64,000 bases of DNA, taken from NCBI GenBank assembly GCA_021772075.1, contig JAETNQ010000001.1, forward strand, positions 62,001-126,000, written 5' to 3'. Positions 1 to 64,000 of this stretch are shown here, in pieces. The first letter of the stretch is position 1. Every line of letters begins with the position of its first letter. The notes under the pieces were generated by a model that saw only the letters and a program-made list of their open reading frames with translations, was not told the origin of the DNA and searched no databases. Both the position numbers and the translations under genes were made by a program. This DNA comes from Lachnospiraceae bacterium. Lineage in GTDB: Bacteria > Bacillota > Clostridia > Lachnospirales > Lachnospiraceae.

Positions 1-166
1 CTTTGAGCTTCTGGATAGCTTCTTTTGCATCCATGCCTTCCACCAGTTTGGAAATACCCTGTAAATTGCCGTTGCATCCCCCTGTAAAAGATACCGAACG
101 GATAATGCCGTTATCCAATTGTATGTCTATTGATGTCGAACAAACGCCTTTTGGTTGGTATTTCAT
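1..166 (-). CDS. TSCPD domain-containing protein, partial (runs off window start)
   Basis: Reverse-strand translation MKYQPKGVCSTSIDIQLDNGIIRSVSFTGGCNGNLQGISKLVEGMDAKEAIQKLK; GGAGGA RBS upstream; resembles the short TSCPD family (TIGR03905-like). Confidence 0.75.
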   Translation of the reverse strand, partial: MKYQPKGVCSTSIDIQLDNGIIRSVSFTGGCNGNLQGISKLVEGMDAKEAIQKLK

Positions 167-355
167 AAAAAATCCTCCATTTCTGCTTGCCTGTAAATTC
201 AGGATGAAGCACAAATATTATATCAGAACCCATATGATTTTACCAGTAGTATCGCGCAATCTGTCGAAATTTGCAAATGCCTTACACCCCTTGGAATATT
301 GAGATATAAGCGGGTTTTGTTTATAATATTAAAATCAGGAATGGGAGGTAGGCAT

Positions 356-1192
356 ATGCTTGACGGTATTTTTACAGTATTTATGGAGCAAAGGGTTTTA
401 AGCTGTGTTTTTCTGGTGTTTTTATTATTAAGCATAATATGCCAGATAACGATCGGCGTGATATATTTGCGGCTAATAAGGGAAACGGATCATATATCCT
501 CTGCCAAAAGCAAGTTCCTGAAACAATGCAAGTTAAAATTTATTAATTGCTATCAGTTAAGCGGCGAGGTTTCCAATATTCCTGTTTTTGTGGACAAGTC
601 CATATCCAAAATATCGTTTCTCGGCATATCCATGACAGGGCTGCACCATCTGTCCGGCCAGTTTATTCTGCTTTCAGTGGTCGCTGCGGGCGCAGGGGCA
701 TGTTATGAAATCACACAAGGAGAAACGGTAGGAAAAATACTTCCTTATTATGTTGTCAGTTTTCTTGGATTATATGTATATTTTTCGATAACGGGGCTGG
801 TAGATATTGCAGGAAAGAAAGAACGGCTGAAGGTCAACTTGGTGGATTATTTGGAAAACCATATGGCGAATAAGCTGAAGCAGTCGGAGATCGACTGGGA
901 GGAACTGACGGGCGAGACTCTCAGCGCATCGAAAGCCAAAGGGCATAAAAAAGGGAAGAAGAAAAAAGAAAAGAACGCGGTGGATGAAAAAGAGAAAAAA
1001 AGGTCGCTGAGGGAAGAAATAGGACTTTCCGCAGAAAGGGGAGAAGCGGATCCTGAAAAAGTAACAGCCTTTGCGCGCCCGGAAGAAAAAGAGGACAATG
1101 GGAGCGCAGAGGAAAAGGAAGAGAAGACAGCGGTGTTTTCCCATCAGGAGGCGGAGGAACTGGAAGAACTTTTGCGGGAGTTTTTTGTCTGA
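356..1192 (+). CDS. membrane protein of unknown function with charged Lys/Glu-rich C-terminal tail
   Basis: ORF with GGGAGGT RBS before ATG 356; several hydrophobic segments. Confidence 0.65.
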   Translation: MLDGIFTVFMEQRVLSCVFLVFLLLSIICQITIGVIYLRLIRETDHISSAKSKFLKQCKLKFINCYQLSGEVSNIPVFVDKSISKISFLGISMTGLHHLSGQFILLSVVAAGAGACYEITQGETVGKILPYYVVSFLGLYVYFSITGLVDIAGKKERLKVNLVDYLENHMANKLKQSEIDWEELTGETLSASKAKGHKKGKKKKEKNAVDEKEKKRSLREEIGLSAERGEADPEKVTAFARPEEKEDNGSAEEKEEKTAVFSHQEAEELEELLREFFV

Positions 1193-1219
1193 TTTCCGTA
1201 GATTATTGCCAAAACGCCA

Positions 1220-1248
1220 TTGACAGAAAAACTATAATATGATAAAAT
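1220..1248 (+). promoter_or_regulatory. sigma-A-like promoter for licT operon
   Basis: TTGACA (1220-1225), 17 bp spacer, TAAAAT (1243-1248). Confidence 0.65.
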
Positions 1249-1266
1249 TCTTACAGTTATATAGAT

Positions 1267-1344
1267 GGATTGTTACTGGTAAAGCAGGCTATACCATTCT
1301 CTTAACGATTGACGAGTCAATGCAAGAGAAGGTATGGCCTTTTC
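1267..1344 (+). promoter_or_regulatory. LicT/BglG-type ribonucleic antiterminator (RAT) overlapping an intrinsic terminator
   Basis: GGATTGTTACTGGTAAAGCAGGCTATACC (1267-1295) matches RAT consensus; overlapping stem GGCTATACC...GGTATGGCC followed by T-rich tract. Confidence 0.85.
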
Positions 1345-1380
1345 TTGTACCCTAAAGAAACGGCGGTGAAGCGACAGATG

Positions 1381-2220
1381 GGAATGAAGGTCATAAAGGT
1401 TATCAACAATAATATTATAAAATCCTATGATGCCAAAAACCAGGAAGTGCTGGTTATGGGCTGCGGCATCGGGTTTAAGAAAAAACCAGGGGATGAGGTG
1501 GATGATTCCCTGGTTGAGAAAATTTATACCAATATTGACAAAACCACTTCCAACAAATTGACCGAGCTGTTGGAGAAGGTGCCACTGGAGCATATTCAAC
1601 TGACGAATGATATCATCAGCTATGCGAAGGCATCGCTGGGAAAAAAGCTGAATGATAATATTTATTTGACGCTTACGGATCATGTCAGCTTTGCCATTAG
1701 CCGTATTCAGCAGGGACTCACTCTGAAAAATGCACTTCTCTGGGAGATTAAGCGCTTTTACAATCATGAGTATCTGGTGGGGAAGGAAGCTTTGGCTATG
1801 GTCGAAAAGCGTTTGGGCGTTGTATTGCCGGAAGATGAGGCGGGATTTATTGCTCTTCACTTGGTAAATGCGACGATGGATTTTGCAGGGATGGAACAGA
1901 CAGCGGAGGCTACCAGGATTATCCAGCAGATTCTGACTATTGTAAAATACCATTTCCAGATGGAGCTGGATGAATATTCCCTTCATTATGAACGGTTCAT
2001 TACTCATTTAAAGTTTTTTGTACAGCGCGTGTTCAGCGGAATGGAGATCAATGATGATGAGAAAAGCTTTCTTTTGATGTTGAAAGAGCAGTACCCTAAT
2101 GAGTATCGTTGTGCATTGAAGGTAAGGGATTATATGAGGAAGGAATTCGGGCAGGATCTTTCGGAGGATGAGCTGATTTATCTGACCATCCATATCCGCA
2201 GGGTGACAACGAAGTCCTGA
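1381..2220 (+). CDS. licT: BglG/LicT family transcriptional antiterminator (CAT-RBD plus two PRDs)
   Basis: MGMKVIKVINNNIIKSYDAKNQEVLVMGCGIGFKKKPGD...; PRD histidine regions; RAT leader upstream. Confidence 0.9.
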   Translation, partial: GMKVIKVINNNIIKSYDAKNQEVLVMGCGIGFKKKPGDEVDDSLVEKIYTNIDKTTSNKLTELLEKVPLEHIQLTNDIISYAKASLGKKLNDNIYLTLTDHVSFAISRIQQGLTLKNALLWEIKRFYNHEYLVGKEALAMVEKRLGVVLPEDEAGFIALHLVNATMDFAGMEQTAEATRIIQQILTIVKYHFQMELDEYSLHYERFITHLKFFVQRVFSGMEINDDEKSFLLMLKEQYPNEYRCALKVRDYMRKEFGQDLSEDELIYLTIHIRRVTTKS

Positions 2221-2244
2221 CTGGCAGCAGAGTATTTGATTTGA

Positions 2245-4176
<1,932 letters not shown>

Positions 4177-4192
4177 GAAAATAATTTCATAA

Positions 4193-5638
<1,446 letters not shown>

Positions 5639-5652
5639 AGGATGGAAAACTC

Positions 5653-5681
5653 TTGAAAAAGAAATACAACTTTGCTACACT
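5653..5681 (+). promoter_or_regulatory. promoter upstream of pgi
   Basis: TTGAAA, 17 bp spacer, TACACT. Confidence 0.5.
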
Positions 5682-5729
5682 GAATATGGTATCAGATGTT
5701 TTTATTATTAAGGCAAAGGAGCGAGACAA

Positions 5730-7079
5730 ATGGGCAATAAAGTAACGTTTGATTATTCCAAAGCTTCATCGTTTATCAGCGGGCATGAAGTAGAATCTAT
5801 GAAAAAACTGGCCTTGGATGCGAAGGAAGTATTGGTTTCGAAGACAGGGGCGGGCAACGACTTTTTAGGATGGATCGATCTGCCGGTGGATTATGACAAG
5901 GATGAGTTTGCCAGGATTAAAAAAGCGGCGGCAAAAATACAGAGCGATTCGGATGTCCTTCTTGTTATCGGTATCGGTGGCTCCTATCTGGGGGCAAGGG
6001 CGGCCATCGAGTTTTTAAGGCATAGTTTTTATAATATAGTGGACAAGTCGGTGAGAAAGACGCCGGAGATTTATTTCGTAGGAAATTCGATCAGCTCCAC
6101 ATATATCAGGCATCTTATGGATGTGATCGGGGAAAGGGATTTTTCCATCAATATGATCAGCAAGTCCGGCACGACGACGGAGCCGGCCATTGCATTCCGC
6201 GTATTTAAGGAAATGATGGAAAAGAAATACGGGAAAGAGGAAGCAGCAAAAAGAATTTATGCTACCACGGATAAAGCGAGAGGATCGCTGAAGAAGTTGG
6301 CGACAGAAGAAGGCTATGAGAGTTTTGTCGTGCCGGACGACGTGGGCGGACGTTTCTCTGTATTGACGGCGGTAGGCTTGCTTCCCATTGCAGTCAGCGG
6401 CGCGGATATCGACAAGCTGATGGAAGGCGCGGCAAGCGGAAGGAAACGCGCGTTGGAAGCATCTTTTGAGGAAAACGATGCTTTGCAGTATGCAGCGTTG
6501 CGCAATATTTTGCTTAGAAAAGGAAAATCAGTAGAAATTCTTGCCAATTATGAACCGGGTGTGCATTATGTTTCCGAATGGTGGAAACAGCTTTACGGGG
6601 AAAGCGAAGGAAAAGACCAGAGAGGGATCTTCCCGGCGAGCGTGGATCTTACCACGGATCTGCACTCTATGGGCCAGTTTATCCAGGACGGAGCGAGGAT
6701 CATGTTTGAAACGGTCATCGATATTGAAACGAGCAGGGAAGAGATCGTATTGGGAACAGAACCCGTGGATCTGGACGGATTGAACTATCTGGCTGGCAAG
6801 ACCGTTGATTTTGTGAATAAGAGCGCTATGAATGGTACAATCCTGGCGCATACGGATGGAAACGTGCCTAACTTTATGGTTCATGTGCCGGAAGTAAATG
6901 AGTTTTATCTGGGCGAACTGTTCTATTTCTTTGAATTTGCCTGCGGTGTCAGCGGATATCTGCTTGGGGTCAATCCGTTTAACCAACCCGGCGTGGAGAG
7001 CTATAAGAAAAATATGTTTGCGCTTTTGGGCAAGCCCGGATATGAAGAACAGAGAGAAGAGCTTTTAAAGAGGTTGTAG
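5730..7079 (+). CDS. pgi: glucose-6-phosphate isomerase
   Basis: [46 protein letters not shown]. Confidence 0.95.
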
Positions 7080-7144
7080 AAAAGAATCGATAAAAATAAG
7101 CCGCAGATGGCAGAATGTTGTCCGCTGTGTACGGAAATCAAAAG

Positions 7145-7184
7145 ATACCGGAACGAATCATCATGGTTTGTTTCGGTATTTTTG
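7145..7184 (+). terminator. intrinsic terminator after pgi
   Basis: ATACCGGAACGAA...TTGTTTCGGTAT stem followed by TTTTT. Confidence 0.6.
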
Positions 7185-7229
7185 ATTATCGGGGAAATTT
7201 GGGCAAAAGAGGCGCATTTATGATGAAAA

Positions 7230-7262
7230 TGTAACCGTAATGTAATAAGTACCGTTTATAAT
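7230..7262 (+). promoter_or_regulatory. candidate promoter with OmpR-type direct-repeat operator upstream of the interrupted ABC ATPase gene
   Basis: TGTAA repeats at 7230 and 7241 (11 bp period), TATAAT at 7257-7262. Confidence 0.45.
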
Positions 7263-7298
7263 GTAAAAAAAGAAAGAGGCAATAAGGAGTTGTACGGT

Positions 7299-7804
7299 AT
7301 GGAAATATTAAAGGCAATGCATTTAAAAAAATATTATGGCAGCGGGGAAAACTTGGTAAAAGCGGTGGACGACATCAGTTTTTCGGTGGAAAAGGGAAGT
7401 TTTACCGCAGTGGTAGGGACATCCGGGAGCGGGAAAACTACTTTATTAAATCTGATCGGAGGGCTGGATTATGCGGATGACGGGGAAGTAACGATAGGCG
7501 GCCAGTCTATCATGCATATGAAAGAAGAAGAACTGACTGTGTTCCGGCGCAGGAATATCGGATTTGTTTTCCAGAATTATAATCTGATATCCGTTTTGAA
7601 CGTGTATAAAAATATTACGCTTCCTATACGGCTGGACGGGAATAAGCCGGATGAGGGATATATCAGGCATATATGCATGGTGCTTGGGATAGAAGGAAAA
7701 ATGGACAGGTATCCGAACCAGCTTTCCGGCGGGCAGCAGCAGAGAGTGGCGATTGCCAGGGCGATTGCGGCGAAACCTGCGGTGCTTCTGGCGGATGAAC
7801 CGAC
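7299..7804 (+). pseudogene. 5' part of MacB/BceA-like ABC transporter ATP-binding protein, interrupted by prophage at ADEPTG|NLDS
   Basis: Walker A GTSGSGKTTLLN, signature LSGGQQQRVAIARAI, Walker B LLADEPTG; continues in frame at 49184-49352. Confidence 0.93.
7799..7804. other. attL core candidate (ACCGAC)
   Basis: ACCGAC shared with attR at 49178-49183; host reading frame leaves the ABC family here. Confidence 0.75.
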
Positions 7805-7832
7805 AGGAGGGATAAAGTTAGTAGTACAACAA

Positions 7833-9242
7833 TCACAAAAAAATAATGTGGATATTTTTCTCATGGTCAACACGGATTTCCTTGACGATTGACCGCCACA
7901 ATTCACGCTTTTCCGGAATGGAAAAAGAATCATATACACTTTCAAAATCCATTTTCAAAAACTCCTGTAGATATGATAAATCCTTGACGGGGTGGGAATC
8001 CTCTGCATTGATCTTTTCGAGTTGTATGAGAAGCTTTTCCCGGTCGAGTTTAAATTCATCCATGGTTATGAGATCATTCAAATACAAATCCTTAAGTTTC
8101 TGCAATTTGTTTTCGACACTCCGGCGTTTTGCATCCGTCCGGATGGCGGGCAGGTTTGCAACCTCATATTCTGCAATATACTTTTCCAGTTCCGGACGGA
8201 TGCGGTCAAGCATTATCGACTCAAGGGTGGATTCCATGACAATTTTCCGGTTGGGGCAGCGGTGCAGATTTATCCCCTGTCTGCATCGGTAGCAGCTATA
8301 TTTATATATTGTCTGCGTACCGTCTGCACGGATGCGACCACTTGAGCGTTGTTGGCATCCGCTCATGATATGATCGCAGTCATCACAGACCACAAGACCG
8401 CCGAAAATGTAATCATGTTTCTTCCCGTCCTTGATATTGATTTTGAGAAGTCGCTGAACATCCTCAAAGAGATCACGGTCGATGATAGCCGGACAATATT
8501 CCTTATTATCACGAAACACTCCGATGTATTTTGTATTTGTCAGCATATTCTTGAGACTGGCATGAGAGCGCACAAGCCCGAACTCTGATTCCATATGCCG
8601 GAGCGTCTCACTCAAGTTCCCGTTTTTCCGGTAGAATTGAAAGATCGCAACGGCGGTCGGGGCATCGTCATCCGGCGTGAGGTGCTTGTCTTTGATGGAA
8701 TAACCGAGGGGCGTTGAGCCGGAAAGAACCTCACCGTTTTCAACCTTGTCATCGAACACGCCGAGGATTCTGTCAGAATCGTTTTGAGCCTCAAGTTCTG
8801 CCCATATCATGGAATTGTTCACGAACGCCCGTCCGTGGGGCGTGGATGTGTCAAAATAGGGTTGTTCAATCGCAGTCCATGAAACGCCGTGCTTGTCAAG
8901 GATGTCTTGTGTGTTCAGATAATGCCGGAGGTTTCTGAACCAACGGTCAAGGCGGGTAAAGATAACAAGGTCAATCTTTCCTGCCCGCACATCATCGAGG
9001 AGGCGTTGAAAGTCGTCTCTCTTGAGTTTTTGTCCGGAGATTCCGTCGTCGATGTAAGTATCGACGAGAATCATGTTCTCATGTGTGTCTATGTATTTTT
9101 GTCCGGTCGATAGTTGGTCACGCATGGAATCGCCCTCTTTGGCCTGCCTGTCAGTAGATACACGGATGTATATTGCGACACGGAGCAGGATTTTCTCAAC
9201 GGTGGCGACGGTTTTTCGTCTCATTTTATCAACTCCAATCAT
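7833..9242 (-). CDS. int: large serine recombinase/integrase (resolvase N-terminus, recombinase domain, zinc ribbon)
   Basis: RVAIYIRVSTDRQAKEGDSMRDQ, FTRLDRWFRN, C-terminal CDDCDHIMSGC...CYRCRQG zinc ribbon. Confidence 0.95.
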   Translation of the reverse strand: MIGVDKMRRKTVATVEKILLRVAIYIRVSTDRQAKEGDSMRDQLSTGQKYIDTHENMILVDTYIDDGISGQKLKRDDFQRLLDDVRAGKIDLVIFTRLDRWFRNLRHYLNTQDILDKHGVSWTAIEQPYFDTSTPHGRAFVNNSMIWAELEAQNDSDRILGVFDDKVENGEVLSGSTPLGYSIKDKHLTPDDDAPTAVAIFQFYRKNGNLSETLRHMESEFGLVRSHASLKNMLTNTKYIGVFRDNKEYCPAIIDRDLFEDVQRLLKINIKDGKKHDYIFGGLVVCDDCDHIMSGCQQRSSGRIRADGTQTIYKYSCYRCRQGINLHRCPNRKIVMESTLESIMLDRIRPELEKYIAEYEVANLPAIRTDAKRRSVENKLQKLKDLYLNDLITMDEFKLDREKLLIQLEKINAEDSHPVKDLSYLQEFLKMDFESVYDSFSIPEKRELWRSIVKEIRVDHEKNIHIIFL

Positions 9243-9399
9243 AAAAAGGTATAAAAATAAAACCTATGCAAAAGCACGGTTTCGTGGTAAAATGAGACTT
9301 GCTAGGGTTTCATTTTATCTCCGTGATTTTACGGTGGTAAGTGAATCTTAAGGGCGGTCACTGTTGATAGCAGCGGCCGTCTTTTAATTATTCAGAATT

Positions 9400-10071
9400 T
9401 TATTTAGGAAGGTTTGCGATAGCATAATCTGCCTCTTCCTGGGTGAATCGCTCACCGTATTCAGAAGTAAGCTGGTCACGGATTGCTTCGGGAGACATAT
9501 CCATTTCCTGATAAGATTTAGCTGTTTCCAACGCATTTCTATTATAGTCTGTGACAAGATTGTCAACCGCATATTGTGCTTCATCGGCGGTGAATCGCTC
9601 ACCGTATTCAGAAGTAAGCTGGTCATAAATTCCCTGTTTAGACATAAACATGCTATCGCTATAACTTTGAGCCATAGCTAATGCATTTGCATTATAGTCA
9701 GCATTAAGATTATCCAAGGCGTATTGGGCAGCTTCGGCAGAAAATTTCTCACCATATTCAGAAGTAAGTTGATCGTATAAGCCGGCTTTTGACATATGCA
9801 TACTATTGCTATAGGTTTTAGCTTTGTTTAAGGCAGACTGATATTCACGTGGTACATCATCATTATTAGTATCAGCCTCATCTTCTGCATTAGAACCAGT
9901 TTCCATATATGCCATGTTGTCTGTTTCAGTATCCGCAATATTCGTATTGTCATTAGATTGTGAAGCTTGAGACGATGTGGCACTATCATTAGATTTATCG
10001 TCTGAATTTCTTCCAAACAGTAAAAAGATAGCCATAATAGCCACAATAACAATTATAATCTTTTTTTTCAT
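9400..10071 (-). CDS. membrane-anchored Ltp-family repeat protein, probable superinfection exclusion
   Basis: N-terminal TM segment, then three ~49-residue repeats containing YDQLTSEYGERFTADEAQYAVDNL; resembles Ltp/host-cell-surface-exposed lipoprotein repeats. Confidence 0.8.
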   Translation of the reverse strand: MKKKIIIVIVAIMAIFLLFGRNSDDKSNDSATSSQASQSNDNTNIADTETDNMAYMETGSNAEDEADTNNDDVPREYQSALNKAKTYSNSMHMSKAGLYDQLTSEYGEKFSAEAAQYALDNLNADYNANALAMAQSYSDSMFMSKQGIYDQLTSEYGERFTADEAQYAVDNLVTDYNRNALETAKSYQEMDMSPEAIRDQLTSEYGERFTQEEADYAIANLPK

Positions 10072-10142
10072 TTGAATATCCTCCTATTTCATATGGAATT
10101 TTCATGCAATATACACTTTACCCTGACGAAAGAGGTGGTAAA

Positions 10143-10340
10143 GTGGAAATTTTATTATGGGAAAAAAGAACCGAAAAACGGTTCACTTTGATGGAGTTGG
10201 CGAAGAAATCCGGAATCGGGAAATCAACGCTCAACAACATCGAAAACGGAAAGGTGTCACCGACATTATTTCAGCTTGAAACGATAGCCATTGCGCTTGA
10301 TGTCAAAATCACCGACCTGTTTGAATCCGAATACAAATAA
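10143..10340 (+). CDS. small XRE-family HTH regulator
   Basis: LMELAKKSGIGKSTLNNIENGKVSPTLFQLETIAIALDVKITDLFE; GTG start after AGAGGTGG. Confidence 0.85.
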   Translation: MEILLWEKRTEKRFTLMELAKKSGIGKSTLNNIENGKVSPTLFQLETIAIALDVKITDLFESEYK

Positions 10341-10382
10341 TTGTATCACACGCCGGACAGGAAGTCGGTAGCAGGTGAGAAT

Positions 10383-10402
10383 ATTTCCATAATCATGGAA
10401 AT
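10383..10402. promoter_or_regulatory. palindromic operator-like site, copy 1 (ATTTCCA-taatca-TGGAAAT)
   Basis: Perfect 7-bp inverted repeat with N6 spacer. Confidence 0.75.
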
Positions 10403-10412
10403 GTGCCTCACG

Positions 10413-10432
10413 ATTTCCACAATCATGGAAAT
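10413..10432. promoter_or_regulatory. palindromic operator-like site, copy 2 (ATTTCCA-caatca-TGGAAAT)
   Basis: Same motif exactly 30 bp after copy 1; TACAAT at 10438-10443 with TTTCCA 18 bp upstream could be -10/-35. Confidence 0.75.
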
Positions 10433-10471
10433 TTGTGCTACAATGCGTATCGGAAGGGAGGTGGTGTTCCC

Positions 10472-10588
10472 TTGAGTTACAAAGAGGCTATCATTGAGTT
10501 AGTCGGAAAGATACATAACGATAGAATCCTCAAGAGGATATACGAACTTGTTTTGTATCTCTACACCATGAGTGAGACTGGCAGTTAA
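10472..10588 (+). CDS. small phage protein (38 aa)
   Basis: TTG start after GGGAGG; LSYKEAIIELVGKIHNDRILKRIYELVLYLYTMSETGS. Confidence 0.6.
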   Translation: MSYKEAIIELVGKIHNDRILKRIYELVLYLYTMSETGS

Positions 10589-10595
10589 AAGACTG

Positions 10596-10982
10596 TCAGT
10601 CTTTTTCTGTTTCCGCATCTTCAAAAAGGGATGCGGCTTTTTTGATGAAACGCTTGATTGTGGCAATGTCATCATCACTTGCATCCAGTAATGATTTAAA
10701 GAGGACTTTTCTTGTATCGTCCTCACTTGCCATAATTCGGTCTATCCTTTTGCGAAAATCATTATCCGAATCAAGAAACATTTCTTTATCACCAGTGGTC
10801 AACCATATGTAATCAACGCCAAACTCCCGACAAATTGCTTTGATATTTGCATCAGTGAGAGAACATCGTCCATTCTCTATTTTAGAAACGGCAGACCTTT
10901 GAATCCCTAACTTTTCCCCGAATTTCTCCGTGGTAAGTCCAAGCGATTTCCGGATTTCTTTCACACGCTCACCTTGCGTCAC
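10596..10982 (-). CDS. XRE-family phage repressor (CI-like)
   Basis: TQGERVKEIRKSLGLTTEKFGEKLGIQRSAVSKIENGRCSLTDANIKAICREFGVDYIWLTTGD; divergent from early genes. Confidence 0.88.
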   Translation of the reverse strand: MTQGERVKEIRKSLGLTTEKFGEKLGIQRSAVSKIENGRCSLTDANIKAICREFGVDYIWLTTGDKEMFLDSDNDFRKRIDRIMASEDDTRKVLFKSLLDASDDDIATIKRFIKKAASLFEDAETEKD

Positions 10983-11009
10983 TCTAATTCACCTCCATCC
11001 TTTTGACTA

Positions 11010-11038
11010 AGCATAACAGCACAGAACATAAAAGTCAA
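11010..11038 (-). promoter_or_regulatory. leftward promoter for repressor
   Basis: Reverse strand TTGACT, 17 bp, TATGCT. Confidence 0.6.
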
Positions 11039-11053
11039 TAAAAAAGTTGAATA

Positions 11054-11113
11054 AAGACGCAAAATATAATTGACAAAGCGTCTTTAAGATGCTAATATGT
11101 GTCTATAAGACGC
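11054..11113 (+). promoter_or_regulatory. rightward early promoter with three repressor half-site-like AAGACGC operators
   Basis: TTGACA (11070-11075), 17 bp, TAATAT (11093-11098); AAGACGC at 11054-11060, GCGTCTT at 11078-11084, AAGACGC at 11107-11113. Confidence 0.75.
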
Positions 11114-11368
11114 AAAAGGAGGCGAGGGAAAATGAAGTATTCATGTTGTAAAGGGAGCAGAGAACAAAGCATGAAAAATACCATGTTCTATAGAGAAAAA
11201 AAGGAGTTAGAGGTCATGAGTTAGTAGTGGTAGACATAAAGGCAACGGGGGGAAAAGCGCAAGAAATAATGAAGATAGCTGAAAGAGCAACGGAGAAACT
11301 GTTCACAAATATAAAAGAAGCATTGGAAAAGGAGGATTCCGAAGAATCCCCGCAATAAGAAAAAAGGG

Positions 11369-11581
11369 TTAAATATTTAGTTTGATGAACTCAACAGAAT
11401 CGTCTGATGTTTCAAAACTTAATATTTTGCCGTTAGACACCAACTCTTTACACGCAGCAATAACGGTATTTTCGGGGAGTTGAATGTCATCGCTAATTTC
11501 GGCAAATCCGTCACATTGACGTGCTAGAGCATATTCAAGGACGATGCTTGCAGCAGCAGACAAATGAGCCACGTTGTTCAC
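11369..11581 (-). CDS. small hypothetical protein, possible winged-helix
   Basis: 70 aa ORF antiparallel to early genes. Confidence 0.5.
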   Translation of the reverse strand: MNNVAHLSAAASIVLEYALARQCDGFAEISDDIQLPENTVIAACKELVSNGKILSFETSDDSVEFIKLNI

Positions 11582-11651
11582 CTCCTGTCATTTATAAGAT
11601 GGTCGCACATTCATTATATGGCAGGAGGGCAAGGAAAAAGGGAGGGCAGAA

Positions 11652-11837
11652 ATGACAAGAAACGAGAAAAAGGCAGTGATTGAGGATATGGCAGAGCAGT
11701 TCATGAGTATTGACAGCCTTGAGGGAAAATCAATGATTATCATGGCGATGTCAGCGTATACAGAGGGAAAAGCAGCAGGCAGGGCAGAGGAAAGAAAGAT
11801 GTGGGAGCAGCGACAAGCGCAAGCCTCCCACACATAA
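11652..11837 (+). CDS. hypothetical early phage protein
   Basis: 61 aa ORF with GGGAGG RBS. Confidence 0.6.
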   Translation: MTRNEKKAVIEDMAEQFMSIDSLEGKSMIIMAMSAYTEGKAAGRAEERKMWEQRQAQASHT

Positions 11838-11855
11838 AAACAGGAGGGAACCACA

Positions 11856-12401
11856 ATGACGACGAAAGAGCAGGAGAGACAGGCAATTCAGAAAATTAGA
11901 AAGATCGTTGAGGGAATGGGCGAAAATAGTTATCTTGCCACAGCGATGGAGGGAGTTCTTGAGACCGCAGAGGAGAACATCGAATATGACGCAGCGTTTT
12001 CTTTAAAAGGCAGAGCGGAGGCTGCTGAAAAAAAGTCATACGAACTCAAGAGAGAGAATGAGGAACTTCTGAAAGCACTGAAAGAGGCGCAGGAGAGGGC
12101 TGAAAAGTCAGAATCAAAGCGCAATGAGGCATATGAGGCGTATTCAGAATTACAGAGATATTTATTGCCGGATTGGATGCAGCAGGAACTTGACAAGATG
12201 GTTCAGACCGGACTTGAAAGAGTGAACCGTGAAGTCAAAGAGGCAGCGGACGGGATGGCAGAGGCGATCGGCGAGCAGGGCAATCTTGCACCACAGGCAG
12301 CAGAACACGCCAAACAGTACAGAGAGAAAAGGTCGGAACTGGGAACATTGAATCGGATGCAGAGTTTCCTCATGAATTACAAGAGGAAAGAGCAGGAATA
12401 A
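11856..12401 (+). CDS. hypothetical coiled-coil phage protein
   Basis: 181 aa ORF, AGGAGGGAACC RBS. Confidence 0.65.
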   Translation: MTTKEQERQAIQKIRKIVEGMGENSYLATAMEGVLETAEENIEYDAAFSLKGRAEAAEKKSYELKRENEELLKALKEAQERAEKSESKRNEAYEAYSELQRYLLPDWMQQELDKMVQTGLERVNREVKEAADGMAEAIGEQGNLAPQAAEHAKQYREKRSELGTLNRMQSFLMNYKRKEQE

Positions 12402-12446
12402 GGCAGCAGGGAGGAGCAAGCCTCCCGCAGAACAGGAGGAAAGACA

Positions 12447-12734
12447 ATGTTGAAAGACAATCCAAACAATCAAAACGCCCTGCGGGTAAAAAGAATTTTA
12501 GACGGAGAGATCGGATGCAGTACCTACAATATGCGGATGTGCTATTTCAACACATCGGTGAAAGAACATGATTCCCTTGAGGCATGTCTGAAAGAAATGG
12601 AGGAAAAGTTGTCTCCGGAGGTCAAGGCAGAGCCGTTCATGCAGGAGTGCATGGAGGAGTTCAAAGAGAAAATTGACATATACGACCGATTCTTTCGGGA
12701 ACTCTCAAGGCGGGAAAAAGAGGGAATTGAATAA
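12447..12734 (+). CDS. hypothetical phage protein
   Basis: 95 aa ORF with AGGAGGAAAG RBS. Confidence 0.6.
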   Translation: MLKDNPNNQNALRVKRILDGEIGCSTYNMRMCYFNTSVKEHDSLEACLKEMEEKLSPEVKAEPFMQECMEEFKEKIDIYDRFFRELSRREKEGIE

Positions 12735-12992
12735 AAGCCGAAACGGGGCAGCAGTCGCCTCGTCATGCAGGGATGGCAACCTTGTGTCTGACGATGGCAA
12801 GCCGAGAGACAAAGTCAGTGATACCGTGGGAAACATGGCAGCGGGTGAACCATGCTAGAGAGTTCATAGTCGGATGACAGGTTTTTCTTGATTTTTTAAG
12901 GTGAAAAATCAAAACACGGTAGACATCGCCGGAATAGAGGTGAGCAGGTTGAAAAGACCGAGAGAGCCACCGAATTTAGAAAAGAGGACGGG

Positions 12993-13931
12993 ATGGAAAA
13001 ACAGGAAAAAAACGCAATAGAGATTTTGAATTTATTGTGCGGGAATAACGGTTGCACCATAGCGGACAGCGGGGGAAAGGACAGCAGTGTTCTAAAACAT
13101 ATAGCGACGAAAGCGCATGAAATGTATGGTCTCCCTTTTTCGATAAGGCATAATCATACGACCGTTGACGCACCGGAAACAGTTTATTTTGTTCGGAATG
13201 AGAAAAAGAAATATGAGGGAATGGGAATTGTATACGAGATTTCATTTCCAAAAGAGACAATGTGGCAGTTGATTGTGAGGCATTGCACACCGCCGACGAG
13301 GTTAATAAGGTATTGTTGCGCCGATCTGAAAGAAAATACCGGATTTGGTGAAAAACTGGTCACAGGGGTGCGAAAAGCTGAAAGCAGAAATCGAAAAGAC
13401 AATCAAGGGATAGTCACATTCACAAAGCCAAAGAAAAGACTGAAAAAAGAAATAGAGGGAAATGAGGATTTCAGAGAAACAGACAAGGGAGGTGTCATTG
13501 TCTACAACTTAGACAATGATGAAAACAGGAGAATTGTTGAAAGCTGTTACCGGACACATAAGACCCTTATAAATCCCTTGCTAGACTGGGATGATGATTT
13601 TTTATGGTGGTACATAGAACACGAAAATATTACCTTAAACCCTTTGTATGGATGCGGTCAATGTCGTGTCGGTTGTGTCGGGTGTCCGATGGCAGGTAAT
13701 AAGAGGTGGGATGAATTTGAACACTATCCAAAATATAAAATGGCGTACATCAGAGCGTTTGACAGGATGCTCATTGAGAGAACACGGAGGGGGCTTGAAA
13801 ACAAAATAGGATGGGAGACCGGATTGAAAGTTTTCAAGTGGTGGATGGAGGATAAGAACATCGACGGACAATTATCTTTTGACATGGACGGGAAAATCTA
13901 TGAGGAATACACGGAGGAGTGGTTGAAATGA
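12993..13931 (+). CDS. PAPS-reductase/PP-loop ATPase family protein
   Basis: IADSGGKDSSVLKHIA PP-loop; Cys cluster CGQCRVGCVGCPMAG. Confidence 0.85.
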   Translation: MEKQEKNAIEILNLLCGNNGCTIADSGGKDSSVLKHIATKAHEMYGLPFSIRHNHTTVDAPETVYFVRNEKKKYEGMGIVYEISFPKETMWQLIVRHCTPPTRLIRYCCADLKENTGFGEKLVTGVRKAESRNRKDNQGIVTFTKPKKRLKKEIEGNEDFRETDKGGVIVYNLDNDENRRIVESCYRTHKTLINPLLDWDDDFLWWYIEHENITLNPLYGCGQCRVGCVGCPMAGNKRWDEFEHYPKYKMAYIRAFDRMLIERTRRGLENKIGWETGLKVFKWWMEDKNIDGQLSFDMDGKIYEEYTEEWLK

Positions 13932-14083
13932 AAAGATGGTTAGTGACTGTACATGCAAGTGAGGAAATTGAGGTTGAGGCAGAAACAGTCGAGGAGGCGA
14001 AAGAACAGGCAGCAGAGGAATCCAGTTTTATGGCGGTTGACTATTGCGAGGCAGATGAAATCGGAGAGGAGGAACATTCATGA
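13928..14083 (+). CDS. hypothetical 51-aa acidic phage protein
   Basis: ATG overlapping previous stop; MKRWLVTVHASEEIEVEAETVEEAKEQAAEESS... Confidence 0.6.
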   Translation: MKRWLVTVHASEEIEVEAETVEEAKEQAAEESSFMAVDYCEADEIGEEEHS

Positions 14084-14253
14084 CAACAAAAGCAAAGAAA
14101 AGGGAAATGGTTGAGGGCATTGCAGAAAAGTTCCTGTTATTGCCGGAATCTGACAAGTCGTTCATTGCCGGATATTTGACAGGCAAAGAGGAGGAGCGGG
14201 CAAGATGGCAGCAGGAGCAGGAACGGAAACAGGTAGCAGTCGTTACCGCATAA
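14080..14253 (+). CDS. hypothetical 57-aa phage protein, similar in character to 11652-11837 product
   Basis: ATGA overlap; MTTKAKKREMVEGIAEKFLLLPESDKSFIAGYLTGKEEERARWQ. Confidence 0.6.
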   Translation: MTTKAKKREMVEGIAEKFLLLPESDKSFIAGYLTGKEEERARWQQEQERKQVAVVTA

Positions 14254-14263
14254 AGGGGCAGGA

Positions 14264-15229
14264 ATGGAGCAGGAAAGAATCGGACTGATTGACGTTGACG
14301 GTCACAATTACCCGAACTTGCCTCTCATGAAAATATCTGCATGGCATAAGCAGCAGGGAGACACGGTGGAATGGTATAAGCCATTATTGCACGGTTTCCC
14401 TAAAAAGCCACTTGACAGGGTATATATGAGTAAAGTGTTTTCATTTTCTCATGATTACGAATATTACGTCAACGCAGAGAAGATCATCAGAGGCGGGAGC
14501 GGGTACGCAATTCAGACGGTCAACGGGAAAGAAGTTTTTGACAAAAGGAAAGACGCTGATTTGCCGGACTACATAGAACACATTTATCCGGATTACTCCC
14601 TTTATCCGGAGCAGACAAAAGACACGGCGTTCGGTTTTCTGACAAGGGGATGTCCGAGGGGATGCGCCTTTTGCCATGTGGAGCAGAAAGAGGGGAAACG
14701 GTCATACAAGGCCGCCGATCTGTCCGAGTTTTGGCGAGGTCAAAAGAAAATAGTCTTGTGCGACCCGAACATTTTAGCATGTCGGGAACACATGGAACTA
14801 TTGCAGCAGTTAGCGGACAGCGGGGCGAAAGTGAATTTTAATCAAGGACTGGATGTGCGCCTCATGAATGAGGAAAACATTGCAATTCTGAAAGAGATCA
14901 AACTGGAAAAAATTCATGTCGCATATGACAGGTATGAGGATAAAGACATAGTTGAGCAGAAAATGAAACGGTTTAAGGAAATGACGGGATTTGATAAGGA
15001 CAAAGGGAAAGTCACCGTTTATATACTGGTCAATTTCGGAACAACGATAGAACAGGACATTGAAAGAATACAGTTTTGCAGATCATTAAATTTTTCACCA
15101 TATCCCATGATCTACGATCGGGAACACGCAGACCCTATATATAAAAAGCTGCAAAGATGGTGTAATAATTTTATTTTTTGGAAAACGCCTACATTTGAGG
15201 AATACAACGGGGGAAATAAATCTTTTTGA
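14264..15229 (+). CDS. radical SAM family protein
   Basis: GFLTRGCPRGCAFCHVEQK, NFNQGLDVRLMNEENI. Confidence 0.88.
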   Translation: MEQERIGLIDVDGHNYPNLPLMKISAWHKQQGDTVEWYKPLLHGFPKKPLDRVYMSKVFSFSHDYEYYVNAEKIIRGGSGYAIQTVNGKEVFDKRKDADLPDYIEHIYPDYSLYPEQTKDTAFGFLTRGCPRGCAFCHVEQKEGKRSYKAADLSEFWRGQKKIVLCDPNILACREHMELLQQLADSGAKVNFNQGLDVRLMNEENIAILKEIKLEKIHVAYDRYEDKDIVEQKMKRFKEMTGFDKDKGKVTVYILVNFGTTIEQDIERIQFCRSLNFSPYPMIYDREHADPIYKKLQRWCNNFIFWKTPTFEEYNGGNKSF

Positions 15230-15253
15230 TAAGAGGCAGCAGTACGGAAACAA

Positions 15254-15303
15254 GCAGACGACGCATAAGGGCGTGACGGTGCGGTTCGATTCCCGCCGTC
15301 TGC
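15254..15303 (+). ncRNA. tRNA-like minimal element (50 nt, no anticodon arm)
   Basis: Perfect 7-bp end pairing GCAGACG/CGTCTGC, internal ACGC/GCGT hairpin, T-arm-like GCGG-TTCGATTC-CCGC. Confidence 0.4.
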
Positions 15304-15390
15304 ATTTGGTGAAGTCACCATAGTAAAACAAAAGGAAAGGAAAAAAATAACCTTTAAAGGGAAAGCGGCTAGTCGTGTTCAGACGTGAAC

Positions 15391-16361
15391 ATGAAAGGAA
15401 TTAAAGTATTGAGTTTATTTGATGGAATCAGTTGCGGGATGGTAGCACTGGAAAGGGCGGGGGTCGAAGTAGAAAAATACTTTGCATACGAAGTCGAACC
15501 CAACGCAATAGCAGTCAGCAAAAAAACTATCCGGAGATAGTTCAGTGCGGGGATGTTATGGTAGCAGATTTCGAGCAGTACAAAGGAGTTGATTTGCTTA
15601 TAGGTGGTTCGCCTTGTACAAATTGGTCATGCAATAAGAATCACAATGCAAAAGTAAAGAAAGAAACAAAAGTCAATGACGGAATTGGGTGGACTTTGTT
15701 CATGCAGTATGTGAGGGCGTTAAAAGAGGCGAGTCCAAGATATTTCCTTTATGAGAACAATTACAGAATACCGGATGGAATACAGAGGGAAATCACGAGA
15801 ATTTTGAATGTAGAGCCTATATTGATAGACAGCGCGCTTGTTTCGGCACAGCGGAGAAAGCGGTTGTACTGGACAAATATTCAGAACGTAGGGCAACCGG
15901 AAGATAGGGGGATATTCATAAAAGATGTATTTATTCCGGATGAAAATCTCATTAGGACAGACAAAAGAATATTAGAAAGTGCGGTGGTAACTGAAAACTA
16001 TGTCAAATACGACTTGATGAACAAAGGGCATTATTCAGAGCCATACAGACTGTATTATTTGGACGGAAAAATGAAAACATTGCCGAGATGCAGGACAGAA
16101 ACAAAGTGCAATGTCCTGCTGAATAGAGAAGATTTAAGTAAATACAAGATTGTAAGCCCAGTAGAAGCAGAACGATACCAGACATTACCGGACAACTATA
16201 CAGAGGGGATCCCGAAAACACGGAGATTTGAGGCGATAGGAAACGGATGGACGGTGGATATAATAGTGCATATTTTAAAAAGCTTACCGGAGGAATACTT
16301 TGGCGAAAGGGGAATGGAGGTGGCAGCGGGTGAGCGCAGAAAATATCAAGAAATTTTATGA
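15391..16361 (+). CDS. DNA (cytosine-5) methyltransferase, split into two frames at an A7 tract (15520-15526)
   Basis: Frame 1: MKGIKVLSLFDGISCGMVALERAGVEVEKYFAYEVEPNAIAVSKK; -1 frame: NYPEIVQCGDVMVADFEQYKGVDLLIGGSPCTNWSC... Confidence 0.82.
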
Positions 16362-16440
16362 GACCATTGCACGGATAATCTCTGAACGGGAGCAGATCAA
16401 AGTAACGGTGAAGGTCAGAGAGAAAGAGACAGCAGCTTGA
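16330..16440 (+). CDS. small hypothetical protein (36 aa)
   Basis: GTG start overlapping methyltransferase 3' end; VSAENIKKFYETIARIISEREQIKVTVKVREKETAA. Confidence 0.4.
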   Translation: MSAENIKKFYETIARIISEREQIKVTVKVREKETAA

Positions 16441-16451
16441 AAATGAGAAAA

Positions 16452-16500
16452 GAAACGGGCGACCGTTGGCAGCAGTCGTCCGTTTCAATCGTGCTTTTGT
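16452..16500 (+). terminator. candidate terminator/hairpin
   Basis: GAAACGGGCGAC...GTCGTCCGTTTC stem, then CTTTT. Confidence 0.45.
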
Positions 16501-16540
16501 GTCATTTGTTCTACTAGAAATATTATAACAAATCTGACAC
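16499..16540. repeat. imperfect inverted repeat upstream of HUH Rep gene
   Basis: GTGTCATTTGTT...AACAAATCTGACAC. Confidence 0.6.
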
Positions 16541-16659
16541 GAAAACACAAGCAAAAAAACATGGAAAAAGCCCCATTTCAAGGGATTTTCTGGCTTTTAG
16601 CGTCCTTGTAATAGATAGTAACAAGTCAGCGAAAACCTTGAGGGGCAGGGATAACGGGA

Positions 16660-17706
16660 GTGTGTCAGATGGAGAAGAAAGAGCAGGAAAGAAAGAGGAA
16701 AAAGAGGGGGATGCAGTTCATCCCGTATGACTATGAGGCAGCATATAACAAAGCCATTGCAGACTTGAATGAGTGGTTTGTGGAGCAGATGTTCTCCCAC
16801 GGGAAAAAGACGGTGTATGCCCTCAAAGAGATAACAGCAGGGGAACAATTTGAAATTGAGATATACCCGCAGTTTCGAAAAATGGATGATGTGCCAAAAG
16901 AGGGGCAGAGGGTTGTCAAGGATAACAGCAGAGCGCAAAAGAATCTGAATGATAAAAATGCAAGGAAATATTTAGAGCGTCTTATAAACGAAAATTTTAA
17001 CAATCGTGACATATGGTTGACTCTGACTTATGATGATGACCACCTCCCTCCGGACGGAGACATCGACGCAGCGATCAAGAATATGCAGAACTATATCAAA
17101 CGGGTAAATTATCAGAGAAAGAAAAGAGGCCTCCAAAAAGCCAGGTACGTGATTGTGAACGCATACAATCCAGACGAGGAAATCCGGTGGCATCATCACA
17201 TTGTCATGGACGGTGAACTTGACATGGATGTGGTAGAGGGATGTTGGAATCAGTCGAGCCGGAATGAGGTGAGGAGGCTGCAAAAGGATGAAAACGGTTT
17301 GTCTGGTCTTGCAAACTATATCGTCGAAGAAAAAAACCGTATAAAGTCGGAAAAACGATGGATGTCCTCTAAAGGCTTAAGAAACCCGAACATTAAAGTC
17401 GTTCACTCGAAGCAGCAGAAAAAAGGGAAGGGAAGATATAAGCCGATCGGGAAATATGTTGACGGGATGGTAAAAAATCAAGATTCCATTCGGGAAGTGC
17501 TTGCGGGGTGGTATCCGGAATTTGATTTCACGGATGCGGGTGTTTATTACAACGATTTCAATTTCATGTTCTACATACACGCAAGAATGAGGAGGAAAAA
17601 GGACAATGGAAAAGAGACGGAGGGAAAGAAAGCGAATCCGGATGATGATTCTGTCCGTGACGGCGGCGGTCGTTCTCCTGCTCGCGGCAGCGGTCAAGAG
17701 AAATGA
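16660..17706 (+). CDS. HUH-endonuclease rolling-circle-type Rep protein
   Basis: WLTLTYDDDHLPP and RWHHHIVMDG (HUH) motifs, YIKRVNY region; REP_ORF2/G2P-like. Confidence 0.8.
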   Translation: MCQMEKKEQERKRKKRGMQFIPYDYEAAYNKAIADLNEWFVEQMFSHGKKTVYALKEITAGEQFEIEIYPQFRKMDDVPKEGQRVVKDNSRAQKNLNDKNARKYLERLINENFNNRDIWLTLTYDDDHLPPDGDIDAAIKNMQNYIKRVNYQRKKRGLQKARYVIVNAYNPDEEIRWHHHIVMDGELDMDVVEGCWNQSSRNEVRRLQKDENGLSGLANYIVEEKNRIKSEKRWMSSKGLRNPNIKVVHSKQQKKGKGRYKPIGKYVDGMVKNQDSIREVLAGWYPEFDFTDAGVYYNDFNFMFYIHARMRRKKDNGKETEGKKANPDDDSVRDGGGRSPARGSGQEK

Positions 17707-17815
17707 CGGCGGGCAGCGGGGCGAAACACATAAGGAGACCAAGAACATCGGGGAAGTTTCCTCATGTACGCAGGTAGCCGACACGATGACAGGGACAGCG
17801 GAAAGGAGAGGAAAA

Positions 17816-18277
17816 ATGAACATGCAATATGCAATGAGGAGCGAGGACACGGAGCAGATTGCCGTTATCCAGTGGGCGCGGTACAACGTGAACCATTATC
17901 CGGAATTGAAATGGCTGCACCATTGCCCGAACGGGGGCAGCAGGAATCGCCTTGAGGCGGTCAAATTAAAGCAGATGGGCGTGAAAGCGGGTGTCTCCGA
18001 TTTATGCCTCCCGTACCCGAAAGGGATTTACTGCGGGCTTTACATTGAAATGAAATACGGGGATAACAGGCAGACGGACAGTCAAAAAGAATTTCTTGAG
18101 GACATGGCAGAGGCCGGGCATTTCGTCGCAACCTGTTATTCCACAGAGGAGGCAATCAACGTCATCACGGAATATTTGAGCCTTGCGGGGAGGAGGCACA
18201 TGGAACATAACGGAAGAATGAGCCTCCCGAATAACTGCATCCTCAAGAATGGAGAGGTCAAGGGAGGCGGTGTGTGA
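17816..18277 (+). CDS. VRR-NUC domain nuclease (Holliday-junction-resolvase-like)
   Basis: EDTEQIAVIQWARYNVNHYPELKWLHHCPNGGSRN...GVKAGVSDLCLP...GLYIEMKYG; AAGGAGAGG RBS before ATG 17816 (ORF is open to 17606). Confidence 0.85.
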   Translation: MNMQYAMRSEDTEQIAVIQWARYNVNHYPELKWLHHCPNGGSRNRLEAVKLKQMGVKAGVSDLCLPYPKGIYCGLYIEMKYGDNRQTDSQKEFLEDMAEAGHFVATCYSTEEAINVITEYLSLAGRRHMEHNGRMSLPNNCILKNGEVKGGGV

Positions 18278-18561
18278 TGACATTGGAGGAATTTGCCAAG
18301 CTGCTTGAGAACTCTGACAGGCTGCGGATTCTAAAGGACGAAAACGAGGTTTTTGTCGGATGGCTTGCAATGTTGGTCATGCATAATGAAACATATGAGA
18401 AAATTCGGACGAATGCGGTCAAGAAATTCAGAGCGATTCCAGAAATCCGTCATAGACAGTGGAAAGAACGGAATCTCATGAAACCGCTTGAGCCGGACAG
18501 GACGCCGGAATTTCTTTTCAGCGATTTGCAAATAAATCTCTACTACACAATTTATTTATAG
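18274..18561 (+). CDS. hypothetical phage protein
   Basis: 95 aa ORF overlapping previous gene by ATGA. Confidence 0.6.
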   Translation: MMTLEEFAKLLENSDRLRILKDENEVFVGWLAMLVMHNETYEKIRTNAVKKFRAIPEIRHRQWKERNLMKPLEPDRTPEFLFSDLQINLYYTIYL

Positions 18562-18568
18562 GCGGGAG

Positions 18569-18700
18569 GTGAGGAACACGAGAAAAATCATCACGGCAGC
18601 AGGTGTCATCATACTGGGAGCGTTCTTTTTGTTCGGGTATTTGCTTTATAAGGTCGGTGAGGATACGAACATGTATAGATGTGGATGCAGTGAAAAATAG
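18569..18700 (+). CDS. small single-pass membrane protein (43 aa)
   Basis: VRNTRKIITAAGVIILGAFFLFGYLLYKVGEDTNMYRCGCSEK. Confidence 0.5.
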   Translation: MRNTRKIITAAGVIILGAFFLFGYLLYKVGEDTNMYRCGCSEK

Positions 18701-18867
18701 TTATGAAAAGTAGAAAAAAAGAGCCTTACGGCTCTGCCCGACGTTTTCTTTAGGTGAGGAATCTCAACCTCACAAGGGTCTACTGACGGCATTGCGTTCC
18801 CTGTTATTTATAGTTTTATAGTTTAGCAGAACGAACGGTGAAAAACAAGAGAACAGGAGGAAACAAC

Positions 18868-19641
18868 ATGAAAATTATTGCAGTAATGTCACCAAAGGGA
18901 GGAATCGGAAAGACCACAACCGCCGATTCCATCGCTTATATTTTAGGCGAGGAACACGGGAAACGTGTGCTTGTGATCGACGGAGATCCCCAGGGCGACA
19001 CGTCAAAGACGTTCGGGGCGTATGAGCCGGAGGGAATTGGTTTAAGTGAACTGCTTGAGCGTCATGTCAATGTCGGGGGAGATTACCGGACATCGGAACT
19101 CATTCAGGCGACGCAGTATGAGCATATTGACATCATTCCGGCGAACGGGTATCTCATGCGGACGGACATGAATCTGCTGCTCAAGCAGGAGGAGAATCAA
19201 ATCACGAGGCTGCGGGATGCGCTCACGGAGGTATCGGGTGCATATGATTATTGCATTTGCGATTGCGGGAGGCTGCTTGACATGGTGGTCATCAATATTT
19301 TGTTGTCTGCATCACTTGTGATCGCCCCTGCAAAGGTCGGAGGATTTGAAAACGAGGCTCTACGCAACCTTGAGGAGCAGGTCGAGGATTTGAAAAAGGT
19401 CAATCCGGATTTGAGAATCAAGGTTGTAATGACGATGCGGCAGAAAAACAAGACCTCCCTTGAAATGGAGTTATGGCTGCATGAGGAGTATGGGTGGAAG
19501 ATGTTCACGACACCGATCAGACGGTCGATCATGGCAGAAAAGGCAAGCATGGCAATGAAACCGTTGCCGGAGTTTTCGAGACGGGGGATTGTGACACAGG
19601 ACTATCGGAGCATGGTTGAGGAACTTTTGAGGGAGGTGTGA
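18868..19641 (+). CDS. parA: ParA/Soj-family ATPase
   Basis: IIAVMSPKGGIGKTTTADSIAYIL, LVIDGDPQGDTSKTFG. Confidence 0.92.
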   Translation: MKIIAVMSPKGGIGKTTTADSIAYILGEEHGKRVLVIDGDPQGDTSKTFGAYEPEGIGLSELLERHVNVGGDYRTSELIQATQYEHIDIIPANGYLMRTDMNLLLKQEENQITRLRDALTEVSGAYDYCICDCGRLLDMVVINILLSASLVIAPAKVGGFENEALRNLEEQVEDLKKVNPDLRIKVVMTMRQKNKTSLEMELWLHEEYGWKMFTTPIRRSIMAEKASMAMKPLPEFSRRGIVTQDYRSMVEELLREV

Positions 19642-20426
19642 GCATGGGAAAACAGAAAATAACCTGCAATAATTCCTCATGCAAGCATCACGGCAAAGAC
19701 GGGAAATGCGACACTTGCATCACGATCACTCCGTCCGGAAAATGCGGGTCGTTTGAAAAAGGGTTCGTATATTATTTTCATATTGTGTGGGATGCACTGG
19801 CAAACAAGAATTACATTGACATGGTGGAAGTGCAGCAGAATCCGGATTTGAGAATCGGCTTGTATTATGTGATGGACTGTTATGGTTTAGGTTTTTCGGA
19901 AATGGAATGGGGAACATGCCGGATGCTCATACTGAAGAACGGAGAAAAGGGCGAACCGCTCAAGTATGAGGATATAGTTTCGAGAGAGTTGAACATGGAA
20001 AAGTTCGGAAAGCATTTAGAGGATTTCAACAACGGAATCATGCCGAACACAAAAGAGGAGCAGGAGGAAGCAGGGCAGCAGGAGGCAGAATCAAAAGAGT
20101 TCGGATGGTTGTCTCCGGCAGGGGAGTTCACGGAAAGTCCGTTCGGACATCATGAGGAATCAGCGGAGGAAATATGCGAAAAGAAAGGATTCGGTGAAGA
20201 ATACTGGAAGTGGAGAAAAGAGCGAAAAGACGGAGAAAATTGCTTGAGGTTAAAGCGTGATTTCCTATCAATAGTCAAAGGCTATTGCCTGATTCACAAT
20301 CCGTCCGGATATGGCGGTTATATTGTGACCAACATGAAGAATCTGACAAAGAAACAGAAAGATTTCTTGTATGGGTATTTCATGGATATGGGGGACAGGT
20401 TCAAGGCAGAGCAGTTCGTCGAGTAA
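19638..20426 (+). CDS. hypothetical phage protein with N-terminal Cys motif
   Basis: KITCNNSSCKHHGKDGKCDTCITITPSGKC. Confidence 0.65.
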   Translation: MSMGKQKITCNNSSCKHHGKDGKCDTCITITPSGKCGSFEKGFVYYFHIVWDALANKNYIDMVEVQQNPDLRIGLYYVMDCYGLGFSEMEWGTCRMLILKNGEKGEPLKYEDIVSRELNMEKFGKHLEDFNNGIMPNTKEEQEEAGQQEAESKEFGWLSPAGEFTESPFGHHEESAEEICEKKGFGEEYWKWRKERKDGENCLRLKRDFLSIVKGYCLIHNPSGYGGYIVTNMKNLTKKQKDFLYGYFMDMGDRFKAEQFVE

Positions 20427-20439
20427 AGGAGGAAAGGCG

Positions 20440-20835
20440 ATGGGAAATGTTATAAACACAGCACCGTGCCGGTTCTGCGGACAGATGGCACAGATTGAGG
20501 CAGATGGAAAGCTGACAAAGCCACAGGCAGAGGAAAAGGCGACGATGTCCTGTACATGTTCAGAGGCGGTCGAATATCAGAAAGAAAAGCAGCGGAAAGA
20601 AAAGGCATTGAAAAATGTTTCCGTCCTTTTCGGCGAGGATGCAGCACCGGAGAAAAGAATCGGCGAGGGCATTGTGAATATACTGCGGGTAGCGGTCGAG
20701 GAGATTTATTCGGGAGGGCTTGCAAAGGTCACTTTGAACCTACGGGGGGGCGTTAAAGCCTCAATTTCGCAGAATAGCAAAGGCGAGATCAATGTCGAGC
20801 GGACGGAGACCAAAAAGCAGAAATTAACAGAATAG
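20440..20835 (+). CDS. hypothetical phage protein with zinc-binding motif
   Basis: MGNVINTAPCRFCGQMAQIEADG...MSCTCSEAVEY. Confidence 0.65.
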   Translation: MGNVINTAPCRFCGQMAQIEADGKLTKPQAEEKATMSCTCSEAVEYQKEKQRKEKALKNVSVLFGEDAAPEKRIGEGIVNILRVAVEEIYSGGLAKVTLNLRGGVKASISQNSKGEINVERTETKKQKLTE

Positions 20836-20848
20836 AGGGTGATGTGGC

Positions 20849-21157
20849 GTGACGGAGAGGGAAATCTGCATCATGTACCGTGAGGCGAGAAACCAAAACA
20901 CACAGTTGCAGGTATTAGCAGAGTTAAACGACGTGAGCCGGAATGAGATTATCAGAATTTTGGTCAAGAACGGTGAAAAGCTGCCCTCCCGTGCAATCAA
21001 TCAGCTATATAAACGGTTGGACGTTTTGGAGGAGCAAATCTCCGAGAAAGAAAAGGAATATCGTGAAATCGTTCGGGCATTGAACGGTGGTGAAAAACAG
21101 GACAGGAGGACAGGGAAAAATGAGTTTTATCGAGGGAACGGCGACTATAAGCATTGA
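20849..21157 (+). CDS. hypothetical phage protein
   Basis: 102 aa ORF; MTEREICIMYREARNQNTQLQVLAELNDVSRNEIIRIL. Confidence 0.6.
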   Translation: MTEREICIMYREARNQNTQLQVLAELNDVSRNEIIRILVKNGEKLPSRAINQLYKRLDVLEEQISEKEKEYREIVRALNGGEKQDRRTGKNEFYRGNGDYKH

Positions 21158-21761
21158 AACATTGGATAGTCTACGGGAAAATGAGAAGTTATTCAAAAGC
21201 ATCAAAAACAATGCATCCGGATTGATAGAGAGAATAGATTCGGAGCAGTATGAAAAGAAGCAAAAAGAAATTGATGCAATAAAAGAGATTTCAGACGATG
21301 ATCTCACACGATTGCTAAGAGAGGCACGGTCAGCATTGAGAATCATTGTGTCTACGGGATGTTTGCGGAGACTGATTCAAGAGTTCATGGATTCTGAAAA
21401 ATCAAATGCACATTATGAACTTTCAGAAATGACAAAAGAAGAATTTGCAAAGATTCCGCTGGTTTTAGAATCGGGGCAGCGTTTGGAACGGGCAGGAGGG
21501 CAGCAGGAGAAATCAGTTTGCGAAATGTGCGAGGCATATATGGAAGATAAAGAGTGCGACATGAAAGAGGACTGTCCGGCAGCGGGTATTGCGAAACGCC
21601 TGGAAGAGGCAGAGAAAACAATTAAGATAAAAACAGCGATCATTGAAAAGCGCGACAAGGAAATCAGTAAACTAAGAGAAAAGTTATCCGATTTAGAACT
21701 GGAAAAGTCATACATGATTAACCCTATGGCAATAGGGGACCGTCGTGAAATGGGAGGTTAA
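21120..21761 (+). CDS. hypothetical coiled-coil phage protein
   Basis: ORF with AGGAGGACAGGG RBS before ATG 21120. Confidence 0.6.
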   Translation: MSFIEGTATISIETLDSLRENEKLFKSIKNNASGLIERIDSEQYEKKQKEIDAIKEISDDDLTRLLREARSALRIIVSTGCLRRLIQEFMDSEKSNAHYELSEMTKEEFAKIPLVLESGQRLERAGGQQEKSVCEMCEAYMEDKECDMKEDCPAAGIAKRLEEAEKTIKIKTAIIEKRDKEISKLREKLSDLELEKSYMINPMAIGDRREMGG

Positions 21762-21808
21762 GTGAGAATGAACAGGGATAAAAAGCCGAGGAGACAGGGG
21801 GAAGAACA

Positions 21809-22336
21809 ATGCAGAGATTAAATATATCCGTGGATATAGAAAACGATGAGATTCTATCGAAAGAGATAGAAAAAGCTATCAAGGGAGCGGTAAAAGCAAA
21901 AACAAGGGAATTTTTCAACGCAGAAATTAAGGGCGAGGTCAAAAGGCTTGCAGATAATACTATCAAAGAATGGAACCAAAAAGGGGCTTACAGTAAAGAA
22001 ACACCGATAGAAAAAGAGGTAAAGAAACAGATTGATGCAAGAATCAAGGAAATATTGGGAGAAATCACCGTATCGAGACGGGATATAGACGAGCGGATTG
22101 AGGAAAAGATGAAAGACGTTGCCACAAGTATTGATTATGCGGTCGGGTTGCGTGTGGAAAAATTGGCAATAAAGGACTATGTGAAAGAGGTGGTTGTGTC
22201 TGCGGTTCGGAAGTTATACCCGCAGGAGATTTTGAGACTTGCGGAGCAAAAGGAAATTGAGAACTTGAGACAGAGAGTGAAAGAACTTGAGACAGAAAAT
22301 GAGGCTTTAAAAGCAGGAAAACAGGAGGTTTTGTGA
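21809..22336 (+). CDS. hypothetical helical phage protein
   Basis: 175 aa ORF; overlaps next gene by ATGA-type junction. Confidence 0.6.
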   Translation: MQRLNISVDIENDEILSKEIEKAIKGAVKAKTREFFNAEIKGEVKRLADNTIKEWNQKGAYSKETPIEKEVKKQIDARIKEILGEITVSRRDIDERIEEKMKDVATSIDYAVGLRVEKLAIKDYVKEVVVSAVRKLYPQEILRLAEQKEIENLRQRVKELETENEALKAGKQEVL

Positions 22337-23880
22337 TGGCAACGGGATTCAGCGTCATGGACGCATTAAACAAAAATAGCAAGGCGGGCATCGAGGAGAC
22401 ACCGAAAGCGAGATTTCGCACGAAAGACATTTCGATTTTCAAGATGTACCGGAATGAAATGAACTTTTACAGTATTGCAGCGGTGGAGGAACTTGCGGGA
22501 GACATTCTGACATTCGGTCTCAAGCAGAATCTTGAGTTAGTATATGAGCCGTGCGAAAAAGGCGAATATAGGATTGTTGCAGGGGAGAGGCGTTGGCTTG
22601 CCCTCAAACTTCTTGTTTCAAAGGGATATAAAGAGTTTGAAATGGCGACGAGTAAGCTGACCGCACCGCAGGATAAGGACGAGGAGCAGGTGGAGATCAT
22701 CATTGCGAACGCATACCGGGATAAGAGCGTCACAGACATGATCGAGGAGGAAAAACGTCTCAAGGAATCACTGGAAAAAATGAAGGCAGCAGGAAAGCAG
22801 ATCAAAGGGTATGATCTCACATCCGGTCGGTTGCGGGATGTCATTGCCTCAATGCTGCACATGTCAAAGACAAAGGTTGCACAGATTGAATCTGTCAATA
22901 ACAATCTGATTCCGGAATTTAAGGAAGAATTGAAAAGCGAGCGTCTCACGTTTTCCGCAGCTTATGAACTGTCCGGAATGTCTGAACAGGAGCAGCAGGA
23001 GGCACTTGAGAGGTTCAAAGAATCCGGCGAACTTTCCCACAAGGACATAAAGACCATGAAAGGGGAAAAGACGGGGCAGCAGGACGTACAGAAATCCATC
23101 GGAGAGGGCGCAGAGATCACCACAGACGGGAAGAACAGGGCAGAGCCGGAAAAGAGTACACCAGAGACCAAAACGGGCGAAAATGGGGCAAATACAGAGA
23201 CACAGGAGGGCAATGAAGAGCATCCGGTAGTAGGTGACGAATATAAGACACCGCATCCGGAGGGAATCACATCTCTTTGCTATTCCTGCACAGAATACGA
23301 GACTTGCAACGTAAAGACAGGAACATGTACAAAGTGCGACCAGTACAAAAACCGATCGGAGGTATACAAGACCGAGGAGCAGCGTTATTCGGAGGAGCAG
23401 GATAGGATTGACAGGGAGACAGCAAGAAAACTCCGTGAACAGGCAGACGAGGAGCGCATGAACAATATTCCGTCCGCATCCGGAGAGAACGGTCAGAAAG
23501 TGCATCAGATCAGACTAGGGGCATCGTTTTTCGAGGACGCTTGCAGCAATGTCAAGAGTTTTGAACTCCGGAAGAATGACAGGGGATATAAAAAGGGCGA
23601 CATTCTTGAATTGATGGAGTTTGCAGACGGCAGGAACACCGGACGCATGGTGAGAAAGCTTGTGACGTATATCCTTGAGGACTGCACCGGACTTGAGGAC
23701 GGATTCTGCATCATGGCGACATCGCTTGTCAATAAGGACGGAGAGGCGTTGCAGGGTGCGGATTTGGGGCAGATATGCGCTGATATAAGGGCAAACGGCG
23801 ACGGCTACATTAACGGAGACGAGGAGTGCATATTGATTGACAAGGCAGTAGGAATTGTAGAGGGAGGCGGGCTTGAATGA
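22333..23880 (+). CDS. ParB-like N-terminus fused to Cys-rich segment and C-terminal DUF3850/ASCH-like domain
   Basis: YRIVAGERRWLALKLLV (ParB), LCYSCTEYETCNVKTGTCTKCDQYK, HQIRLGASFFEDACSNVKSFELRKNDRGYKKGDILEL (DUF3850-like). Confidence 0.82.
   Translation: MMATGFSVMDALNKNSKAGIEETPKARFRTKDISIFKMYRNEMNFYSIAAVEELAGDILTFGLKQNLELVYEPCEKGEYRIVAGERRWLALKLLVSKGYKEFEMATSKLTAPQDKDEEQVEIIIANAYRDKSVTDMIEEEKRLKESLEKMKAAGKQIKGYDLTSGRLRDVIASMLHMSKTKVAQIESVNNNLIPEFKEELKSERLTFSAAYELSGMSEQEQQEALERFKESGELSHKDIKTMKGEKTGQQDVQKSIGEGAEITTDGKNRAEPEKSTPETKTGENGANTETQEGNEEHPVVGDEYKTPHPEGITSLCYSCTEYETCNVKTGTCTKCDQYKNRSEVYKTEEQRYSEEQDRIDRETARKLREQADEERMNNIPSASGENGQKVHQIRLGASFFEDACSNVKSFELRKNDRGYKKGDILELMEFADGRNTGRMVRKLVTYILEDCTGLEDGFCIMATSLVNKDGEALQGADLGQICADIRANGDGYINGDEECILIDKAVGIVEGGGLE
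23101..23207 (+). repeat. linker-encoding DNA repeat, copy A (partner 48762-48868)
   Basis: GGAGAGGGCGCAGAGA..CAGACGGGAAGAAC.GGGCAGAGCCGGAAAAGAGTACAC... near-identical at 48762. Confidence 0.85.
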
Positions 23881-24253
23881 TTAGAAAATTCAAACAGATG
23901 GAATTACTGGAATTAAAAAACAGTACGGATATGAGTTGCGGATTGACGGAGAATTATTCAACGCTTATTACAGCGAGAGAAAAAACAGGGTATATATAAT
24001 AGACCCGAAAAACGGGTTGCTTTACATGTATATGATGAAGACGAGAACGAAGATGAATTATTGCTTGAAATCGACTTAATTGAAAAGGCGAAAGAAAAAT
24101 TTTTGCAGAGTGCCAATTTGAGCAGATGGAAAGAAAAGAGAGATAATGAAAGTTGCAGATTGTTGGAAAAAATGTTCAAGGCATATAAGAGAGCCGAATT
24201 ATTGAGGGAAAAAAAGAGACTGCACGTCGTGAAAATAAGGAGGCAGCGGGACG

Positions 24254-24346
24254 ATGAATAAAAGCGCATTAAAAACATTATTTTTCAATACAAAAGTAGA
24301 GGGGGCAAGATATATCGGCGTAAAGAGAGAAGGTGGCAGAGAATGA
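24254..24346 (+). pseudogene. truncated duplicate of the 5' end of the 24843-25430 gene
   Basis: MNKSALKTLFFNTKVEGARYIGV vs MNKSALKALFINAKVEGARYIGV; closely similar DNA over ~70 bp. Confidence 0.75.
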
Positions 24347-24846
24347 CATGGCAGCAGTACAGAGAGGAGTGGGTGAGGCTCAATGTGTGTAAATTTTGCA
24401 AAGGGTCTCACATGCACACCTGTTCATTATACCAGTGCAAACCCGCAGCCAAGAAAGCAGAGGAATATTTTAAAACAGTGATAGCACAGGAGGAAATAAG
24501 GACGATGAAAAGGAAATATGTCACGGACTTGCGCCAGTGGTTCACGGAAAGTCTGAAAATGAGAAATATCGTGACAGCAATGTGGCTCATATCGGACGAG
24601 GAGAAAAAACAGCTTATTGTCAAATTTAATGAGGAATTATCCGGAATGGAGCGGATGGCATATCTCCGTTGCATCGGTCAAAGCCTCATGACATTGGCAG
24701 CGACGGAGGATGCAAAAGAGGGCGGGGAGAGCGGGTTCGGAAATCTTATGGATATGATGCAGTTGAGGGAATGGCGAAAAGAGGACGAGGAGACCATCAG
24801 AAACGGGATTCCTCATAATACGGACGAGGAGGCAGCAGGACAATGA
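24343..24846 (+). CDS. hypothetical phage protein with Cys/His motif
   Basis: MTWQQYREEWVRLNVCKFCKGSHMHTCSLYQCKPAAKK. Confidence 0.65.
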   Translation: MTWQQYREEWVRLNVCKFCKGSHMHTCSLYQCKPAAKKAEEYFKTVIAQEEIRTMKRKYVTDLRQWFTESLKMRNIVTAMWLISDEEKKQLIVKFNEELSGMERMAYLRCIGQSLMTLAATEDAKEGGESGFGNLMDMMQLREWRKEDEETIRNGIPHNTDEEAAGQ

Positions 24847-25430
24847 ATAAAAGCGCATTAAAGGCATTATTTATCAATGCAAAAGTAGAGGGTGCAAGGT
24901 ATATCGGAGTAAGAATTGCGACCGAGGGCAGCAGCGAGCTGGAAATCATCATAAATCCGGAGAAAAACTTTGATTCAAAGTTTGAGTATTATATGAGCGC
25001 ATATGACGATGATCTGATTCTGATTTCCGCAAAAGGAAAGAAAGAAATCCGAATCACGGGCGTTGCACAGGGGAACACGTTTGAGGATATTGAATATCAG
25101 TTGATGTCGGTCGGAGTTGGATGGAAAAAGCCGATTTCGGATGCAATCGACAAAGCCTATAATAAAATGATTGCAGAGACACCGCCACAGACAGAGGAGG
25201 AAAAACTACAATGTGATACCATGAAAGAGGCGGTCAAGGGGATGTTCCTCAATGAGAGCAGATCGGCAGCGGAGGCGAGGTTCATATTCGAGAATATTGA
25301 GAAGTATGAGCAGATTTTCGACATCTGCATGAACGGTAATGACATGGAGTTCAGAAAGGGATTGATGGAATTGCAGAGGATGCAGAATGAGCATATTTTG
25401 AAAGAGGAGGATGATTCATGCCGATCGTAA
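24843..25430 (+). CDS. hypothetical phage protein
   Basis: 195 aa ORF with overlapping start. Confidence 0.65.
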   Translation: MNKSALKALFINAKVEGARYIGVRIATEGSSELEIIINPEKNFDSKFEYYMSAYDDDLILISAKGKKEIRITGVAQGNTFEDIEYQLMSVGVGWKKPISDAIDKAYNKMIAETPPQTEEEKLQCDTMKEAVKGMFLNESRSAAEARFIFENIEKYEQIFDICMNGNDMEFRKGLMELQRMQNEHILKEEDDSCRS

Positions 25431-25594
25431 GAGGAGTTATTTGCGATAACTGCGGAACAATGATCTATTGGTGCGGAAACGTGTCAAAGGAGCGGGCAAC
25501 AGTACACGTCCGCAATGAAGGGTGGACGGTTGGGAAAAAGTGTCTATGTCCGGACTGTCAAAAGGGAATGAGAGCCGGAAAGGGCAAGCAATGA
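25418..25594 (+). CDS. zinc-ribbon-like small phage protein (58 aa)
   Basis: ICDNCGTMIYWCGN...GKKCLCPDCQKG. Confidence 0.6.
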   Translation: MPIVRGVICDNCGTMIYWCGNVSKERATVHVRNEGWTVGKKCLCPDCQKGMRAGKGKQ

Positions 25595-25614
25595 AATGAA
25601 ACGGAGGAATCAGC

Positions 25615-26073
25615 GTGAAAGAGGAAAAAGAGCAGACGGTCATTGACAGGACATATCTATATCTTGAGAATTACCGTGAAATGGAGCGGTATATCAATGA
25701 TGCGGTGTCGGAAGTGTCGCAGATTCCGGATGCGGACAGGTATAACATATCAGCAGAGCGGGCGTTTCTGCAATCCATAAGGGAGTGCAGGGCAGAGACC
25801 GTCCTCCTGTTTGAACATCTGCGGAAAGCCCTTGCGTCGCTGAAAGAGGACACGGAGGCAGCAGGTGAGGCGTACAAGTACGAGGCGCTTGAGGCGGTCT
25901 ATATAAAGGGAATGACATACGAAGAGGTTGCCAGAGAGACCGGATGCGGAAAGAACTCTCCAAAGAAGTGGTGCAAAGCTATGATTCCGAGGTTAGCAGT
26001 CAAGTTATTCGGGGCGCAAGCAATAGAAAACAAATGTCAGAAAACGGGCAAAAATAGAGAAGAATTGAATTAA
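25615..26073 (+). CDS. phage late transcriptional regulator, sigma-70 region 4/ArpU-like
   Basis: C-terminal HTH EAVYIKGMTYEEVARETGCGKNSPKKWCKAMIPRLAVKLFG, just upstream of packaging genes. Confidence 0.6.
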   Translation: MKEEKEQTVIDRTYLYLENYREMERYINDAVSEVSQIPDADRYNISAERAFLQSIRECRAETVLLFEHLRKALASLKEDTEAAGEAYKYEALEAVYIKGMTYEEVARETGCGKNSPKKWCKAMIPRLAVKLFGAQAIENKCQKTGKNREELN

Positions 26074-26087
26074 AAATACAAACAATA

Positions 26088-26140
26088 AGGGAAAACGGGG
26101 TGAAAACAGGGTGAAAAAGGGGGTCAAAAGTGGGTGAACA
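26088..26140 (+). repeat. G-rich GGGTGAAAA-like iterons upstream of HNH/terminase genes
   Basis: ACGGGGTGAAAACAGGGTGAAAAAGGGGGTCAAAAGTGGGTGAACAC. Confidence 0.5.
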
Positions 26141-26189
26141 CAAAGGGGTTCCGATGTGTTATTATGTTAGCGTGAACAGTTGAGACGAG

Positions 26190-26218
26190 CGATTGCAGAG
26201 ATGCAGTCGCTTTTTTCT
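26190..26218 (+). terminator. intrinsic terminator
   Basis: AGCGATTGCAGAGATGCAGTCGCTTTTTT. Confidence 0.65.
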
Positions 26219-26329
26219 TGCCTGTTCGCCCTCCTGTTATATGCGGGCAGCAGGGAGCAGCGATGCGGTCTATTGCCCGCCTCTCAAAAGCAGATAGCAG
26301 GGGCAGGAACACAGGGAGGAGGGTGAACG

Positions 26330-26848
26330 ATGCTGTTGAAATCATGCAGGTGTGGAAAGCTGATTCCTCAATCAATGAAGATGTGCGAGGAGTGCGAGCG
26401 GAGGCAGCAGTCAAGGTATGTGGTGTACAACAACACACGCCGAGACCAGAGGGCAGCAGAGTTCTATTTATCAAGGGAGTGGAGGGCATTGCGTCCGGTC
26501 ATCATGAGCGTATATGGGCATGTGGATATATACGCACTGTATGTCCTGCATGAATTGAAAACACTTGAGGAATCCGACCCGATTCACCACATCATAGAAC
26601 TTGAGGAGGACTGGGAGCAGAGGTTGAACCCGCTGAACTTGATACCTCTCAAGCATGAGACACACAGCACCATCACAGCACTATATAAGCAGAGCAACGC
26701 AAGCATGAAAGCGACGCAGAAACGGCTGCGGTCACTGATTGAACACCATTTCAAAGAGGCGGGGGGATATGAAAAAGTTTTGAGTGATGCTTTTCTAGTC
26801 ACGCCACCTCTTTTCCTTTGGGAAAACTCCCCACGGGAAATTCAGTAA
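26330..26848 (+). CDS. HNH-endonuclease-like protein next to terminase genes
   Basis: CRCGKLIPQSMKMCEEC...FYLSREWRALRPVIM...HHIIELEEDWEQRLNPLNLIPLKHETHSTITALY. Confidence 0.82.
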   Translation: MLLKSCRCGKLIPQSMKMCEECERRQQSRYVVYNNTRRDQRAAEFYLSREWRALRPVIMSVYGHVDIYALYVLHELKTLEESDPIHHIIELEEDWEQRLNPLNLIPLKHETHSTITALYKQSNASMKATQKRLRSLIEHHFKEAGGYEKVLSDAFLVTPPLFLWENSPREIQ

Positions 26849-26925
26849 ACAGGGAACACCGGAGGGGGTGTCAGAATGTGACACAAAACCGCTGAACACT
26901 AGACGGAAAGGGGGTTGACGTTGCG

Positions 26926-27468
26926 ATGGCAGGACAGAGACAGCCCACGGATTTAGTGGTCATGAAAGGCAAAAAACACCTCACAAAAGCGGAGATCGAG
27001 GCAAGGAAAAACGCAGAGGTCGTCGCACCGAATGATAAGGTCAAGCCCCCGCAGTACCTAACGCCGGAACTCAAGAAGAAATTCCGGAAACTGGCGAAAG
27101 AACTGCTTGAGATCAAGCTGATTGCGAATGTTGATTGTGATGCACTGGCGAGGCTGCTGATAGCACAGGAACAATATATTGAGATCACGGCGCAGATAAG
27201 GGAAACGCCGTTGATGTTGGATGTTCCGGTTTATGAGACACAGACAAATCCGGACACGGGGAAAAAAGAGCAGGTGCAGGTCGGAACACGGCAAGTCGTG
27301 AACGGGGAACGTGAGCGCCTCATGATAATTCAAGACCGCTGCATGAAACAGTGCCGGCAGGGGGCGAGCGATTTCGGGATGACGGTGTCGAGCCGTTGCC
27401 GTTTGGTCGTTCCGAAAGCGGACAAGGAAAAACCGGAAAACAAGTTCAGCAAATACGCAAACGCATAA
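26926..27468 (+). CDS. terS: terminase small subunit, P27 family
   Basis: RQPTDLVVMKGKKHLTKAEIEARKNAE...PPQYLTPELKKKFRKLAKEL. Confidence 0.88.
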   Translation: MAGQRQPTDLVVMKGKKHLTKAEIEARKNAEVVAPNDKVKPPQYLTPELKKKFRKLAKELLEIKLIANVDCDALARLLIAQEQYIEITAQIRETPLMLDVPVYETQTNPDTGKKEQVQVGTRQVVNGERERLMIIQDRCMKQCRQGASDFGMTVSSRCRLVVPKADKEKPENKFSKYANA

Positions 27469-29261
27469 TGACAAAAACGGAGCGCATCACCGACCGATGC
27501 ACACAATACGCCATTGATGTCACAGAGGGGCGCATCACAGCCGGAGAACTTGTCAGACTGGCATGCCAGAGGCATCTTGACGACATAGAAAAGTCAAAGG
27601 CTGCGCCGTACAAGTATTATTTTGACGTTGAACAGTCTGAAAAGATCATCAATTTTGCAGAGGAACTCACCATTGCGGAGGGCGAGGAGCAGGAAAACGT
27701 CACGGCGTACCCGTTCCAGTGTTTCATTTTAGGCTCAATCAACGGGTGGAGGACGAAAGAAAAGTCATACAGAAGGTTCAGAACGTCCTACATTCAGTTG
27801 GGGAGGCAGAACGGAAAGTCATTCATCAATGGGATTTTGGCTGCATATTACGGAAATTTTGACGGCTACAAGTACGGGAAAATATACTGCACAGCCACAA
27901 AGCAAGACCAGGCGAACATTGTCTTTGATGAAATTGTTAAATTTATCAATTCGGACGAGGAATTGTCGGAGTGGTTCAAGATACATGAGCATAACCACAC
28001 AATAGACTGTCTTTTCACTCATACGGAAATAAAAGCCCTGTCCGGAGACACAAAGTCACTGGACGGACATCGTGCGTATTTGGGAATCGTTGACGAGTAC
28101 CACGCACACAAGACGAATCAGATGTACAAACTGCTTGAGGGCGGCATCAAGAAACTCAAGTCGGCACTGATTTCAGTCATTACAACGGCGGGGTTCGATT
28201 TGAAATCGCCCTGCTACAAATTATACGAATACTGCTGCAATCTCTTGAGGGGCGTATTCGAGAATGACAGTCAGTTCGTGTACATCGCACAGATGGACGC
28301 AGAGGATGACTGGTACACTCCGGAAAACTGGATAAAAGCGAACCCTATCTTAGAGTTTGATGCGGATGCGGTCGAGAACCTTATTCCGGTAGCGCATACC
28401 GCCCGTGATATGGGCGGGGAGGACTTGCGGGATTTCCTTGTAAAACAGCTTAACATGTGGATGCAGTGGTCAAATTCCATGTACATCAAGGAGATTGCAA
28501 AATGGAAGATGTGCGCCGTTCTGAAATCGCTGAAAGATTTCAAAGGCTCAAAATGTTATGTCGGGGTTGACCTGTCATCCGGAGGGGATTTGACCTCAAT
28601 CGCAATCATCATCCCGTACATGGTCGGCGATGTGAAAAAGTATTTTATACATACACATTCATTCATCCCGAAAACACGGGTGGACGAACATATCAAAACT
28701 GACAAGATTCCGTATGACCTATGGATTGAAAAGGGGCTTGTGACGGTCACGGAAACACTGGGGGGAATCAAGACAGATTATAAATACATCATCAAGTACC
28801 TTGAGGAACTTGTGAAAAAGCATGACTTGAAACCGCAGTTGATTTGTTACGACCCGCACAATGCGTCGGCGTTTCTGTCAGACCTTGAGGCGTTAGGGTT
28901 CGATTCCGTGTCGGTGACGCAGACGGCGAAAGAGTTAAACGATGCGACCGTCGATTTCAGACTGGAAATCCTTGCGGGCAATGTCGAGATCGAGGGGGTC
29001 GAGGTCGGAAAGGGAGAGAAAAAGAAAGTCGTTCCATTCGACGAACTGCTGACATGGTCAATCGCCAATGCAAAGACCATTTCCAACAATTACGGGGAAA
29101 TCAAGATTGACAAGGACATCACGACAGACCGCATTGACCCGATCGACGCAATCATCGACGCATGGAAAGCAGCAATGAAAGAGGAATACAAGCCGGACAT
29201 CAACGAATCCGTGAATGAATGGCTTGAGCAATACAAGAAATATGTGAAAGGTGGTGAATAA
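27468..29261 (+). CDS. terL: terminase large subunit
   Basis: YIQLGRQNGKSFINGILAAYY ATPase, LGIVDEYHAHKTN, VGVDLSSGGDLTSIAI nuclease motifs. Confidence 0.94.
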   Translation: MTKTERITDRCTQYAIDVTEGRITAGELVRLACQRHLDDIEKSKAAPYKYYFDVEQSEKIINFAEELTIAEGEEQENVTAYPFQCFILGSINGWRTKEKSYRRFRTSYIQLGRQNGKSFINGILAAYYGNFDGYKYGKIYCTATKQDQANIVFDEIVKFINSDEELSEWFKIHEHNHTIDCLFTHTEIKALSGDTKSLDGHRAYLGIVDEYHAHKTNQMYKLLEGGIKKLKSALISVITTAGFDLKSPCYKLYEYCCNLLRGVFENDSQFVYIAQMDAEDDWYTPENWIKANPILEFDADAVENLIPVAHTARDMGGEDLRDFLVKQLNMWMQWSNSMYIKEIAKWKMCAVLKSLKDFKGSKCYVGVDLSSGGDLTSIAIIIPYMVGDVKKYFIHTHSFIPKTRVDEHIKTDKIPYDLWIEKGLVTVTETLGGIKTDYKYIIKYLEELVKKHDLKPQLICYDPHNASAFLSDLEALGFDSVSVTQTAKELNDATVDFRLEILAGNVEIEGVEVGKGEKKKVVPFDELLTWSIANAKTISNNYGEIKIDKDITTDRIDPIDAIIDAWKAAMKEEYKPDINESVNEWLEQYKKYVKGGE

Positions 29262-29263
29262 AA

Positions 29264-30667
29264 ATGAATCCGTTTCAGAGGCTTGCAAGCCGTTTCGTGA
29301 ACTGGTGGCGGGGCGCACCGCAGGACACAGGAGGGGTGAGGACGATGAACTCATGGTCTTTCCTTGAATCATTGGGATTGCGCCGGAAAAGGAAACCGAC
29401 ATCGGAAGTGACATATTTCACATGCATCAAAATGCTGTCAGAGACGCTTGCGAAAATGCCTATCAAATATTATCAGAAAACAGACAAGGGAATCGTGGAG
29501 GCAGAGCAGACGGAAACGTCAAAGCTGCTGACAAAGAGACCAAACCCGTTCATGACACCGACGACATTCTGGAATACGGTTGAAATCAACCGCAACCACT
29601 ACGGGAACGCCTATGTGTACATGAGGAAAAAGTTCATCCGGCAGCGGTACGGGGGAGAGTTCCGCATCATTGACTTGTGGGTGATGCAGTCAAATTGTGT
29701 GCAGATAGTCGTCGATGATGCAGGAATATTCGCAGGAGTGGGGCGTTTGTGGTACGTCTACACAGACCCGACATCCGGTAGACAGTACGTTTTCAGCACC
29801 GACGAGGTGATGCACTTCAAAACATCATTCAGTTTCGACGGAATCACGGGGCTGCCCGTGCAGCAGATATTGAAAGACACCGTGAGCGGGGCATCGGCAT
29901 CACAGGAGTTCATGAACGGCATGTATGAGAGCGGGCTGACAGCAAAAGCGACACTTGAATATACGGGCGAACTGAATGAGGGAGCAAAAGAGGCTCTCCG
30001 TAAGTCATTCGAGGAGTTCGGCAGCGGTGCAAAGAACGTCGGGAAAATCCTGCCAGTGCCGTTGGGGATGAAAATTACGCCCCTTGACATAAAGCTGACA
30101 GATTCACAGTTCTTTGAACTGAAAAAATACACGGCATTGCAGATCGCAGCAGCGTTCGGGGTGAAACCGAATCAGATCAACGATTATTCAAAATCATCCT
30201 ATGCAAATAGTGAATTGCAGCAGTTGTCTTTCTACGTTGACACGGAGTTGTTCATCATCAAGCAGTATGAGGAGGAGATAAACTACAAGATGGCGACGGA
30301 GGAGGAGCAGGAATCCGGATTTTACTATAAGTACAACGAAAAGGTGCTTTTCCGGACAGATTCAAAGACACAAATGGAATACCTCAAAAACGGTGTGGGC
30401 GGTTCGATCATCAAGCCAAACGAGGCGAGGAGAAAACTTGACATGCCGGACGCAGAGGGAGGCGATGAACTGCTTGCGAACGGCAGCATCGTTCCGCTGA
30501 CTATGGCGGGAGCAGCGTATCTCAAGGGCGGTCAGACAGAGGAGACCGCAGAACTGGAGCAGCCGGAGGAAACTGAACCGGACACAGGGCAGCAGGCCGC
30601 AGAAAACAATGAACCGGATGAAACCGACGAGGCAGAGGACGGGGAAACAGAGGAGGGAAGTGAGTGA
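29264..30667 (+). CDS. phage portal protein, HK97 family
   Basis: VTYFTCIKMLSETLAKMPIKYYQ...FGVKPNQINDYSKSSYANSELQ. Confidence 0.93.
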   Translation: MNPFQRLASRFVNWWRGAPQDTGGVRTMNSWSFLESLGLRRKRKPTSEVTYFTCIKMLSETLAKMPIKYYQKTDKGIVEAEQTETSKLLTKRPNPFMTPTTFWNTVEINRNHYGNAYVYMRKKFIRQRYGGEFRIIDLWVMQSNCVQIVVDDAGIFAGVGRLWYVYTDPTSGRQYVFSTDEVMHFKTSFSFDGITGLPVQQILKDTVSGASASQEFMNGMYESGLTAKATLEYTGELNEGAKEALRKSFEEFGSGAKNVGKILPVPLGMKITPLDIKLTDSQFFELKKYTALQIAAAFGVKPNQINDYSKSSYANSELQQLSFYVDTELFIIKQYEEEINYKMATEEEQESGFYYKYNEKVLFRTDSKTQMEYLKNGVGGSIIKPNEARRKLDMPDAEGGDELLANGSIVPLTMAGAAYLKGGQTEETAELEQPEETEPDTGQQAAENNEPDETDEAEDGETEEGSE

Positions 30668-30668
30668 A

Positions 30669-31484
30669 ATGGCACTGAAAAGACGTTTTGATTTCACAAA
30701 AAAGAACAGGAGTACCGGAAAGACGGAAAAAGTCGGGTATTTGGATTTCACCGAGGGAGAGGAGCAGGGAAGATGTTCTCTGTATTTTTATGGTGACATC
30801 GTGTCGGCAACGTGGCAATCCATGTGGTACGAGGAGGACAAATGCCCGCAGGATATCGCAGATTTTCTCAACCAGTTGGACGGATATGAGGAAATCGACA
30901 TTTATTTCAATTCCGGAGGCGGTGACGTGTTCGCAGGGCTGGCAATTTACAATCAGTTGAGGAGGTACAACGGACACAAGGTCGGATACGTGGAAGGTAT
31001 GGCAGCATCCATCGCATCCGTCATCATGTTTGCATGTGACGAACTGCATTTTGCGACGGGCGCACAGGCGATGATTCACAAGCCATTGTGTATCACGGTC
31101 GGGAACGCAGACGATCACGAGGAATCTATAAAACAGTTGAATTTGTGCGAGGATTCCATTCTTGACATCTATGAGCAGCACACGAAAGACGGAGTGACGA
31201 GGGATAAACTCAAGGATCTCATGGCAGCGGAAACGTGGTTTAACGGAGAAAAACTGGCAGAGTATTTCAATGTGGAGGTCGAGGAGCGGGCAGCAGTCGC
31301 AGCGTGTACGTCTGACTTTTTTGACAGGTACATGAATACTCCGCACAAGGTCGGGGAGACGGGAAGGACAGGTACGGACGATATTGTCGATGCGGTGATC
31401 GAGGAAATGCAGAACCGTGAAAACAAGAGAATCGAGGCAGAAAAAAAGGAGATTCTTGCAGATTTGGATATGTATGGGATTTGA
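30669..31484 (+). CDS. ClpP-like head maturation protease
   Basis: IDIYFNSGGGDVFAGLAIYNQL, GMAASIASVIMFA, MIHKP. Confidence 0.93.
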   Translation: MALKRRFDFTKKNRSTGKTEKVGYLDFTEGEEQGRCSLYFYGDIVSATWQSMWYEEDKCPQDIADFLNQLDGYEEIDIYFNSGGGDVFAGLAIYNQLRRYNGHKVGYVEGMAASIASVIMFACDELHFATGAQAMIHKPLCITVGNADDHEESIKQLNLCEDSILDIYEQHTKDGVTRDKLKDLMAAETWFNGEKLAEYFNVEVEERAAVAACTSDFFDRYMNTPHKVGETGRTGTDDIVDAVIEEMQNRENKRIEAEKKEILADLDMYGI

Positions 31485-31523
31485 AAGAAGTAAAAGGCAA
31501 GAGAAGAAAAAGGAGGAATGGAA

Positions 31524-31685
31524 ATGATACAAATCACAATGGCAAACGGGTGCCATGACGAATGGAAACCGGAGGAGTATACGGATTACATGTATGACGG
31601 AAAATGTTTCGTTATCATACGTGGCGGGCAATGGGTTGGAATCTACAACATGGATTCTGTTAGAAAAATTACAGTAGACAAATAA
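31524..31685 (+). CDS. small hypothetical protein (53 aa)
   Basis: AGGAGGAATGGAA RBS; MIQITMANGCHDEWKPEEYTDYMYDGKCFVIIRGGQWVGIYNMDSVRKITVDK. Confidence 0.6.
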   Translation: MIQITMANGCHDEWKPEEYTDYMYDGKCFVIIRGGQWVGIYNMDSVRKITVDK

Positions 31686-31707
31686 ATAAAAAAGGAGGAA
31701 AGAGACC

Positions 31708-32937
31708 ATGAACAAAGAAATGCAGAAACTTTTGAAACAGATCAATGACAAGAAGAATGAGGTCAAGAGCCTTGTCAGCGATGGGAAACTGGATAAGGCG
31801 AGGACGGCGAAAGAGGAACTCAAGACGCTGCAGGAAAAATTTGACCTGCTTTTCGATCTGGACGAGGAAGAGCATGAGGAGATCAAGGACAAAGTGAACA
31901 GGGGAACGGCAAAGACGGTCGGAGGGGAAAAGGCTGACAAAAAGAACCTCGTCAAGTCTTTTGTCAATATCGTCAAAGCCGGATTCCTGCATGTTGAGCC
32001 GGACGAGGCAGACGTGAAAGTCTACAAGGACGCACTGACATCCGATGCAACGCCGAACGACGAGGGGCAGCAGGGCATCGGGGTGACGATTCCGGAGGAC
32101 ATCAGAACGGACATCATCGAGTTGCGCCGTTCCTCCGACAACCTTGAGCAGTATGTCAACGTGGAGGGCGTGGCAACGAAGACAGGAAAGAGGAACATTG
32201 AGGCCGATGCAGAATCAACGCCGTTTGACAATGTGGACGAGGCTGCGGATTTTCCGGAAATGGATGAACCTGTTTTCGAGACTATCGAATACAAGATCAA
32301 GAAAAAGGGTGGAATCCTCAAGATGACCGCCGAACTGCTTGAGGACACGGCAGCCAACATCATGGCATACATCAACAAATGGATCGCCAAAAAGACAAAG
32401 GCGACCCGCAATGCGATGATTCTGAAAGTGCTGAACACCATGACAGCAGGGAAAGAGGTAGTCGTCTCCAACCTTGACAGCCTCAAGGATATTTTTAACG
32501 AGAAGCTTGATCCTGCGGTGGCAGAGGCATCCATTGTCATCACGAATCAGAGCGGTTTCAATTTCCTTGATAAGCTGAAAGATTCGGATGGCGACTATAT
32601 TTTACAAAAAGACCCGACATTGCAGACAAAGGGAAAGCTGCTTTTCGGGGAATACCAGATTGTGAAACTGTCAAAAAAGACGCTGAAATCCACGCCAATT
32701 CTTGCAGAGGATGGAAAGACGGTCACAGGGTACAAACATCCTGTTTTCTGCGGTGATTTAAAAGCAGCAATCACTCTCTTTGACCGGAACGTGCTGACCA
32801 TCGACCTTAATAATAAAGGTGCGGGGTTATGGGAAAAGGACATGACCGGAATCAAGGTGCGTGACCGTTTCGATGTGCAGCCCGTTGACAAGGGGGCAGT
32901 CATCAAGGGAGAGATCACGGAGGTCGTGAACGGATAG
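31708..32937 (+). CDS. major capsid protein, HK97 family
   Basis: N-terminal coiled coil, GIGVTIPEDIRTDIIELRRSSDNL, position after protease. Confidence 0.92.
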   Translation: MNKEMQKLLKQINDKKNEVKSLVSDGKLDKARTAKEELKTLQEKFDLLFDLDEEEHEEIKDKVNRGTAKTVGGEKADKKNLVKSFVNIVKAGFLHVEPDEADVKVYKDALTSDATPNDEGQQGIGVTIPEDIRTDIIELRRSSDNLEQYVNVEGVATKTGKRNIEADAESTPFDNVDEAADFPEMDEPVFETIEYKIKKKGGILKMTAELLEDTAANIMAYINKWIAKKTKATRNAMILKVLNTMTAGKEVVVSNLDSLKDIFNEKLDPAVAEASIVITNQSGFNFLDKLKDSDGDYILQKDPTLQTKGKLLFGEYQIVKLSKKTLKSTPILAEDGKTVTGYKHPVFCGDLKAAITLFDRNVLTIDLNNKGAGLWEKDMTGIKVRDRFDVQPVDKGAVIKGEITEVVNG

Positions 32938-32984
32938 AATGAGCGGGGCGGGATGACCGCCCATGCATGAAAGCAGGTGGGAGC

Positions 32985-33293
32985 ATGACAAACGAGGAAA
33001 GAAAGAAATACAGAGTGGAAATGATCGAACTCTGCAAAACTTATTGTCATATCGACTATGACGACGACGCTGAAATCGTTGAGTTGATGTTCGACACGGC
33101 GATGGAGGAAATGGAGCATCTGATTCCATCGTTTGACAGGCACACAATGACGAGCCGTCAAAAGCTGCTTGCATGTTCTTTAACGAAAGAACTTTACGAC
33201 CACCGTGAGGAGTATCAGAGAGAGACAAGGACGCTCACGAACGCCGTTTCCTCCATGCTGCTGAAAGAGATATACAAAGGGGGCAACGCATGA
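32985..33293 (+). CDS. head-tail connector protein
   Basis: 102-residue protein from MTNEERKKYRVEMIELCKTYCHIDYDDD; synteny. Confidence 0.75.
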   Translation: MTNEERKKYRVEMIELCKTYCHIDYDDDAEIVELMFDTAMEEMEHLIPSFDRHTMTSRQKLLACSLTKELYDHREEYQRETRTLTNAVSSMLLKEIYKGGNA

Positions 33294-33607
33294 CTGGACG
33301 GATAAAGGTGATAAGGAAAGAGACGGCGGTTGTTGACGGCAGGAGGCAGCAGGTGTCGTCACTGTTCTATCAATGTTGGTGCGAGGTTCAAGATCTTGCG
33401 ACGAATGAAAAATACACAGCATTGCAGACAGGGCTTGAAAATACGATCGTTTTCAAGGTGCGGAACTGCAAAAAAATAGAAGAAATCAGACTGAATCTGA
33501 AAGAGTTCTATGCGGAGTACAAGGAAACGGAGTTCAAGATTTATAGTGCGTCGCCGATGGTCTCCGACAATCGGCGTGTGCTGCTGAAATGCCGTGCGGG
33601 TGCATAG
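33290..33607 (+). CDS. head closure / head-tail adaptor protein
   Basis: Synteny; size. Confidence 0.7.
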   Translation: MTGRIKVIRKETAVVDGRRQQVSSLFYQCWCEVQDLATNEKYTALQTGLENTIVFKVRNCKKIEEIRLNLKEFYAEYKETEFKIYSASPMVSDNRRVLLKCRAGA

Positions 33608-33636
33608 TGTCACAATCTGACACCGGAGGCGATAGG

Positions 33637-34095
33637 ATGAAAATTGAAATGGAGTTTCAAGGTCTTGAGGAACTTGTAAAGGCGTTTGAAAAAGCAGCGA
33701 GTGACGAGGAAATCAAGGCGGTAAACAGGAAAATTGTTGAGAAAAGCGAACCGGTTGTCAAACGCATCATGTCGGGAAAAGTTCCGAAGTCTAACGACCA
33801 TTCAAAGAGCGGGAGATGGTACAAGCATTCAAAGAAAAGAAAAGTTCCGGATAAAAGGGCAGCGGATAGTGTGCCAATGGGAAAAGTTAAGGTGAAAGGA
33901 ATAAGTGCGTCAGCAGAGGTCGGATGGGAGAAGTCAGATAAAAGTGAGCATTTCTATGTAAAATTTGTAAACTGGGGAACGGTTAAACAACCGCCTCAAG
34001 AATTTATCTATGCGACGGGGCGGGAGGCAGACGGCGAGTTGCAGAAAATCGCCGAACAGGAATATCAATCATTTTTAGACAACACAGTGGGGTGA
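33637..34095 (+). CDS. HK97 gp10-like tail completion protein
   Basis: MKIEMEFQGLEELVKAFEKAASDEEIKAVNRKIVEKSEPVVKRIM...FVNWGTVKQPPQEFI. Confidence 0.8.
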   Translation: MKIEMEFQGLEELVKAFEKAASDEEIKAVNRKIVEKSEPVVKRIMSGKVPKSNDHSKSGRWYKHSKKRKVPDKRAADSVPMGKVKVKGISASAEVGWEKSDKSEHFYVKFVNWGTVKQPPQEFIYATGREADGELQKIAEQEYQSFLDNTVG

Positions 34096-34100
34096 TAAGC

Positions 34101-34463
34101 ATGGGCGACAGTCCGGACATCATAAAAGATGCGTCAGAGACCCTAAAGCCCGTCAGCGGGCGGGGAATCACGGTGATGCAGGGATGGTATGACAAAGATA
34201 TCAAGGCGTGTCATGTGACCTTGTGGGATTTGGGAGAGACGGACGACAATTTCTCCGACGATGACGCAGAGGGCGTGACGTTGTCCGTGCAGGTCACAAT
34301 ATTTTCGCAGGAGGACGAGGTGAAACTGGCAAGGGAAATCAAGAGCCTCATGAAAGCAAATGGATTCTCTTTCGAGGGCAGGAACGGAGACGATTCAAAA
34401 CCGGAGGATGGAATCTACATGAAAGCACAAAGATTTTCGAAATTTTATGAAAGCGAGGAATGA
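34101..34463 (+). CDS. tail terminator-like protein
   Basis: Synteny; ~120 aa. Confidence 0.65.
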   Translation: MGDSPDIIKDASETLKPVSGRGITVMQGWYDKDIKACHVTLWDLGETDDNFSDDDAEGVTLSVQVTIFSQEDEVKLAREIKSLMKANGFSFEGRNGDDSKPEDGIYMKAQRFSKFYESEE

Positions 34464-35149
34464 CAATGAGTGAAAAAGTAACACAGTTAAGCGAAACGAA
34501 ACAGCAGATTGTTCGGAGTAGGACATGCGGTTGCAAGGATTTATATGCCGCACTGGTTTTGCAGAATACGGCGACGCAGTATGTGGCAGGAGAGCCGAGG
34601 AAACTGTCAAGGATGGTGAAAGCTAAGATTGATGAAAAATGGAGTTCGGAAAAGATTTACTCCGACGACGAGACGGAGGAGGTCATCACGGCATATGAGG
34701 GAACGGACGTGGAACTGGAGGTCAATGCGCTTGCACCGCAGGACAGGGCGTTTTTGTTCGGGCAGAGGTATGAAAACGGCTATCTTGTAAAGACATCCAA
34801 CGACATGGCACCGGAGGTCGCTATCGGATGGCGCGAAAGAAAGCTGAACGGAAAATATGAGTTCAAATGGCTTTTTGTCGGGAAGTTTGCGGAGGGCATC
34901 AGCGACGAGGCGAACACCAAAGAGGGAAAACTGTCTACGGCCACAAAGAGCATCAAAGGGTCGTTCTACGAGCGAAGTCTTGACAACCAGTATGAGATTT
35001 CCGTCGATGAATCGAACCTCATTGACGAGTACACGGACGCAAAGACGGCACTTGAGAACTGGTTTTCTGCGGTGCAGGAATTTCCGAACGCTATTGAAAA
35101 TACCGGAGGAAATACCGAGGACAGCGCAGGAGACGGAACGACAGAGTAA
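34460..35149 (+). CDS. major tail tube protein
   Basis: phi13-type major tail protein features; synteny. Confidence 0.82.
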   Translation: MTMSEKVTQLSETKQQIVRSRTCGCKDLYAALVLQNTATQYVAGEPRKLSRMVKAKIDEKWSSEKIYSDDETEEVITAYEGTDVELEVNALAPQDRAFLFGQRYENGYLVKTSNDMAPEVAIGWRERKLNGKYEFKWLFVGKFAEGISDEANTKEGKLSTATKSIKGSFYERSLDNQYEISVDESNLIDEYTDAKTALENWFSAVQEFPNAIENTGGNTEDSAGDGTTE

Positions 35150-35186
35150 CAGTAAGAAAGAGGACATATAACAGGAGGGAAAATCA

Positions 35187-35504
35187 ATGCAAAGAGAAAT
35201 CATAGTAAGCAATAAAGAATATACAATGCCGAAAATGTCAATCGACACATATATGGAATATCTGGAATTATCCGAGCAGATTGACAAAAAGACGAGGTAC
35301 ACAAAGCAGGACATCGAGGCGATGACGCTGTTTGTGTGCAAGGTATATGGAGACCAGTTCACGGTTGATGAACTCAAGGACGTGGAAAAGGGTCTTGACG
35401 CTGCGGGAATCATTATGGAGTTCCAGTTTATTGATGTGAGCGTCGGCGAGGAACTTGCTCACCGTATGGAGAAGATACAGAAAAATTTTCAGAATGGCAA
35501 GTGA
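35187..35504 (+). CDS. tail assembly chaperone (gpG-like)
   Basis: 105 aa between tail tube and tape measure; A_AAT_TTT near 3' end. Confidence 0.8.
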   Translation: MQREIIVSNKEYTMPKMSIDTYMEYLELSEQIDKKTRYTKQDIEAMTLFVCKVYGDQFTVDELKDVEKGLDAAGIIMEFQFIDVSVGEELAHRMEKIQKNFQNGK

Positions 35505-36025
35505 TTCCGGAAATAGAAATCACTTGCAGAGGAGGAACGGTTTTCATCAATTCCGTAACGGTCGAGCAGTACAAAAAATATGTGAGCCTCATGGAAAAGA
35601 ACGGGTCGGACAGGATAACGGATGCGATGTTTTTCAACAAGAAAATCATACAAGAAATTTTCGGAAACAGGATGTCTCTTGCGGAACTGGGAGGAGCAGA
35701 GGTCATCGAGTTTTTGACGGCAGCAAAGGGAATACATTTCATCATGCAGAATGTCATTTCCGAAAAACTGTTAAATATCGTCGAGGTTGAACCAGTGGAG
35801 CAGGAGACATCGGCGTTCGATGAATACGACAATGAAAACGGATATGAGGAGGAAAGCGAGCCGGAGGAGAACACATGGAAAGTGTGCGGGGAGATTCTTG
35901 ACAGGGTCATCAAAATAGCAATACGGCTCTTGAAAAATTCGTACAGCCAATGTATGAGGGAGGACATAGTTTCTCTTTTGGAATATTTGAAATTTGAATT
36001 AGACACAGTCAATGAAAACCAGTAA
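35187..36025 (+). CDS. tail assembly chaperone gpG-T-like fusion via -1 frameshift
   Basis: Slippery A_AAT_TTT at 35483-35489 with zero-frame AAT TTT; -1 frame open through the 35501-36025 ORF. Confidence 0.72.
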
Positions 36026-36063
36026 ATCCGGCAGCAGACAAGGCACAGGGAGGAGGTGAAAAC

Positions 36064-39000
36064 GTGGCACATACAAGCGTCAAGATTACCGCTAATTCAA
36101 GCGACTACCGGACACAGATGAAGTCGGCAGCGATGCAGATGAAAGAACTGTCAAGTGAATATTCCCTTGCAGCGACAAGGGCGAGGCTGACAGGTTCAGC
36201 AATGGACGCACTCAAGGCGAAAGCAGAATCCCTCACGCAAAAGGTCACTGTACAGAGAAATATTGTGCAGATGAACAGGGAGCAGCAGGAACGGCTCACG
36301 GAGCAGTTGGGAAAGCAAAAGACAAAGCAGGAGGAACTCAAAACAAAAGTCGAGGCTGCAAAGAAAGCATATGAGGATGAAAAGAAAGCTACCGGAGAAA
36401 ATTCAGACGCAACGAAAGCCTTGAAAGAGGAACTCGATAAACTTGAGCAGGAGTTTAAAGACAATGAGACCGCAATCGGAAAAACAGAAACGGCTCTCTC
36501 GAATCAGACTGCAAAGACAAACAGGGCAGAAACTGCACTCATGGAAATGGAGGCAGAACTTAAGGGCGTAAACAGTGAGTTGAAAAACCACAACCTAAAT
36601 GTGTTCGCTGATGCTTGCGGCAAGGAAGGTCAGAAGATAGAGCAGTTCGGAAAAAGGATGATGGTAGTTTCTGCGGGTATTGCCACATTTGCTACGGCAT
36701 CGGCAAAGATGGCGGTCGATTTTGAGGATTCCATCGCCAAAGTATCAACCATCATGGACGAGGGCGTGATGTCCGTGGATGAAATGGAGGATGCAATTAT
36801 CGGTCTATCGAACGAAACAGGGATTGCAGCCGGAAACATTGCGGACAATGTATATAATGCCATAAGCGCAGGACAGGATACAGCGGATGCGGTGGATTTC
36901 GTGAGGGAATCGACAAAACTGGCAATGGCGGGTTTTGCAGAATCCGGAGACACACTTGACATTTTGACAACGATTTTAAATGCGTATGGACTTGAGGCAG
37001 AAAAGGTCACGGAAGTTTCTGACATGTTGGTACAAACGCAGAATCTAGGAAAGACGACAGTTTCGGAGTTGTCGTCTGCTATGGGTAAAGTGATTCCGAC
37101 CGCAAACGCAAACAGCGTCGCACTTGACCAGTTGTGCGCCGGATATGCAATCATGACGGCAAACGGTGTCGCCACGGCAGAAACAACCACCTATATGAAC
37201 TCGATGCTCAATGAGTTGGGAAAGACAGGAAGCACGACCGACGTGATTCTGCGGGAAAAAACAGGAAAGTCATTCAGCGAACTCATGCAGAGCGGTTCAA
37301 GCCTTGCGGATGTATTGCAGATTATTGACGGGGCAGCAAAGGAAGAAAACCTCTCAATGAGCGACATGTTCTCGTCTGCGGAGGCAGCAAAGGCGGGTTT
37401 GATTTTACTAGGAGATAGTGCGGATTCTTTTAACGGAACACTGGCAGAAATGAGGCAGTCAACAGGTGCAACGGACACAGCGTTTGAGAAGATGCAGACG
37501 ACATCATATGACATAAAAATTGCAATGAATGAACTGAAAAACACCACTTTGCAATTCGGGCAGACAATCATGTCATCCGCTGCACCATTGGTCGAACAGT
37601 TCACGGAAAAGGTACATACATTATGCGAATGGTTTGGCTCATTGGACGAGGGGCAGCAGCAGACAATACTCAAGATAGGGTTATTCACGGCAGCAGTAGG
37701 ACCCGCAGCAATCGGAATCGGGAAGTTTGCACAGGGTATTTCATCGACGATTAAGGCGGGGCAGAAATTAGTCTCCGGCATTTCATCCATTATTGCAAAA
37801 ATTACGGCGAAAACGGCAGCGACGGCAGCAGGAACGGCAGCAGATACAGCGGGAACAGCAGCGACGGCAGCGCACACAGCAGCAACGGCAGCGGGAGCAA
37901 CGGCAACGGGAGGGATGACGGCGGCGCAGAAAGCTCTCAATTTTGTAATGTCAATGAATCCAATTATGAAAGTGGTGGCAGCGGTATCTTTGTTGGTTGC
38001 AGGATTTGTCGCTTTATATAAAAATTCAGAGACGTTCAGAAATGCAGTCAATAAGCTATGGGAGACAGTTAAAGCAGTTTTTGGAAAAGTTGCGGAGTTT
38101 ATTTCGAATGTATTTGGAAAAGTCAAGGAAGTTATTGGAAGTACTATGACTGCAGCGAAAAATATCGTCGCTGAAAAATTAGGCAATATGAAAACCGCAT
38201 ACGAGGAAAACGGAGGCGGTATCAAGGGTATCGTGGCAGCAGGATGGGAGGGAATCAAAGGATGTTATTCATCCGGGTTTACTTTCGTCGATAAGCTGAC
38301 CGGAGGGAAACTGACAGAACTCAAGGCAAAGTTTTCTGAAAAGACATCGGAAATCAAAGAAAAAGTTTCCGAGGGATGGACGAACATGAAAGAGACCGTC
38401 ACCTCAAAGATGACGGAGTGGAAAACGAACGCATCCAACAAACTGGATGAAATACGGACAAATTTCACGACAAAAGTGTCAGGAATACAGACCTATGTTG
38501 CGACGGGATGGTCGCACATGAAATATACAATCACGGCGACAATGCAGCAATGGAACTCCGACGCATCGGCAAAACTGGCCTCACTCAAGCAGGGGTTCGA
38601 TTTAAAGGTCAACGACCTCAAAACAAAGGTCTCCGAGGGATGGGCGAACATGAAAACGTCCATATCAACAAAGATGCAGCAGTGGAACTCCGACGCATCG
38701 GCAAAGCTGACAGCGCTCAAGACAAACTTTTCGTCACGGGTCAATGAGATAAAATCGGACTGGACGGCAAAATATACGGAGATTAAGGACAAAGCGACCT
38801 CTCTCATGGAGACAGCAAAGTCCAACGTAGCCACAAAGTTGGAAACGATGCGGTCAAACTTTTCATCGAAACTCGAGGCCATAAAATCAAACTGGTCAAG
38901 CGGGTATGAAAACATAAAATCGACGGCGGCTTCAAAGATGGAGGCTGCGAAAAGCAATATTTCATCGAAACTTGAAACGATAAAGTCGGATTTTTCGTCA

Positions 39001-39504
39001 AAGCTGAACAATGCGTTCTCCACCGTGTCCTCTGTCATGGAGAATATACGGGCAAAATTTTCTGAAAAGATGGAGGCTGCGAAAAGCGTTGTTTCCGGTG
39101 CGATTGAGAAAATCAAAGGATTTTTCAATTTTGAGTGGTCGTTGCCGAGCATCAAACTCCCTCATTTTTCAATTTCGGGGTCGTTCAGTCTGGATCCTCC
39201 GTCAGTTCCTCATTTTGGTATCGAATGGTATAAGACAGGTGGTATCATGACGAACCCGACCGTGTTTGGGATGAACGGAACACGCCTCATGGTAGGGGGA
39301 GAGGCTGGGGCAGAGGCTATTCTGCCATTAAGTGAGTTTTATGCAAAGCTGAATAACATGCTTGACCGGAAGATCAACGCAATCAATCAGCAGATAAAGG
39401 CGCATGTAGAGGTTTACACGTATATCGACAGCGATGAAGTGTCGAACCGGACAACGGAAAAGGTCAGTGAGAACCTGGCTGTCGAAAGGTTAAAGAGGAG
39501 GTAA
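36064..39504 (+). CDS. tape measure protein
   Basis: 1146 aa, coiled coil, TM and repeat-rich C-terminal half. Confidence 0.93.
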   Translation: MAHTSVKITANSSDYRTQMKSAAMQMKELSSEYSLAATRARLTGSAMDALKAKAESLTQKVTVQRNIVQMNREQQERLTEQLGKQKTKQEELKTKVEAAKKAYEDEKKATGENSDATKALKEELDKLEQEFKDNETAIGKTETALSNQTAKTNRAETALMEMEAELKGVNSELKNHNLNVFADACGKEGQKIEQFGKRMMVVSAGIATFATASAKMAVDFEDSIAKVSTIMDEGVMSVDEMEDAIIGLSNETGIAAGNIADNVYNAISAGQDTADAVDFVRESTKLAMAGFAESGDTLDILTTILNAYGLEAEKVTEVSDMLVQTQNLGKTTVSELSSAMGKVIPTANANSVALDQLCAGYAIMTANGVATAETTTYMNSMLNELGKTGSTTDVILREKTGKSFSELMQSGSSLADVLQIIDGAAKEENLSMSDMFSSAEAAKAGLILLGDSADSFNGTLAEMRQSTGATDTAFEKMQTTSYDIKIAMNELKNTTLQFGQTIMSSAAPLVEQFTEKVHTLCEWFGSLDEGQQQTILKIGLFTAAVGPAAIGIGKFAQGISSTIKAGQKLVSGISSIIAKITAKTAATAAGTAADTAGTAATAAHTAATAAGATATGGMTAAQKALNFVMSMNPIMKVVAAVSLLVAGFVALYKNSETFRNAVNKLWETVKAVFGKVAEFISNVFGKVKEVIGSTMTAAKNIVAEKLGNMKTAYEENGGGIKGIVAAGWEGIKGCYSSGFTFVDKLTGGKLTELKAKFSEKTSEIKEKVSEGWTNMKETVTSKMTEWKTNASNKLDEIRTNFTTKVSGIQTYVATGWSHMKYTITATMQQWNSDASAKLASLKQGFDLKVNDLKTKVSEGWANMKTSISTKMQQWNSDASAKLTALKTNFSSRVNEIKSDWTAKYTEIKDKATSLMETAKSNVATKLETMRSNFSSKLEAIKSNWSSGYENIKSTAASKMEAAKSNISSKLETIKSDFSSKLNNAFSTVSSVMENIRAKFSEKMEAAKSVVSGAIEKIKGFFNFEWSLPSIKLPHFSISGSFSLDPPSVPHFGIEWYKTGGIMTNPTVFGMNGTRLMVGGEAGAEAILPLSEFYAKLNNMLDRKINAINQQIKAHVEVYTYIDSDEVSNRTTEKVSENLAVERLKRR

Positions 39505-39507
39505 GCG

Positions 39508-40215
39508 ATGAAGATTGACGAGACAGACATCCGGACATTCAATGCGAAACAGTTGACCGTTGACTATACGCTGCCCTCAACGGCGGTCAGCGTTGACATG
39601 TTCGACGGCGCACTAATTCCGTCAGAGGGGGAGACGTACACGCCACTTTCGGGAGTGACGGTGGGCGTTCTGTTCAGAGGCAGGACGAGGGACGAAGTTC
39701 AGCGTTATGTCAGTGATTTCAATGCGATGCTGCAAAAGGGTGTTGCGCTCACACTGGACGGATATTCGAGGCATTTCAAAGGGTATATGACAGGGAACAC
39801 GCTCTCAAAGACCATCACGAAAGGAAGATACACGGCAGACTTTACATTCACGGGCTACTGGTTCAGCGATGCGGTGACGCTCACATGGGAGAACGTCAAT
39901 GAAATGGCATTCGAGGCAGCAGGAAACAGGTGGTCTCCGTGCAAAGTGACCATCACGGCGACGGAGTACATTGAGGAAATGAAAATCAACGGCTTTTCGG
40001 ATGAAATCATCATACATACGATACCGAGAGGGGCGACGGTCATCATCGACGGAGAAAAAGGATTCGTCACGATTGACGGTGAGAACAAGTTCAAGGATGT
40101 CGAGGGGATGATGGAGTTCCCGTTCTTAAAGACCGGGGAGGCAAAAAGCCACCACCTCATATTTTCGGATAAAAATGCAATCGTGACGATTGAATACAAT
40201 CCGATGTGGCTTTAA
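39508..40215 (+). CDS. distal tail protein (Dit-like)
   Basis: 235 aa after TMP; Dit-like. Confidence 0.8.
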   Translation: MKIDETDIRTFNAKQLTVDYTLPSTAVSVDMFDGALIPSEGETYTPLSGVTVGVLFRGRTRDEVQRYVSDFNAMLQKGVALTLDGYSRHFKGYMTGNTLSKTITKGRYTADFTFTGYWFSDAVTLTWENVNEMAFEAAGNRWSPCKVTITATEYIEEMKINGFSDEIIIHTIPRGATVIIDGEKGFVTIDGENKFKDVEGMMEFPFLKTGEAKSHHLIFSDKNAIVTIEYNPMWL

Positions 40216-40226
40216 GGGGGTGTAGC

Positions 40227-41237
40227 ATGGAATTATTCAATGATATGCGCGAAAAGGTGTGCAACCTGTCTGGAATAAAAGAAATCTGCATCATAAGCAC
40301 TTTGAAAACGGGCGACAAGGAAATCTCTTTCCAGTATCGGAAAGATAATACATACGCAAAGAGCATCAAAGAGGAGGCATATATAAGAACCGACGAGGAC
40401 GAGTTCGTCATCAAGCAGATTGAGCCGTCCGGAGACTGGTGTAAATGCAATGGTACGATGAATGTTGAGGAAATGGAGGGAAAGCAGTTCCCGACCGGAT
40501 TTGAGACCGTGGAAAAGACCGCAGAGGACTGCTGCAATGAGGCGATAGCCGGAACGGGATGGAGGGTTATTTCCTGCGGGGTGAAAAAGAAACGGACGGT
40601 CAGAATTGAGCAGAACTGTTCGGGGTGGGATGTGGTGCAGCAGGTCATCAGTACATATCGGTGTGAAATAAAATTCGATTCCATCCACAAGACAATCGCA
40701 ATCTATGAGCAGATAGGAGAGGACAGGGGAGCGTATTTCATGGAACGGCTGAATCTGAAGAAGTTGCAGATACAGTCGAACTCATACAACTTCTGCACGA
40801 GGCTAATCTGCATCGGGAAAGACGGATTGATGCTCAACATCGGGGGAAAGAATTACCTTGAAAATTATCAGTATTCAGGGAAAGTCAAGACCTGCACATG
40901 GAAAGATGAAAGATACACCGACGAGGAATCCTTGCGGGAGGATGGCGAGGCAAAACTGGATGAACTGTCAAAGCCCTATAAATCATATACGGCAGACATC
41001 ATCAATCTTGCGGAGGCAGTGCAGGACGAGGAGGAGAGAGAGCGTTATCGGGAAGTGTTCGACATAGCACTGGGAGACACAGTTCTTTTGATGTCAAAGT
41101 CAACAGGAATCCGTGAGAATCACCGGATTGTGAAGATGTACCAGTACCCGCAGACAAAGGCAAAAAACAAGGTCGAACTTGCGAACACAAGGCTTTCTTT
41201 CGAGGAGGTTCAGAAAACGGAGCAGGAATTGTCATAG
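40227..41237 (+). CDS. phage tail endopeptidase/Tal-like protein
   Basis: Synteny after Dit; prophage tail protein family features. Confidence 0.75.
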   Translation: MELFNDMREKVCNLSGIKEICIISTLKTGDKEISFQYRKDNTYAKSIKEEAYIRTDEDEFVIKQIEPSGDWCKCNGTMNVEEMEGKQFPTGFETVEKTAEDCCNEAIAGTGWRVISCGVKKKRTVRIEQNCSGWDVVQQVISTYRCEIKFDSIHKTIAIYEQIGEDRGAYFMERLNLKKLQIQSNSYNFCTRLICIGKDGLMLNIGGKNYLENYQYSGKVKTCTWKDERYTDEESLREDGEAKLDELSKPYKSYTADIINLAEAVQDEEERERYREVFDIALGDTVLLMSKSTGIRENHRIVKMYQYPQTKAKNKVELANTRLSFEEVQKTEQELS

Positions 41238-41253
41238 GCGAGGAGGTGAGGAA

Positions 41254-42096
41254 ATGCAAATCATAAGGCATATCAAGGTTGACTTATACGGGGCGGTAAA
41301 GCGTTTTGCGGTCGCTGCCAAACAGATGGATATGGGTACAAGGTACATCGGGGTAACGCTCATGGAGGACGGTGTCGTCTATGAAATACCGAACGATGCT
41401 GAAATTATTATCAATATGACAAAGCCGGACAGAACCCATGTCCACAACGACGGAGAGAAGTACGGAAACGAGGCACTCGTTCCATTGACCCGCAAAATGC
41501 TCATGGTTCACGGAACGGCATATTGCGAGGTGCAGTTGTACCAGTACGGCGCATTGCTGACAAGCGCAAATTTTGAAATGGAGATTTTCCCGTCGCAGAG
41601 GGATGAATCGGAGATTATACACTCCGGAGAGTACACGAGGCTTGAGAATACGATTCATGCTGCAAGGGAGGCATTGCAGATCGCACAGGACACGCAGAAC
41701 GCTATTGATGCAGCGGAGGCGTTGAGGGCAGCAGCGGAAAAGGCGAGGGAACTTGCAGAGCGGGCGAGGGAGATCAGAGAGAGCCGGAGGGAGGACAGCA
41801 CGGCGAAAATCATTGCAGAGTGCGCCGAGACAATACGGGCAGCAGTGGAGCAGACACAGGCATGTCTCAAGGCGACGCAGCGGGCAGAGGAGATCATCGT
41901 TTCACAGAGTGGGCTTGATGCGATACTGGCAGCAGTCCGTGACTATTATGAGCGCATCCGGCAGCTTGAGACGGACATCAACATCAATGTGGACGGAGGA
42001 ACGCCCACATCAACCGAACTGCTGCTTGTGGACGGAGGAACGCCGTTCACGACGGACTATGACAAGTACAATGCAGGAAAGCCACACACGATATAA
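41254..42096 (+). CDS. BppU-like baseplate upper protein
   Basis: IKVDLYGAVKRFAVAAKQMDMGTRYIGVTLMEDGVVYEIPNDAEIIINMTKPD. Confidence 0.75.
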   Translation: MQIIRHIKVDLYGAVKRFAVAAKQMDMGTRYIGVTLMEDGVVYEIPNDAEIIINMTKPDRTHVHNDGEKYGNEALVPLTRKMLMVHGTAYCEVQLYQYGALLTSANFEMEIFPSQRDESEIIHSGEYTRLENTIHAAREALQIAQDTQNAIDAAEALRAAAEKARELAERAREIRESRREDSTAKIIAECAETIRAAVEQTQACLKATQRAEEIIVSQSGLDAILAAVRDYYERIRQLETDININVDGGTPTSTELLLVDGGTPFTTDYDKYNAGKPHTI

Positions 42097-42114
42097 GAGA
42101 GGAGTGAGAAAAGA

Positions 42115-42606
42115 ATGGCGACAGCTACAATCCGAATCAAGAAAGGAACGACAGCAGAGTGGACGGAGAGCCACAGGGTACTTGATGACGGGGAAATGGG
42201 GCTTGAACTGACCGCAGACGGACACCGAATTATCCGCGTCGGAAATGGTGCGACGGAGTTCATGGATTTGCCTGTTTCTTTTGACATTGAGGAGGTCAGA
42301 GAAATCAAGACGGGCATGGAGGACAGCGTCAAGACCTATTATGAAAACATGGTTGAAAAGGGAACGGAACTGCTTGCAGAAATGAAAGCAATGGCGACGA
42401 CCATTGAACTCGAGGACGATGCGACAGGCATCAAGTACCGGATGGGAATGTCCGGAGGAACGATGTATTTTGAGGAGATAGAAAAAGAGACGACCGTTCC
42501 GGATGTTGGAGGAGGCGCAGAGGGCGGTGAATCCGGAGGAGGTTCAGAGGGCAATAAATCCGGAGGAGAACCGGACGACAGCATAGAACAGGAGGTAACA
42601 GAGTAA
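42115..42606 (+). CDS. receptor-binding/tail protein with Mtd-N-like domain
   Basis: ATIRIKKGTTAEWTESHRVLDDGEMGLELTADGHRIIRVGNGATEFMDLP resembles major tropism determinant N-terminal domains; TAATG overlap with next gene. Confidence 0.75.
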   Translation: MATATIRIKKGTTAEWTESHRVLDDGEMGLELTADGHRIIRVGNGATEFMDLPVSFDIEEVREIKTGMEDSVKTYYENMVEKGTELLAEMKAMATTIELEDDATGIKYRMGMSGGTMYFEEIEKETTVPDVGGGAEGGESGGGSEGNKSGGEPDDSIEQEVTE

Positions 42607-43835
42607 TGGCGACAGGCGATAGAGTATTTATGGCGAAAGAATCCACATCGCAGGAGATTCTTTCAAAAACAAATCAGATCATCGAGGCGGGAAAGGAAAA
42701 GCCGAAAAGATACGGCATGAGAATCAATCGTCTTGACAGCAATCCGGCGACCCGTGTGAAATATATTCTTGATGCGGTCGGGATGACACCTGCGGGGATG
42801 AATTACTCCGGAGGAGGGTTCGATTATGGAGACTGGGGGGATATTTGGTTTGTGAAGAACAACCGCCCCGTCATGCTGAAAACAGACGGAACGGTGGATT
42901 ATGAACTCAACCACGAGAACCACGCCTTGAAACTGACAGGCGGTGCGTCAGACATTGCAAAAACCTCATACGGCGGGAACGCAATGTCTGAAATTCCTCT
43001 GATTTGGGTCAAGCGGTATTCCATAGCAAATTACGATTATGTTATTTTCTGCGAAACACAGTATGATGACACATACAAGGCATATGCCCACACGGACGCA
43101 GACGGGAACATCCTGCCCGTGACGTATTTCCCGATGTATGAGGGGGCGGTCATCAATAACCGGATGCGTTCGCTCTCCGGTCAGACACCGACAGCGTCGC
43201 AGACGGACGCACAGGAGACAACGGCAGCGCAGCAGAACGGCGACAGGTGGGATAAATTATCATATTCGGAAATCAACCTCATGTATGAAATGTGTACCAT
43301 GATTTCATGCAGTACGAACTCGCAGACAAAATTCGGGAATGGAAACAGCAATTCGGACACATATTTGCAGACAGGAACGCTCAATGGGAAAGGACAGTTT
43401 TTCGGCAGCACATCCACGACGGCAGCAAACAAAGTGTTCTATTGCGAGAACTTTTTCGGAAATTACTGGAAACGGCTGCGGGGGTTGCTGCTTATTAACG
43501 GCGTGTATTACATCAAGCCTGTTCCTCCGTACAATCAAGAGGGTACGGGGTACATCAATACGGGGATGACGGTGAGCGGAACATCAGGAGGATATATCTC
43601 AAAGATGGAACTTGCGTCAGACATCGGCAGGATTCCAACCGCCGTGTCCGGAAGTGAAACCACATATGAGTGCGACGGGTGTTGGTTCAATAATGCGATC
43701 GTGGCGGTTGCCCTGTTCGGTGGCAGCCGTAGCGACGGCGCGAAGTGCGGTTTGTCGTGCTGGTCTGTGCACAGCCCTGCGGCGTCCGTGAGCGCGAGCC
43801 TCGGGGCGAGCCTTTCTTGTAAACCACCTGCATAA
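42606..43835 (+). CDS. DGR variable protein (C-type-lectin/FGE-like C-terminus)
   Basis: C-terminal VR encodes ALFGGSRSDGAKCGLSCWSVHSPAASVSASLGASLSC, matching the TR by A-only differences. Confidence 0.93.
   Translation: MATGDRVFMAKESTSQEILSKTNQIIEAGKEKPKRYGMRINRLDSNPATRVKYILDAVGMTPAGMNYSGGGFDYGDWGDIWFVKNNRPVMLKTDGTVDYELNHENHALKLTGGASDIAKTSYGGNAMSEIPLIWVKRYSIANYDYVIFCETQYDDTYKAYAHTDADGNILPVTYFPMYEGAVINNRMRSLSGQTPTASQTDAQETTAAQQNGDRWDKLSYSEINLMYEMCTMISCSTNSQTKFGNGNSNSDTYLQTGTLNGKGQFFGSTSTTAANKVFYCENFFGNYWKRLRGLLLINGVYYIKPVPPYNQEGTGYINTGMTVSGTSGGYISKMELASDIGRIPTAVSGSETTYECDGCWFNNAIVAVALFGGSRSDGAKCGLSCWSVHSPAASVSASLGASLSCKPPA
43708..43820 (+). repeat. DGR variable repeat (VR), 113 bp
   Basis: Ungapped alignment to 44048-44160, offset 340 bp; 14 mismatches all at TR adenines (8 G, 3 T, 3 C in VR). 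Confidence 0.97.
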
Positions 43836-43849
43836 GCTGCGTAAGCAGC
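43836..43849 (+). other. hairpin GCTGC-GTAA-GCAGC (GNRA tetraloop) 15 bp 3' of VR
   Basis: Perfect 5-bp stem, 4-nt loop directly after VP stop codon. Confidence 0.6.
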
Positions 43850-43858
43850 AGGGGGGAA

Positions 43859-43878
43859 CGGGGGGAGCCATCCCCCCG
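43859..43878 (+). other. hairpin CGGGGGGA-GCCA-TCCCCCCG
   Basis: Perfect 8-bp stem with 4-nt loop. Confidence 0.75.
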
Positions 43879-43889
43879 CAGAGGGAGGT

Positions 43890-43909
43890 TCGGAGGGCTT
43901 GCCCTCCGA
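43890..43909 (+). other. hairpin TCGGAGGG-CTTG-CCCTCCGA
   Basis: Perfect 8-bp stem with 4-nt loop. Confidence 0.75.
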
Positions 43910-43928
43910 GTGTTCCGAAAATTTCAGA

Positions 43929-43948
43929 ATTTCCATGATAGTGGAAAT
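43929..43948. promoter_or_regulatory. palindromic operator-like site, copy 3 (ATTTCCA-tgatag-TGGAAAT), between VR and TR
   Basis: Same half-sites and N6 spacing as 10383-10402 and 10413-10432. Confidence 0.75.
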
Positions 43949-44047
43949 ACGGTGCATTTTACGCACAAACAAAAATTATTGTGATAAAATCTCCGTCATG
44001 AATCAAAAGCCGATGACCTAACGTGACAGGGGATTCGGTGTGCGTCC

Positions 44048-44160
44048 TTGCCCTGTTCGGTGGCAACCGTAGCAACGGCGCGAAGTGCGGTTTGTCGTAC
44101 TGGAATGTGAACAACCCTGCGACGTCCGTGAACGCGAACATCGGGGCGAGCCAATCTTAT
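44048..44160 (+). repeat. DGR template repeat (TR), 113 bp
   Basis: TR to VR A-specific differences; Asn AAY codons in the VR-equivalent frame; upstream of RT. Confidence 0.97.
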
Positions 44161-44300
44161 CAATGACGGAGCGTATAACCAAAAGCACACCGTATTCCTA
44201 CACCGCAGGGCGTTGAAATACGCCTAACCAGTGGAAATTGTACCGACGCAGGCAGGGGCGAGTAAGTTCAGACAGAAAGTCCTTGAGGTGATAAGAAAGA

Positions 44301-45521
44301 ATGGGTAAAAAGTCCGTCAATAACCTGTATAAGCCCATGTTAGAGCATGGCAATGTTGAGAAGAAATTTCATACGGCAGCACGGGGAAAAAGCAACCGAC
44401 CGGATGTCGCTGCGATATTGGATCCGGATAACATTCAAACACACGTCAATCTGGTCATCGAGCAGTTATCCAATACCGCGCCGGATGGGTACAACGTACC
44501 CTGTCCGGAGCGGGCATGGAAACCGACGAACCACGGGAAAGTCAGAATCAACGAGGGAACGACGAAAAAGATTAGAACGATAGAAAAGCCAAGATACAAT
44601 TATGAACAGGTCATTCATCATATTGTGGTTTCTGCCTGTTATGGGATATTCATGCAAGGGATGTATGAGTTTTCATGCGGGAGCGTTCCGAAAAGGGGCG
44701 CACACTACGGAAAGAAATATATCGAAAAGTGGATAAGGATAGACGGGAAGAACTGTAAATATATCCTCAAGATGGATATTCGGCACTTTTTCGAGAGCAT
44801 TGACCATGGCGCACTGAAAGAATGGCTTGCAAAGAAAATCAGAGACAAGAGGATGCTGCACATCCTCAATCTGATAATAGACGGGGCAGGGAATCCCGCA
44901 GGGGATGACCGGAAAGAGGACAAAGGGTTGCCGTTGGGATTCTATACATCACAGTGGCTTGCAAATTTCATGTTGCAGCCACTTGACCACTATATCAAAG
45001 AAGAACTCCGTGCGGTGCATTATATCCGGTATATGGATGACATGGTCGTATTCGGCAGGAATAAAAAGGAATTGCATCGGATGCAGCAGTCAATCGCCGT
45101 TTTTCTGCGGGATCGGTTCAAGCTTGAAATGAAAGGAAACTGGCAGGTGTTCCGGTTCGAGTATGTCGAGCGGAAGTCCGGAAAGGTAAAAGGGAGGCCG
45201 CTGGATTTCATGGGGTTCGAGTTCCACAAGGACAGGACGATTTTAAGGGAATCCGTCATGCTAAGTTGCACGAGGAAAGTGAACAGGGTGTCAAAGAAAG
45301 ATACCATCACATGGTATGATGCAGCGTCTATCTTGTCATATATGGGTTATCTTACGCAGACGGACACCTATGAAATGTATTTGCAGCGGGTAAAGCCCAA
45401 TGTGAACGTAAAGAAGTTAAAGAAGATAGTCAGCAAACACTCAAAAAGAGAGGAGAGAGAAAAACGTGAAAGAATGGAAAGAAGTGTTCGGAACAGAAAC
45501 GGCGAAACCGGAGGAGTTTGA
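44301..45521 (+). CDS. DGR reverse transcriptase
   Basis: YIRYMDDMVVFG catalytic motif; GLPLGFYTSQWLANF fits the DGR-type GxxxSQ motif; adjacent to TR; no maturase domain. Confidence 0.95.
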   Translation: MGKKSVNNLYKPMLEHGNVEKKFHTAARGKSNRPDVAAILDPDNIQTHVNLVIEQLSNTAPDGYNVPCPERAWKPTNHGKVRINEGTTKKIRTIEKPRYNYEQVIHHIVVSACYGIFMQGMYEFSCGSVPKRGAHYGKKYIEKWIRIDGKNCKYILKMDIRHFFESIDHGALKEWLAKKIRDKRMLHILNLIIDGAGNPAGDDRKEDKGLPLGFYTSQWLANFMLQPLDHYIKEELRAVHYIRYMDDMVVFGRNKKELHRMQQSIAVFLRDRFKLEMKGNWQVFRFEYVERKSGKVKGRPLDFMGFEFHKDRTILRESVMLSCTRKVNRVSKKDTITWYDAASILSYMGYLTQTDTYEMYLQRVKPNVNVKKLKKIVSKHSKREEREKRERMERSVRNRNGETGGV

Positions 45522-45780
45522 TACGCAGCAGTCACCGACAACGGTGTATCAGAGACGGAACATAAAACGGGCGACAAAGACCGAGCAGGACGGAACGAAA
45601 GTGACCGGATGGCAGCGGGAGGAGCGTGAGTTGACGGTTGGGGAATACCATCAGATGATGCTCATGCAGCAGATTGTCGCAGAGAACACACAGGGAATCG
45701 TCGAATCTGTCACGGAGTTTCAGAAAGGGGCGGTCATCGACGAGTACACAATGCAGTTGATCGAGGAGGGAATCATCTAA
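45466..45780 (+). CDS. hypothetical protein overlapping RT 3' end
   Basis: 104 aa ORF; KEWKEVFGTETAKPEEFDTQQ... Confidence 0.65.
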   Translation: MKEWKEVFGTETAKPEEFDTQQSPTTVYQRRNIKRATKTEQDGTKVTGWQREERELTVGEYHQMMLMQQIVAENTQGIVESVTEFQKGAVIDEYTMQLIEEGII

Positions 45781-45932
45781 TGAGAATACTTGCGGAAAGC
45801 ATTAAGAGGTTGTATGCCAGCGCAAAGCTGACAAAGGCACAGGTTGACGAACGTGTGCAGAAAGGAAGTATTTCAGCGGAGGAATATGCCTACATCACCG
45901 GAGAGGAATATCCGGGCGGTGAGGGCGAATGA
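45780..45932 (+). CDS. XkdX-like small tail protein
   Basis: MRILAESIKRLYASAKLTKAQVDERVQKGSISAEEYAYITGEEYP. Confidence 0.7.
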   Translation: MRILAESIKRLYASAKLTKAQVDERVQKGSISAEEYAYITGEEYPGGEGE

Positions 45933-46153
45933 CCACGCTTGAAATAATCTCACGGTTATGCGACATAACGACCGAACTGTCTGAAATCGTGAGGAAACAG
46001 CAGAAAACCATTGAACGATCAAAGGTCGAGGAGGAGGTCAAAGAGGAACTCCGTCAGATGGTGGACGGGGCAGAAAGGGAGCTGGATGTCATGGAGTATC
46101 ATTTGAGGAGAATCGTTGACACCGAAGACGTTGAGGCGTTCGGAAAGGAGTAG
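45929..46153 (+). CDS. small helical protein
   Basis: 74 aa ORF; helical, charged. Confidence 0.6.
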   Translation: MTTLEIISRLCDITTELSEIVRKQQKTIERSKVEEEVKEELRQMVDGAERELDVMEYHLRRIVDTEDVEAFGKE

Positions 46154-46156
46154 ACG

Positions 46157-46459
46157 TTGACGGTTGAAATCTCACTTTTGTTGTCCGGAATCTCCGTTGC
46201 ATTTGCAATATTTTTCGGGATTTCCTCAAAGAGCAGGAATGAACGGAAAGACGCGGAGCAGGAAACGGAGGACAGGGCAGCGACGCACACGCTTTTGATG
46301 ACAAAGCTTGAGAACATCGCAGAGGATGTCAAGGAAATCAAACGTGATAATCGGGAAATGAGGTCAGAAGTGCAGAACCTCCGTGACAGGGTTGTCGCAG
46401 TTGAGCAGTCATTGAAAAGCTATCACAAGAGACTGGACGGGCAGAAAACCGACCAATAA
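46157..46459 (+). CDS. TM plus coiled-coil protein, XhlA/haemolysin-like
   Basis: N-terminal TM and long coiled coil; lysis region. Confidence 0.55.
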   Translation: MTVEISLLLSGISVAFAIFFGISSKSRNERKDAEQETEDRAATHTLLMTKLENIAEDVKEIKRDNREMRSEVQNLRDRVVAVEQSLKSYHKRLDGQKTDQ

Positions 46460-46512
46460 CAGGAGGGCGGGAAACAGGCAGGAATCAACAGCACATTCGG
46501 AGGAAAAGAAAA

Positions 46513-46860
46513 ATGAGGATGACCAAAAGTGAGCGTCGCAGATACATCCGACATCGGAAAAAGATGGAGCGGATGGCGCTGCGGGCAGCGGAAAAGAAAG
46601 AAAAGGTCTCCGGTCAGTTCATGAATCGTGTAGTGATTGCGATGATTCTTGCAGCTTTTATCTTTACAGTCGTTATGATATTTGTGTTTGTGAGAACAGG
46701 GTCAGAGCCGTCCACGCTGATTGAAAATGTATTCAGATTTCTTTCAGTCGAGGGCGGGGCAATGGCACTCATAAAATCCGTTAAGACGGTGACAAAAAGG
46801 TCAGAAAAAGAATCAGAAAATCAGCACGAGGACAAACCGGAGCAGTATGAGGAGGAATGA
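46513..46860 (+). CDS. small membrane protein of lysis region
   Basis: TM VVIAMILAAFIFTVVMIFVFV. Confidence 0.5.
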   Translation: MRMTKSERRRYIRHRKKMERMALRAAEKKEKVSGQFMNRVVIAMILAAFIFTVVMIFVFVRTGSEPSTLIENVFRFLSVEGGAMALIKSVKTVTKRSEKESENQHEDKPEQYEEE

Positions 46861-46862
46861 CA

Positions 46863-47225
46863 ATGAAATTCATCACGGAAAACTGGTTTGTGCTTGTAGC
46901 ATTGGCAGCGGTGGCAGCAGCGGGAGGATATGCAGTATATACTTTCGTGAAAATGCCGTCCGATAAACAGTTGAAAAAGATCAGAGAATGGCTGCTCTAT
47001 GCAGTCACAAAAGCAGAAAAGGAACTGGGAGGTGGTACGGGTCAAATCAAACTGCGGTATGTTTACGATATGTTTGTGGCGAGGTTCACATGGCTTGCAC
47101 AGGTGATTTCTTTTGAAATGTTTAGCATGATGGTTGATGATGCTCTTGAGAAAATGAAAGGGATGCTTGAGGGCAACAAGGCGATGCAGGAACTTGTGAG
47201 CGGAGAAACGGAGGGGATGAAATGA
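46863..47225 (+). CDS. phage holin, LLH-like
   Basis: FITENWFVLVALAAVAAAGGYAVYTFVKMPSDKQLKKIREWLLYAVTKAEKELGGGTGQIKL. Confidence 0.8.
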   Translation: MKFITENWFVLVALAAVAAAGGYAVYTFVKMPSDKQLKKIREWLLYAVTKAEKELGGGTGQIKLRYVYDMFVARFTWLAQVISFEMFSMMVDDALEKMKGMLEGNKAMQELVSGETEGMK

Positions 47226-48463
47226 TTTCAAACTGCGGGCATGACGAAAACAACAGGTACAAGGGCGGGAAAGCAGGAGATCAGACTGGGGGAGAATGGG
47301 CGTTGATTAAATGGTATAACCGCCCGTGGAAATGCGTTCTCCGTTATCCGGATGCAAAAGTCCGGAAAATGATTTCAGATATGGCGATGGCAGCAGCAAA
47401 GAATAATAAAGTCGGGTACGATCAGAGTGAACGCTATACATTTTGGGAGCATTTGAAAGCGAGCGGTTATGACCCTGCAAAGATCACGGTCGCTTGCGAG
47501 GCTGATTGCAGTTCCGGCGTGGCTGCAATCGTAAAGGCTACGGGGTATCGTTTAGGAATCCAAAAGCTGAAAGATGTGAGTATTTACTGTTATACCGGAA
47601 ACATGCGGGTAGCATTAGAGGCAGCAGGGTTCGAGGTATTGACAGACAGCAAATATCTGGCAGGCGATGCATATTTGATCGAGGGCGACATTCTGCTCAA
47701 TGATACCTGTCACACAGCAATAAACGTGACGACAGGGGCAAGGATATTCAGAGGACTGAAAACCGGAAAGGATGGTTTAAGTCTGATAAAACAGTTCGAG
47801 GGGTGCAGATTGGAATCGTATAAATGCCCTGCGGGTGTGTGGACGATAGGTTACGGGCATACATCCGGAGTAAAGGCGGGGCAGATCATCACACAGTCAC
47901 AGGCAGACGCTTTTCTTATTTCAGATGTGGAGAAGTTTGAGAAAAAAGTCAATAAATACTATGAAAAATACGGGTGGAATCAGAATGAATTTGATGCACT
48001 GGTATCATTTGCGTTTAACATCGGCAGCATAGATCAGTTGACGGCGAACGGAACACGGAGCAGGGCGGTCATTGCGGAGAAGATGGTTCAGTATAATAAA
48101 GCAGGGGGAAAAGTGCTTGCAGAGCTGACAAAGCGGAGACAGGCAGAAAGAAAACTGTTTTTGAATGAATCCGGATGGAACTCATCGAGCGAGGCGAAAA
48201 ACGATTCGGTGTCATCCGTGAAAGTGGATGCTGCACAGGGAAAGGATAAGAGTCTCACCGGAACGTATGAGGTAACAGCGTCGGACTTTTTATATCTGCG
48301 AGCAGGGGCAGGAACGGGAAAGACCGAACTTGCAAGGATGCAGCGCGGGGAAAAGGTTCAGTGCTATGGATATTATACGGACGTTTCCGGCGTGAAATGG
48401 CTCTATGTGGCCTATAAGGGAATCACAGGATTTGCGTCAAGCAAATATCTGAAAAAGAAATAA
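47222..48463 (+). CDS. modular endolysin: N-terminal peptidase/amidase-like, central GH24 lysozyme, C-terminal SH3b
   Basis: EADCSSGVAAIVKATGY; LIKQFEGCRLESYKCPAGVWTIGYGHTSGVKAG; LYLRAGAGTGKTELARMQRGEKVQCYGYYTD. Confidence 0.88.
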   Translation: MISNCGHDENNRYKGGKAGDQTGGEWALIKWYNRPWKCVLRYPDAKVRKMISDMAMAAAKNNKVGYDQSERYTFWEHLKASGYDPAKITVACEADCSSGVAAIVKATGYRLGIQKLKDVSIYCYTGNMRVALEAAGFEVLTDSKYLAGDAYLIEGDILLNDTCHTAINVTTGARIFRGLKTGKDGLSLIKQFEGCRLESYKCPAGVWTIGYGHTSGVKAGQIITQSQADAFLISDVEKFEKKVNKYYEKYGWNQNEFDALVSFAFNIGSIDQLTANGTRSRAVIAEKMVQYNKAGGKVLAELTKRRQAERKLFLNESGWNSSSEAKNDSVSSVKVDAAQGKDKSLTGTYEVTASDFLYLRAGAGTGKTELARMQRGEKVQCYGYYTDVSGVKWLYVAYKGITGFASSKYLKKK

Positions 48464-48476
48464 GGAGGACAGAATC

Positions 48477-49103
48477 ATGTTATATTATTTAGGCAAAGGA
48501 ACGGAGTTCAAGAAAGAGGAGTGCAAGGAATACAAGACCGCCGAGGGGGTGTTGCGGGCAGCGGCAAAGGACGAGGAGTTCGTGGTGTGGGATGAAACAG
48601 GAAAGATCGTCGGAGGGCTGACTGACAATGTTCCGGAGGGAGCGTTAAAAACGAATCCGGACGGCAGTGTTCCGATGTTTGATGAAAGCGGTTATCCGAT
48701 CGGAACGGTGGATGCAGCGACGGTCGCATCGGTTATAGGAGAGGAAGAACGGAAAGCTGCCGGAGAGGGCGCAGAGACAGGCACAGACGGGAAGAACGGG
48801 GCAGAGCCGGAAAAGAGTACACAGAAGACCGAAAACGCCGGAAATGGGGCAAATACAAAGCCGGAGGAAAGTGGGACTGTTATTCCGCAGGGAACAATGA
48901 GAGTGACGGTGATTTGCGACGGCACACTAAACTTGAGACGTTCGGCAGACTGGGGGAACGAAAATATTTGCGGTCGTGCATCACGGGGGCAGTCATATTA
49001 TGTGAAAGCGATTCATACCGTGCAGGGAAAGAAGATGGTGCAGACGATTGATGACATTTATCTGTCCGGACAGTCTGAACATGTACAGTTTGAGCAGTTA
49101 TAA
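48477..49103 (+). CDS. hypothetical protein with C-terminal SH3-like domain and shared linker repeat
   Basis: GTMRVTVICDGTLNLRRSADWGNENICGRASRGQSYYVKAIHTV. Confidence 0.65.
   Translation: MLYYLGKGTEFKKEECKEYKTAEGVLRAAAKDEEFVVWDETGKIVGGLTDNVPEGALKTNPDGSVPMFDESGYPIGTVDAATVASVIGEEERKAAGEGAETGTDGKNGAEPEKSTQKTENAGNGANTKPEESGTVIPQGTMRVTVICDGTLNLRRSADWGNENICGRASRGQSYYVKAIHTVQGKKMVQTIDDIYLSGQSEHVQFEQL
48762..48868 (+). repeat. linker-encoding DNA repeat, copy B (partner 23101-23207)
   Basis: Near-identical DNA to copy A. Confidence 0.85.
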
Positions 49104-49113
49104 GAAAAAGAGG

Positions 49114-49143
49114 ACGGCGGGGCATGATGTTCCCGCCGTTTTT
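49114..49143 (+). terminator. intrinsic terminator at right end of prophage
   Basis: ACGGCGGGG-CATGATGT-TCCCGCCGT followed by TTTT. Confidence 0.85.
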
Positions 49144-49177
49144 GCCGTCTGAATGTTCTTGCTACTAACTTATACCC

Positions 49178-49183
49178 ACCGAC
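49178..49183. other. attR core candidate (ACCGAC)
   Basis: Shared with attL; following GGA AAT CTG GAT TCC resumes the ABC ATPase frame. Confidence 0.75.
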
Positions 49184-49352
49184 CGGAAATCTGGATTCCA
49201 AAATAAGCGCGGAGGTTATGGGGCTGTTAAAGATGACGGGGAAGGAGTTCCACCAGACGATTATTATGATCACGCATAATGAAGCGATCGCCCAGCTGGC
49301 GGATCGGGTGATCCATCTGGAAGATGGGAAGATCATAGGAGGTGAGGCTTGA
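49184..49352 (+). pseudogene. 3' part of the interrupted ABC ATPase (GNLDSK...ITHNEAIAQLADRVIHLEDGKIIGGEA)
   Basis: D-loop NLDSK, H-loop IIMITHNEAIA; in frame with 7299-7804 after excision. Confidence 0.93.
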
Positions 49353-51916
49353 TGATGAATATTATGTTCAGAAATTCCAATGCAGGCATCGGGAAGGAGC
49401 TGGCAGCAGAAGATTATAAAGCGCATACCGCCAGGAACCGGATGGCGGTATTGGCGGTCGTGCTTACTACAGTCTTGCTTGCTGTGGTTTTTACCGTAGG
49501 ATTCAGTATGGTGAGGACGGTCTCCCTCGCCGCGTCGGCGGCTCCGGGTTCCGGTGCAGATGGGAATTATGTTTATGGTGATTATGAGGTATTGGAAAGG
49601 GTCAGGGAGCTTCCGCAGGTGGAATGGGCAGCCTTTGTGAGAAGATGCAGCAGCACTTATCTTCATAATAAGGAATTTGCCGGTGTGGAGACAAGGCTGT
49701 TTGCAGCAGACCGTGTGCATTATGAAAAAAATATGGTAGATTTGATTGCAGGGGAATATCCGGAAAAGCCGAATGAGATATTAATTCCCGATACGATGTC
49801 GGAGCAGCTGGGGCTTGGGGAAGAGGTAGGAATTGTTTACCCGCTTATGGTGGTAGTCAGGGAAAACGGCGAGGACGTGGAAAAGGAAATACCGATGACT
49901 GTCTGCGGATATTACAGGAATCCCCTTGAAAATGTAAAGAATATATATGCGGAAGTTTATACTGATGAGAGCTTTATTGAAACTTATAATCCGGAGCTTT
50001 CCGCGAAGAGGGATATTATTTATGTAAAACTGAACAATCTGGAATTTTTCAGGTTCGGCCATGACAAAGAAGAAAAGATGGATGAAGTAATGGAACTGTC
50101 AGGAGCAGAAAACAGAGGATATAAAATGAGCGATTTGAGTATCGTTGTTATTGTCCCCGTTTTTATCATTGCTCTTATGATTATGTCCTGCGGATATTTT
50201 TTCATTTATAATGTATTCGATATTTCCGTTAGAAATAATATTCGTTTTTACGGAGAGTTAAAAACGATAGGAATGACTTCAAAGCAACTGCAAGGCATGC
50301 TGCTGTCCCAGATGAACAGGATCGCTCTAGCGGGGATTGCTGTCGGCAGTTTGATCGGATTTTTGATAGGAAGGATTTCCGGGAAAATAATCATGCCCTT
50401 ATTTATGGAAGGTATTTCAGGGTATTACCAATCGGCCGGATTTGCGGAAGCTTTTATTTTCAGTGCGGTTTTCTCTTGGCTTACGGTGTATATCAGCACG
50501 ATGAAGCCGTTTAAGATCGCTTGTTATATATCTCCCGTGGAAGCAGCCCGGTACGGGGGGAAGAAAAAGAAGGGAATATTCTCCGTCCTTTCTTTTACTT
50601 TAAGCGGTATCCTTTTCCTGGTTGTCTATACCCTGTCGATGGGATATGATATAGATGTAATGAAGGAAAGGTATAACGAGACGGATTTCCGGGTGATGCA
50701 CCGGGGAAGTATGTGGGCGATGGACGAGGCGTATATGCCGGTGAGCCGGAAAATGGCGGAAAGACTGGAAGGACTGCCGTTTGTAGAAAATTTCAGGGTT
50801 TACTATGAGGCGAGAGTAAAGCCGGATTATATAGAAGTGGACGGGGAGATTGAAATGTATCTTTCTTCTATGGGGGAGATTGCGAAGGAGGGAGAGATTG
50901 CCGAAGATATCGGGGTTTATAATGAGCGCATGGAGGAAGGGAGTTATTATCGGATAGCGGAGAGCGTGAGGGGAAATTACAGAGTGGGAGTTATGGGCAT
51001 GGAGCCGGAATATCTTTCCGCAGAGGAAAAGTATTTCCGGGTAATAGAGGGAGAAATGGATACGGAGAGATTTGCAGAGGGCGGTTATATGATTTACCAG
51101 CGCTGCCCGGAATGGGCAGCCCCGGTTTCCGGCCAAGAGGCGGAGTATCCGGTACATGCGGGAGATAATGTGAAAATAGCCTTTTATGACGACAGGGCGG
51201 ATCGTTATGTAGAAAAGGATTTTATTGTTATGGCAGTAATAGCACATGCCGATCCGTATGGTACTTCTAATATCCAGAACAGAAATATTATAGTGGATGA
51301 TGAGACCTTTAAAAGTATTTATTCGGGTTATGAGGATTTTGTGGGAAGAATCTGTTTTGACGGTTCCGGGAAGGTAACGGAGGACGGCACAGCAGTATTC
51401 AAGGGAGAAAAGGAAAAATATGAAGCGGTCCAGGAAATAATCGAAGAAGAAGGAAACTTACAGATGTATTTTCAGTCTAAATATAAAGACGGAATAGATT
51501 TTACAGAGAAAAAGAGAGTGATGGGGGTTCTTGGGATGTTTTTGGCCGGTATAGTAGGATTGATCGGTATTGCTAATGTTGTGAATACGGTATCCGCGGA
51601 CGTATCCGCGCGCAAGCTGGAATATGCGGCTATGCAGTCGATCGGAATGACGAAAAAGCAGATGGAAAGGGATATTTTTGGTAAATATGCCCGTTATGTG
51701 TTTCTTGCTTCCGGCCTGGCAGCGGTAAGCGGAGCGGTTCTTACGTATGTCCTTGGCATGAATCCTTTATTTACCGGGTTTTCCGCAGGAACTTTTTTGA
51801 AGGCGCTGGCGGCGTTGATCGTCTTTGCTGTTCTGCTGTGCATATGGATGGCTCATATTCTTACGAATATTATGAATAAGCAGTCTGTTGTGGACAGATT
51901 AAGAAGCATAACATAA
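49352..51916 (+). CDS. FtsX/MacB-like ABC transporter permease
   Basis: FtsX-type TM arrangement, duplicated core; ~855 aa. Confidence 0.92.
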   Translation: MMNIMFRNSNAGIGKELAAEDYKAHTARNRMAVLAVVLTTVLLAVVFTVGFSMVRTVSLAASAAPGSGADGNYVYGDYEVLERVRELPQVEWAAFVRRCSSTYLHNKEFAGVETRLFAADRVHYEKNMVDLIAGEYPEKPNEILIPDTMSEQLGLGEEVGIVYPLMVVVRENGEDVEKEIPMTVCGYYRNPLENVKNIYAEVYTDESFIETYNPELSAKRDIIYVKLNNLEFFRFGHDKEEKMDEVMELSGAENRGYKMSDLSIVVIVPVFIIALMIMSCGYFFIYNVFDISVRNNIRFYGELKTIGMTSKQLQGMLLSQMNRIALAGIAVGSLIGFLIGRISGKIIMPLFMEGISGYYQSAGFAEAFIFSAVFSWLTVYISTMKPFKIACYISPVEAARYGGKKKKGIFSVLSFTLSGILFLVVYTLSMGYDIDVMKERYNETDFRVMHRGSMWAMDEAYMPVSRKMAERLEGLPFVENFRVYYEARVKPDYIEVDGEIEMYLSSMGEIAKEGEIAEDIGVYNERMEEGSYYRIAESVRGNYRVGVMGMEPEYLSAEEKYFRVIEGEMDTERFAEGGYMIYQRCPEWAAPVSGQEAEYPVHAGDNVKIAFYDDRADRYVEKDFIVMAVIAHADPYGTSNIQNRNIIVDDETFKSIYSGYEDFVGRICFDGSGKVTEDGTAVFKGEKEKYEAVQEIIEEEGNLQMYFQSKYKDGIDFTEKKRVMGVLGMFLAGIVGLIGIANVVNTVSADVSARKLEYAAMQSIGMTKKQMERDIFGKYARYVFLASGLAAVSGAVLTYVLGMNPLFTGFSAGTFLKALAALIVFAVLLCIWMAHILTNIMNKQSVVDRLRSIT

Positions 51917-51932
51917 ATTGGCGGAGGAGAGA

Positions 51933-52610
51933 ATGGAAAGGCATATTTTGGTAGTGGAAGATGACCGGGCTCTGAACGAGGGGATTGCCTTTGCCTTGGA
52001 AAAAGAAGGCTATATTGTGCATAAAGCGTGTTCTTTGAGGGAAGCGGAAAGAAAGCTGGAGGAGAAAATGGATCTGATACTTCTCGATATTAATCTGCCG
52101 GACGGAGATGGCAGGGATTTTCTTAAGAATATCCTTGCCGGGCAGAGGGTTCCGGTACTTTTCCTGACCGCCAGGGATTCAGAGGAGGATATGCTGGCGG
52201 GCTTCCGGATGGGTTGTGACGATTATATTACCAAGCCTTTTTCTATGGCTGTTCTGGCAATGAAAATAGGAGCGGTCTTGAAACGGAGCAAAGAAACTTC
52301 CCGAAAAATCTATACGAATGGAGGGCTGGTTTATGATTATGAGACGAAAACATTAAAAAACTGCGGCAGGGAAGTGGAATTGACGGCGTTAGAGATCAAA
52401 TTGCTGGAATTATTTTTAGACCATAAGGGGATTGTGCTGACAAGGGAGAGGCTTCTTGACAGAATATGGGATGTACAGGAAAAATATGTGGAAGACAGAA
52501 CATTGAGTGTGAATATTCACAGGCTGAGAGAAAAAATAGAGGATAATCCGGAAAGACCGAAGCATATACGGACAGTATTCGGAATCGGTTATAAGTGGGA
52601 GGATGGATAA
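51933..52610 (+). CDS. OmpR-family response regulator
   Basis: ILVVEDDRALNEGIAFALEKEGY, LILLDINLPDGDG, C-terminal winged helix. Confidence 0.95.
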   Translation: MERHILVVEDDRALNEGIAFALEKEGYIVHKACSLREAERKLEEKMDLILLDINLPDGDGRDFLKNILAGQRVPVLFLTARDSEEDMLAGFRMGCDDYITKPFSMAVLAMKIGAVLKRSKETSRKIYTNGGLVYDYETKTLKNCGREVELTALEIKLLELFLDHKGIVLTRERLLDRIWDVQEKYVEDRTLSVNIHRLREKIEDNPERPKHIRTVFGIGYKWEDG

Positions 52611-52613
52611 AAA

Positions 52614-53795
52614 ATGGCAGGCGGACGGCAGGAGAGAAAACGGGATACGGACAAAATATGGAAAGGCGGTATAGGTATTTTGCTTATACTGCTTTTGCTG
52701 TTTCTTGGAATTGGATCTTGGATATTGCGTATTTTGGAAGCGCCATCCGATCTCTTTTTTTATACAGCGATTTTGATGATGCTGTACGGAGGAGCAAATT
52801 TAGCAGCATTCTGTATTATTTATTTCATAGCTGCCAAAAATATCAACGGCATTTTATATCGGTTCAGCGACATGGTGGAGAACCTGATCGGCGGAAAAGA
52901 AAATTTGGCTTTTCCTATGGCTGAAGATACGGTATTGTCCAAGCTTCAGGAGCAGCTTTTCCGATTATATGATATCCTGCGTTCTTACGAAGACAGGGAG
53001 CATCAATTCAGGAAGCAGCTGAATGAGAATATTGGCAACCTGGTGCATCAGATCAATACGCCGATTACAAATCTGAAAATTTATGCCGGTTTTTTGAAAA
53101 GGGACGACCTGACGGAGGAAGAAAAAATACAGTTTGCACGGTGTATGGAAGACCAAGCGGAAAAATTGAGATGGCTTGGAGAAGGGTTTTCAAAAATGTC
53201 CCGCCTGGAGACTGGTATTATCAGACAAAAGCCGAAAAAACAGGAGATTTTGCCTGTTATACTGAATGCGGTAAATCAGGTAATGGAAAAAGCCGGGCAG
53301 AAGGAGATGGATATAAGGTTGGCGGGAGAGCAGCATATTTGGGCTGTAATCGATGGAAAATGGACTTCGGAGGCGGTTTTTAATGTGTTGGATAACGCGG
53401 TGAAGTACGGAAACAGGGGAAGCGTCATTGAGATAGAGCTGGCGGAATTGACAGGATATGCGCAGATATTGATCCGGAATGAGGGGATAGGGATCGGAAG
53501 AGAGGAATACCATAAGGTTTTCCAGCGTTTTTACCGGGGAAAAAAGGCGGCGGAGGAAGAAGGAGTCGGATTGGGGCTGACGATCGCCAGGGAAGTGCTG
53601 GAAGGAGAGAGGGGATATATCAAAGTGGAAACTCTTTGCGATGGCAGGACGGAATTTTCTTTATATTTGAGCAGATATTGGCACGATATGGAAGAGGAAA
53701 AAGTTATGTTAGAGCAATTAAAGTTTCCAAAAGAAATTGCAGAAAATGAGAAAAAAAGCGGAAAATGCGAAAGTAGGTATTTTGGCAGAAGATAA
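52614..53795 (+). CDS. sensor histidine kinase
   Basis: HQINTPITNLKIYAGFL H-box, DNAVKYGNRG, GVGLGLTIAREVL. Confidence 0.93.
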   Translation: MAGGRQERKRDTDKIWKGGIGILLILLLLFLGIGSWILRILEAPSDLFFYTAILMMLYGGANLAAFCIIYFIAAKNINGILYRFSDMVENLIGGKENLAFPMAEDTVLSKLQEQLFRLYDILRSYEDREHQFRKQLNENIGNLVHQINTPITNLKIYAGFLKRDDLTEEEKIQFARCMEDQAEKLRWLGEGFSKMSRLETGIIRQKPKKQEILPVILNAVNQVMEKAGQKEMDIRLAGEQHIWAVIDGKWTSEAVFNVLDNAVKYGNRGSVIEIELAELTGYAQILIRNEGIGIGREEYHKVFQRFYRGKKAAEEEGVGLGLTIAREVLEGERGYIKVETLCDGRTEFSLYLSRYWHDMEEEKVMLEQLKFPKEIAENEKKSGKCESRYFGRR

Positions 53796-53810
53796 GACCG
53801 GCTTTTTTAT

Positions 53811-53989
53811 ATGGGCGGGTCTTCCGGTGGAGCAAAACCGAAGGTTTTTATTAAAAAGAACGGGGAGGAAGAATTGATATTGGTTGGAAAATCCCCGGGG
53901 CTTTCAAAGAGGTGGATGGTAAAAACAATAAAAGAGATAGAAGAGATTGTTTTTACCGAGTTAGGGGACATTTTAAAGTCATACCGGTA
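53811..53989 (+). pseudogene. HipA-like fragment
   Basis: MGGSSGGAKPKVFIKKNGEEELI resembles HipA GSSGGARPK motif; short remnant. Confidence 0.45.
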
Positions 53990-54176
53990 ATTTGATTTAG
54001 CGAACTATACCAAAGCGCCGGATCAGGAATATGCGGAAAGTAAAAAGGGATTGCTAAAAATATAGTTTCGTTTGTTGACTTTGTGAAAGGGCATATGTTA
54101 GAATAAGCCAAATAATTAATCAGGGCTATAGGAATGGATGGACGGAATATGTTTTCATGAAAGGAGAGACGGTAAA

Positions 54177-54437
54177 GTGGAACCAATCAGAGTTTTATTT
54201 CAGTCAATGGAAGACTGCCAGAGATTTGTACTGGCTGTTGAAAATTACCCGTTTCACGTTGATTTACGAAGTGGAAGGCATGTGATAGACGGGAAATCCA
54301 TGCTTGGAATCTTAGGATTCGGATTGCATCGGGTGCTGGATCTGCGGCTTCATACAGATGACAGAAAGCTGACAGAGGAAGTCATGGGTAAGATTGAGTT
54401 TTGCATTTGCAGGGAAAACATGAATATCGCTATTTAG
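54177..54437 (+). CDS. HPr-like domain protein
   Basis: CQRFVLAVENYPFHVDLRSGRHVIDGKSMLGILGFGLHRVLDLRLH. Confidence 0.65.
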   Translation: MEPIRVLFQSMEDCQRFVLAVENYPFHVDLRSGRHVIDGKSMLGILGFGLHRVLDLRLHTDDRKLTEEVMGKIEFCICRENMNIAI

Positions 54438-54576
54438 AGAGTAACACATTCCTATGGGGGGCCGCCGGATTTGAGCAGTAAAAAATCCGGCGGTTTGAGC
54501 TTGTCTGAATAATCTTTGCGAAAGCAAGCGGTGTAAAGATATATTTTCGGTTCCTGTCACGAACCGGAGGAAAGGC

Positions 54577-55551
54577 ATGGTTAAATATATGAAGATAGTA
54601 GTATTGGAAAGAGGAAGCGTAGGAATGGATGTTTCGGTAGACTGCCTGAAAGAGCTGGGCGATCTTGAAATATACCATAATACGGTTGCGGGAGAAGTCG
54701 AGGAAAGGATAAAGGACGCGGATATCATTATCGCCAATAAAGCCCCGTTGAACAAAGAGACGCTGAAAGACGCGGGTTCCCTGAAGCTGGTTTGTGAATT
54801 TGCGACAGGTTTTGATAATGTAGATTTGGAATATTGCGACGAAAAGGGGATACGGGTGGTAAACGTGGTGGATTATTCTACCGCTGCGGTAGCGCAGCAT
54901 ACCTTTGCCCTTTGTTTTTATGTGCTGGAAAAGTTGAATCATTACGACCATTATGTAAAATCGGGAGAATACGCTTCCCAAAGCAGATTTTCCAATTTTG
55001 ATATTCCTTTTACCGAACTGGATGGAAAAGTATGGGGAATCGTAGGAATGGGCAATATCGGAAGAAGGGTGGCAAAGATCGCGGAAGCATTCGGATGCAA
55101 GGTCATTTTCTATTCGGCCTCCGGGAAAAGCACATGCAAAGAGTATAAGAGGGTGGATTTGGATACTTTATTAAAAGAGTCGGATTTTCTCTCCCTTCAT
55201 TGTCCGCTGAGTGACAGGACAAGAAACCTGATTGATTTGGATGCCCTAAAGAAAATGAAAAAAAGTTCGATATTAATTAATGTGGCAAGAGGGCCGGTAG
55301 TGGATGACGGGGCATTATATACCGCGTTGACGGAAAATATGATTGCCGGCGCAGGACTGGATGTGACGGGAACGGAACCTATGAAGGATACCAATCCTTT
55401 AAGCAGGATTATGGACAGCAACAAGCTGATTATTACTCCGCATTTGGCGTGGGCGAGTATAGAGGCCAGAAACAGGGTAGTGGAAGAAACATATAAGAAT
55501 ATTAAGGCTTTTTATGAAGGGGAAAGGAGAAATGCAGTGGGACGCTGCTGA
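54577..55551 (+). CDS. D-2-hydroxyacid dehydrogenase
   Basis: GIVGMGNIGRRVAKIAEAFGCKV, INVARGPVVDDGAL, TPHLAWAS. Confidence 0.93.
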   Translation: MVKYMKIVVLERGSVGMDVSVDCLKELGDLEIYHNTVAGEVEERIKDADIIIANKAPLNKETLKDAGSLKLVCEFATGFDNVDLEYCDEKGIRVVNVVDYSTAAVAQHTFALCFYVLEKLNHYDHYVKSGEYASQSRFSNFDIPFTELDGKVWGIVGMGNIGRRVAKIAEAFGCKVIFYSASGKSTCKEYKRVDLDTLLKESDFLSLHCPLSDRTRNLIDLDALKKMKKSSILINVARGPVVDDGALYTALTENMIAGAGLDVTGTEPMKDTNPLSRIMDSNKLIITPHLAWASIEARNRVVEETYKNIKAFYEGERRNAVGRC

Positions 55552-55661
55552 TGATATTTTGGGCAGTATATTTTAAAATATGCGTATTGCTGTATTTTGA
55601 ATGACTTGAAACATAATTAGCTATAATAAGAATATCAAATGAAAGAAGAAAGGGCATTGTA

Positions 55662-56501
55662 ATGAAAAATAAGAAATGGATGTGGATCATAATAGGATGC
55701 GCCGTTGTAATCGGAGGAGCGGCGGCGGTTATATATGGAATGGGAGCCGGAAAGGGCAGTAAAGAAGAAGGAGAACCGATTTCGGCAATGTATGTGCCTT
55801 ATGGGGAGGATGGTTATATTTTTGTCAGCGAACAGGCAGGAGTTTTTACGGTAACCGCACCGGAAGAAGCATATCAGGTACAGGATATGAATGGGAACAA
55901 GATTTCCATTCACGAACTGAAGAAGGGAAACGTAGTAAAGATTTATGGAAACGGGATTATGGCGGAGTCTTACCCGGGGCAGTATCCGGGCGTGACACGG
56001 ATAGAGGTGGAATCGGAAGGAGATCCTTCGGATGCAGACCAGTACCAGGAAATCGTGGATGAGCTTTATACGGAGCCGGATCCGGCAGAACCGCCTACGC
56101 TGCAGGTAAATTATGTGACATCTATGGCCGATGTTACAGTAATGGCGGCAAGAGGCGGATATGAATGGGTTTATATGGACAAGGACGGCCTGAGCAATGC
56201 GGTCGTTGCGGACAGCGTCCCCGTATTGGACTGGGGAGATCTGTTAGTGGATATTACTTTGTCGGAGCCGCTGGATCTGACGCTTTCTTTTTCGGATGAA
56301 CCTTTGGAAGTAGAAGTGGTCCGTTATGACTCTTCTTTGCTGGGAAAGGGACAGGAGATGCCGGAGGGGGAAAAGGTAACGGTGTCGGAGAAAGAAGGAA
56401 AACGGATGATAGAAGGCGTTGACGGCAATTATGTGTACGAGGTTTTGGGAATCTGGGAAAATGGAAGAGCCACATATGGATTTTTGACGGTGGAGAAATA
56501 A
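55662..56501 (+). CDS. exported/membrane-anchored hypothetical protein
   Basis: N-terminal TM; acidic secreted domain. Confidence 0.6.
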   Translation: MKNKKWMWIIIGCAVVIGGAAAVIYGMGAGKGSKEEGEPISAMYVPYGEDGYIFVSEQAGVFTVTAPEEAYQVQDMNGNKISIHELKKGNVVKIYGNGIMAESYPGQYPGVTRIEVESEGDPSDADQYQEIVDELYTEPDPAEPPTLQVNYVTSMADVTVMAARGGYEWVYMDKDGLSNAVVADSVPVLDWGDLLVDITLSEPLDLTLSFSDEPLEVEVVRYDSSLLGKGQEMPEGEKVTVSEKEGKRMIEGVDGNYVYEVLGIWENGRATYGFLTVEK

Positions 56502-56525
56502 AAGATAACAGAGCAATAGAAAGTA

Positions 56526-56564
56526 AAAACTGCTGTCCGGTATTGTTGAAGGGCAGCAGTTTTT
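56526..56564 (+). terminator. intrinsic terminator
   Basis: AAAACTGCTGTCC...GGGCAGCAGTTTTT. Confidence 0.75.
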
Positions 56565-56620
56565 GTTACAATAAGCTGGCTCGCAGAGCGTGGCAGCGTT
56601 TGTTTGTATATTATTTGTGC

Positions 56621-56794
56621 TTAGTTATAGTTATCTATGCAAGGCTGGAACATACTTTTGTCAATGCCGCAAACGGGGCATACCCAGTCGTCAGGAAGAT
56701 CTTCAAAAGCGGTGCCGGGAGCAATGCCGTGTTCGGGATCGCCTTTTTCAGGATCATATGTGTAGCCACAGGGATTACAAAAATATTTTTTCAT
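56621..56794 (-). CDS. rubredoxin
   Basis: [51 protein letters not shown]. Confidence 0.95.
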
Positions 56795-56914
56795 TTCCAA
56801 GTCCTCCTTAATATATAAAATCATAATATTTCTTAGCCAAGGTATCGGTTAAGCTGTAAATATTGTAGCATTTCCAAGGGTTTGCGTCAAGAGAAAAGCA
56901 GGGAGGGATATAGA

Positions 56915-58585
56915 TTATCTCCACTCCCGGCGGAGGTATTCTTTCCTTTGCCGTAAAAAATCCAGAACTGCGGAAGTCTGGCTGTCATAATAATTCCGGG
57001 CTTCTTCTATACCTGACGTACCGCAGCGGTTCCAACGGATATAATCCATAACAGCGCTTTTTTCTATTTCTTCTTTCCAGAGAGAGAATTCTGACTGTGC
57101 CAGCTGATTGAGGTAAGGATATAATGTTTCTTCGTATGTGCCGGCAATATTATGGTATATTGCATCGTTGTAATATAAGAGCTGCCACCACTTTAATGTT
57201 CCGGGGACCTCCCGCGCAGAAAATCCTTCCGGGTCAAGATAATCGATATTTTCCTGCGTCCGCTCAACGCCATATGCCCAGTCATAATCCCACGCGGGCC
57301 CTGCATAAAGGACGCCGTTCTGGTCCTTATAAAAATACTGGCTGGTTGATGAGCAGTCAATGTTCTTGCTGACCTCTTCCACCAGGTATTTTGCGATAAA
57401 GCTGGGGATATCAATGTATTGTGAAAGCTCTTCCACACTGTTTTCTGCTGCGCCGGAAACCATGGCATTTTCACATTCCTGCATATAGGAAGAAATATAC
57501 TGGTACTGTGCCTCTGATAACAAAGAAGGGGATTTGGAAACCACATATGCGCCGCTGGCTAGTATAAATCCGCTGGCTTCATCTGCATAGCGCCCTGCAT
57601 GATCCATTTCCAAGAGATAACCGCCTGTTATATTATCAGGATTTTTTTCATAATTCCACCATTTTCCTGTAACGGAATGATTCCAATCGTCCAGCGCCAT
57701 GCCTGTAGTAGACTGGGAAACCGAATTCTGAAAGCGGTTAAGCTGTTTCGTTTCTGATTCCAGATTCCGGATGCCCAGGCTGTCCGGCGTTATTTTTTGG
57801 TACATTTCATAAATTCCCTGAAAAGAACCATTAATATATAAATTTATACAGCCGCCTTCCATATAAGGAGCCTCCATTGCTCTTGCCATTTCATTGGATA
57901 TCCGATTGCGCAGAAAACTGATATCGCTGGATGCAATTAATACAAATTCCGATGCCCTGCTATTGTTTTCCGATATGGGCGCAGCGTTTTCCAAAGTGAT
58001 ATTAAAAGGCTTTTTTTCCTGTTCCCAACTGCTGTTTCCCCTTCCTTTGATTTTTTCCAATGCTCCGGTATAGACATTTGTTCCGTCCGCATGGAAGATG
58101 AATGCCTGTCCTGCATCAGAAACGGTTTTATCCGAACTAATATAAGAAAGGTCGTGTTCCAGCGTTAAAAAAACGGAAGGGATTTCCGACCCCGCCAAAA
58201 TGGTCAATATATGTTCCTGGTCTATAGGAATGCGGATGCCGGATTCCGATATGCTGGCTGGAAGAGAGGTGTCAAATCCCTCTCCTGCAAGAAATTTTCC
58301 TTCTGCCCAAGAAGGCAAAAAAAGATAATAATTCCCTCCATCGGATGGAAAAGCATCGACTGTAATCGAATAGTCCTTTGTCTGGATTTTTGCAGTTATG
58401 GCAGTTTCCGAAGGTGCATCCTGCACAAACCGAATCCATACTGTTTCAGAGCGCTTCCATTCCTGAAAGAAACAAATTATGAAAAGAAAGAAAAAAATGG
58501 ATAATAGGATTATTTTTGTTCTTTTGCCCATTACACTCACCGCTTTATATCTGCTGTTAATATACTGCTTCCCCATCGTGTGCAA
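56915..58585 (-). CDS. CotH kinase family protein
   Basis: KIKGRGNSSWEQEKKPFNITL...LIASSDISFLRNRIS...GPAWDYDWAYG. Confidence 0.9.
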   Translation of the reverse strand: MHTMGKQYINSRYKAVSVMGKRTKIILLSIFFFLFIICFFQEWKRSETVWIRFVQDAPSETAITAKIQTKDYSITVDAFPSDGGNYYLFLPSWAEGKFLAGEGFDTSLPASISESGIRIPIDQEHILTILAGSEIPSVFLTLEHDLSYISSDKTVSDAGQAFIFHADGTNVYTGALEKIKGRGNSSWEQEKKPFNITLENAAPISENNSRASEFVLIASSDISFLRNRISNEMARAMEAPYMEGGCINLYINGSFQGIYEMYQKITPDSLGIRNLESETKQLNRFQNSVSQSTTGMALDDWNHSVTGKWWNYEKNPDNITGGYLLEMDHAGRYADEASGFILASGAYVVSKSPSLLSEAQYQYISSYMQECENAMVSGAAENSVEELSQYIDIPSFIAKYLVEEVSKNIDCSSTSQYFYKDQNGVLYAGPAWDYDWAYGVERTQENIDYLDPEGFSAREVPGTLKWWQLLYYNDAIYHNIAGTYEETLYPYLNQLAQSEFSLWKEEIEKSAVMDYIRWNRCGTSGIEEARNYYDSQTSAVLDFLRQRKEYLRREWR

Positions 58586-59210
58586 TCATGGAAGCATGAA
58601 GGATATGTTCCGCTGCAGAGACTTCTTCCAAAAGTTCGCCTTCTTTTCTTGTCCTGCATTCCACAATCATATCCATGCCGTCTGCCGTCCGGCTGCGAGT
58701 TTTTATTCTTGGATGTTTGGCATATTTGGAAACGATCGGAAGGATATCCCCTTCTTTTCCTTCTTTATCCATATTGACTACAAGTAGCACCGATGCTCTT
58801 TTTTCAGGCAGCAGCTCCAAAAGCAGAAGCATAATTGTCACTGCAAGGCAGACAGCAAAGGCAAGCGCATAATTTCTGGCTCCGAGGATAATCCCTATGC
58901 TGATGGCCCAAAAGAGAAAAAGCAGGTCTTTCGGTTCTTTAATAGCTGTCCGGAACCTGACGATAGATAAAGCGCCGACCATTCCCAAAGAAATCACAAG
59001 ATTGGACTGCATAGCCAGAATGATACCCGCTGTAATTACAGGAAGCACTCCTAAAACAATATTGAATTGTTTGTTATAGAATCCTTTTTTCTGTGAAAAC
59101 CAATATACGCCATAGATATAAAGAGAAAATAAAATCCCTGCTCCTAAAGTATTGTAAATTGCCCGCATGGATAGTGTATTATTTTCCATGGTTTCCAAAA
59201 TTGATTTCAT
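58557..59210 (-). CDS. DUF4956 family membrane protein
   Basis: Multi-TM; SLGMVGALSIVRFRTAIKEPKDLLFLFWAI. Confidence 0.88.
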   Translation of the reverse strand: MKSILETMENNTLSMRAIYNTLGAGILFSLYIYGVYWFSQKKGFYNKQFNIVLGVLPVITAGIILAMQSNLVISLGMVGALSIVRFRTAIKEPKDLLFLFWAISIGIILGARNYALAFAVCLAVTIMLLLLELLPEKRASVLLVVNMDKEGKEGDILPIVSKYAKHPRIKTRSRTADGMDMIVECRTRKEGELLEEVSAAEHILHASMIAHDGEAVY

Positions 59211-59220
59211 AATTTTATGC

Positions 59221-59976
59221 TCATCTTTCTGTTGTATTTTTCATTCTGCACATGGTATATTTTGAAAATTTGGTTCGTTCCATTTTTCCCGTATTGAGAA
59301 TCTGCCTGATGCATCCCGGAAGGAACTCATCATATTTGACTTCCATCACATATTCACCGTCCGTCATAACGGGCTGCTTGGGAAGAGCCTTTTCCCAAAA
59401 TCGATGTATCGACCCGGAAAATGCCAGGCGGCTGTCGAAGGTTATCCTTACATTTCCTTCCGGATAAGTAAATGCAGTCCTTTCATATGCAATAATAATT
59501 TTCGGCCTTAAGTAATTCCAAAGCATCTTCCGCCGGAAATCTGCCAATACTTTTCGGTTATCTTCTTCTTGGATGCCGCCCGCATCCCCGCGAAGAAAGC
59601 AGCGGCATTCCTCCAACGACAAGGAACAGCTCCTCTTGGTTGTCAGATCGTGGTTTTTTATTTTCTGCTCCAGGCGGATGCTTTCTTTGCTTTCATTGTA
59701 GATCCTTATCCTGTATTTGCTCCTTGGGGATATTCCGTCCAGATTTTCCATAAGAGCGGTATTCCATATGTCATCAAAGTAAACGCTCCGTATCCGGTAG
59801 TGTCCTTCAGGATAGTGGACATCCGGCTCCATAAAATGCCGGATTTGGAAAACGGCTGACGCGGCATCTCTTGCATCCATTATGTACTTTAATTCATGCC
59901 GGTATTTTTCTTTGTACTGTTCTATAATCCCACCCCTTTTTAAGCATATTTTAGAGTTTATAACTCTATTTGTCAA
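59221..59976 (-). CDS. VTC-domain polyphosphate polymerase
   Basis: YRHELKYIMD...YRIRSVYFDD...SKYRIRIYN...RLEQKIK...AYERTAF. Confidence 0.9.
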   Translation of the reverse strand: MTNRVINSKICLKRGGIIEQYKEKYRHELKYIMDARDAASAVFQIRHFMEPDVHYPEGHYRIRSVYFDDIWNTALMENLDGISPRSKYRIRIYNESKESIRLEQKIKNHDLTTKRSCSLSLEECRCFLRGDAGGIQEEDNRKVLADFRRKMLWNYLRPKIIIAYERTAFTYPEGNVRITFDSRLAFSGSIHRFWEKALPKQPVMTDGEYVMEVKYDEFLPGCIRQILNTGKMERTKFSKYTMCRMKNTTER

Positions 59977-60021
59977 TAGATATGCCTTTTTTCACTTATA
60001 CTATTCCGGAGGGCATAAACC

Positions 60022-60246
60022 ATGAGATATAATGAAAGAATACGTGAAATCAGAGAAAATCATTTTCTGACCCAGCAAAAGGTTGCTGATCTGCTTCATC
60101 TGGCTCAAAGGACATATGCAGATTATGAGAGCGGTAAAACGAGAATTCCTATTGATAATCTTTTGATTCTTGCCAGATTTTATAATGTGTCTATGGATTA
60201 TATTACAGGCGCAAGCAATATTAAGGCGGAATATCCAAAAACATAG
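60022..60246 (+). CDS. XRE-family HTH regulator
   Basis: RIREIRENHFLTQQKVADLLHLAQRTYADYESGKTRIPIDNLLILARFYNVSMDYITG. Confidence 0.9.
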   Translation: MRYNERIREIRENHFLTQQKVADLLHLAQRTYADYESGKTRIPIDNLLILARFYNVSMDYITGASNIKAEYPKT

Positions 60247-60299
60247 GCAGCCGCATATAGCGGCAAATTAGATTGAAAACGTAAAGAAGCAGAAAACAA

Positions 60300-60340
60300 C
60301 AGGCAGCGGCATTTGTTACAATGTTGCTGCCTGTCATTTT
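60300..60340 (+). terminator. intrinsic terminator
   Basis: CAGGCAGC...GCTGCCTG then TCATTTTT. Confidence 0.6.
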
Positions 60341-60357
60341 TAGTATTCATAAGAAGA

Positions 60358-60546
60358 TTAGGAAATGTTTGCCTTTCTCTGTGTATTACGATTTTTTGCA
60401 GCTAAACGAAATGCTTTTTCCATTGCAGGAGTAAGTTCGGGAGAATCTTCATCAAATACAATTTCCTTTTTTGCCGCTTCCTCTATCTGCCTGATTTGTT
60501 CCTTTGTGGGTTTCTGGTTTCTATCCAAAGTAACTGTCCGTATCAT
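60358..60546 (-). CDS. brnA: BrnA-like antitoxin
   Basis: Short protein overlapping and downstream of BrnT-like toxin. Confidence 0.6.
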   Translation of the reverse strand: MIRTVTLDRNQKPTKEQIRQIEEAAKKEIVFDEDSPELTPAMEKAFRLAAKNRNTQRKANIS

Positions 60547-60802
60547 AATAAATGCTCCTTTCTGTTTTGGTGGCAAGTCTTGCCGATATTAGACGTATGT
60601 TTTCTTTCCGTTCTGTATAAACGACAAACAGAATATCATTTACCATTCCGATAGTATTATAGCGGTCTTCTTTAATACTGTGTTCCATATCATATATTTC
60701 AATTCGTTGTAAATCGTTAAAAACTAACATTGCCGTTTCAAAATCAATTCCGTGTTTCTTTAAATTTAGTTGGTTTTTATCCTCATCCCATTCAAATTTC
60801 AA
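60521..60802 (-). CDS. brnT: BrnT family toxin
   Basis: MKFEWDEDKNQLNLKKHGIDFETAMLVFND...NIRLISARLATKTERSIYY. Confidence 0.85.
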   Translation of the reverse strand: MKFEWDEDKNQLNLKKHGIDFETAMLVFNDLQRIEIYDMEHSIKEDRYNTIGMVNDILFVVYTERKENIRLISARLATKTERSIYYDTDSYFG

Positions 60803-61133
60803 TATGTCATTTTCCTTTACTTTTTTTGCTTATAGATATTATACACTATTTTAACAGGAAATAAAATAGTTGTTAATATGCAGACTATATAACTATTCTG
60901 TGAAAGAAAAGCGGCAGCAGGAGGATTATAAAAAGTTGTCCTAAGTGTAACAAAGGACAATCAAAAAGGGAACAAACCATTTCCGGTTCATTCCCTTACT
61001 TTTAAAATCCTTTAAAATGATACATTACATTATATAGGCGGGTAAAAATATTATTCAAAAAAGTGTCATTATCAAGTAAATTATGGTATAATTCATTTTG
61101 TTCAATCTGAATTTACAGAGAGGGAATTACAGC

Positions 61134-61592
61134 ATGGAAATCATAGCATATGAAATGAAATATGTAAAAGATGATATTGAGAAAAATAATATCCTATGTA
61201 TTCCTTTTGAGAAAAAGTATTTCCAACAATATATGAAAATATATAATGCTTGTTTTTATGAAATGCGAAAAGCCCTTGATATCGAGCCATATAATTTTTT
61301 GAACGATTACGAACAGATTAGTGAAAAAAGTAAGGATATTTTCTTGTTTGTATGTGAAGAAGAAATTATTGGTTCTGTCGCATGTTATGGAAGTGAAATA
61401 GATGATTTGATAGTCAATAAGAAATTTCAAAATAAAGGATATGGAAAACAACTTTTATTATGGGGAATGAACTATATTCGTCAAAGTAGTAATGAGCCTA
61501 TTTCGTTACATGTTGCTAAATGGAATGAAAAAGCTTTAATGTTATACGAAAAAGTTGGATTTAATATTACAAATACCGAGATTGTACGCTAA
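61134..61592 (+). CDS. GNAT family N-acetyltransferase
   Basis: IDDLIVNKKFQNKGYGKQLLLWGMNYI...LHVAKWNEKALMLYEKVGF. Confidence 0.85.
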   Translation: MEIIAYEMKYVKDDIEKNNILCIPFEKKYFQQYMKIYNACFYEMRKALDIEPYNFLNDYEQISEKSKDIFLFVCEEEIIGSVACYGSEIDDLIVNKKFQNKGYGKQLLLWGMNYIRQSSNEPISLHVAKWNEKALMLYEKVGFNITNTEIVR

Positions 61593-61618
61593 ATTCCAGT
61601 TGTCTATTGCAATACCTA

Positions 61619-61650
61619 AGAGAGATAAGTTAATGCTTATCTCTTTTTTA
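61619..61650 (+). terminator. intrinsic terminator
   Basis: AGAGATAAGTTAATGCTTATCTCTTTTTT. Confidence 0.75.
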
Positions 61651-61752
61651 AACCCACATTTAGACACAACCGCTTGCACAAAAAAAGGGCATGTCAGATT
61701 GCTCTAACATACCCTTAAACCCTCAAAAACATTGATTTTACGGCATTTCTAA

Positions 61753-62292
61753 TTAACCAAAGTACCTCTTTAATAACCCTTCAAATGCCTTGCCATGCCT
61801 TGCCTCATCCCTTGCCATCTCATGAACGGTATCATGGATAGCGTCCAAGTTAGCTGCTTTCGCACGTTTTGCGAGATCGAATTTGCCGGCGGTAGCGCCG
61901 TTTTCTGCTTCTACTCTCATTTCAAGGTTTTTCTTTGTGGAGTCGGTTACTACTTCGCCTAACAATTCAGCAAATTTTGCAGCATGTTCTGCTTCTTCCC
62001 ATGCAGCTTTTTCCCAGTAAAGGCCGATTTCAGGGTAGCCTTCCCTGTGGGCAACCCTTGCCATTGCAAGGTACATGCCAACTTCGGAGCATTCGCCGTT
62101 GAAGTTAGCCCTTAAGTCGGCAACGATATCTTCGCTTACGCCCTGGGCAACGCCTACTACGTGTTCTGCAGCCCATGTCCTGTCTTCGCCCTGCTGTGTG
62201 AATTTCTCAGCGGGAGCATTGCAAACGGGGCATTTTTCCGGTGCGGAATCCCCTTCGTGAACGTATCCACATACCTGACATACAAATTTCAT
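61753..62292 (-). CDS. rubrerythrin/NADH peroxidase-like with N-terminal rubredoxin domain
   Basis: [31 protein letters not shown]; ferritin-like domain [35 protein letters not shown]. Confidence 0.93.
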
Positions 62293-62325
62293 AATTCAAA
62301 TCTCCTTTTCTTAAATTAAACTTTA

Positions 62326-62718
62326 TTATGACTGCAATAAATTGCAGCAGTTCTCGCATAAACCGAAAAAGTAGGCGGAATAACTGTCAATTCGCCCGTT
62401 GAAATCTTTTTCAGCAGTTTCCTGTATATAATCAATGTTCTCCATTTTTAAATCAATAATACGTCCGCAATGAGAACAAATAAAATGATGGTGCGGGGAT
62501 GTGTCGGCATCAAAATGATCCACGCCGTCACCTACACGGAGCCTTCTGATTTCTCCTATTTCAGAAAGCAGGGTGAGATTGCGATATACGGTTCCGAGAC
62601 TGATATTCGGATATTCCTGCCGGACATTCATATATACAATATCAGCCGTAGGATGATCTTTTCTGGTACAGAGAAAATCTTTGATGACTTCCCGCTGCCG
62701 GCTGTACTTTAAGGCCAT
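62326..62718 (-). CDS. Fur/PerR family regulator
   Basis: REVIKDFLCTRKDHPTADIVYMNVRQEYPNISLGTVYRNLTLLSEIGEI...HHHFICSHCGRIIDL. Confidence 0.92.
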   Translation of the reverse strand: MALKYSRQREVIKDFLCTRKDHPTADIVYMNVRQEYPNISLGTVYRNLTLLSEIGEIRRLRVGDGVDHFDADTSPHHHFICSHCGRIIDLKMENIDYIQETAEKDFNGRIDSYSAYFFGLCENCCNLLQS

Positions 62719-62740
62719 ATTAACCCTCCTGTATAAAATC

Positions 62741-62755
62741 AGTAATCATTATCGA
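62741..62755. promoter_or_regulatory. Fur/PerR-box-like site
   Basis: AGTAATCATTATCGA, partial 7-1-7 match, immediately upstream of fur-like gene. Confidence 0.55.
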
Positions 62756-62912
62756 TTTTATTATAACAAAAAAAGACCCGATGTCAATAGCATTTTACAA
62801 AGTTTTAATAAGTTTCTTTTGCTCTTTTTATAATCTAAAGCTACAACCTATGGTATAATAAGAAAGCGCACTTATGTGCCGGAAAATGAAAAAGGTTACA
62901 GAGGAAAAGCGG

Positions 62913-64000
62913 ATGAAATTTAAAACAAGGCTGCTGATTACATTTCTGACGATTGTGCTTCTGCCGCTTCTGCTTACTATGATAGCGTTTATGAGTATCG
63001 GAGGATATCTGATGAACGCGCAGAGGGAATTCGGCCTGGTTAATATGGATTACACAATGATGTCGGAACCGGCACAGACTTTTGAGAAGATATCTGAAGA
63101 AATTTTCAGGAAAGTGGAAGAGCAGATCGCTGAAGATGCGGCATTTATGGAAGATAAGGAGTATTTAGCCGGGCTGAACGGCGAAATAAAGGATAAGGCT
63201 TCTTATATCCTGGTAAGGAAAGGGAATGATATTTATTATACGGGGAATGAAGCGGCGGCAGGCAAGATTTTTGATCTTTTGCCGGGATATGGCTATGCGA
63301 ATGCGGGCGGAGATTCCGGTTATTATTATAATAGCATGTCGAAGCTTGTAAAGCAGCTTGATTTCCGGTTTTCGGATGGGGATGAGGGAAGCTTTTTTAT
63401 CATTACCCGGATCAATTCACTGATTTCCAAGCAGCTGCTGATCGATATGGTGATTGCCATTGTAGTCATATTGGTTTTTACAAGCCTTATGCTGACCCAA
63501 TGGATACAGAGGGGGGTATTCCTGCCGGTGAATGAGCTGAATACGGCGATGAAAAATATTGCCGACGGCAATCTGGAATATATGCTGAATACCGAAAGCA
63601 AAGGAGAGATCGGGGAGCTTTATAAAAATTATGAAGAGATGCGCCTCCGGCTAAAGGAATCCACGGACGAGAAATTTGAACATGAAAAGCAAAACAGAGA
63701 ATTGATCAGCAATATTTCCCATGATTTAAAAACGCCGATCACAGCCATTAAAGGGTATGTGGAAGGGATTATGGACGGCGTGGCCGATACGCCGGAAAAA
63801 ATGGATAAATACATTAAAACGATATATAATAAAGCGAACGATATGGATCGGCTGATCAACGAACTGACGATTTATTCGGGCATCGATTCTAACAGGATTC
63901 CTTATCATTTCCACCGGTTGAATGTGGCGGATTATTTTGGGGACTGCGTGGAGGAGGTCGGACTGGATCTGGAATCGAAAAATATCGAGCTGAATTATTC
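62913..64000 (+). CDS. sensor histidine kinase with HAMP domain (partial at window end)
   Basis: N-terminal TM, HAMP, NISHDLKTPITAIKGYVEGIMDGVADTPEKM. Confidence 0.93.
   Translation, partial: MKFKTRLLITFLTIVLLPLLLTMIAFMSIGGYLMNAQREFGLVNMDYTMMSEPAQTFEKISEEIFRKVEEQIAEDAAFMEDKEYLAGLNGEIKDKASYILVRKGNDIYYTGNEAAAGKIFDLLPGYGYANAGGDSGYYYNSMSKLVKQLDFRFSDGDEGSFFIITRINSLISKQLLIDMVIAIVVILVFTSLMLTQWIQRGVFLPVNELNTAMKNIADGNLEYMLNTESKGEIGELYKNYEEMRLRLKESTDEKFEHEKQNRELISNISHDLKTPITAIKGYVEGIMDGVADTPEKMDKYIKTIYNKANDMDRLINELTIYSGIDSNRIPYHFHRLNVADYFGDCVEEVGLDLESKNIELNY

Follow-up and report, generated by a model that had tools for sequence, protein, structure and literature searches.

The DGR (diversity-generating retroelement) of phage BPP-1 has the gene order mtd-avd-TR-brt, where TR is the template repeat, and its Avd protein is essential (PMC12875486). 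DGRs without Avd have already been reported: Avd is absent from Faecalibacterium phage FP_Epona, for which another protein was suggested as a possible stand-in (PMC5883640). We analyzed a stretch of 64,000 nt from Lachnospiraceae bacterium GCA_021772075.1 (contig JAETNQ010000001.1, 62,001-126,000 of the forward strand), called here the window, to which all coordinates refer. It very probably carries an intact phage DGR, Avd-less like those of Epona and Arawn, which diversifies the tip of a tail fibre. The initial annotation had identified the locus as a DGR, and this is supported by the TR and variable repeat (VR), the reverse transcriptase (RT), the fold of the variable protein (VP), an RT-4-type spacer RNA and hairpins. 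It had also described the element as complete; VP, VR, TR and RT are indeed all present (Table 1) but avd is lacking.

The window DGR shares with that of BPP-1 the restriction of TR/VR mismatches to adenines, the IMH/IMH* pair, a hairpin after the VR and a DGR RT, as well as a VR at the C-terminus of a receptor-binding protein of C-type lectin fold and a structured spacer of about 140 nt. In contrast to the BPP-1 cassette, it contains no avd, has three to four hairpins whose loops are not GRNA, and carries its Mtd_N-like domain on a separate upstream gene. The spacers occupy equivalent places but differ in type, Phage_DGR (RF03022) in BPP-1 and RT-4/RT-18-like in the window.

Another counterpart is FP_Epona, which has the same order of fibre with partner gene, VP, TR, RT, XkdW-position gene and XkdX. 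The two RTs are 40% identical, neither element has Avd (for Epona, see PMC5883640), and the Epona spacer is of the RT-4 type, whereas host and tail type differ and the VPs are only 29% identical. The RTs of Butyrivibrio phages Arawn/Idris and Lactobacillus phage LBR48, which are otherwise divergent phages, are 37-46% identical to the window RT. Arawn shows the same A-only TR/VR mismatches, and both Arawn and LBR48 are without Avd; LBR48 has an RT-18 spacer, and its record stops short of the VP gene, leaving the VR outside.

Table 1. Genes, repeats and RNA or DNA structures of the DGR and its tail-module neighbourhood (window positions)
Feature	Position	Strand	Evidence or remark
Tape measure	36064-39504		upstream of VP
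Endopeptidase tail gene	40206-41237		upstream of VP
BppU_N-like gene	41179-42096		upstream of VP
Partner fibre protein, 163 aa, Mtd_N-like N-terminal domain	42115-42606	+	PF18454 Mtd_N E 1.2e-5, 25.5 bits, just under cut-off 26.3
VP, variable tail-fibre / receptor-binding protein, 409 aa, VR at C-terminus	42606-43835	+	phrog_5302 tail protein E 3.7e-121
VR (variable repeat)	43708-43820	+	TR alignment; 3' part is the IMH
IMH region, 3' end of VR	43803-43830	+	43813, 43814 and 43819 differ from TR in all close cassettes; outer boundaries approximate
Hairpin 1, GCTGC-GTAA-GCAGC	43836-43849	+	in relatives, VP stop codon TAA in loop
Hairpin 2, CGGGGGGA-GCCA-TCCCCCCG	43859-43878	+	compensating stem changes in relatives
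Hairpin 3, TCGGAGGG-CTTG-CCCTCCGA	43890-43909	+	in relatives, stem invariant, 4-nt loops differ
Hairpin 4, ATTTCCA-TGATAG-TGGAAAT	43929-43948	+	DNA fold
TR (template repeat), non-coding, IMH* at 3' end	44048-44160	+	VR alignment; single copy
Structured spacer RNA of TR transcript, Rfam RT-4/RT-18 type	44199-44296	+	Rfam scores, covariation
DGR reverse transcriptase, 406 aa	44301-45521	+	RVT_1 E 8.7e-19; phrog_1423 E 2.6e-94; PDB 8ub7
Tail-module gene in XkdW position, 104 aa	45466-45780	+	overlaps RT 3' end
XkdX	45780-45932		PF09693

The DGR resides in a serine-integrase prophage of about 41 kb, which extends from the integrase gene on the minus strand at about 7.8 kb to about 49.1 kb and is flanked by a PGI-like gene and an FtsX-type permease gene. 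Its terminase, portal, protease, capsid, tape measure and endolysin modules are intact. No clear repeat that could represent att sites flanks the prophage, as expected with a serine integrase. The VP gene had been placed at the tail-fibre/baseplate end of the tail module, and it does lie there, downstream of the tape measure, endopeptidase, BppU_N-like and Mtd_N-like genes, its start overlapping the stop of the partner fibre gene. An RT like that of the window DGR was found in 6 of 397 sampled genomes of the bacterial family, the present one included (E <= 1e-80), a distribution expected of a mobile element. Adjoining the serine integrase, the prophage has a gene of Ltp lipoprotein / superinfection-exclusion type (9400-10071, minus strand), and a 127-bp direct repeat, 81% identical between its copies (23081-23207 and 48742-48868), is carried by two prophage genes, one towards either end of the element. 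The same genome harbors two Avd-type DGRs outside the window, on contigs C41 (~4.0-7.5 kb) and C102 (~105-109 kb), and thus has three DGRs of two types.

The gap-free alignment of VR and TR, offset by 340 bp, spans 113 bp and contains 14 mismatches, each of them at an adenine of the TR (eight A>G, three A>T and three A>C), exactly as the initial annotation had reported. With a TR composition of 24 A, 24 T, 30 C and 35 G, 14 randomly placed mismatches would all fall on A with a probability of 7e-12. Both repeats are present in one copy each in the genome, which contains no remote second VR elsewhere. The reading of all 14 mismatches as products of DGR mutagenesis holds for 11 of them but not for those at 43813, 43814 and 43819. 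These three are fixed alike in all eight close cassettes that were compared (TR CC[A/T]ATCTTAT versus VR CCT[T/C]TCTTG[T/C]) and therefore represent differences between IMH and IMH* rather than hypermutation; such an IMH in the VR, with a variant IMH* in the TR, is one of the marks of a DGR. No close cassette has a change at the adenine in TR position 102. The hypervariable core (43725-43800) comprises 20 adenines in 12 codons within VP residues 374-399; it can encode about 5.7e11 different proteins, and a stop codon is reachable at a single codon.

In the cores of the eight close cassettes, mismatches occupy 91 of 187 A sites versus 3 of 653 non-A sites (Fisher p 1.6e-64). The VRs thus agree with the TRs of their own cassettes at 650 of the 653 non-adenine sites while the TRs differ among phages, a case of concerted evolution such as repeated TR-to-VR copying would give. 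Cassettes L032 and L034 have identical TRs although they are 79% identical at the DNA level: their VRs differ at 13 positions, 13 of 13 at TR adenines. This alignment across related genomes, proposed in the initial annotation as a check, accordingly places the variation at TR-A sites, and neither VR variation spread evenly over non-A positions nor loss of RT catalytic residues, either of which was to speak against a DGR, was found. A repeat search that treated all mismatches equally gave a mismatch rate of 57% at TR adenines and 0.6-1.9% at the other bases in 63 related cassettes; 965 of the 1030 mismatches at these loci were at A, always ahead of a DGR RT of this type. An A-weighted search gave 65 cassettes, all of them in the order VR-TR-RT; because its design favours A, the share of A in its mismatches is not counted as evidence. 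Applied to BPP-1 as a control, the TR/VR finder placed 17 of 17 mismatches at A.

VP has no match in Pfam. Its AlphaFold model reached a pLDDT of 94 with 72 homologues (55 with 16 sequences), and the eight best PDB matches of the model are exclusively DGR variable proteins, namely TaqVP (5vf4, E 1.2e-10) and the Mtd variants of BPP-1 (1yu0-1yu4). Over the whole chain, the TM-score is 0.45-0.5 with TaqVP and about 0.3 with Mtd; the likeness therefore covers the domains and their order, not the entire chain. In the model, the VP fold is that of a Mtd/TaqVP-like C-type lectin and the VR is C-terminal, the combination that characterizes DGR variable proteins. Fold and position in the tail module both suggest that VP could switch host-receptor tropism.

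An RT with YMDD and LGFYTSQ motifs 140 bp after the TR had been noted initially, and its ORF start, spacing and both motifs were reproduced. Catalytic residue D159, the YMDD aspartates D246/D247 and LPLGFYTSQ are all intact, and YMDD and LGFYTSQ are invariant or nearly so among the 13 RTs aligned. The enzyme thus combines the features by which a DGR RT is recognized: its gene lies next to the TR, its catalytic site is intact and it has the [I/L]GxxxSQ motif. Its closest PDB sequence match is the BPP-1 bRT (E 4.1e-18), to which it is 26% identical. Neither a sigma-70 promoter nor a terminator was detected on the plus strand between VP and RT.

The spacer between TR and RT scores 66.5 bits (E 2.5e-11) against RT-4 (RF03025), just below the gathering threshold of 73.5, and 33.7 bits against RT-18 (RF03021; gathering threshold 41.3). 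It agrees with RT-4 in structure and core sequence, except that one hairpin of RT-4 is missing (19 positions absent). Among the relatives, 11 have above-gathering matches: the Epona spacer reaches 124.4 bits for RT-4, and 10 others exceed the threshold for RT-18. All of these matches lie between the TR (in LBR48, the record start) and the DGR RT; judging from this placement, RF03025 and RF03021 seem to represent the spacer part of template RNAs of DGRs. When the RT-4 pairs are mapped onto eight relatives, 99.3% are paired, versus at most 44% when the pairs are slid, and four pairs are changed on both sides. The single-sequence RNA fold of the window spacer is no better than those of shuffled sequences (z -0.5), so the assignment of a structure rests on Rfam and covariation.

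The region 3' of the VR, with its three to four hairpins, folds as DNA far above shuffles (z -4.64). Hairpins of DGRs stand just downstream of the VR and have a stem of 7-10 bp and a 4-nt loop. Hairpin 2, which has an 8-bp stem and a 4-nt loop and stands 38 nt beyond the final position matching between TR and VR (distances of 4-34 have been described), is the best candidate for the target-site hairpin; its stem is kept among relatives via compensating changes, e.g., CGGAGGGG-NNNN-CCCCTCCG. A GRNA loop has been described for the hairpins in a sample of phage DGRs (PMC3240598) and is not a definitive feature; no such loop is present in the window hairpins, whose loops are GTAA, GCCA and CTTG.

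Searches with bAvd (PF22296) and phrog_3206, which found Avd in the BPP-1 positive control, detected no avd on the prophage contig and no Avd in the genomes of Epona, Arawn and LBR48. Nor is there one hidden in the cassette: the 213 nt between the VP stop and the TR contain no ORF, and this gap, which does not exceed 283 nt in 62 of 65 cassettes, is too small for avd (387 nt). An HMM search found no Avd near the RT in relatives, with the exception of one contig (L212). There, an Avd-type gene (4686-5144) lies about 0.6 kb downstream of the RT of an Avd-less cassette and perhaps belongs to a second DGR of the same phage.

Together with the non-GRNA loops and a spacer score just under the RT-4 gathering threshold, the lack of Avd was counted against an intact DGR, and several other explanations have to be weighed. 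Avd might be supplied in trans by the DGRs on contigs C41 and C102, both of which encode Avd-like proteins (phrog_3206 E 2.6e-15 and 1.2e-9) and SQ/YMDD RTs and have A-only TR/VR pairs (8/8 and 12/12 mismatches). We consider this unlikely: the cultured relatives Epona, Arawn and LBR48 have no Avd in their own genomes, in agreement with the published description of Epona (PMC5883640); the window RT groups with their RTs, while those of C41 and C102 are distant and were missed by the RT search; and nothing guarantees that a given host provides Avd to a mobile prophage. Even less probable is that the 104-aa gene overlapping the RT end encodes an unrecognized accessory protein in place of Avd. This gene overlaps the RT in most relatives, and 7 of 7 phage records with a homologue also carry an RT of this type, but it precedes XkdX, and its homologue is found directly behind the VP gene in RT-less relatives (e.g., L139, L125 and L145), which identifies it as a tail gene in the XkdW position and not part of the DGR. 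VP relatives without an RT in the stretch covered number seven, the XkdW-position gene following the fibre gene, and the TR-RT cassette seems to have been gained or lost between these two genes.

The absence of Avd would also fit a decayed DGR, a dead element whose VR differences are relics of past homing; moreover, the element comes from a single genome. Such decay is improbable, given an RT of full length with all catalytic residues, spacer RNA pairing that is kept in relatives, and agreement of the VR with its own TR at 84 of 84 non-A core positions despite TR divergence among phages, which points to homing after that divergence. An origin of TR and VR by ordinary duplication, with an A bias due to chance or another mutator, is refuted by the probability calculated for the window, the mismatches at the 63 loci and the L032/L034 pair, and deserves practically no credence. 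We conclude that the window DGR is genuine and probably working, and it may well be active at present, as its sequence suggests.

In the proposed mechanism, the TR and the RT-4-type spacer would be transcribed as a single RNA, and the prophage RT would bind the spacer structure, presumably working without Avd, and make a cDNA of the TR, misincorporating opposite template adenines. The cDNA would then be integrated in place of the VR core upstream of the IMH, guided by the IMH and the hairpins just downstream. Up to 12 residues on the C-type-lectin tip of the tail fibre would be randomized, giving the ~5.7e11 proteins calculated above, and progeny phages could thereby bind different host surface receptors.

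We tentatively propose, at somewhat less than an even chance, that the Epona/Arawn/RT-4-RT-18 lineage represents a type of DGR that needs only the RT and a structured TR-spacer RNA, and neither Avd nor a substitute. If true, Rfam RT-4 and RT-18 would be the template RNA of an Avd-independent lineage. The two Avd-type DGRs beside the Avd-less one provide a built-in comparison within one genome. The window element is a further, well-supported example of a gut Firmicutes prophage in which a receptor-binding protein is hypermutated in a targeted way. Its lineage is without the usual helper Avd and has a recognized Rfam structure as its spacer RNA, so that the question of what replaces Avd becomes open to direct test.
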